Positions 1 through 32,348 of a stretch of DNA of 32,348 bases are shown here, in pieces (position 1 is the first letter of the stretch; the number at the start of each line of letters is the position of its first letter). Origin of the DNA: Pseudomonadota bacterium (GTDB lineage Bacteria; Myxococcota_A; UBA796; GCA-2862545); assembly GCA_023954855.1 (NCBI GenBank), contig JAGSGY010000064.1, forward strand, positions 1 to 32,348. The letters run 5' to 3'. The position numbers were made by a program, and so were the translations under genes. The notes beneath the pieces were generated by a model, which made no database searches, was not told where the DNA came from, and saw only the letters and a program-made list of their open reading frames with translations.

Positions 1-15
1 ACAGTGGCGCATTGC

Positions 16-32
16 GGAGAGTGGCACTCTCC
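16..32. repeat. Short perfect hairpin near window edge
   Basis: GGAGAGT-GGC-ACTCTCC forms a 7-bp stem with a 3-base loop; C15/G33 extend it to 8 bp. There is no T-tract on either side, so it is not a convincing terminator. Its role is unknown. Confidence 0.3.
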
Positions 33-68
33 GAGACGGAAGCTGAGACCGCTTGCGGCATCGAGCAC

Positions 69-103
69 GAAAAAGCCCCGACGTCCGGTGGAGGTCGAGG
101 CTT
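69..103 (-). terminator. Rho-independent terminator (minus strand)
   Basis: Read on the minus strand, AAGCCTCGAC and GTCGGGGCTT pair as a 10-bp stem with one G-U pair around an 11-base loop, followed directly by TTTTT. This is a textbook intrinsic terminator. It would end a transcript coming from the minus-strand promoter at 280-308, or read-through from the nirK-nirV-sco operon that ends at 353. Confidence 0.75.
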
Positions 104-128
104 GGTGCGATAGCGCTAGGAGCTGCTT

Positions 129-254
129 CTACACCCTGCCTCCGACCATGGGCCGGCTGCGCATGCCGTCATTCTTCGCGGCGTGCACGCACATCATCGG
201 CGCGGTCATGAGGACCGGTCGATGGGCAGTGGCGCTGGCGAAGAGACAAGACAC
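129..254 (-). CDS. Possible 41-aa small protein
   Basis: A 41-codon ORF starts with GTG at 254 and ends with TAG at 129-131. It begins MSCLFASATAHRP (GTG read as Met) and ends MVGGRV. I do not recognise it. Support is contextual: GGAG lies 8 bases before the GTG, a promoter-like pair lies just upstream (280-308), an intrinsic terminator lies just downstream (69-103), and third codon positions are mostly G or C, as in its neighbours. The opposite strand is also open here, so codon bias alone cannot decide. The same transcript could instead be a non-coding RNA of about 200 bases. Low confidence. Confidence 0.3.
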   Translation of the reverse strand: MSCLFASATAHRPVLMTAPMMCVHAAKNDGMRSRPMVGGRV

Positions 255-279
255 GAGGTGTGCTCCGTTTGATATTCGC

Positions 280-308
280 AGCTTAGTGAGTGTTCATTGA
301 CGCGTCAA
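280..308 (-). promoter_or_regulatory. Candidate promoter, minus strand
   Basis: TTGACG (308 to 303) and TAAGCT (285 to 280) are separated by exactly 17 bases. The -35 element lies inside the perfect palindrome at 292-313, so a dimeric regulator bound there would block or modulate it. The predicted start lies near position 273, shortly before the RBS and GTG of the small ORF at 254. The -10 element is a weak match. Confidence 0.4.
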
Positions 309-313
309 TGAAC
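292..313. repeat. Perfect 22-bp palindrome (operator-like)
   Basis: The 11-base half-site GTTCATTGACG is followed directly by its exact reverse complement. With no loop it is a poor RNA hairpin but a good dimeric protein-binding site. It sits about 40 bases downstream of the sco stop codon and overlaps the -35 of the minus-strand promoter candidate. The inner TTGACGCGTCAA resembles FNR/Dnr half-sites, but the spacing is two bases too short for that family. The binding protein is unknown. Confidence 0.6.
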
Positions 314-352
314 TTTCTCGAACTTTGTCTCGCGGGTCTGAGTCCCGGGACT

Positions 353-937
353 CTACTCGGACTTGCGGAGGGCGGCGATCAGCGGCTCGGGGTCCTTCTG
401 AAGGCCTTCGAGCTTCGCGTCGATGCGGCCGTCGCGGTCGAGCACGGTGATGATCGAGCTGTGGTTCATCTCACCGTCGTCGAGCGAGCGGTACTGAATC
501 CCGAGCACGGCGGCGATTTCGCGCACGTGGAACTCTTCGGTTCGGGTCAGCGTCCATCGACGGGTGTCGACGTTGTAGCGCTCCTGCGCCTCGGTCAGCG
601 CTTCGGGGGTGTCGCGCTTCGGGTCGAGGCTGACGAGCAGGACCCGCAGTTCTGCGCGCTCTTCTTCGGTGAGCTTGGCCTCGAGCGACTGGATGTCGGC
701 GACGAGCATCGGACAGGCCATCGGGCAGCTCGCGTAGAACATGCTGATCAGCGTCGGGTGGCCTCGGTGAGTGTCGAGTCCAAGGGCGCCTGCGTCGGCG
801 CCGACGAGCGGGGCTTCGAGCTGGTAGACCGAGTCTGCCGGGAGGGGAGCGCTCATGTCGTAGGCCACCACTGGGGCGGCGGGCTCGTCGACGACCGCAG
901 GGGCGCAGGCAAGCAGTGCGAGAAGGGCGAGGGTCAT
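353..937 (-). CDS. SCO1/SenC family copper chaperone, lipoprotein
   Basis: 194 aa. SCO proteins are thioredoxin-fold copper chaperones or thiol reductases that help load copper into periplasmic or membrane enzymes. Visible features: a lipoprotein signal (LLAC, Cys11), the CxxxC copper motif in YASCPMACPM (Cys71, Cys75) and the distal ligand His159 in GEMNHSS. The thioredoxin-like strands LISMFYAS and VLLVSLDP flank the motif as expected. The start is set by ATG at 937, which overlaps the nirV stop by 4 bases (ATGA). It is the last gene of porin-nirK-nirV-sco, so copper delivery to the NirK centres is the likely job; that is inference from context. A role in cytochrome oxidase assembly is possible, but no oxidase gene is nearby. 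Confidence 0.9.
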   Translation of the reverse strand: MTLALLALLACAPAVVDEPAAPVVAYDMSAPLPADSVYQLEAPLVGADAGALGLDTHRGHPTLISMFYASCPMACPMLVADIQSLEAKLTEEERAELRVLLVSLDPKRDTPEALTEAQERYNVDTRRWTLTRTEEFHVREIAAVLGIQYRSLDDGEMNHSSIITVLDRDGRIDAKLEGLQKDPEPLIAALRKSE

Positions 938-1677
938 GGGGTGACTCCATCGGCGGCGCAGCGGAATCCGAGCTGGGCCGTGGTGTACGTGCCCTGCAGC
1001 GAGCTGCGGAACGCGATGCGCATGAAGCGCGCGTAGTCTCGAACGTCGGTGGCCGACAGCGTGCCCGAGCCACAGAAGCGGAGCTCGTCCTCGTCGCCAC
1101 CCTCGCGTCCGTCGGTGCCAAACAGGGTGTTGTTGAAGTCCTCCACCCACTCCCAGACCACACCGTGTTGGTCGTGCACACCCCAGAGGTTCGGCATGCC
1201 TTGGCCGACGTTGGGCGGGTCATCAGAGCCAGGCTTGGCGTACCAGGACAAGATCTGCCCCAGCCAGGCATCGTCCTGGGTGGCGTCGTAGGAGGTCTCG
1301 GATGCGCGGGCGACGTACTCCCACTCGTCTTCGGTCGGAAGGCGCTTGCCCTCGGCCGCACAATAGGCGCGCGCTGCAAACCAGCTGACCTCGGTGACGG
1401 GTCCGTTTGGCCTGCCACCCGGGTCGGTGGGGGTTGCCCAGGACGAGAGGTAAGCACGCTCAGCAAAAAGCGCCGCGACCTGACCGCGTTGCCACTTGGG
1501 CTGTGCAGTCACGAACGCGGCGAACTCAGCACGCGTCACCGGCGTGGCGTCGATTTGAAACGAGGCGACGTCGGTGACGGGTTGCTCCGGGTCAGGCGGG
1601 TAGAGGGGGAGGTACTTCCCACCCTCGATGGGCACCAAGGGCGCCGCAGCCGCTAGACCCAGGAGCAGGGCGATCAA
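934..1677 (-). CDS. nirV: NirV-like formylglycine-generating-enzyme-fold protein
   Basis: 247 aa with an N-terminal signal peptide ([13 protein letters not shown]). It shows the FGE/SUMF1 fold signatures: VPIEGGKY near the start, [50 protein letters not shown] and the C-terminal LGFRCA. Proteins of this fold encoded beside nirK are called NirV in denitrifiers; their biochemical role is unsettled, and I infer a role in NirK maturation or accessory function from position alone. The start is TTG at 1677, overlapping the nirK TGA by 4 bases (TTGA), so translation is probably coupled. The stop overlaps the sco start. Whether it keeps the catalytic cysteines of true formylglycine generators is doubtful: only two Cys lie in the C-terminal part (RFCGSG and FRCA). 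Confidence 0.85.
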
Positions 1678-3167
1678 TGGGCGGCACCTGCCGGGGCCTT
1701 GCTCGTGGCGCGAACGCCGGCGACGTCAGAGGCCGAGATGGCCGCACCTTCGTTGCCCCAGCTGTTGGTGACGTAGGTCAGGATGTTCGCGACCTCGTCA
1801 TCGTTGAGCTGGCTCATGGGCGGCATCACGGAGTTGTAGTCCTCTCCGTTCACCTTTACGGGACCGCTGAGTCCGTTGAGCACGATGCCAATCGAGCGCT
1901 TGCCGTCGGCCATCAGGTAGTCGGAGCCGGCGAGGGGCGGGAAGACGCCCTTCACACCGGTGCCGTCGGCCTGGTGACAGGTCGAGCAGGTGCCGGCGAA
2001 CAGGGCCTTGCCGGCCTCGATCTGCTGGGCCTTGGTCAGGCTTCCCGCAGCGGCGGCCGCGCTGGCCTCTGCGATGGGAGCCGAGGAAGCGGCCTTGTCG
2101 GCGAGGTAGACGCTGTCGACTTCCTTGCCCGAGTAGATGTCGAGGGCATCGTCGCCGTCGACCTTCAGCATGCCGAGTGCGCCCTTGTTGAAGGCGCGGA
2201 AGATGCTGTGGTCCACCAGGATGTAGGTGCCGGGTGCTTCGACGTAGAACTCGAGCATGGTCGCGCCGCCGGCGGGAACGAGCGTGGTCTGCACGTTCTC
2301 TTGGGCGAAGGTGCCGCCCTCGGTGTAGACCTTGTCGAAGATCTCGCCGATGACATGGAAGCTCGAGACCAGGTTCGGTCCGCCGTTTCCGACGTACAGG
2401 CGCACGGTCTCACCGACCTCGGCCGTGATGGCGTTGTCGCCAACGAGGGCGCCTTCGCTACCGTTGAAGAGCACGTAGGTGGCGTTCTCTTCGATGGCCT
2501 TCTGCATGTCGAACGGCTGCAGACCCTTCTCGCGGTACTTGCCGACCGTGTAGAAGTCGCCCTGCATGACGTAGTACTCGCGGTCGACCTTGGGCAGACC
2601 CTCGGGCGGCTCGACGAGAATCAAGCCGTACATGCCGTTCGCGATGTGCATGCCGACCGGCGCGGTGGCGCAGTGGTAGACGTACAGGCCCGCGTTGAGC
2701 GCCTTGAAGCTGAACTGCGACGCGTGGCCAGGGGCCGTGAACGAGCTGGCAGCGCCGCCGCCAGGTCCCGTCACCGCGTGCAGGTCGATGTTGTGAGGCA
2801 TCTTGTTGTCGGGGTGGTTCTGCAGGTGGAACTCGACGGTGTCGCCCTGACGAATTCGAATGAACTTGCCTGGGACCTCTCCACCGAAGGTCCAGAAGGT
2901 GTAGTCGACGCCCTCAGAGATGGGCATCACCTTCTCGACGACCTCGAGCTCCACCACGACCTTGGCCGGTGCCGTGCGGTTCGTGGGTGCGGGGACGTTG
3001 GGTGCGTTGGTGAGCTCCGCCTGAATAGGCTCGCCGACGGGCGGTCCGAAGTCGCCGGCCTTGGAGCCACCGGTGGTCGGTGCCTCGGTCGGAGCGAGGG
3101 CGGTGGGGGCCGGAGCGCCGCAGCCCAGGGCTAGCGCGAGCAGCGGCGTGAAGAAGTAACGGGACAT
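1674..3167 (-). CDS. nirK: Copper nitrite reductase fused to C-terminal cytochrome c
   Basis: 497 aa; reduces nitrite to nitric oxide in the periplasm. N-terminal lipoprotein-like signal (ALALGC, Cys16). Two cupredoxin domains follow. Type 1 copper ligands are His125, Cys166, His174 and Met179. Type 2 ligands are His130 and His165 from domain 1 and His320 (LVDHSIF) from domain 2. Catalytic Asp128 and His271 are present (PHNIDLH and SFHVIGE). An Ala-rich linker (about 357-378) leads to a class I cytochrome c domain with CSTCH at 394-398 and the likely axial Met448 (SVMPPM). The fusion resembles the three-domain NirKs described in Ralstonia and Bdellovibrio, where the haem feeds electrons to type 1 copper. 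The ATG at 3167 has GGAGG 7 bases upstream and lies 13 bases after the porin gene. Confidence 0.96.
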
Positions 3168-3180
3168 GAGCGACCTCCGA

Positions 3181-4962
3181 TCAGAACTTGAATGTGGCGA
3201 CGGTCTTGAGCTCCCACGGAATGCCTTCAGCGTCGGCGCCGCCGACCATCAGGTTCTCCGCCGCGGTTCCGGGAAGGAACACGCCGCCCATTGCAATGAG
3301 GATCGGGCCGCCTGCGCCCTCATCTTTCTTGGCTGGTAGGACCCACTTCGCGCGCAGGTCGATCTCTTGTCCGAGGTCCGAGGCACCTTCACCCGTGGGG
3401 GCACCGGCGGCGTCGAAGGCCTGAACCGGTGTGGTGGCCAGCAGGTACGTGTAGCTGGCGTCGAGCGTGAAGCCCTTGGCCGGCGTGATTGCGTAGCGCC
3501 CCTGGATGGCGGTGGTGTTCTCGAGCTCGCGGTAGCCGCGCGAGACCGGCGAGCCGAGTCCCTGCGGGGTGATGCCCTCGATGTCGGGCATGACCGAGTC
3601 TTCCCAGACGAAGGTCAGCGGGAAGAAGCCCATGGTCTGGATGCGCGACAGGTTGCCGGCGCCGCCGGTCTTGTCGGCGTCACCCGAGCCCATGCCGAAC
3701 ATGGCGCCGATCTTCATCGGAACGCCGCCGTCGAACTTCTGGTCGAGGGTGAGGTAGCTGTTGTAGCCGAACAGCGTGCCGTTGTTGATGTCGAGGATTC
3801 CACCGGCGTAGTTGGTGTTGTCCACATCGTCGCGTCCGGAGAGGACGGCAGCTTCGACCGAGTAGAGCAGGCCCTTACCCACATCGAACTTGCCGTCGGC
3901 GGCGACTCCAGCTGCGAAGGCGGAGCTGATGTTCGGGGTGTGCCGCGACCGGAACGTGCCCAGGTCGTTGGGAATCACCGACCAGTCATCCTGTGCGGAG
4001 CGGTCCATGTAGTAGATGGCGTACAGCTCGATGTCGTGGTTCTCGTTCGGCTCGATGTTGCCGACGAGGCTGAACAGATCGGCGTCTGCCCACTGGCCCT
4101 TGTCCGACATCACCAGGCCGCGGGGAAGGGTGCGTGCACCGAGGCCCTCACCGACCTTGGCCCACCAGGCCTGAACGGTCAGGCCGTCCGTCGGCTTGGC
4201 TTCGACCTGAATGCCGTCGTAGTCCATGTCGAGAATGAGCTTGTGGCCCACTCCGAAGTACTGACGTCCGAGCCGGACCTGCAAGGGGAACGAGGTCGGC
4301 AGGTTGACGTAGCCATAGGCCAGGTCGACGTGCAGCCCGTAGTGGGTGCCCTTGTTTCCGAACATGACGTCGGCGTTGTAGGCGGACCCGGTGGTCGGGT
4401 TGCCGTCGGCATCGACGCCGGCGGTGGCCGTGGCGTTTGGCTCGTTGTCGACGCCCCACCAGCCCTGGGCCAGGTCCATGCGAGCCAGCACACCATAGGT
4501 GGGGCGCTTCGCCTCGGCGGTGAGCCGTAGCATCTGGACGGTGTACGCCGCGTCATCGAGGGGGTGGTCCGTGCCGAGCATGAAGTTCTGCTGGGTCAGG
4601 CCCCACACGGTGTACAGCCCCTTCAGGCTGAACTCCGTCGGCGTCTTCTTGTTCTTCTTCTTAGGAGCGGGGGCCGGCTCCTCGGCCACGGCGACCGGCT
4701 TGGTCACCGGGGCGGGGGCGGGCTCGGTCTTCTCGACAGCGGGCGCTGCGGTCTTTTCGACCTCAGGCGCGGCTTCCTCTTTGGCGACGGCAGGCTCAGC
4801 AGTCTTATCGACATCGGGGGCCGCTTCGGTCGCATCGCCCTCGGTCTTGTCGACCGCAGGGGTTTCGGGGGTGGAGGCCGCGGGCTCTTCTTGGGCCACG
4901 GCGTCAGGGGTCATAGGCGCGGCGAGGGCCGCGGTGATCAGTACAGAGAGCAGGCTCGGCAT
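3181..4962 (-). CDS. Outer-membrane beta-barrel porin with Ala/Pro/Glu-rich N-terminal extension
   Basis: 593 aa. After a signal peptide ([16 protein letters not shown]) comes a region of about 95 residues dominated by Ala, Pro, Glu and Lys in repeated VEKTxxPAVEKT-like blocks, ending in PKKKNKK. Next is a long beta-barrel rich in alternating aromatic and polar strands, ending in the barrel signature FKF. The stretch [22 protein letters not shown] resembles alginate-export-type porins; that assignment is tentative. The extended basic, Pro-rich arm could cross the periplasm or touch peptidoglycan (inference). ATG at 4962 is chosen over a TTG 21 bases upstream because GGAGGA lies 5 bases before it and because the sigma-54 promoter at 4983-4998 overlaps the upstream TTG. 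First gene of the nirK operon; it may admit nitrate or nitrite. Confidence 0.8.
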
Positions 4963-4982
4963 GATTCCTCCGCGCTCCGTCA

Positions 4983-4998
4983 AGCAAGGGTCGTGCCA
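4983..4998 (-). promoter_or_regulatory. Sigma-54 (-24/-12) promoter of the porin-nirK operon
   Basis: On the minus strand the sequence is TGGCACGACCCTTGCT, matching the RpoN consensus TGGCACG-N4-TTGCW at every defined base, with GG and GC separated by 10 bases. The predicted start is near 4972, leaving a leader of about 11 bases that contains the GGAGGA ribosome site for the ATG at 4962. An AAA+ enhancer-binding protein would be required; none is encoded in this window. Confidence 0.85.
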
Positions 4999-5063
4999 CT
5001 GTCAAATCCCGTCATTTCGCGCTTCGGCGGGCTTGCCGCCTGTGCGGAATTTCCCTGCGTGTC

Positions 5064-5079
5064 ATTTTGAGAACAAAAT
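5064..5079. promoter_or_regulatory. Perfect 16-bp dyad, candidate activator site
   Basis: ATTTTG-AGAA-CAAAAT is a perfect inverted repeat. It lies about 90-107 bases upstream of the predicted sigma-54 start of the nirK operon, a usual distance for an enhancer. It resembles the geometry of FNR/Dnr-type boxes (5-N4-5) but not their TTGAT-N4-ATCAA sequence. The regulator is unknown. Confidence 0.45.
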
Positions 5080-5145
5080 CGCTGTTTAATGGCCTTCAAG
5101 CGCCTTTTTAGGTTGGATGCCAAAATGGCACGAGAGCGAACGCTG

Positions 5146-5174
5146 TTGGGAAGCCGGCTTTGAAGCGGTAGAAT
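5146..5174 (+). promoter_or_regulatory. Sigma-70-like promoter candidate for nap operon
   Basis: TTGGGA (5146-5151) and TAGAAT (5169-5174) are separated by 17 bases; the -10 matches 5 of 6 and the -35 4 of 6 consensus positions. It would give a leader of roughly 118 bases before the ATG at 5299. Confidence 0.45.
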
Positions 5175-5270
5175 TTGCGAATTTGTCGTATTGGATCAGC
5201 CGCCTGGGTCAAATCACCCAAGTCGGGCCGGAGGGGTGCTTCTAATCGGCATCTTCTCGCGATCGAGACA

Positions 5271-5286
5271 TGGCACCCGTTTTGCA
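5271..5286 (+). promoter_or_regulatory. Sigma-54-like site abutting nap operon start
   Basis: TGGCACCCGTTTTGCA keeps TGGCAC, TTGCA and the GG-N10-GC spacing. The predicted start would fall at about 5296-5297, two or three bases before the ATG at 5299. No Shine-Dalgarno sequence precedes that ATG, so the mRNA would be practically leaderless. The unusual closeness lowers confidence, but a mirror-image site for the divergent operon supports it. Confidence 0.5.
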
Positions 5287-5298
5287 GACAGCCCGACC

Positions 5299-5925
5299 AT
5301 GAAGCGACTCCTACCTCTGCTCCTGCTCCTCACATCAGCCATTGGCTGTGAGCGCGGCTTTGTCGATTCCCGTCGGGAGTTCGGCCCAGCGGTGCCCGAG
5401 GATGCGCGTGCCCACCCCGTCGAGATTCACTCTCCGACGACCCTCGGCGTGGCGGACACTCCGCTGCTCGACGCCAAGGGACGCCCGATTGGTGTGGCGT
5501 GTGAGACCTGCCACGGTCCGACGCCCGACCTGAGTTGGGCGGCCGAGCCAGACCGTCCCGAGGCCTTCCATGAAGCGGTCGACCTTCGCCACGGTGAGCT
5601 GACCTGCAATCACTGCCACGACGCAGAAGATCGCACCAAGCTGCACCTCGCCGATGGAACACCTCTCGAGGTGAAGGACGCGATGACGCTGTGTGCCCAG
5701 TGCCACGGCGTGCAGTACCGCGACTACACCCACGGAAGCCACGGCGGCATGAACGGCCACTGGGACCTCAACCGGGGACCTCGCGACCGCAACCACTGTG
5801 TCGACTGCCACGCCCCGCACACCCCCGCGTACGGCCAGGTGCTCCCCGTGCATCCGCCGCGGGACCGCTACCTCGAGGTCGTCGAGCATGACGCACCCGA
5901 TCACTCCGCGAAGGAGGCTCACTGA
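5299..5925 (+). CDS. Tetraheme c-type cytochrome lipoprotein (NapM-like role)
   Basis: 208 aa. A lipoprotein signal (LLLLLTSAIGC, Cys17) is followed by four CxxCH haem motifs: CETCH (68-72), CNHCH (103-107), CAQCH (132-136) and CVDCH (167-171). Many extra His residues (for example THGSHGG and NGHW) could be distal ligands, suggesting bis-His haems. It is the first gene of the nap operon and probably carries electrons between the NrfCD-type module and NapAB, as the tetraheme NapM is thought to do in Desulfovibrio; the equivalence is inferred from position and haem count. The ATG lacks an RBS and lies just after the sigma-54-like site. The stop overlaps the next ATG by one base (TGATG). Confidence 0.85.
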   Translation: MKRLLPLLLLLTSAIGCERGFVDSRREFGPAVPEDARAHPVEIHSPTTLGVADTPLLDAKGRPIGVACETCHGPTPDLSWAAEPDRPEAFHEAVDLRHGELTCNHCHDAEDRTKLHLADGTPLEVKDAMTLCAQCHGVQYRDYTHGSHGGMNGHWDLNRGPRDRNHCVDCHAPHTPAYGQVLPVHPPRDRYLEVVEHDAPDHSAKEAH

Positions 5926-6827
5926 TGTCTGATCCCAGCCGTCGCACCATGCTCAAGGGTGCGGGAGCCACGCTCGGCGCAGCAGCCTTTGCTCGCGCAG
6001 TCGCTCCGATCACAGAGTGGACCAACGACCTCTCCGTCGAGGGCTTCCTGCAGAAGCACTACAAGGAGCTCACGGTCGAAGACATGTCCGCCGTCCTCGC
6101 ACGCATCGAGCGTGAGACCGAGGAACAGTACGGCGCGAAGGTCAGTGTCGAGGATGTGCGCCCCACACCCGGGGTTCAGTTCGCCTACGCGCTGAACTTG
6201 TCGGTGTGCATTGGCTGCCGCCGCTGCGCGAAGGCCTGTCACGAAGAGAACAACCACGACCGGGCGACGAACAACTCGTACATCCGCGTTCTCGAAATGA
6301 CGAACGGCAGCCTGAACCTCGAGCACGGTACGGTCACCTACGACCACGCCGTGCCCGCACCCGGCAAGTTCTACATGCCGGTGCAGTGCCACCAGTGCGA
6401 CAACGCACCCTGCGTGCGCGTCTGTCCCGTCGAGGCCACCTGGAAAGAGTCCGACGGCATCGTCGTCGTCGACTACGACTGGTGCATCGGCTGCCGCTAC
6501 TGCGAAGCGGCGTGCCCTTACCACGCTCGCCGGTTCAACTGGAGCAAGCCGGAGATTCCGGCCGACGAGATCAACCCCGACCAGGCGTACCTCTCGAACC
6601 GCATCCGTCCTCAGGGCGTGATGGAGAAGTGCACCTTCTGCCTGCATCGTACGCGTCGCGGCAAGCTTCCCGCTTGTCTCGAAGCCTGTCCGACCGGCGC
6701 TCGCGTCTTTGGCAACCTCGCGGATCCCGATAGCGAGATCCGTTGGGTGCTCGAGAACAAGCGCGTGTTCGTCCTCAAAGAAGACCTCGGCACTCAGCCG
6801 CGCTTCTTCTACTTCTTCGACGAATAG
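5925..6827 (+). CDS. 4Fe-4S ferredoxin-type subunit, NrfC/HybA/DmsB family
   Basis: 300 aa. A twin-arginine signal (SRRTMLKGAG) directs it to the periplasmic side. Four Cys clusters bind four [4Fe-4S] centres: CIGCRRCAKAC, CHQCDNAPCVRVCP, CIGCRYCEAACP and CTFCLHRTRRGKLPACLEACP. It is the electron-transfer partner of the NrfD-type quinol oxidase encoded next. Together they would pass electrons from menaquinol to the cytochromes and NapA. This family is typical of Nrf, Psr and Act-type complexes; its use inside a nap operon in place of NapGH or NapC is inferred from gene order. The gene ends 8 bases before the nrfD GTG. Confidence 0.93.
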   Translation: MSDPSRRTMLKGAGATLGAAAFARAVAPITEWTNDLSVEGFLQKHYKELTVEDMSAVLARIERETEEQYGAKVSVEDVRPTPGVQFAYALNLSVCIGCRRCAKACHEENNHDRATNNSYIRVLEMTNGSLNLEHGTVTYDHAVPAPGKFYMPVQCHQCDNAPCVRVCPVEATWKESDGIVVVDYDWCIGCRYCEAACPYHARRFNWSKPEIPADEINPDQAYLSNRIRPQGVMEKCTFCLHRTRRGKLPACLEACPTGARVFGNLADPDSEIRWVLENKRVFVLKEDLGTQPRFFYFFDE

Positions 6828-6835
6828 GAGCCTCC

Positions 6836-8119
6836 GTGTCTACCCCATCTTCGGAGCAAGAAGTCCACGAACACGGCGTGACCGAAGCCGTCATCTCCTA
6901 CCCCCAGTTCCTCTGGAAGGCTCTGGGCGTGGCGACCGACGGAAACGCGCTGTTCTACGTGTGGATGACGGCCCTCACTGCGGTCTGGCTCGTCGGCATC
7001 AACGCCTTCGCGCACCAGATTGTGCAGGGCCAGGGCCTGACGGCCATGACCGACCACGTGTCCTGGGGCATGTACATCGGCAACTTCACCTTCGCGGTCG
7101 GCCTCGCTGCCGGCGCCGTGATGATGGTGATTCCGGCGTACCTCTACCATGACGAAGACATGCACGATGTCGTCATCGTCGGCGAGATCCTCGCCATTGC
7201 GGCCGTCGCCGTGGCGCTGGCCTTCGTCAACGTCGACATCGGTCGCATCGACCGGCTCTGGCACATCATCCCGTTCATCGGGCGCTTCAACTTCCCGGTG
7301 TCGATGCTGACCTGGGACATCATCGTGCTCCCCGGGTACTTCCTCATCAACCTGCATGTGGTCGGATACCTGCTCTACATGCGCTTTCTGGGGCGCAAGC
7401 CAAACCCGAAGTGGTACATCCCGGTCGTGCTGCTCTCCATCGTGTGGGCCGTCTCGATTCACACGGTGACCGCGTTCCTCTACAGCGGCCTCGGTGGTCG
7501 TCCGTTCTGGAACTCCGCGATTCTGGCCCCGCGCTTCGTCGTCTCGGCCTTCGTCTCGGGACCCGCGTTCATCGTGCTGGCGCTGCAGATTGTGCGTCGC
7601 TTCTCCGACTTCTACGTCGGCCACAAGCCCATCGTCACGCTGATCAACATCCTGCGCATCACCGCGGTGGTCAACCTGTTCCTGGTCGGCGCCGAGGTGT
7701 TCACCGAGTTCTACACCGGTGGCAGCCACGTCGCGGCAGCCGAGTACCTGTACTTCGGACTGCACGGTAAGAACGCGCTCGTCCCCTGGATTTGGACTGC
7801 GGTGGTCTGCAACGTCGTCGCTGCCGGCATCTTCCTCACGGTAGACCCGCGCAAGAACCTCTGGATTATCGACGTCGCCTGCGTGATGACGCTCTTCGGC
7901 CTGTGGGTCGAGAAGGGCCTTGGCCTCATCGTTCCCGGCTTCGTGCCGAGCACGCTGCACGAGGTCGTCGAGTACCTGCCCAACGCGCTCGAGTGGAAGA
8001 TCTCCCTCGGCATCTGGGCGCTCGGGCTCATCATCTTCACCCTCGGCCTGAAGATCGCCGTCGCCGTGTTCACCGGCACCATGCACGTGGATGCCGCCCA
8101 TGACGCAGGGGAGGTCTAG
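6836..8119 (+). CDS. nrfD: NrfD/PsrC-family membrane quinol dehydrogenase subunit
   Basis: 427 aa, a polytopic membrane protein with about 8-10 hydrophobic segments. It has the NrfD-like patterns WGMYIGNFTFAVGLAAGAVMM and GRPFWNSAILAPRFVVSAFVSGPAF. NrfD proteins oxidise quinol at the membrane and pass electrons to a partner ferredoxin, here the preceding gene. The start is GTG at 6836 with AGGAG at 6827-6831; it lies just after the upstream stop. An N-terminal acidic cytoplasmic tail (SSEQEVHEHGVTEA) precedes the first membrane segment. The stop is directly followed by the napD ATG. The symbol reflects the family, not proof of a nitrite-ammonification role: no nrfA is present. Confidence 0.92.
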   Translation: MSTPSSEQEVHEHGVTEAVISYPQFLWKALGVATDGNALFYVWMTALTAVWLVGINAFAHQIVQGQGLTAMTDHVSWGMYIGNFTFAVGLAAGAVMMVIPAYLYHDEDMHDVVIVGEILAIAAVAVALAFVNVDIGRIDRLWHIIPFIGRFNFPVSMLTWDIIVLPGYFLINLHVVGYLLYMRFLGRKPNPKWYIPVVLLSIVWAVSIHTVTAFLYSGLGGRPFWNSAILAPRFVVSAFVSGPAFIVLALQIVRRFSDFYVGHKPIVTLINILRITAVVNLFLVGAEVFTEFYTGGSHVAAAEYLYFGLHGKNALVPWIWTAVVCNVVAAGIFLTVDPRKNLWIIDVACVMTLFGLWVEKGLGLIVPGFVPSTLHEVVEYLPNALEWKISLGIWALGLIIFTLGLKIAVAVFTGTMHVDAAHDAGEV

Positions 8120-8365
8120 ATGCCCATCGTCAGTGCTGTTCTCTACACTCGCGAAGACAAGCGCACGGACCTGATGAAGGACCTGCGCGCCGATACCCGC
8201 ATTGATGTCGGGACCATCTGGGCAGACCGTGTGCCCGTGGTCGTCGATACGCCCGACCGAACTCAAGACAAGGCCGTCTGGCGGCGTCTTGAGCATCACC
8301 CCGACGTGCTCCGCGTTGAGCTCGTGTTCGCCGATTTCAGCGATGTCCACCAGGAGGTCTCGTGA
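8120..8365 (+). CDS. napD: NapD-like chaperone of the NapA Tat signal
   Basis: 81 aa. NapD is a small cytoplasmic ferredoxin-fold chaperone that binds the NapA twin-arginine peptide and aids cofactor insertion. The pattern here is short and divergent: an N-terminal strand (MPIVSAVLYT), a central DVGTIWADRVPVVVDT and a C-terminal VLRVELVFADFSD, which resembles the NapD ending V.S..LVY.. Length and position (directly before napA, 4-base GTGA overlap) agree with the family. Sequence similarity by eye is modest, so the call leans on context. AGGAGG at its 3' end serves as the napA ribosome site. Confidence 0.75.
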   Translation: MPIVSAVLYTREDKRTDLMKDLRADTRIDVGTIWADRVPVVVDTPDRTQDKAVWRRLEHHPDVLRVELVFADFSDVHQEVS

Positions 8366-10767
8366 CCACCGACCGCCGTTCCTTTCTCAAGCTCGCTGCT
8401 CTGACCGCTGCCACCACGGCGGCGTCCACCGCCGGTGCCTCCTCGGGAATCGACCCCGCGCTCGCGAAGCGCATGGGTCCCGGAGTGCGCTGGGACAAGG
8501 CACCCTGTCGCTTCTGCGGCACGGGCTGTCACGTCCAGGTTGGCGTGCAGAACAACAAGGTCGTCGCCATTGCCGGTGACGTCCACGCAGACGTGAACAA
8601 GGGCCTTCTCTGCATGAAGGGCTACCACGTCGGCCTGATTCTGTACGGCGAGGACCGGCTCACCAAGCCGCTGCTTCGCAAGAATGGCGAGCTCACCCCC
8701 GTCTCCTGGGATGAGGCGCTCGACGTCATCGCCGACCGGGTCGAGCTCGATCCCAAGGGCTTTGCCTTCTACGGCAGTGGTCAGTGGACCATCCCCGAGG
8801 GCTACGCGGCCCAGAAGTTCATGAAGGGTGGCATCGCGTCGAACCACATCGACCCGAACGCGCGCCTGTGCATGGCCTCCGCCGTGACCGGTTTCATCGC
8901 GACCTACGGCGTGGACGAGCCGAACGGCTGCTACCAGGACCTCGATGATTGCGACGTGATCATCACCTGGGGCAACAACCCCGCCGAGATGCACCCGGTG
9001 CTGTTCTCGCGCTTCATGGACCGTCGCTCCCGCGGCGAGAAGATCACCCTGATCGACATGTCGACGCGTCGCACCCGGACCAGCGCCCATGCGGACCACT
9101 TCCTGCGCTTCAACCCGCAGAGTGACCTCGCGATTGCCAACGGCATCCTGCACTTGCTCCTGCGCAACGACAGCTGGGACAAGGACTTCGTCGAGAAGCA
9201 CGTCAACTTCCGCGCGCTCGAGGCCGACAAGCCTTCGCTCAAGGGCGAGGCGATGGACTTCGAGGCCTGGAAGACGGCGCTGGACCCCTACACCCCAGAG
9301 TACGTCTCCGAGATCTCGGGCGTGTCGGTCGAAGACCTGCACATGCTTGCGGACCTCTTCGGTGACCGCGACAAGAAGATCACCAGCCTGTGGTGCATGG
9401 GTGCGAACCAGCACACCCGCGGCACGGCGATGAACTGCCTGATTCACGGTGTGCACCTGTTCTCGGGTCACATCGGTCGTCCCGGCGACAACCCCACATC
9501 GCTGACCGGTCAGCCCTCGGCGTGTGGCACCGCTCGCGAAGTCGGAACCCTGGCTCACGCGCTGCCCGGCGGACGTCTGGTCGCTAAGGAGCCGCACCGC
9601 ACGCAGTCCGAGGAGTTCTGGAACGTCCCCGCAGGTCGGATCGATCCGAAGCCCGGAAAGCACACGGTCGCGATGTTCAAGTCCTGGTCGACGCCGAAGT
9701 CCGAAGAGGGCGGGAACATCCACACCATCTGGGTGCAGGTGACCAACCCGGGACAGACGCTTCCGAACCGCAACCTGCTGATGGAGCCCGGTGTCAAAGA
9801 CCCCGACAAGTTCCTCATCTGCAGCGACGTCTACCCGACCGCCACCACCGAGATTGCGGACCTGGTCCTGCCCTCGTCGATGTGGGTCGAGAAGAGCGGC
9901 GTGTTCGGCAACTCCGAGCGCCGCACGCAGCAGTGGTTCAAGCAGGTCGATCCGCCGGGACAGGCGCGCGACGACTGCTGGCAGATCATCGCGGTGGCCC
10001 ACAAGCTCTTCGAGCGTGGCTTCGAGGGCATGAAGGACAAGGACGGCAAGTTCCTGTTCCACATGGACAACCCGAACGGTGGCACCTTCGCGAACTGGGA
10101 CTGGAATCGCTATTACGACCAGAACGTCGACGAGCACCTCTTCGAGGAGTACCGCCAGTTCACGCGCCTGAAGCACAAGGACCTGGCTCCGTACTCCGAG
10201 TACGTGAAGACCCGCGGTCTTCGCTGGCCGGTGGTCGAGCAGCCCGACGGAACCTGGCGTGAGACGCGCTACCGCTTCGCCGAGTTCGACGACCCCTACG
10301 TCAAGCCGGGCTCTACGCACGACTTCTACCACTCCACCACGGGCGACGGCCGGGCCCAGGTCTGGTTCCGCCCTTACGAGGCGCCTCCGGAGGTTCCGGA
10401 CGAGGAGTACCCGATGTGGCTGTGCACGGGTCGCGTCATCGAGCACTGGCACTCCGGCACCATGACCGGACGCGTTCCGCAGTTGCGGGGCAGCATGCCG
10501 GCCGCCTACTGCGAGATCAACCGCCAGGATGCAGCGAACCTCGGTGTCTCGAACGGAGACATGGTGGTGGTCGAGTCCCGTCGCGGAGCCGTTGAGCTCC
10601 CGGCCTGGATTGACGGTCGCGGAAGCCCACCGCCCGGAACCGTCTTCGTGCCGTTCTTCGATGAGCGCGTGAAGATCAACTTCGTCACCCTGCACGAGCA
10701 CGACCCGTTCTCGAAGCAGCCCGACTACAAGAAGTGCGCCGTTCGCGTGCGCCGACTGGAGGCCTGA
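8362..10767 (+). CDS. napA: Periplasmic nitrate reductase, molybdopterin catalytic subunit
   Basis: 801 aa. Reduces nitrate to nitrite in the periplasm with Mo-bis-MGD and one [4Fe-4S]. Visible: the twin-arginine signal (DRRSFLKLAA); the FeS motif CRFCGTGCHVQVG with the fourth Cys in LLCMKGYH; the Cys proposed to ligate Mo in NARLCMASAVTGF; ITWGNNPAEMHP and IDMSTRRTRTSAHAD of the cofactor-binding domain; GANQHTRGTAMNCLIHGVHLFSGHIGRPGDNPTSLTGQPSACGTAREVG; and the C-terminal barrel with GRVIEHWHSGTMTGRVPQL. The length is usual for NapA. The start is GTG at 8362, after AGGAGG. The stop overlaps the napB ATG by one base. A Cys rather than Asp or Ser near the Mo distinguishes it from NarG and from arsenate or formate enzymes. 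Confidence 0.97.
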   Translation: MTTDRRSFLKLAALTAATTAASTAGASSGIDPALAKRMGPGVRWDKAPCRFCGTGCHVQVGVQNNKVVAIAGDVHADVNKGLLCMKGYHVGLILYGEDRLTKPLLRKNGELTPVSWDEALDVIADRVELDPKGFAFYGSGQWTIPEGYAAQKFMKGGIASNHIDPNARLCMASAVTGFIATYGVDEPNGCYQDLDDCDVIITWGNNPAEMHPVLFSRFMDRRSRGEKITLIDMSTRRTRTSAHADHFLRFNPQSDLAIANGILHLLLRNDSWDKDFVEKHVNFRALEADKPSLKGEAMDFEAWKTALDPYTPEYVSEISGVSVEDLHMLADLFGDRDKKITSLWCMGANQHTRGTAMNCLIHGVHLFSGHIGRPGDNPTSLTGQPSACGTAREVGTLAHALPGGRLVAKEPHRTQSEEFWNVPAGRIDPKPGKHTVAMFKSWSTPKSEEGGNIHTIWVQVTNPGQTLPNRNLLMEPGVKDPDKFLICSDVYPTATTEIADLVLPSSMWVEKSGVFGNSERRTQQWFKQVDPPGQARDDCWQIIAVAHKLFERGFEGMKDKDGKFLFHMDNPNGGTFANWDWNRYYDQNVDEHLFEEYRQFTRLKHKDLAPYSEYVKTRGLRWPVVEQPDGTWRETRYRFAEFDDPYVKPGSTHDFYHSTTGDGRAQVWFRPYEAPPEVPDEEYPMWLCTGRVIEHWHSGTMTGRVPQLRGSMPAAYCEINRQDAANLGVSNGDMVVVESRRGAVELPAWIDGRGSPPPGTVFVPFFDERVKINFVTLHEHDPFSKQPDYKKCAVRVRRLEA

Positions 10768-11519
10768 TGTCCTCGCCGCCCGTCAATCCGCTGACGGTGT
10801 TGCTCGCGGTTGTCTTTGGCGTCTCGCTGATCGGGTTCCTTCGGGGCACCGACACGAACGACTACGACTTCGAGACGCCGCTGCGGGACCTCGCCGAGGG
10901 CGACCACGGGGTTGTGAGACCTGCCGTTCCCTACTGGGAAATGCGCAACTCTCCCCGCGGAGATGGTCCGGTGCTCGCCGCTGACCTCGCCGCGCTCGAG
11001 GGTGCGGTGCCGTCGCGGACGGATGCCGTCGACCTGACCGGGACCTCCAAGCGTGAGGCCCTGGCCGATCGCGCCGAGCATCGCGCTTACTTCGGAGCCC
11101 CGCCGGTGATTCCTCACCCCGTTCGTCAGCAGACCGAAGCCGAGTGCAAGGCCTGCCACGAGAACGGCGTGCGCATCAGCGGTCACCAGGCGCCTCCGTA
11201 CCCGCACGAGGCCTACGTGAGCTGCACGCAGTGTCACGCGATGGCCGAGCCCGCCCTTCCCTGGGAAGAGACCACGCCGGCCGACCCGCGGGCAGTCGAC
11301 AACAGCTTCCTCGGGGTCGCTTCGCCGACCGAGGGTGAGCGCTGGACTGGTGTCGCACCGCCAGTGATTCCGCATATGACCTTCATGCGCGAGCGCTGCG
11401 TGTCGTGTCATGGACCGAACGGCCGCGATGCCATGAAGTCCACGCACCCCGACCGTCAGAGCTGCGAGCAGTGTCACGCTGCCGATGCGAGCATCGAGCA
11501 GCGGCCGGGGGGACGATGA
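10767..11519 (+). CDS. napB: NapB-type cytochrome c with duplicated diheme module (tetraheme)
   Basis: 250 aa. NapB normally carries two haems and reduces NapA. This one has an N-terminal membrane anchor (about 8-25), then a module matching canonical NapB. That module has PPVIPH (112-117), CKACH (127-131), CTQCH (153-157) and the typical ending VDNSFLGV (177-184). A second stretch repeats PPVIPH (198-203) and adds CVSCH (211-215) and CEQCH (233-237). The total is therefore four haem motifs. The repeated PPVIPH argues for internal duplication. The extra haems may link NapA to the tetraheme lipoprotein or the NrfCD module; that is inference. The stop overlaps the next ATG by 4 bases (ATGA). Confidence 0.9.
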   Translation: MSSPPVNPLTVLLAVVFGVSLIGFLRGTDTNDYDFETPLRDLAEGDHGVVRPAVPYWEMRNSPRGDGPVLAADLAALEGAVPSRTDAVDLTGTSKREALADRAEHRAYFGAPPVIPHPVRQQTEAECKACHENGVRISGHQAPPYPHEAYVSCTQCHAMAEPALPWEETTPADPRAVDNSFLGVASPTEGERWTGVAPPVIPHMTFMRERCVSCHGPNGRDAMKSTHPDRQSCEQCHAADASIEQRPGGR

Positions 11520-11896
11520 GTGTCTCGCGGCGCGAGCTGTTGTTCGGGCGTCTCTTCGGAGAGCCCGAGGAGCCCGCGCCAAAGGACGCGTTCTACCCGA
11601 CCGCGGAAGTGAACGACGTGCTCGCGCGTGCCCGCCGCCGAGCGCCGTGGGAGCAGTCCGCTGTGGCGCCTGTTGCCGAGGGCCACAAGGCGCGCATCCT
11701 CGTGTTCGAGTGCCTGGCCTACCGCGGTAGTTCGTGCATGAGCTGCCATGAGCGATGCCCGGTTCCAGGCGCATTGACGCTCGACGCTCAGATGCGTCCG
11801 ACGGTTCAGGGTGACGCTTGCACCGGTTGCGGCGACTGTGTCGCGGCCTGCCCCTCGCCGAGCCTGGCGATTGCCGTAGGACCCGAGGCCTCATGA
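11516..11896 (+). CDS. Small NapF-like ferredoxin
   Basis: 126 aa. N-terminal SRRELLFGRLFG resembles the start of NapF, where a twin-arginine-like motif is seen although NapF stays cytoplasmic. Two Cys groups are visible: CLAYRGSSCMSCHERCPVPGAL and the classic CTGCGDCVAACPSPSLAI. That supports up to two [4Fe-4S] centres. In the first group the usual CxxCxxCxxxCP is stretched and contains a CMSCH that by chance matches a haem motif. NapF is proposed to help NapA FeS maturation; position in the operon fits. Both ends overlap neighbours by 4 bases. It is shorter than NapF of enterobacteria (about 160 aa). Confidence 0.75.
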   Translation: MSVSRRELLFGRLFGEPEEPAPKDAFYPTAEVNDVLARARRRAPWEQSAVAPVAEGHKARILVFECLAYRGSSCMSCHERCPVPGALTLDAQMRPTVQGDACTGCGDCVAACPSPSLAIAVGPEAS

Positions 11897-12204
11897 GTGA
11901 AGAACCCGAGTTTCAGCTGCCAGAGCTCCAAGACACCATGCTCGACGCGGGAACGCTCCAGCAGCTGGTGCACGATCTGACCACCTGCACGACTGTGCTC
12001 GACGTGCTGCTCAAGGGCGGGCCGATGGCGCGCACCGATGCCAAGCGCGTCTCACTTGCCGATGCGGTCGACCAGCTTCAGGCTGGCGCGGTGTTTGGTG
12101 TGCAGGTTCGCTATCGCTGGGAAGAGGCCGAGTGGCGCGACACGCTGATGCGCACCCCCGGCGGTATTCGTCTCGTTCGCATGCGAATGCCCGACTTCGC
12201 ATGA
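11893..12204 (+). CDS. Unknown 103-aa protein of the nap operon
   Basis: I do not recognise a family. It is soluble, with no signal or membrane segment. The first half is acidic (SEEPEFQLPELQDTMLDAGTLQQLVHDL) with one Cys in TTCTTVLDVLLKG. The second half has strands FGVQVRYRWEEAEW and GIRLVRMRMPDF. Both ends overlap neighbours by 4 bases (ATGA), so it is translated in step with the ferredoxin and nnrS. That makes a structural or regulatory link to nitrate reduction or NO handling likely, but no function can be assigned from the sequence. Confidence 0.85.
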   Translation: MSEEPEFQLPELQDTMLDAGTLQQLVHDLTTCTTVLDVLLKGGPMARTDAKRVSLADAVDQLQAGAVFGVQVRYRWEEAEWRDTLMRTPGGIRLVRMRMPDFA

Positions 12205-13316
12205 CGGTCTTCGCCACGGGCTTTCGACCATTCTTCTTGGTCGCGGCGCTGTGGGCGGTGGTCGCTCCCGGCCTGTGGGTCGCCGCGCTCGAGGGCAAGT
12301 TCGAGCTCGCGAGCGCGCTGGCACCGCTGAGCTGGCACATCCACGAGATGGTCTTCGGCTTCACCGGAGCCGTGATTGCCGGCTTTCTGCTCACGGCGGT
12401 GCGCAACTGGACCAAGCGGCCCACGGCGTCTGGCGTGTGGCTCGCCGGCCTGGTCGTGCTCTGGCTTGTGGGTCGGCTGCAGACCTTCGTCGATCTTGGC
12501 GCCGTGGGTTTGGCGCTCGATCTTGCGTTCTTTCCCGCGGTGGCGGTGGCGATTGGACTTCCGCTCTGCGCCACCGCGAACCGGCGCAATGCCGTCTTTC
12601 CGCTGCTGTTGCTGCTGCTAGGTGTGGCCGATGCCGGTCTTCACGCTGGTTGGCTCACCCCGCAGATCATCGGTCGGCTCGGCGTCGACATCATCACGCT
12701 GATTGTGGTGATCATCGGCGGACGCATCATCCCGATGTTCACGAAGAACGCGCTTTCTGGCGTCACGCTGTGGCGTGATGGACTGGTCGAGCAGGCCTCG
12801 GTCGTGCTCATCGTCGGCTTGCTCATCGCCGATGGCCTGGGCGTCTGGGCCGGGCCACTGGCGCTCGCCGCCGGACTGGTGCACCTGGTGCGCTTGTCGG
12901 GATGGGGTGGCCTGGCCACCCTGCGGGCGCCGATTCTCTGGGTACTGCACGTCGGCTACCTGTGGGTGGCGCTTGCGCTGGTGCTTCGAGGGGCGGGAGA
13001 CCTGTTCCTAACTGTGCCGCCGAGCACGGCGACGCACCTGCTCACTGTCGGCGGCATCGGGTCGCTCACGCTGGGCATGATGAGCCGCGTCGCCCTCGGG
13101 CACACGGGCCGCAAGCTCGAGGTCGCGCGCTCCGTCACACTTGGCTTCGGTCTGGTCTCCGTCGCCACAGTCCTGCGCGCGGGCTGGGGAACGGCCTCGA
13201 GCAATGTCGGCTGGCTGCACGGTGCGGCCGGTGCGTTCTCGCTCGCATTTCTTCTCTACGTCGTGGTGTACACGCCGATCTTGCTCGGGCCCCGGGCAGA
13301 CGGGAGGCCGGGATGA
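12201..13316 (+). CDS. nnrS: NnrS family haem-copper membrane protein
   Basis: 371 aa, about 12 hydrophobic segments. NnrS proteins bind haem and copper and protect cells from nitric-oxide stress during denitrification. Family signatures seen: GFRPFFL near the N-terminus, WHIHEMVFGFTGAVIAGFLL and TAVRNWTKRP, GGRIIPMFTKNAL, and GMMSRVALGHTGR. The His residues in these motifs are the likely metal or haem ligands. It overlaps the preceding gene by 4 bases and the next by 4 bases. Its place in the nap operon, opposite a nirK operon that makes NO, fits a role in NO tolerance. Confidence 0.95.
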   Translation: MTVFATGFRPFFLVAALWAVVAPGLWVAALEGKFELASALAPLSWHIHEMVFGFTGAVIAGFLLTAVRNWTKRPTASGVWLAGLVVLWLVGRLQTFVDLGAVGLALDLAFFPAVAVAIGLPLCATANRRNAVFPLLLLLLGVADAGLHAGWLTPQIIGRLGVDIITLIVVIIGGRIIPMFTKNALSGVTLWRDGLVEQASVVLIVGLLIADGLGVWAGPLALAAGLVHLVRLSGWGGLATLRAPILWVLHVGYLWVALALVLRGAGDLFLTVPPSTATHLLTVGGIGSLTLGMMSRVALGHTGRKLEVARSVTLGFGLVSVATVLRAGWGTASSNVGWLHGAAGAFSLAFLLYVVVYTPILLGPRADGRPG

Positions 13317-13732
13317 GTCGGCACTACAAGGGACAGCGCGGACTCCGAATCGCTGCGCGGACCGTGCACTTAGGGGCCATGGCCTTCGTGCTGGTGCCCG
13401 GCCTCGCCGGGGCCCCGATCTCTGCTGAAGCGGTGTCGCTGGTGATGCTGAGCGGGGGCGCGCTCGTGGGCGACGACCTGTACCGCTATGGCGTCGATCT
13501 GATCCGCTACCTGCAGTTCTGGGCGGTGGTCGTGAAGCTGGTGCTGCTGCTCGTCGCGCTGTCGTTACCAGCGTGGGGCGGGCAGGCGGTGCTGTTTGCG
13601 CTCGTGATCGGCTCGGTGATCAGCCATGCGCCCGGACGCATTCGCCAGGCGGCGCTGATCGGTGCGCCCGGACCTTGCGCGACTCGTGCTTGTAAGAAGA
13701 GCACCGAGCCGAGCGGCGAGCTCACTCGATAA
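13313..13732 (+). CDS. Small membrane protein, nnrS partner, function unknown
   Basis: 139 aa with three or four hydrophobic segments (for example AMAFVLVPGLAGA, FWAVVVKLVLLLVALSLP and AVLFALVIGSVISHA). No family recognised with certainty. The conserved-looking HYKGQRGLRIAARTVHLGAMAF and SHAPGRIRQ contain His and Arg that could contact haem or lipids. A single Cys pair (CATRAC) lies near the C-terminus. It starts inside nnrS (ATGA overlap) and is the last gene of the nap operon. Its stop lies inside the convergent PBP gene (11-bp tail-to-tail overlap), leaving no room for a terminator between them. Confidence 0.85.
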   Translation: MSRHYKGQRGLRIAARTVHLGAMAFVLVPGLAGAPISAEAVSLVMLSGGALVGDDLYRYGVDLIRYLQFWAVVVKLVLLLVALSLPAWGGQAVLFALVIGSVISHAPGRIRQAALIGAPGPCATRACKKSTEPSGELTR

Positions 13733-15881
13733 CGGCGGGGCGACCCTTGCTGAGCAGGGGCTTGACCGGTGGCGTGACCCCCATGCGGAACCACTCGGGC
13801 TCGCCAGAGCCGAGCAGTCCGACGCGAAGTCCCGTGTCGGGGTCGACGTCCTTCTGCACCAGCAGCACAGGCATCGGAAGCTCGGGCGCCGGGTAAGCGA
13901 GGGCGAGGGGGGCGAGCGATGCGGCGACCGGTGCTGCGCCGCGTCCTCCGGAGATGCCGAGGCGAGTGGCGTCGTCCTTGCCGAGCCAGACGACGGTGAC
14001 GACGCCGTCTGCGTGGCCGGCGTACCAGGCGTCTGCGGCGGTGCTTCCCGTCTTGCCGATCACATCGACGCCCACAGCATCGGCGCGCGTCGCCGTTCCG
14101 CGGTCCACCACGTCCTCCATCACCGAGTGCACGAGTCTGGCGCCTGTGGCCGATGCGGCGCGGGTCGAGCCTCCGTTGTTCTTGTGAAGCAGGGCCCCGC
14201 GCGGCTTCTCGACGCGCGACACCAGCACCGGCTCATGGGCCCGTCCGTCGAGGAACACGGTGTAGGCGCTGGCGAGCTCGATGGGGGTGACTTCCACGGT
14301 CCCGAGCACCACGCTGGCAGGCGCGCTCTCGGGGATCGGCAGGCCTGCCCAAGCCATGCGCTCGGCGATGGCGTCGGTTCCGCAGACCTGACCGATGCGT
14401 GCGAAGGGCCGGTTGTAAGAGTGCACGAGCGCATCGCGCAGGGTGGTGGGGCCGTGGTCCTTGTGGTCGTAGTTGTCGGGCGACCACACGCCGGTGGGCA
14501 GGTCGAGTGCGAAGGCGCTGTCCGAGAAGTGGGTGCGCAGATGCAGCGGGCCGTGCACACCGCAGCGCTCCACGGCCTCGAGGGCGACGAAGGGCTTGGC
14601 GGTGGAGCCGGGCTGGCGCCTGGCGATGCCGGCGCGGTCGAAGTGATCGGGGCTGCGGGGGTCGCCGCCGACGTAGGCCCGCACCGCGCCGGACGTGGCA
14701 TCGACCATGACCACGGCGCCTTGAACACCGTCGAAGTCGCGCAGGCGCCGGGAGAGCGCGCGCTCGGCGGCCTGCTGGGCGAGGGGATCGAGCGTGGTCT
14801 CGACGCGGATGCCGAGTCCTCGGTCGAGGCGGTCCTTGGCCACCGCGTCGAGGGTGGGGCGAAGCGCCGCGAGAACCGAAGGGGAGGCCTCGGGGGAGGG
14901 GGCTTGCTTCTTCACGCCGAGGCCGCGTTTCTGTGCGATGCCGATCTCGGTCTCGGTAGCCCACCCGAGCTCCTGCATGCGAGTCAGTGCGTGGTCGCGG
15001 CGCTTCTTGCAGGCGTCGGGATGGCGGACCGGACTCAGTCCGTTCGGACCTTGCAGCACCGCGGCGAGGGCGGCGGCCTGGTCGAGACTCAGGTCGGCTG
15101 CCGAGGTCGAGAAGTACGCCTCGGCCGCGGCACCCAGTCCGTACACACCCACGCCATCGATGTGGCCGTAGTAGACGGTGTTCAGGTAGGCCTCGAGGAT
15201 CTCTTCCTTCGAGTACTCGGCTTCCAGCGCGAGGGCGCGCAGGGCTTCGGAGGCCTTGCGGTCCAGGGTGCGCTTTGGCGTCAGGTCCCGGTTCTTCACC
15301 AGCTGCTGAGTGAGGGTGCTGCCCCCCTGCGAGACCTGGCCTCCGCGCACGTTCTCGAACAAGGCCCGGGCGATGGAGATGCCGTCGACGCCGACGTGAT
15401 CGAAGAAGCGGTGGTCTTCGAGCGCCAGGAGCGGCTGCCACACATGGTCGGGAAGCTCGTCGAGGGAAATGGGGATGCGGCGGGCGCGCGTCTCGGTCAG
15501 CGACTCGGCGATCAGCTCGGGTTCGAGTACATCTCCGGCGCCACCCAGGCGGCCGGTCTTGTCGTTGCCATTGCGGGTGCCCACCGCGTCGCCGCTCGCG
15601 AAGTCGATGCCGATCAGTGCAGCCGGCCACTCGACTCCATCGTGGCGAAATGCGCGGCGATAGACCCAGAAGGTGTCTCGGCCATAGAAGTACTCGCCCG
15701 GACTTGCCGGGCGCTGCTTGACCCGGGTGTAGTCCAGGCGCTCGAGCCGCTCGAGCAGCTGCATCTCCTCCACGGACCGGCCCTCGGCCAGGGTGTAGGG
15801 GGCGCTGTACACACGGACTTCGGAGCGTCCGGGGTCGGTGAGCCCGGAGGCGAGTGCGGTGGCGAGCAGGAGCGAGAGCAT
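13722..15881 (-). CDS. Class A penicillin-binding protein (PBP1B-like)
   Basis: 719 aa. A bifunctional peptidoglycan glycosyltransferase/transpeptidase acting in the periplasm. The N-terminus is a short hydrophobic stretch (MLSLLLATALASG), with almost no cytoplasmic tail. Residues about 25-110 resemble the UB2H-type region of PBP1B. The GT51 domain has catalytic Glu155 in LEDHRFFDHVGVD and GGSTLTQQLVKN (187-198), then YLNTVYYG. The transpeptidase domain has the SxxK motif at Ser426-Lys429 (RQPGSTAKPF), SYN at 488-490 and KTGS at 610-613. All key residues are intact. It is the last gene of a minus-strand series, 46 bases after the diheme cytochrome gene; a strong RBS is not seen before its ATG. 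Confidence 0.95.
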   Translation of the reverse strand: MLSLLLATALASGLTDPGRSEVRVYSAPYTLAEGRSVEEMQLLERLERLDYTRVKQRPASPGEYFYGRDTFWVYRRAFRHDGVEWPAALIGIDFASGDAVGTRNGNDKTGRLGGAGDVLEPELIAESLTETRARRIPISLDELPDHVWQPLLALEDHRFFDHVGVDGISIARALFENVRGGQVSQGGSTLTQQLVKNRDLTPKRTLDRKASEALRALALEAEYSKEEILEAYLNTVYYGHIDGVGVYGLGAAAEAYFSTSAADLSLDQAAALAAVLQGPNGLSPVRHPDACKKRRDHALTRMQELGWATETEIGIAQKRGLGVKKQAPSPEASPSVLAALRPTLDAVAKDRLDRGLGIRVETTLDPLAQQAAERALSRRLRDFDGVQGAVVMVDATSGAVRAYVGGDPRSPDHFDRAGIARRQPGSTAKPFVALEAVERCGVHGPLHLRTHFSDSAFALDLPTGVWSPDNYDHKDHGPTTLRDALVHSYNRPFARIGQVCGTDAIAERMAWAGLPIPESAPASVVLGTVEVTPIELASAYTVFLDGRAHEPVLVSRVEKPRGALLHKNNGGSTRAASATGARLVHSVMEDVVDRGTATRADAVGVDVIGKTGSTAADAWYAGHADGVVTVVWLGKDDATRLGISGGRGAAPVAASLAPLALAYPAPELPMPVLLVQKDVDPDTGLRVGLLGSGEPEWFRMGVTPPVKPLLSKGRPAVIE

Positions 15882-15927
15882 GGTCTGTCTTCAGACGTTT
15901 GGCGGCCGTGCGCCATTTCATTTGCTG

Positions 15928-16947
15928 TCAGCGAGCCTGCGGGCAGGCCTCGATCGACGCGATCCACTCGGTGATCAGGGCGATTCCATCGGGGTCGGTG
16001 TGCAGCCCGAACGGGGCCATGCGCTGCTCGGCGTCGGTGGAGAGTCGCCAGACCAGGCTCGAGTCGTCGGGGCTTCCGGGCGAGAGGCGCAGGGCCGGGG
16101 ACGAGGTCCCTGCGAAGTACTGGTTCGGCGTGTCGCAGGTTCGCGTGTCCGCCAACGACTGCTCGAATCGCAGGTCCATGTCGATGTCGACGGCCCAGCC
16201 AGCGGGGCGGTGGCAGTGCGCGCAGTTGGTGTGTAGGTAGCTGCGGGCGCGCTCGTCGAGGGTGCCTTCACCCTGCGGGTCGACCAGTGGATGATCCGAG
16301 ACGAAGTCGCCGATGCCCCAGGTCCGCCAAAGGTCGAGCTGTTCGACTTGCTCACCGTCGACGCAGATCGAGCGGGTCAGCTGGGCCCTGCTCACGCCGA
16401 GCAGGGGCTGGTCAGCGCCGTGGCAATAGCTGCAGTCCGCTGACGAGGGCACGGCCCAAGCGCCGTCGGGGAGAACGACGCGCGCGCCGGTGGTGTTGAG
16501 CTCGGCGACGGCACCGTCCCAGACATAGGTCACGTAGCGGTGCTCGAGGCCCTCACGGCGGATCACGCGGGTCTCGATCGGGACGCCAGCGCGGGCAAAG
16601 TGCTTGAAGAGCACCGCGCCGTCGGGGAGGGCGAGCTGGTCGTTGCTCTCGGTCACCGCCGAGCCCGTGGGCAGCATCAAGAAGCGCTGCTTGTCCGCAG
16701 AGTCCGAGAATAGAGGCGCGGCCACGTCGTAGGGGATGAGCTCGGGTGCGGGCTCCAGAAGGCCCTCGGACAGGCTGAAGCATCCTGTCGCCGCGAGCTC
16801 CTCGGGCAGCTCACCAGAGAAGGCCTCGATGCAGGAGGCGGCGTCGAGGTCAGGGCTCGTGAAGCAGGCGGCGGGGTCTTCCGGCGTCGGACACCCTGAG
16901 CAGAACAGCCACCCGAAGGTGGCTGCAGCGCGCGCGATCTTGGGCAA
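15928..16947 (-). CDS. SO2930-family diheme c-type cytochrome
   Basis: 339 aa. The N-terminal signal may be of lipoprotein type (WLFCSGC), though the lipobox is imperfect. Features of the family are the early YDVAAPLFSDSADKQRFLMLP, GAVLFKHF, YVWDGAVAEL and two haem motifs, CSYCHGADQPLLG (middle) and CAHCHRPAGW (late), with MAPFGLHTDPDGIALITEWI at the end. Proteins of this family are exported cytochromes of unknown exact role. The start is TTG at 16947, one base after the stop of the ATPase gene; no strong RBS is visible, so coupling to that gene is likely. In many genomes the family is paired with a repeat-rich partner; none is seen here. Confidence 0.85.
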   Translation of the reverse strand: MPKIARAAATFGWLFCSGCPTPEDPAACFTSPDLDAASCIEAFSGELPEELAATGCFSLSEGLLEPAPELIPYDVAAPLFSDSADKQRFLMLPTGSAVTESNDQLALPDGAVLFKHFARAGVPIETRVIRREGLEHRYVTYVWDGAVAELNTTGARVVLPDGAWAVPSSADCSYCHGADQPLLGVSRAQLTRSICVDGEQVEQLDLWRTWGIGDFVSDHPLVDPQGEGTLDERARSYLHTNCAHCHRPAGWAVDIDMDLRFEQSLADTRTCDTPNQYFAGTSSPALRLSPGSPDDSSLVWRLSTDAEQRMAPFGLHTDPDGIALITEWIASIEACPQAR

Positions 16948-16948
16948 G

Positions 16949-18190
16949 TTACTCGCCGAAGCTGCGTGCGAACAGGTCGGTGATCGCCGCCCGACCTTCG
17001 TCGGTCAGGTAGCGGGTGCCGGTGCCCGTGAAGTGGATCGAGGTGATGAGCGGCTGTCCGGCCACCCAAGCCTGTCCGTCCCAGCGGAACCAGCCGACCT
17101 GGTCTTGGTCGTAGACCCAGAGGCTCTTGTTCCACATGCGAGCGAGCTCGACGGACCAGCCGGTACCGCCGACCACCGTGCCGTCGTCTTGGATTTGACC
17201 CACGACGAAGACCTGCTGGCTGCGCGACACCATGTGCCAGAGCGTCTGGAGAACACGACGAATCAGGCTGCCCTCGGAGTACGTCCGGTTTAGGCGGCGT
17301 GACACGTAGACGAGGCTGACGTCGCCGGCAGCAAGCTCCCTCGGCGAGAGCTCGTAGCGGCCGCGGCTGCGAACCTGCTTGTGACCCTCGAAGGTGAAGT
17401 TCACCTCGTGAACGCCCCAGTCCTCACAGGCCTCGCCGAACGCGGCTTCCGCGCCATTGGCGCCGCCGGAGTACAGCGTGCACTCGGAGGAGCGGGGAGT
17501 GTGAGCGGGACGGGCGACAGGAGCCGACTCTTCACCGACGACCAGCATGGTCTCCGGATCGAGGCTGGCGTCGAGGGTGCGATCCTCGGCGCCGTGCTCC
17601 TTGAGCGTGATGCTCACGGAGCGTCCGTCGGCCTTCAGCTGTAGGGCGACGGTCGCGTGCTCCCAGATGCTGTCGGACATGACGCCATCTGAGGTGCGGA
17701 GCGTCATCCACACCGGCACGCCGACCTTGCGGCCAAGGGCCTTGAGGCCGTCCATGCACGATGCGGCGGTGTCGGGCTCGAGGCCGTCGACCACCAGCAG
17801 CTTCGGCGTGAAGTGCGCCACTTCCTTGAGCATGCGCAGGTTCTCGGTCAGGTGCTGGACCGAGAACTCGCGGTTTGCATAGGAGTGGATCATGCGGTGG
17901 CGCTCTGCGGCGACCATCGACCCGGCGCGGTCACGCACCTGGCCGGCGTTCGCCAGTCCGCCGAAGATCTCGTCGTAGTAGGAGCGCACATGCTCGACGC
18001 TGTCGCGAAGGGCCACGTGCATCACGCCACGGTCGTCGAGGAGCGCATCGAGTGCGAGGTGCACCAGAAGCGCGCTCTTACCGACTCCGGCACGGGAGAC
18101 GACGACACCGACCTGCCCGGGGGCAAGGTCACTGTCGAGGGCTGCCGCTAGAAGGCGTGCGGGACTACGTGGGTCGATGTCGTTGGCCAT
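16949..18190 (-). CDS. RecA/KaiC-like P-loop ATPase fused to SLOG-type domain
   Basis: 413 aa, two domains. Residues about 10-215 form a RecA/KaiC-type ATPase: Walker A SRAGVGKS (32-39), Walker B LLVVDG (131-136), then WMTLRTSDGV. After a linker (about 218-235), residues about 237-413 match the SLOG (Rossmann, nucleotide-binding) family: LYSGGANGAEAAFGEACEDWGV (split as LYSGGANGAEAA at 239-250), the basic stretch SRRLNRTYSEGSLIRR, VVGGTGWSVELA, KSLWVYDQDQVGWFRWD, and the ending FTGTGTRYLTDEGRAAITDLF. SLOG domains bind or cleave nucleotide-derived ligands. The fusion suggests ATP-dependent action on, or sensing of, a nucleotide. It lies 21 bases after fusA with GGAGC before the ATG. Function unknown. 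Confidence 0.85.
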   Translation of the reverse strand: MANDIDPRSPARLLAAALDSDLAPGQVGVVVSRAGVGKSALLVHLALDALLDDRGVMHVALRDSVEHVRSYYDEIFGGLANAGQVRDRAGSMVAAERHRMIHSYANREFSVQHLTENLRMLKEVAHFTPKLLVVDGLEPDTAASCMDGLKALGRKVGVPVWMTLRTSDGVMSDSIWEHATVALQLKADGRSVSITLKEHGAEDRTLDASLDPETMLVVGEESAPVARPAHTPRSSECTLYSGGANGAEAAFGEACEDWGVHEVNFTFEGHKQVRSRGRYELSPRELAAGDVSLVYVSRRLNRTYSEGSLIRRVLQTLWHMVSRSQQVFVVGQIQDDGTVVGGTGWSVELARMWNKSLWVYDQDQVGWFRWDGQAWVAGQPLITSIHFTGTGTRYLTDEGRAAITDLFARSFGE

Positions 18191-18211
18191 GTTGTGCTCC
18201 GAAGAAGGAAT

Positions 18212-20296
18212 CTAGCGATTCTTCTTCTCTTCCTCGTACTTGGCCATCAGGTCGTCCTGGACACCCTTCGGGGCAGGCTCGTACTTGGCGAACTCCATCG
18301 AGAACTCAGCCTTGCCCTGCGTCGCGGAGCGAAGCGCGGTCGAGTAGCCGAACATCTCGGCGAGCGGGACCTCGGTCTCGACGCGGCTGAACCCGTCATC
18401 CTCGGACGAGCCGATGATGATGCCGCGACGCTGCATGATGGTTCCGACGATGTTGCCGTGGAACTCAGCGGGGCCCTCGATGTCGACGCGCATGATCGGC
18501 TCGAGCACGACGGGCTTGGCCCGGCCGTAGTTCTCGCGCCAGGCGCCGCGAGCGGCTTCCTGGAACGCGATGTCGCTGGAGTCGACTGCGTGGAAGCCAC
18601 CGTCGTTGATCAGGACACGAATGCCCGTGACCTTCACGCCGATGAGGCGGCCCTTCTCGAGCTGGCTGCGGAAGCCCTTGTCACAGCTCGGGATGTACTC
18701 GCGGGGGATGACGCCACCCTTGATCTTGTCGATGAACTCGTACTCGCCTTCCTCGAGAGGCTCGATGTAGCCCATGACCTTGCCGAACTGACCTGAACCA
18801 CCCGTCTGCTTGCGGTGGGTGTACGAGAACTCGGCCCGCTGGGTGATGGTCTCGCGGTAGGCAACGCGCGGGGGCGAGACGTCGATCGGCACCTGGTACT
18901 CGCGGCGCATGCGCTCGATGTACACGTCGAGGTGCAGCTCGCCCATGCCGGCGATGATGGTGTCGCCAGTCTCTGGATCCGAGGAGACGCGGAAGGTCGG
19001 GTCTTCCTTCGAGAAGCGCTGGAGCGCCTTCGAGAGGTTCTGGGTCGCCTTCGCTTCCTTGGTGGTGATCGTGTACGAGATGACCGGATCGGGCACGAAC
19101 ATCGACGTCATCGTGATGTCGCTGGTGCCGTCGGTGAAGGTGTCACCGGAGTGGCAGTCGATGCCGAAGAGCGCGACGATGTCGCCGGCCTCTGCGCGAT
19201 CGATGTCTTCCATGTCGTCCGAGTGCATACGGACGAGACGGCCAACCTTGACCTTCTTGTTTCCGCGGGCGTTGAAGATGTTCATGCCCTTCTCGAGCGC
19301 ACCCTGGTACACGCGGAGGTAGGTGAGCTGACCGTAGCGGCCCTCTTCGAGCTTGAACGCCAGGCCGACGAAGGGCTTGGTCGAGTCGGACTCGATGATG
19401 ATGTCCTTCTCCATGTCGTCTTCGAGCTTGAGACCGGCGTTCTCGACCTCGGTCGGGTTCGGCAGGTAGTCGACGACGCCGTCGAGCAGCGGCTGCACGC
19501 CACGGTTCTTGTAGGCGGAGCCCATGAACACGGGGGTCATCTGACGAGCGATGGTCGCGTCGCGGACAGCGTTCTTGATCATGGGGACCGTGACGGTCTC
19601 TTCCATCATCGCTTCCATGAGCTCATCGTTGAACATCGACGCGGCGTCGAGGAGGATCTCGCGGTACTCCTCGGCCTGCTCTTGAAGGTCGGCGGGAATC
19701 TCGCCGTAGGTGACGACCTCACCGTTGTCGCCCGAGAAGAGGATGCTGCGCATCTCGACGAGGTCGACGACGCCAGCGAGCTTGTCTTCGGCGCCGATCG
19801 GAATCTGCATCATGACGGCGTTGTGCTTGAGCTTCTCGCGAAGCTGGCCGGTGACGCGGAACGGGTTGGCACCCTGGCGGTCGAGCTTGTTGACGAAGGC
19901 GACGCGCGGAACGTTGTAGCGGCGCATCTGGCGGTCAACGGTGAGCGACTGCGACTGAACGCCGGCCACGCCGCAGAGGACGAGGATGGCGCCATCGAGA
20001 ACGCGCAGAGCGCGCTCGACTTCGATGGTGAAGTCGACGTGCCCGGGGGTGTCGATGATGTTGACGTGGTAGCCGTCCCACTCGGTGTAGGTGGCGGCCG
20101 ACTGGATGGTGATGCCGCGCTCGCGCTCCAGCTCCATCGAGTCCATGGTCGCACCGACGCCGTCCTTTCCGCGGACTTCGTGAATCGCGTGGATTCGGTC
20201 GGTGTAGAACAGGATGCGCTCGGTCAGCGTGGTCTTGCCCGAGTCAATGTGGGCGCTGATACCGATGTTGCGAACGGTGTTGATATCGAAGGACAC
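18212..20296 (-). CDS. fusA: Elongation factor G, spd/mitochondrial EFG1-like type
   Basis: 694 aa, full length. GTP-driven translocation of the ribosome. G motifs: [17 protein letters not shown] (G1, with Ser where most EF-Gs have Ala), [12 protein letters not shown] (G2), DTPGHVDF (G3), NKLDRQGA (G4). Domain IV ([14 protein letters not shown]) and the C-terminal domain V ([29 protein letters not shown]) are intact. The DSGKTT form and RHR-type features are known from mitochondrial EFG1 and the spd group of spirochaetes, planctomycetes and deltaproteobacteria. It is not in a str operon (no rpsL, rpsG or tuf nearby), which is usual for that subgroup. The start is GTG at 20296 with GGAGG 6 bases upstream. 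Confidence 0.95.
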
Positions 20297-20439
20297 GGCC
20301 CCTCCGGGGGTTTCTCATGGAGACGGATGACGGGCGCAGGTAGCTTCCTTACGGCCGTCCGGCAACCGTTGTTCGAGAGCGAAACACGCGATCGTCACGC
20401 AGGGAGCGATGCAACGGGGACTTTCAGTGTTTGAGTTGT

Positions 20440-20453
20440 CGTGGTAGACCACG
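20440..20453. promoter_or_regulatory. Perfect 14-bp dyad upstream of lipoprotein gene
   Basis: CGTGGT-AG-ACCACG is a perfect inverted repeat about 44 bases before the ATG at 20497, in the 200-bp divergent gap between fusA and the lipoprotein. A TTGAGT at 20431 could be a weak -35, but no -10 is convincing. It could be an operator; the regulator is unknown. Confidence 0.35.
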
Positions 20454-20496
20454 CCCTGGGAGCGGATCGATCCGGCGTCCCAAGGAGAGTCAACCC

Positions 20497-20916
20497 ATGA
20501 AGAAGCTTGCAATCGCTGGCGGCCTGATCTTGGCGTTCGCCGCATGTGGCAGCACCGATGCCCCTGAGCCGGCGCCCGAAGAGCCCGCCGCTGAAGAGGC
20601 CGCCCCGGAGGCTGCCGCCGATGCCGAGGCCGCCGGTGAGGCCGCCGCTGAGGCCGTCGAAGGCGCTGCTGAGGCCGTCGAAGGCGCAGCTGAAGCTGCC
20701 GAGGGTGCCGCTGAGGCCGCGGGTGAGGCCGTCGAGGCCGCCGCCGCAGCTGTCGAAGCTGCACCGAAGGCCGCGCCGAAGGAAGAGACCACCGCAGGGG
20801 GCACCATGACCCGCGGCGGAACCGAGCCGGCGACGACCGAGAAGAAGCCCATGACGCGTGACGGCGGCGGAAGCGCTGCTCCGACAGGCGGAAAGGGTGC
20901 ACCTATGAAGAGATGA
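20497..20916 (+). CDS. Ala/Glu-rich lipoprotein with TMTRGG...MKR tail (copy 1)
   Basis: 139 aa. Good RBS (AAGGAGAG) before the ATG. Lipoprotein signal ILAFAAC (Cys17). Residues about 22-105 are almost only Ala, Glu, Pro, Val and Gly with heptad-like AAEAVEG repeats, expected to form a long amphipathic or extended helix. The tail holds GGTMTRGG, then PMTRDGG, and ends GAPMKR. The protein at 21039-21533 has the same plan and the same TMTRGG and MKR ends, so the two are probably paralogues. No function is known to me; such helices could act as periplasmic spacers (inference). It is followed by a terminator hairpin. Confidence 0.8.
   Translation: MKKLAIAGGLILAFAACGSTDAPEPAPEEPAAEEAAPEAAADAEAAGEAAAEAVEGAAEAVEGAAEAAEGAAEAAGEAVEAAAAAVEAAPKAAPKEETTAGGTMTRGGTEPATTEKKPMTRDGGGSAAPTGGKGAPMKR
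20647..20688 (+). repeat. Tandem 21-bp coding repeat
   Basis: Two adjacent copies of a 21-base unit (GCTGAGGCCGTCGAAGGCGC plus T or A) that differ only at the last base. Degenerate copies continue to about 20750. They encode the AEAVEGA heptads of the lipoprotein, so the array probably grew by slippage and may vary in copy number between strains. Confidence 0.75.
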
Positions 20917-20937
20917 GCGACTTGTTCGTCTCATCGT

Positions 20938-20983
20938 CGACGCCTCTTCGGGAACTCACCCGGAGGGGCGTCGTCTCATTTGG
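20938..20983 (+). terminator. Long stem-loop terminator
   Basis: CGACGCCTCTTCGGG (20938-20952) pairs with CCCGGAGGGGCGTCG (20959-20973) as a 15-bp stem with two G-U pairs and a 6-base loop, followed by TCTCATTT. The stem is very stable but the T-run is weak, so it may also act as an mRNA stabiliser. It lies 21 bases after the lipoprotein stop. Confidence 0.6.
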
Positions 20984-21038
20984 GGTACGCTTGCACCCCG
21001 GCCGCGGCGTCTGGTCGCTGAACCCAGGAGAACGCTTC

Positions 21039-21533
21039 ATGTCCCGCTCCCTCGCTTTCGGTATCTCGTCTGTGGTGCTGACCTTCGCCCTTGGCTGCTC
21101 GATGGGTGATTCGGTTCCCGGCACCACGACCCCCGCATCCGTAGAGCCCACCGCCTCCGCCGAGCCGTGTTGCTGCGAGTACAAGGAAGAGGGCGCGACC
21201 CTACCTTCCTACTCCGAGATGGCGACCAGCAACTGCGAGAGCTGGGGCTATGCCTGCGTCGAAGACGCGAAGTGTGAGGCCGCTGAGGAAGCCGCTGAAG
21301 AGGCAGCAGAGGGCGAAGCCGAGGCCGAAGAGGTGGCTGAGGGCGAGGCCGAAGCCGCCGAAGAGGCTGAAGAGGCGGCTCCCGCACCGGCGCCCACCCG
21401 CGTAGTCCGCCCGACCAGCGGTAGCGTCACGAAGGGGCGCACCATGACGCGCGGCGGCGGGTCGACTCGTCCCTCCTCGGGCGGCAGCCGAAGCAGCGGA
21501 AGCAGCGGCAGCGGCAACACGATGAAGCGCTAG
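21039..21533 (+). CDS. Cys-rich, Ala/Glu-rich lipoprotein with TMTRGG...MKR tail (copy 2)
   Basis: 164 aa. AGGAG 8 bases before the ATG. Lipoprotein signal LTFALGC (Cys20). Residues about 42-80 form a small Cys-rich domain: EPCCCEYKEEG, SNCESWGYACVEDAKC (six Cys), possibly disulfide-bonded or metal-binding. An Ala/Glu-rich stretch (EAAEEAAEGEAEAEE) follows, then a Ser/Gly/Arg-rich tail with GRTMTRGGG, ending NTMKR. The tail motif and overall plan match the gene at 20497, but the Cys domain is absent there. It has its own RBS after the terminator, so it is probably separately transcribed. Function unknown. Confidence 0.8.
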   Translation: MSRSLAFGISSVVLTFALGCSMGDSVPGTTTPASVEPTASAEPCCCEYKEEGATLPSYSEMATSNCESWGYACVEDAKCEAAEEAAEEAAEGEAEAEEVAEGEAEAAEEAEEAAPAPAPTRVVRPTSGSVTKGRTMTRGGGSTRPSSGGSRSSGSSGSGNTMKR

Positions 21534-21569
21534 TGCGCGTCGGTGGTTGGCTCGCGCTATTGAGCGGCC

Positions 21570-22163
21570 ATGCCCCGTGATCCCGCCGAGACTCGCGCAC
21601 GATTCTTAGAAGCTGCGCTCGAGCTCTTTGCCGAGCAGGGCTACGCGGGCACGTCTACGCGCCAGATCGCGACGGCGGCGGGCTCGAATGTCGCTTCGCT
21701 GGCGTATCACTTCGGCGGAAAGGCCGGCCTGTATGCGGCTGCGCTTCAGCGGCTGCACGAAGATCTCGCGGAGGCCACGCCCGCTGAGATTCCGGCCGAC
21801 ACTCCGGCGGAGCTTATCGAGCAGGTGGTGTGCATGGCATGGGCCTTTGCGCGCTCGCATCGAAATCACATTCGGCTGCTCATTCGGCACGTGCTGGATC
21901 GAGGCAAGCACGACGGAGTCGTCGTCGAAGAGCACGCCGGTCCTCTGCTGGGGCGCGCCGACCGTATCGTTGCGTTGCTCCGACCCGAGCTCCCCTTTCA
22001 CCAGCGCCGCATGTTGGTGATGGGCGTCATGCACACTGTGGCTCGGCTCTCGATCGAGCATCCCCAGGACCTCGCGACACTCGTTGGAGACCCCGAAGAT
22101 CTCGACGCGGTAGTGATTCGCTTTCTCACCGACTTGGTGCGGCGACAGCTCGGCTTGGACTAG
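21570..22163 (+). CDS. TetR-family transcriptional regulator
   Basis: 197 aa. The N-terminal helix-turn-helix is clear: ARFLEAALELFAEQGYAGTSTRQIATAAGSNVASLAYHFGGKAGLYAAAL (recognition helix around NVASLAYHF). The C-terminal ligand domain is all-helical with LIEQVVCMAWAFARSHRNHIRLLIRHVLDRG and resembles the CecR/DUF1956-like group; the ligand is unknown. It starts 36 bases after the Cys-rich lipoprotein gene and precedes a small membrane protein and tesB. Regulation of those neighbours, or of itself, is possible. No obvious palindromic operator lies right before it. Confidence 0.92.
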   Translation: MPRDPAETRARFLEAALELFAEQGYAGTSTRQIATAAGSNVASLAYHFGGKAGLYAAALQRLHEDLAEATPAEIPADTPAELIEQVVCMAWAFARSHRNHIRLLIRHVLDRGKHDGVVVEEHAGPLLGRADRIVALLRPELPFHQRRMLVMGVMHTVARLSIEHPQDLATLVGDPEDLDAVVIRFLTDLVRRQLGLD

Positions 22164-22238
22164 CCTCTCTCACTGCGGTTGAACGACCTTTCAGCACGCG
22201 GTCACGTCAGGTTCATCTCGCAGGGCGAGATTGGCGGC

Positions 22239-22454
22239 ATGACACACCTGACTTCACCGCTCGCGATTCTCTCGGTCTACCGCGCCCCGGGCTTTTTGCT
22301 CGATCGGATGAGCCGAACGGCAGGCCTGGTCGAGAGCATGCTCCTCGCCATTCCCTGGACTCAGCTGTCCACACTCGCCGCGCTGTTGGCCGTCGGGCTG
22401 GTGCTCGGCGTCGGCATCGGTCTGACGACGATGGCGGTGAACAGGCAGGCCTAG
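22239..22454 (+). CDS. Small single-pass membrane protein (hypothetical)
   Basis: 71 aa from ATG at 22239 (a TTG at 22179 in frame would add 20 residues without better support). The first half is amphipathic (LAILSVYRAPGFLLDRMSRTAGLVESMLL). The C-terminal half is one clear membrane helix (LAALLAVGLVLGVGIGLTTMAV) ending NRQA. No family recognised. The RBS is weak, so this is a tentative gene. It lies 82 bases before tesB and in the same direction as the TetR gene. Confidence 0.45.
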   Translation: MTHLTSPLAILSVYRAPGFLLDRMSRTAGLVESMLLAIPWTQLSTLAALLAVGLVLGVGIGLTTMAVNRQA

Positions 22455-22536
22455 CGCGCGTCCTCGATACCCTCCGGCGGGAACGCGAGTTCCCTCCCGG
22501 TCTGTGACTGGGCTAGTCCAGGTACCCGGAGGACCG

Positions 22537-23388
22537 ATGAAGCTCACCGTGCCGCAGCTGCTCGACCTGTTGACCGTGGAGCCCGTCGATGACCTCACCT
22601 TCGAGGGACCGACCCGCGATCTCGGCTGGGGGCAGGTGTTCGGTGGACTCGTGCTCGCTCAGTCGCTTGCCGCCGCCGAGAAGACGGTCGCGGACGATCG
22701 GCTCTGCCACTCGCTGCACGCCTACTTTCTTCGTCCCGGCCGACTCGACGGTCCGATCCGCTACACCGTGGAGCGCATTCGGGATGGCGGTAGCTTCACC
22801 ACCCGCCGGGTGACGGCCTGGCAGGGCGGAGAGGCCATCTACGGGGCAGCAGCCTCCTTTCAGACACAGGAACAGGGTCTCGATCACCACGATCCGATGC
22901 CGGCAGCCGCCGCCCCAGAGGGCCTTCTCTCGGAGGCTGAGCTGGTGGCGCGTGCCGATAGCCCTGGGCCGTGGGATCGCCGCAGCGCCGAGAGGGCGGT
23001 CACGATCTGCCCGGTGTCTCCCATGGACCCCCGACATCCCAAGGTCCGCGAGCCGCACCGCCAAGTCTGGTACCGGGCCTCCGATGATCTTCCCGGCGAC
23101 CAGCGCATTCACCAACGCCTGCTTGCCTTTGCGTCGGACTCGCACTTCATGACGACCTCGATGCAGCCTCACGGTGTGAGCTGGGCCACGCCGGGCATTC
23201 AGTGCGCAAGCCTCGACCACACCATGTACTTCCACCGTCCGTTCAGCTTCAGCGATTGGCTGCTGTACGACGTGCACAGCCCGTCCGCGAGTGGCGGGCG
23301 TGGGCTGGTCCGCGGGTCCTTCTTCGCTCGGGACGGCCGCTTGGTGGCGTCGACCTTTCAGGAAGGGCTGGTTCGCGACCGACGGTGA
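22537..23388 (+). CDS. tesB: Acyl-CoA thioesterase II (TesB)
   Basis: 283 aa, normal length. Hydrolyses acyl-CoA to free fatty acid and CoA in the cytoplasm. Double hot-dog fold: the first half has VFGGLVLAQSLAAAEKTV and SLHAYFLRPG...IRYTVERIRDGGSFTTRRVTAWQ. The second half has the catalytic Asp in FASDSHFMTTS, the Thr in SLDHTMYFHRPF and the Gln in ASTFQEGLVR, corresponding to the Asp-Thr-Gln triad of E. coli TesB. ATG at 22537 follows CCGGAGGA. It stands alone, with 198 bases before the next gene; that gap holds the dyad TCGCGA-A-TCGCGA at 23454-23466. Confidence 0.95.
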   Translation: MKLTVPQLLDLLTVEPVDDLTFEGPTRDLGWGQVFGGLVLAQSLAAAEKTVADDRLCHSLHAYFLRPGRLDGPIRYTVERIRDGGSFTTRRVTAWQGGEAIYGAAASFQTQEQGLDHHDPMPAAAAPEGLLSEAELVARADSPGPWDRRSAERAVTICPVSPMDPRHPKVREPHRQVWYRASDDLPGDQRIHQRLLAFASDSHFMTTSMQPHGVSWATPGIQCASLDHTMYFHRPFSFSDWLLYDVHSPSASGGRGLVRGSFFARDGRLVASTFQEGLVRDRR

Positions 23389-23586
23389 CGAGGCAAGCAC
23401 CGGCCTCAGCCCAGAGTGGGGGACGCGCCACCCTGCCCCGTAGTGGTCCGCTGTCGCGAATCGCGAAGATCGCCGGTAGCCTGCGTTGCTCGCCGATCTG
23501 GGACGTACCGTGTTTTCTCCGGCCGTCCGCCCTTGTAGGGTAGGTGGCCAGCAGCGCTCGAGGTCGAGCGATGGGACGGGGGACGA

Positions 23587-24558
23587 GTGTCCGAACAGAA
23601 TGTCTGCAGCAAGTGCGGGTCCACATCCCTGAAGTGGGTGACGGTGCGCCGTCACGTGCCAGTCGACGTCTTGCAGTGCCAGCGGTGTGGAACCGCGGCC
23701 GTCGAAGAAGACTGGGTTGCCCCCATCGCTCCGTTCTTGCCCGAGAACTGCATCAACTGTGGTGATCGCCGCGAGTTCGATGTCTGCGTCAACTGTGGTC
23801 TCTCTGCCGAAGACGACCGTCAGGTGCACGATGAACTTCGGGCGCTGGTCGCACCGACCCATGACCTCCTCAATGCTGCACGCGCCGCGAACAAGATGGG
23901 GCGTCGCTTGATTGCCCTGAAGCTCGCAACCGCAGCGGTGTCCCTCGGCACCGGCGAAGACGTCGATGTCGCTCGTGCCCTTCGGGTGTGGCTGCTCTCC
24001 GCCATTGGCGAGGGCGAGGCCGCCTCGGAAGACGCCCGGTACTGGGTCGAACGCAGCGATGACCCGCCAGCCGTGGCCTTCGCCTCCTATGGGCAGATGC
24101 TCCAGCACAACAACGAGCTCGGGCGTGCCGCCGATATCTACAAGCAGGCGATCGAACGCGATCCGCGACTCACGACGATCCGCGCCCGCCGCGCCAACCT
24201 CCTTGTGACGATGTCCCGTGAGGGTCAGGCGTCCGAAGAGGCCATCAAGGTCTTCGAGGCCGAGCCCGACGAGCAGGCCGCCAAGCTCGCGCTCAGCGTC
24301 GCCGAGACCCTGTGCGACAAGTGGGAAGCCAGCCTGCGCGACGACGAGATTCGCCGCATGGTCGAGAAGGCGGGCGACTACATTCAGCTCTCCGCGAAGA
24401 TGCTCGCTCACCGCGCCCGCGTGGCGGCTCTCGATGGCGACACCTCGGCAGCCAAGCGCGATCTCAAAGCGGCACGCCGCATTGCGCCCGACCTCGACAT
24501 CTACGCCCGCATCGAGAGCGAGATTCGACCGGCGAAGCAGAGCTGGTGGCGGTTCTAG
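23587..24558 (+). CDS. Double zinc-ribbon and TPR protein
   Basis: 323 aa. The N-terminus has two zinc-ribbon-like pairs of Cys knuckles: CSKCG with CQRCG (residues about 7-38), and CINCG with CVNCG (about 56-71). The rest is helical with TPR-like repeats: ARAANKMGRRLIALKLATAAV, FASYGQMLQHNNELGRAADIYKQAIERDPRLTTIRARRANLL, and ARVAALDGDTSAAKRDLKAARRIAPDLDIYARIESEI. No export signal, so cytoplasmic. Zinc-ribbon plus TPR suggests a scaffold for protein or nucleic-acid complexes; no specific function is known. The start is GTG at 23587 with a G-rich stretch before it. The 3' end overlaps the methyltransferase gene by 13 bases, so the pair may be cotranscribed and linked to ribosome biology (inference). 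Confidence 0.8.
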   Translation: MSEQNVCSKCGSTSLKWVTVRRHVPVDVLQCQRCGTAAVEEDWVAPIAPFLPENCINCGDRREFDVCVNCGLSAEDDRQVHDELRALVAPTHDLLNAARAANKMGRRLIALKLATAAVSLGTGEDVDVARALRVWLLSAIGEGEAASEDARYWVERSDDPPAVAFASYGQMLQHNNELGRAADIYKQAIERDPRLTTIRARRANLLVTMSREGQASEEAIKVFEAEPDEQAAKLALSVAETLCDKWEASLRDDEIRRMVEKAGDYIQLSAKMLAHRARVAALDGDTSAAKRDLKAARRIAPDLDIYARIESEIRPAKQSWWRF

Positions 24559-25808
24559 AGGGCCTGCTTCCACTTCCGGCGGCTCCGCTCGATCCACGCC
24601 TTGTCGCGAAGGCCGTGGGCGTGGGACGGGTACGGGGAGTGGCCGAGCAGATCGATCGCGCTGCACGCGACGACATGCGGCATGCATCAGGCGTGTTGCG
24701 TCGTGGCCTGCGCGAGGCGCGGATGCTGCACAGCCGCGAGCGTCGCTTGGTCTCCGACCATCTGTACGACGGCTTTCGCTGGGGCCCGGTGCTGGAGTTC
24801 GCGACCGGCATCGAGGGCTTTGACGGCCGTTGGCTCGGCTGGCTGTTGCTCCGCGGTCTTGCAGTCGAGGATGTTCCGGAGGTCGATGCCGAGCGGTGGG
24901 GAGCCTTCGTCGATCGAACGCTTGAGATCCCCGACGACAAGCTCGCCGGGGGCCACGGGGTGTGGTCGGTCATGCGCGACGCGCTCGGCAAGAAGGCCGA
25001 GGCCTTTGTGCAAGCGAGCGATGCAAGGGCGCCGATTCACATTCGAGCCAACCAGGTCAGTCGAGAGCAGCTCGCCGAGACGCTAAAGCGCGATGGCATT
25101 TCTGTGCGCCCCTGTGAGCTGGCGGCACGTGGGCTGGTTGTCGAGGAGCGGGCAAACCTGCGTGGCAACAAGGCCTTCAACGCCGGCGCCTTTGAGATTC
25201 AAGACGAGGGTAGCCAACTGCTCGCGGAGCTGGTCGATGCGCAGGGTCTCGTCGTCGACTTCTGCGCCGGCGCCGGTGGCAAGTCCCTTGCGATGGCCGG
25301 CGACGGCGTCCTGGTTGAGGCTTTCGACGTTCGGGGGCCGCCTCTACGCGAGCTCGAGAAGCGTGCCAGTCGGGCCAAGCTGTCGATCCGCGTGACCCAG
25401 CTGGAGCGGGACGGTGCGATCCCGGCGGCTGTCTACAAGCGCTTGGTCGGGAGGGCCGAGCGGGTCTTGGTCGATGCCCCGTGCACCGGCTCTGGCACCT
25501 GGCGCCGGCACCCAGAGTTGCGGTGGCGCCTGGGCCAGGTCGATGCGATCACTCAGCTCCAGGCCGAGATCCTCGACCGGGCCGCACCTCTCGTGAAGCG
25601 AGGGGGACGACTGATCTACGGCACGTGCTCGGTCTTGCCACGCGAGAACGAGGATCAGGTCCGCGCCTTTCTCGACCGGAATCCGGCGTTCCAGGTGGTC
25701 CCCGTTGAGCGGCGAGCCGTCGCTCGAGGGCCGTTCATGCGCGTCCGGCCCGACACCCACGACACCGATGGTTTCTTCGGTGCCGTGCTCGAGCGCGTTC
25801 GCGGCTAG
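24546..25808 (+). CDS. RsmB/NSUN-type rRNA cytosine-C5 methyltransferase
   Basis: 420 aa from GTG at 24546, which overlaps the TPR gene; the start is not certain. The N-terminal helical part (REARMLHSRERRLVSDHLYDGFR) resembles the NusB-like region of RsmB. The middle has the pre-SAM region (FNAGAFEIQDEGSQLLAELV). The catalytic domain shows the SAM site VVDFCAGAGGKSLAMA, motif IV VLVDAPCTGSGTWRRHPELRW (PC cysteine) and motif VI YGTCSVLPRENEDQV (catalytic TCS cysteine). The ending DTDGFFGAVLERV is typical. It uses S-adenosylmethionine to make m5C, most likely in 16S rRNA. The length is close to RsmB of E. coli (429 aa). Confidence 0.93.
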   Translation: MAVLEGLLPLPAAPLDPRLVAKAVGVGRVRGVAEQIDRAARDDMRHASGVLRRGLREARMLHSRERRLVSDHLYDGFRWGPVLEFATGIEGFDGRWLGWLLLRGLAVEDVPEVDAERWGAFVDRTLEIPDDKLAGGHGVWSVMRDALGKKAEAFVQASDARAPIHIRANQVSREQLAETLKRDGISVRPCELAARGLVVEERANLRGNKAFNAGAFEIQDEGSQLLAELVDAQGLVVDFCAGAGGKSLAMAGDGVLVEAFDVRGPPLRELEKRASRAKLSIRVTQLERDGAIPAAVYKRLVGRAERVLVDAPCTGSGTWRRHPELRWRLGQVDAITQLQAEILDRAAPLVKRGGRLIYGTCSVLPRENEDQVRAFLDRNPAFQVVPVERRAVARGPFMRVRPDTHDTDGFFGAVLERVRG

Positions 25809-25816
25809 ACGCTGGC

Positions 25817-26578
25817 CTAGCGCAGCTCGAGCGGGAAGGCGATGCGCAGGTTGTCCGGGATCTTCGCGAAGGATTCCTGGTCGCGCGGGGCGAGGGTGCC
25901 CTGCGTGTGGAATGCGTAGGCGCCGGGCACCAGCTCTTCGTTGACCGTGATCAGGTAGTCGGAGCGGCTCTTCATCGCCGTGATCTCGATCGGGATGATG
26001 CGCTTCTTGGTGTACAGGTCGATCTCGGCCTCGGCGATGCCGACAGCACCCTGCAGCTCGGTCGATTTGGTGAAGTCGAGCTCGACCAGCTCGAGGTCCA
26101 TGCGCTGCACTTCGTCGTAGCTGAACTCGGTGTGGAACACGACGCGAAGCGGTGCTTCGATGCGCGTGCTGCCCAGGCTCTTGAGGCCGTGGAAGGTCTC
26201 GAGCTCGGTGCCCTTGGCGTGAACGGCCTCGGCCTGAATCTGCGAGTAGCCACCGAGGCCGACTGCGTAGAAACCGGCGACTTCGGGCTTCGGGTACAGC
26301 TTGAGCGAGGCGGCCGGGGGGTTCTCGGTGTCGCTGACATCCATCGCGATCGACTCTTGGATGTAGCCCTCTTTGCCCGCCTTCACGCGTACTTCGCCCT
26401 GCATCATCGCGAAGCTGAACGAGCCGCTCGCGTCGGTGGCGGGGCGCTCATCGAGCCCGTCGACGAGGATCGTCGCGCCATCGATGGGCTTGTCCCAGAT
26501 GTCGGTGACCTGGCCGTGCAGCTTGGGGGCTTCGGCGGTGCCACAAGCGATGAGGAAAATGGGAAGGAGGGTGCGCAT
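25817..26578 (-). CDS. Lipoprotein with carboxypeptidase-regulatory-like domain
   Basis: 253 aa. ATG at 26578, with AGAGG upstream. Lipoprotein signal PIFLIAC (Cys12). Residues about 20-95 look like a CarboxypepD_reg/Ig-like domain: LHGQVTDIWDKPIDGATILVDGLDERPATDASGSFSFAM (start-to-end pattern of GxVxDxxxxPIxGAxVxV and TDxxGxFxF). The rest is mostly beta strands, with VVFHTEFSYDEVQRMDLELVELDF and LVPGAYAFHTQGTL. It is likely a surface or periplasmic binding lipoprotein; the ligand is unknown. It is convergent with the methyltransferase gene (8 bases between stops) and divergent from the amidohydrolase. Confidence 0.8.
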   Translation of the reverse strand: MRTLLPIFLIACGTAEAPKLHGQVTDIWDKPIDGATILVDGLDERPATDASGSFSFAMMQGEVRVKAGKEGYIQESIAMDVSDTENPPAASLKLYPKPEVAGFYAVGLGGYSQIQAEAVHAKGTELETFHGLKSLGSTRIEAPLRVVFHTEFSYDEVQRMDLELVELDFTKSTELQGAVGIAEAEIDLYTKKRIIPIEITAMKSRSDYLITVNEELVPGAYAFHTQGTLAPRDQESFAKIPDNLRIAFPLELR

Positions 26579-26702
26579 GCAGATGACCTCTGTGGGGTGC
26601 TGTCCGCGCCGACTATATCGGGTGCGGGCCGGCGCGTCAGGCGGGGATTGTCCGGGTGGCGCGGAAGATTGAGAAGCCGGTCGACGTGCGGCGGGCAGAC
26701 TT

Positions 26703-27914
26703 GTGCTTGTCTGGGCTGCGGGGGGGCCTTTGCGGCACGCGGGTCGAATTCGAGTACGGGCGGCATGGATCGATGACTCGCTTCGCGAGGACGTCGTGGT
26801 TGAGCACGATCGCGGGCGCATCCTCGAAGTTCGGCGAGGCAAGAACGGCGATCCCGATGCGCTGGACGGCGTACTGCTGCCCGGCCTGCTCAACGCCCAT
26901 GTACGGCTGGAGCGTTCGGCGATCGGGCCAGTCTCGGGGGGGCGTCTTCTCTCATGGCGTGATGGACTTGCTCAAGCTCTGCATGGGGTGTCAGACGAAG
27001 CGCGTGAGGCCGCCGGACGCAAGGCGGCGCAGCGGCTCTTCGAGTCCGGACACGCCGCGATCTGCGACGTCTCGACGCGCGGCGACACGGCGTCGTGGCT
27101 GGTGGATGCGGGGCTCTCCGGGGTGGTTCAGCAGGAGTTTGCGGACCTTGATCGCCGCTCCGTGCCCCAAGCGCTCGGACAGGTGATCGAGCTCGGCGGT
27201 GAAGTTGGTTCCGAGGTCGCGCGTGTGGTGGTGAGGCCGGCGGCGCACGGTCCCGCGTCGACGGCACCGGCGCTGATCGCCATGTGCTGCCGGGCCCCAG
27301 GGCACTCGGTCCCAGCCTGCGTCCAGGTCGGCGAGGCTCGCGGTGAGATCGAGTTTCTCGCTTCCGGAACGGGCCCGTACGCACGGCTACTCGACGAGGT
27401 TCAGGCGGACTGGCGATGGTGGGAGCCGCCGGGGGTCTCACCCATCGTCTACCTCGAAATGCTCGGCGTCCTCAACGGGAAGACCTTGCTGGTGCACTGC
27501 GTGCATGCCACGCCCTCCGACCGCGAGGTGCTGCGCCAGACCCAGACCCCGGTCTGCCTCTGTCCACGAAGCAATGCCCAGATTGAGGGCGCGCTGCCGA
27601 ATGTCCCCGCCCTCGTTGAGGCCGGCCTGCGCCTGACGCTCGGGTCGAGCTCGCACGCAAGCGCGGCGGACCTCGACGTGCTCTCCGAGGTTCGTTTTCT
27701 GCGGAAGAGCTTTCCGGACATCCCGGCTGCGTACTGGATCCAGGCCGTCACATCGGGGGCGAGTGATGCCTTGGGGCTGGCCGGATTCGGGCGACTTCTG
27801 CCCGGCACGGCGCCGGGCTTGCTGTTCTTCGAAGGGGCTGGAGACCTCGATGACGCGCTCTCGACGTCCCGGCGATGGCTTCATCCACCACGTGCCCTCA
27901 TTGCATCGTTGTGA
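26703..27914 (+). CDS. Amidohydrolase-family protein lacking several metal ligands
   Basis: 403 aa from GTG at 26703 (no good RBS). It is related to the TrzA/AtzA-MqnX branch of the amidohydrolases (deaminases of purine-like compounds): LLPGLLNAHVRLE, AHGPASTAPALI, VHCVHATPSDREVL, CPRSNAQIEG, LGSSSHASAADLDVLSEVRFL and the C-terminal LGLAGFGRLLPGTAPGLLFF. However, the usual HxH is His66-Val-Arg68. The metal His of the IHxAE motif is Gln208 (VQVGE). The metal Asp of LGTDS is Ser316. Only His66 and the His in VHCVH remain. The frame is open and codon use is like that of its neighbours, so it looks like a maintained pseudoenzyme rather than a decayed gene. Divergent from the lipoprotein gene (124 bp gap). 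Confidence 0.8.
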   Translation: MLVWAAGGPLRHAGRIRVRAAWIDDSLREDVVVEHDRGRILEVRRGKNGDPDALDGVLLPGLLNAHVRLERSAIGPVSGGRLLSWRDGLAQALHGVSDEAREAAGRKAAQRLFESGHAAICDVSTRGDTASWLVDAGLSGVVQQEFADLDRRSVPQALGQVIELGGEVGSEVARVVVRPAAHGPASTAPALIAMCCRAPGHSVPACVQVGEARGEIEFLASGTGPYARLLDEVQADWRWWEPPGVSPIVYLEMLGVLNGKTLLVHCVHATPSDREVLRQTQTPVCLCPRSNAQIEGALPNVPALVEAGLRLTLGSSSHASAADLDVLSEVRFLRKSFPDIPAAYWIQAVTSGASDALGLAGFGRLLPGTAPGLLFFEGAGDLDDALSTSRRWLHPPRALIASL

Positions 27915-28015
27915 CACACACAATCTGGACGACTGTAAAGAGCTTGCACAGTAAGCCCCGATTCACGCGGACGGCCTGAGCTTTCGCTATTTTGATCTTC
28001 CGCCCCGAGGTCATC

Positions 28016-29065
28016 ATGCGTATCGCCCTTCTTTCGCTTCTCGCTCTCTCTGGACAGGCCCTGGCGAATCCGTCAGCGGGGGCGATTGAGTGGGTCGACT
28101 ACGAAGAGCCGGCGCTCGACGCGATCGACAAGGTGGGCGTCCAGCCGCCGCTGGGCATCGTCAACGGAAGCGTGACCACCGAGTACCCAAATGTGCTCGC
28201 CCTGGTGGTGCTGTTTGGCGGCGGGCAGGGCTCGCAGTTCTGCTCGGCGACGCAGATCTCGGACGACTTTGTGCTGACCGCGGCCCACTGCGCCGAAGCG
28301 GGCGAGAACTACCTCAACCAGGGCGGCACGCTCTACATCGCGCGCACCAACAACGTGTACCAGACCCCGGAAGATGGTTGGTTTCAGGTGCGCGGCGGTG
28401 GTGTGCACATCCACCCCCAGTGGCCCGGCATGAACGCGCAAGAGGTCATCCACGATGTGGCGCTGATGCAGACCTCAACGCCGATCGTCGGAACGGGTGG
28501 GCCGGCGGTGCTCAATGACGAGCCCATCGACAGCACCTGGTTTGGCCGCGAGCTCACCTTCGTCGGCTTCGGCATCACCGACGACGACGCCCAGGACTCG
28601 GGGATCAAGCGGGTCACTTCGATTCCCGTCGGCGAGGTCGAGCCGGGCATCGTCTACAGCTACGACCCGAACACGAACGTCTGCTCGGGTGACTCCGGCG
28701 GTGCAGCCTTCGAGATCACCCCCGACGGCCTCGAGCTCGCCGGTGTGAACAGCTTCGTGTTTCAGCAGGACTGGAATAGCGACCCCTGTGATGGCGGCGC
28801 GAACGGCGCTGCGCGCGTGGACAGCTACCTAGACTGGATCATCGGCATCGAGCCCGACGTGTTGACGGACTGGGCCCCGGACCCTGTCGACACGCCCGAT
28901 CCCAACGACCCCACGACGGGCACCGGTGACGGTCTCACCGAGGCTGACGACGCCGTCACGGGCGTGGGCTGCGGCTGCAGCAGCACCGCTTCCGCGCCTG
29001 CTGGACTCGCCGCCTTGTCCCTGCTCGTGCTTCCTCTTGTGCGTCGCCGCTCCACCTTTTCGTGA
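28016..29065 (+). CDS. Trypsin-like serine protease with MYXO-CTERM-like anchor
   Basis: 349 aa. Signal peptide MRIALLSLLALSGQALA. A peptidase S1 domain starts at GIVNGSVTTEYP (47-58; the usual IVGG is IVNG). The catalytic triad is His91 (LTAAHC), Asp147 (HDVALM) and Ser227 (CSGDSGG). A Pro/Asp/Thr-rich linker (about 286-310) leads to GCGCSS (318-323), a hydrophobic helix (PAGLAALSLLVLPLV) and RRR: a MYXO-CTERM-type sorting tail, cut and lipid-anchored in Myxococcota by a myxosortase. The start ATG at 28016 has GAGG upstream; an in-frame ATG at 27992 would add 8 residues. A secreted or surface protease, perhaps predatory or for nutrient release (inference). Confidence 0.92.
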   Translation: MRIALLSLLALSGQALANPSAGAIEWVDYEEPALDAIDKVGVQPPLGIVNGSVTTEYPNVLALVVLFGGGQGSQFCSATQISDDFVLTAAHCAEAGENYLNQGGTLYIARTNNVYQTPEDGWFQVRGGGVHIHPQWPGMNAQEVIHDVALMQTSTPIVGTGGPAVLNDEPIDSTWFGRELTFVGFGITDDDAQDSGIKRVTSIPVGEVEPGIVYSYDPNTNVCSGDSGGAAFEITPDGLELAGVNSFVFQQDWNSDPCDGGANGAARVDSYLDWIIGIEPDVLTDWAPDPVDTPDPNDPTTGTGDGLTEADDAVTGVGCGCSSTASAPAGLAALSLLVLPLVRRRSTFS

Positions 29066-29112
29066 AACGCGTCGCCCGGACCGGGGACTGCCCCCACACC
29101 AGCGTTGTCGAG

Positions 29113-29142
29113 TTGACACGACCACTCGTGCAGTCCTAGGCT
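29113..29142 (+). promoter_or_regulatory. Strong sigma-70-like promoter of MNIO RiPP operon
   Basis: TTGACA (29113-29118), an 18-base spacer, then TAGGCT (29137-29142). The -35 is a perfect consensus match and the -10 matches 4 of 6 positions. The predicted start is near 29149, giving a leader of about 46 bases up to a strong RBS (GAGGAGGA) and the ATG at 29195. Confidence 0.65.
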
Positions 29143-29194
29143 CTGCTGGTTTGGCGCGGGCCGCTAATGGCTGCGCTCCCTCGAGGAGGAATCG

Positions 29195-29581
29195 ATGTCG
29201 AAGAGCCTGCAGTCGCAGCTGGTCGCTACCGCTCTCGCCGGCCTGATGGCTGGCTCCCTGTCCGCTTGTGGCGGAGCCGAGACACCCGAGGCTGCCCCTG
29301 AGGCTCCCGCGGAGCCCGCACACGAAGAGGCCGCACCGGCCGATGCAGAGGCTCCGGCTGCTGCCGAGGCCGCCGCTGAGGGCGAGGCTGCTGCCGAAGG
29401 CGCTGCCGAGGGCGAAGCCGCTCCCGCTGACGCCGTTGAAGGTGAGCAGGGCGAGGCCAAGGCCGCGAACAGCTGCAAGGGCCACAACGAGTGCAAGGGC
29501 AAGGGCGGCTGTGCCGTCGAGGGCCAGAACAGCTGCAAGGGCCAGAACCCGTGCAAGGGCAAGGGCGGCTGCAACATGTAG
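29195..29581 (+). CDS. RiPP precursor lipoprotein with duplicated Cys core (bufferin/HvfA-like)
   Basis: 128 aa. Strong RBS GAGGAGGA. Lipoprotein signal AGSLSAC (Cys25). Residues 26-90 are an Ala/Glu/Pro-rich spacer with AAEGEAAAEGA repeats. The C-terminal core has two 15-residue copies: NSCKGHNECKGKGGC (92-106) and NSCKGQNPCKGKGGC (112-126), joined by AVEGQ and ending NM. The six core Cys are at 94, 100, 106, 114, 120 and 126. Directly downstream lie a DUF692 MNIO enzyme and a DUF2063 partner, the known modification pair for bufferins and HvfA, whose Cys are turned into thiooxazole- or oxazolone/thioamide-type groups that bind metal. Modification and copper binding here are inferred from that context. 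The lipid anchor and long spacer are notable. Confidence 0.85.
   Translation: MSKSLQSQLVATALAGLMAGSLSACGGAETPEAAPEAPAEPAHEEAAPADAEAPAAAEAAAEGEAAAEGAAEGEAAPADAVEGEQGEAKAANSCKGHNECKGKGGCAVEGQNSCKGQNPCKGKGGCNM
29486..29572 (+). repeat. Two-copy repeat of the peptide core
   Basis: Within the precursor gene the DNA for NSCKGxNxCKGKGGC occurs twice. AACAGCTGCAAGGGCCA and GTGCAAGGGCAAGGGCGGCTG are shared by both copies at the DNA level with few differences, indicating recent duplication of the core. Confidence 0.7.
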
Positions 29582-29598
29582 CGCCACAGCGGGGCCTT

Positions 29599-30444
29599 GT
29601 GTCCCGCTTTCGCGTGCCTGACCTCGGTATCGGGGTTGGGTATCGCGTGCCTCACTATCGTGAGGTTGTCGATGAGCAGCCGGCGATGGACTGGTTCGAG
29701 CTGCTCGCCGAGAACTTCATGGTGGAAGGCGGATCTCCGCTTCACTACCTGGACCGGATCGTCGCGGCGTACCCCTGTGTGCTGCATGGGGTCTCGATGT
29801 CGCTGGGCGGCGACGAGAATCCCGAGCACTCCGACCAACTTGAGGCGCTCATCCGCAGGGTGCAGCCGCCGTGGTTCTCGGATCACCTCTGCTTCACGGG
29901 CTCAGCGCACGCCAACGTGCACGACCTGTTGCCGCTGCCGTACACCGATCAAGTCCGCGACCATGTAGTCGAGCGGATCAAGCGTGTGCAGGACCGCTTC
30001 GAGATTCCCTTCGCGGTCGAGAATGTCTCGTCGTACCTGACCTACAAGGACTCGGTCGTCCCCGAGTGGGAGTTCCTTGCCGACGTCGCCGAGCGCGCCG
30101 ACTGCGCGCTGCTACTCGACGTGAACAACATCTTCGTCTCGAGCGTGAACCACGGCTTCGACCCGTACGTCTACCTGGCTGCCGTGCCAGCTGACCGCGT
30201 CGTACAGATTCACCTCGCCGGCCATGAGACCCGACCCGAGGGCTACCGCATCGACACCCACGATCACCCGGTCTGTGAAGAGGTTTGGGAGCTCTACGCA
30301 GCGGCGATTCGCAAGATCGGCAGCGTGTCGACGCTGATCGAGTGGGATGGCCAGATCCCCAGCTTTGCCCGGCTTCAGCAAGAGGCAGACAGTGCTCGAA
30401 GTGTGCGGGATCAGGCGCTGGAGGCCGCTCGTGCTTCCAGCTGA
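29599..30444 (+). CDS. MNIO (DUF692) RiPP maturase, BufB/HvfB/MbnB-like
   Basis: 281 aa from GTG at 29599, 17 bases after the precursor stop. DUF692 proteins are TIM-barrel enzymes with a two- or three-iron centre that oxidise Cys in precursor peptides (MbnB, TglH, ChrH, BufB). Metal-ligand motifs are all present: GIGVGYRVPHY, LAENF (Glu38), LHGVSMSLGG (His63), FSDHLCF (Asp95, His96), VENVSS (Glu141, Asn142), LLDVNNIFVSS (Asp174, Asn176), IHLAGH (His205, His209), DTHDHPV (Asp219, His221, His223) and IEWDGQIP (Glu248, Asp250). Expected substrate: the Cys core of the preceding gene. A cytoplasmic enzyme, so modification should precede export. Its 3' end overlaps the next gene by 14 bases. Confidence 0.95.
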   Translation: MSRFRVPDLGIGVGYRVPHYREVVDEQPAMDWFELLAENFMVEGGSPLHYLDRIVAAYPCVLHGVSMSLGGDENPEHSDQLEALIRRVQPPWFSDHLCFTGSAHANVHDLLPLPYTDQVRDHVVERIKRVQDRFEIPFAVENVSSYLTYKDSVVPEWEFLADVAERADCALLLDVNNIFVSSVNHGFDPYVYLAAVPADRVVQIHLAGHETRPEGYRIDTHDHPVCEEVWELYAAAIRKIGSVSTLIEWDGQIPSFARLQQEADSARSVRDQALEAARASS

Positions 30445-31174
30445 CTGGCGGGCGCGCATGGCCGAGATTGTGCGCGGAGCCGAGGATCCCGACGCGTCCT
30501 GGTTCGCCGGCGGTGTCGTGCTGGGTCCGCTCGACCAGATCGGGGTCTACCGCGACCAGTACCGTCTGCGGCTGGGTGATGCGGTGCGCGACGAACTCCC
30601 GGGCTTCTGCGCCTTGGTCGATGACGCCGAGCGGATCGATGAGCTCGTGTTCGCCTACCTCGCCGCGCATCCGTCGCAGTCGTACACGCTCAATCGCATT
30701 GCCGACGCGTTTCCCGCCTTCCTTGCCACACAGGATGTGCCGCAGGCTTGGCTCGAGATGGTCGCGCTTGACCGGGCGGTGATGGATGGATTCGAGGCTG
30801 CCGAAGGGCACACGATTCGACCCGAGCAGCTCGCGACGACTCCTCGACTTCGGCTGCAGCCCCACGTGCGCCTGCTGCGTCTTCAGCACGATGTGCATCG
30901 CTTTCGCAGCGCCGTCATCTCGGACGAGCCGCTGCCTGAACTCGCAGAGCAGGCGGTCTGCCTGGTCGTGTTTCGCCGCGCGCTGAAGATGCGTCATCTC
31001 GAGGTTCCGCCAAGCTGCCTTGCGGTGCTCGAGGCCATTGGAGAAGGCGCTGCGTTGGGCGATGCCCTGTCGGAGGCAGTCGCGGCGGGTGCGGATCCGA
31101 GCGTGTTGCAGGAACGTCTCGGGGACTGGTTTCGGCTCTTCGCGGAGCGTGATTTGGTGGAAGCTACCCGCTGA
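30431..31174 (+). CDS. DUF2063 partner protein, BufC/HvfC-like
   Basis: 247 aa from GTG at 30431, inside the maturase gene (14-base overlap); an alternative in-frame ATG at 30458 exists. The N-terminal part matches the DUF2063 pattern: ...GPLDQIGVYRDQYRLRLGDAVRDELPGFCALVDD...ELVFAYLAAHPSQSYTLNRIADAFPAFLA (each block shorter than 20 is diagnostic: IGVYRDQYRLRL, YLAAHPSQSYTLN, AFPAFLA). These proteins carry the precursor to the MNIO enzyme or form its complex, as MbnC/TglI-type partners do. The C-terminal half is helical, with EQAVCLVVFRRALKMRHLEVPPSCLAVLEAI, similar to winged-helix ends of HvfC-type proteins. Overlap implies a fixed ratio to the maturase. Confidence 0.9.
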   Translation: MLPADWRARMAEIVRGAEDPDASWFAGGVVLGPLDQIGVYRDQYRLRLGDAVRDELPGFCALVDDAERIDELVFAYLAAHPSQSYTLNRIADAFPAFLATQDVPQAWLEMVALDRAVMDGFEAAEGHTIRPEQLATTPRLRLQPHVRLLRLQHDVHRFRSAVISDEPLPELAEQAVCLVVFRRALKMRHLEVPPSCLAVLEAIGEGAALGDALSEAVAAGADPSVLQERLGDWFRLFAERDLVEATR

Positions 31175-31271
31175 ACCGCCCGCAGCGATTCATCTAGCGG
31201 CGTTGACATTCCCCAGACAGACCCGCGGGGCCCCCCAACTTCGGTGCTAGAATGCGCCCCGCGAGGGTGCC

Positions 31272-32348
31272 ATGCTTCGATTCGACTTCTTCTTGGCGCT
31301 GTTCGCGCTGCTGCTCAGCGCGACCGCGGATGCCAGACCGCGGGACTGCCGGCCGAACACGGACCTTAGCTCCTACATCGACAACGGCACCTACAGCGGC
31401 AATCTCTGCGGCTCTCGCGACCAGACCGCCGGCTCCTGCGGCAGCTCCGGTGAGGAAGAGGGCTTTCTGATCACGGCCCCCTCGGATGGCCAGCTGCGCC
31501 TCACGACCGACGGAAGCACCTTCGACACCATTCTCTACGTGCGCGAAGGCGACTGCGATGGCGTCGAGCTTGGCTGTGACGACGACGGCGGCGCCGGCAG
31601 CCAGAGCACGCTTCTGATCGATGTGACCGCCGGCCAGGTCTACTCGGTCGTCGTCGAGGGGTACGGAAGTGCCTGTGGCGACTTCGATCTGACCATGGAG
31701 ATGATCGACTGCTCCACGCCAGGCAACGACCTGACCTCCTACGTCAACAACGGGGTCTTCTCGGGCAACACCTGTGGCGAAGGGGACGACTCTTCTCCCG
31801 GATGCAGTAGCGGCGGAGAAGAGGTCGCGTACTCCTTCGTGGCCCCGATCGACGGCATTCTCACGGGGCACACCGACGGCAGCGACTTCGACACTGTGAT
31901 GTACCTCCGCGAGGCGACTTGCTCCGGCACTGAGCTCGACTGCGATGACGATGGCGGCAGCACCAGCGGCTCGAGCCGGGTGTCGGCGGCAGTGCGTGCG
32001 GGCGTCGAGTACTGGGTGTTCGTCGAGGGCTACAACAGCGGCTGTGGCGACTTCGACCTCACGCTCGAGATCACCGATGGGTCGTGTGCGCCCACGGACG
32101 TGCGTGCTGAGCTCAGCTGCAGCTCGGACCTGTTTGGTGAGACGACCTCCGGTGGCTCGAACGAGCTTAGCGACTACACCTGTGGCAGCCCGATTGCGCC
32201 GCTCACACAGGGCAACCAAGAGGCGATCTACACCTTCACACCGCAGTCTACGGGCTCTGTGACCTTCCTGCTCGATGGCATGTCGAACGACCAGGATCTC
32301 TACGTGCTCGAGGACGGCTGCTCATCGGCCTACTGCATCGAAGGGGCG
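31272..32348 (+). CDS. Secreted Cys-rich repeat protein (partial, runs off window)
   Basis: 359 codons visible, no stop. Signal peptide MLRFDFFLALFALLLSATADA. At least two beta-sandwich repeats of about 110-120 residues follow, each starting DLSSYIDNGTYSG or DLTSYVNNGVFSG, then a GEE(E/V) motif, DGSTFDTILYVRE or DGSDFDTVMYLRE, GCDDDGG or DCDDDGG, VVEGY or VFVEGY, and SACGDFDLT or SGCGDFDLT. A third, more divergent unit begins near SCAPTDVRAEL. The conserved acidic loop (CDDDGG) may bind calcium. The fold resembles PPC-like domains of myxobacterial exoproteins; no enzyme motif is visible. It starts 97 bases after the DUF2063 gene; a TAGAAT just upstream (31248-31253) may be its -10. The ATG has weak SD support (GAGGG). 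Confidence 0.8.
   Translation, partial: MLRFDFFLALFALLLSATADARPRDCRPNTDLSSYIDNGTYSGNLCGSRDQTAGSCGSSGEEEGFLITAPSDGQLRLTTDGSTFDTILYVREGDCDGVELGCDDDGGAGSQSTLLIDVTAGQVYSVVVEGYGSACGDFDLTMEMIDCSTPGNDLTSYVNNGVFSGNTCGEGDDSSPGCSSGGEEVAYSFVAPIDGILTGHTDGSDFDTVMYLREATCSGTELDCDDDGGSTSGSSRVSAAVRAGVEYWVFVEGYNSGCGDFDLTLEITDGSCAPTDVRAELSCSSDLFGETTSGGSNELSDYTCGSPIAPLTQGNQEAIYTFTPQSTGSVTFLLDGMSNDQDLYVLEDGCSSAYCIEGA

Follow-up and report, generated by a model that had tools for sequence, protein, structure and literature searches.

A bufferin-type operon predicted to make a lipid-tethered copper-buffering peptide, with a signal-peptide motif as its possible recognition leader

Bufferins raise a question that their authors have themselves named: how do the maturation enzymes recognize a precursor that has a signal peptide for a leader, and how does its modification come ahead of export? 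We considered it for three close-packed plus-strand genes (A, B and C) at the end of the window, that is, the whole stretch of 32,348 nucleotides analyzed here, and in a comparison across 55–67 loci that suggests a testable answer. The features of the locus are listed in Table 1. The initial annotation had described a precursor with a lipoprotein signal and six core Cys, a DUF692 enzyme with iron-ligand motifs and an overlapping DUF2063 gene, all of which were confirmed in the sequence. The DUF2063 gene overlaps the BufB gene by 14 nt, and an identical 14-nt overlap was found in the congener L003. A chance ORF was ruled out by conservation in relatives, including the core codons of L003, whose final 36 codons and stop show 3 synonymous and 1 non-synonymous codon differences. 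The upstream neighbor (window positions 27992–29065) is a protease of the trypsin family whose C-terminal tail (GCGC...hydrophobic...RRR) looks like a MYXO-CTERM sorting signal; the downstream neighbor (31272–32348) is a secreted repeat protein with weak PPC and galactose-binding-like domain matches, which runs off the contig. With a protease on one side and a repeat protein on the other, the operon thus consists of ABC alone. Neither a copper gene nor DoxX adjoins it within the window.

Table 1. Features of the locus and the evidence for each (window coordinates).
Feature	Position	Strand	Evidence
Putative promoter TTGACA-N18-TAGGCT	29113..29142	+	Sequence; hexamers, spacing and GTGCAGTCCTA block also in congener L003
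Ribosome-binding site GAGGAGG	29183..29189	+	Sequence; 5 nt ahead of ATG
Bufferin precursor (BufA2-like), 128 aa	29195..29581	+	NF050166 match; homologues in order and other phyla
Signal-peptide h-region motif ALAGLMAG, residues 13-20, proposed enzyme-recognition leader	29231..29254	+	Precursors vs controls; held-out PSSM
Lipobox LSAC, Cys25 predicted lipidated	29258..29269	+	Sequence; Cys retained in most order-level relatives
68-residue Ala/Glu/Pro-rich spacer	29270..29473	+	Sequence; spacers longer in SPII than SPI/Tat precursors
Core, two CKGxNxCKGxGGC units, six Cys	29468..29578	+	Sequence; near-invariant in L003
MNIO (DUF692) bufferin maturase BufB, GTG start	29599..30444	+	NF050167, PF05114, 3BWW, ligand motifs
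DUF2063 partner (BufC/HvfC-like, PME-type 1), GTG start	30431..31174	+	PF09836; AF2 model vs 3DEE, TglI

The promoter is the weakest element of the locus. Both hexamers of the proposed TTGACA-N18-TAGGCT and their spacing are kept in L003, where TTGACAC...GTGCAGTCCTAnGCT is present at equal distance, and the block containing GTGCAGTCCTAnGCT has a single occurrence in the genome. However, TAGGCT matches the −10 consensus at only 3 of 6 positions and the element went unscored in a sigma-70 consensus scan; a strict sigma-70 promoter was therefore rejected. We retain the element as putative solely on its conservation in L003, and the upstream block may comprise a promoter plus a gene-specific operator.

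Gene A encodes a precursor with a brief polar start, a hydrophobic stretch running to LSAC (residues 22–25), a spacer and a tail of 37 residues that contains six Cys. The N-terminal export signal (h-region and lipobox) was called by sequence rule: LSAC, preceded by a hydrophobic stretch, fits the pattern [LVI][ASTVI][GAS]C, with predicted cleavage between LSA and C-GG, and its position is conserved in relatives. The core Cys (residues 94, 100, 106, 114, 120 and 126) fall within two CKGxNxCKGxGGC units, and these six correspond to the 6 or 12 conserved Cys in a CxGxN/CKG context that mark family membership. When the precursor was checked against known bufferin profiles, as had been suggested initially, the one meaningful match was NF050166 Cu_RiPP_BufA2 at 24.9 bits (E = 1.7e-5), under the NCBIfam cut-off of 60 bits, which serves as an annotation threshold and does not define the family biologically. 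Because relatives of like core type with four half-units scored 68.7 bits (L016, 12 Cys, over the cut-off) and 58.9 bits (L012, duplicated core, just under it), the long spacer and the differing C-terminus, rather than membership in another family, probably account for the low score. Two other assignments were ruled out: Buf1, since DUF2282 (PF10048) had no Pfam match in the precursor, and oxazolin/HvfA (Buf_EGKCG), since the precursor has CKG repeats and the MNIO reads IEWDG, in place of EGKCG and Phe.

BufB passed the cut-off of NCBIfam MNIO_BufB (NF050167; 342.8 bits, cut-off 310) and did not reach that of the HvfB model (237.7 bits, cut-off 360); it also scored 338 bits against Pfam PF05114 and matched structure 3BWW (E = 6e-45). 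The candidate iron-ligand/catalytic motifs VLHG, FSDH, VEN, LLDVNN, IHLAG, IDTH and IEWD were invariant or nearly so among 73 aligned MNIOs; for HvfB, three residues of the third iron site (Asn, Asp and His) have been reported as essential (PMC13419390). The residue following the catalytic Asp is Gly in BufB (IEWDG), compared with Phe in the Lys-Cys (EGKCG) enzymes, and varies among the aligned MNIOs (D 26, A 19, G 13, E 11), so that it does not serve as proof of Cys-Lys specificity. At the position described as facing the substrate Lys, BufB has Gly, compared with Asp reported for Cys-Lys enzymes. Besides, the same genome has a second, divergent MNIO-like ORF (L002 / L087:13027-14748, minus strand; contig C9:93489-94220) with 112.8 bits against PF05114 and a best NCBIfam score of 86.6, far under cut-off. 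It sits between ORFs that look hemC-like and hemD-like by eye, without an obvious Cys-rich precursor, and comparable weak second MNIO matches occur in many order-level genomes.

The DUF2063 partner passed the cut-off of Pfam PF09836 (41.9 bits, cut-off 27.2) and fell under that of NCBIfam HvfC. A PDB sequence search with this protein gave no match, though its predicted fold did: the AlphaFold2 model (mean pLDDT 93.2) matched two MNIO partner proteins, NGO1945 (3DEE, E = 7.9e-7) and TglI (8HCI, E = 7.8e-6), and, weakly, the leader-binding protein TbiB1 (E = 0.2). As modeled, BufC consists of a DUF2063 domain and an RRE-like C-terminal half, the PME-type 1 architecture, which accompanies signal-peptide-bearing precursors (PMC12452194).

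Because BufB passed its cut-off, BufA2 was the sole meaningful match of the precursor, and the BufC fold and the gene order agree with them, we consider it likely that the locus is a Buf2-type bufferin operon (bufABC) making a lipid-tethered copper-buffering peptide. Family models, the anatomy of the operon and its relatives support the earlier proposal of a bufferin-like metal-binding RiPP that is anchored by a lipid and has a spacer. For the modification chemistry, order of steps, lipidation, location and copper binding of this peptide we rely on analogy with characterized relatives. By this analogy, the RRE domain of BufC would bind the precursor in the cytoplasm, probably via an A-x-A-G-L motif in the hydrophobic core of the signal, and present the C-terminal core to BufB, which would turn Cys into 5-thiooxazoles, most likely at the four Cys-Lys sites and perhaps at all six Cys. 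The modified precursor would then be exported and diacylated at Cys25, and the cut by signal peptidase II (LspA) would also take off the recognition leader. The product would be an N-terminally lipidated, copper-binding core on a 68-residue disordered tether at the membrane, where it would buffer excess envelope copper. With the same chemistry the peptide might instead buffer another metal (zinc, gold or mercury) or redox/sulfur stress; the window has no copper genes adjacent to the operon, and Buf-MerC fusions and the gig operons, which gold induces, point to metals other than copper (PMC12452194). However, thiooxazole products of bufferin and related enzymes are published as copper-binding, including the characterized peptides of the BufB enzyme clade, and Buf1/Buf2 of Caulobacter counter copper stress, so that we regard a function other than copper buffering as unlikely.

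The view taken in the initial annotation, that all bufferins described so far are soluble and periplasmic, proved wrong. Antoine et al. 2025 (Microb Genom) predicted about 16% of Buf2 bufferins to be lipoproteins, maybe membrane-anchored (PMC12452194), and a November 2025 preprint reported SPII signals in bufferins and oxazolins and demonstrated tri-acylated, MNIO-modified NedA and DybA experimentally (PMC12636315); a claim to the first lipidated bufferin is ruled out by both papers. With Buf2/BufA2 bufferins (Buf_6/12Cys; NF050166; “Cys-Lys” captophorins) the locus shares six Cys (12 in duplicated relatives), CxGxNxCKG units, an exported precursor immediately before the MNIO and DUF2063 genes, and the lipoprotein signal predicted for that fraction of the family. 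It differs from them in core units that end in GGC without the C-terminal GW...EC segment, in the sub-cut-off score and in the 68-residue spacer. The oxazolin NedA (Neisseria dentiae, NedBC), for which lipidation and −4 Da per site were shown (PMC12636315), also combines a lipoprotein signal with an MNIO/DUF2063-modified Cys core, but has EGKCG (Lys-Cys) rather than CKG motifs and a different residue at the MNIO specificity site. Similarly, DybA/chryseobasin-type RiPP lipoproteins are MNIO-modified peptides cut by signal peptidase II, whereas their CPACGMG core, ChrH-type enzyme and macrocycle chemistry are distinct and the cores dissimilar. Buf1 bufferins (DUF2282) have the same enzyme clade, Sec export and copper buffering, but four Cys, a DUF2282 domain and often sigma/anti-sigma and DoxX genes.

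Among 58 genomes drawn from the order, 29 had a BufB enzyme over the cut-off. Most of the fetched order-level BufB loci had a CKG...GGC precursor directly upstream, with a lipobox in the majority of precursors and a core of two or four units in most relatives, which extends lipid-anchored bufferins to a clade where lipid anchoring is the rule. No recognizable precursor was found at L027, L032, L048 and L050, some of them situated at contig edges. It had been allowed at the outset that the MNIO-DUF2063 pair might turn up with another precursor; what we found was that it consistently accompanies the precursor type of the window. The gene order A-B-C was the same across the order and in other phyla, and distant relatives with the same core came from records labeled Acidobacteria, Planctomycetota, Verrucomicrobia and Proteobacteria, where the core stands behind SPI, SPII or Tat-like (RRxF) signals. 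A plasmid search gave one weak match only, in Asticcacaulis. Canonical BufA2 precursors within the phylum read CxGVNxCKG...CxGxNxCKGxGW...EC, and most of them scored over the BufA2 cut-off.

Some relatives showed further variation. The precursors of L034, L041 and L051 have the last GGC unit extended to GGCCT...C and thus eight core Cys instead of six. Another order-level relative (L052:2029-2940, minus strand) has, next to an MNIO gene, a 303-aa lipoprotein-signaled protein in which bufferin-like Cys motifs (CGGTNSCRG and CRGVNGC) occur together with a cytochrome c domain (CDWCH) and a copper-binding motif of the MopE type. At a contig edge, a BufB gene is preceded and overlapped by an ORF (L035:44-280) that has repeated CSAENGC/CSAENSC units and may be a precursor of a different type.

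A maximum-likelihood tree of 67 MNIO rows had a single change of core type (CKGxNxCKGxGGC vs. canonical GW...EC). In contrast, the three-state signal class (SPI, SPII or Tat-like, assigned by sequence rule) needed at least 11 changes on this one tree, several deep branches of which are weakly supported, compared with a mean of 22.5 and a minimum of 16 changes for shuffled labels. This contrast is new, as are the persistence of a signal motif in the precursors and the longer spacers of lipid-anchored members, and the findings on how signals switch and on their shared motif outweigh the locus itself. A single core change against many signal changes argues for repeated gain or loss of lipidation while core and enzyme stayed stable, and suggests that metal buffering can readily switch between a periplasmic and a membrane-tethered form.

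The motif, A-x-[AST]-G-[LIMV] and often then x-[AS]-G, is located in the hydrophobic part of the signal. In hand-trimmed N-termini, from loci nearly all retrieved via enzyme or core rather than signal, its loose form ([AGS]-[AVLMFIG]-[ASTG]-G-[LIMV]) was present in 20 of the 22 order-level precursors with the window's core type, in 15 of the 17 diverse ones and in 8 of 21 canonical BufA2 precursors. Controls from 753 kb of the window's own genome had it in none of the 33 lipoprotein-like N-termini and in 2 of the 39 SPI-like ones (Fisher p about 5e-13, uncorrected for relatedness). A PSSM trained on the diverse set only gave a median of 12.7 bits for the held-out order-level precursors compared with 0.4 bits for 14 control lipoproteins; canonical BufA2 precursors had a median of 6.9 bits. 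Given these counts and scores, and the authors' remark, based on preliminary data, that BufB and BufC recognize a sequence which includes the Buf1 signal peptide (PMC12452194), the simplest reading of the motif would be a recognition leader. A general h-region constraint on short Cys-rich exported peptides, set by Sec or Lol passage and involving no leader, would fit the richness of signal h-regions in Ala, Gly and Leu regardless of the motif, as well as its presence in just a minority of canonical BufA2 precursors; yet its near absence from exported proteins of the same genome and its persistence across SPI, SPII and Tat-like signals speak against such a constraint, which we consider possible but somewhat doubtful. 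We tentatively propose, at just short of even confidence, that the Buf2 signal motif is read by BufBC before export and that RiPP leader and export signal are one; SPI or SPII (Sec/Tat) would then act as leader protease, and the core would be repeatedly re-targeted, either free in the periplasm or tethered.

Lipid anchoring was accompanied by longer spacers. For precursors sharing the core type of the window, the stretch between the mature N-terminus and the first core Cys had a median length of 44 for SPII (n = 24) compared with 16 for SPI/Tat (n = 15; Mann-Whitney p = 6.5e-6), and the window precursor, at 69, had the longest of the set. Phylogenetically independent pairs pointed in the same direction, which was non-significant with too few pairs. 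As to the spacer itself, the Ala/Glu composition noted initially was confirmed (Ala/Glu/Pro-rich), but the length is 68 residues rather than 65. The long spacer may simply be an ordinary disordered linker of outer-membrane lipoproteins, involved in sorting or in reaching beyond peptidoglycan and not metal-specific. In either core type, spacers are longer in SPII members, other lipoproteins such as Pal have disordered N-terminal linkers (PMC12826056), and nothing directly opposes this explanation, which is compatible with a tethered copper buffer and which we judge evenly balanced. The surface exposure that was allowed for initially found no support. With regard to the anchor site, +2 Lys has been linked to the inner membrane and +7 Ala to the extracellular matrix in Myxococcus xanthus lipoproteins (PMC3222651). 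Since the mature start CGGAETP has neither +2 Asp/Lys nor +7 Ala, our default guess is that the outer membrane is likelier than the inner.
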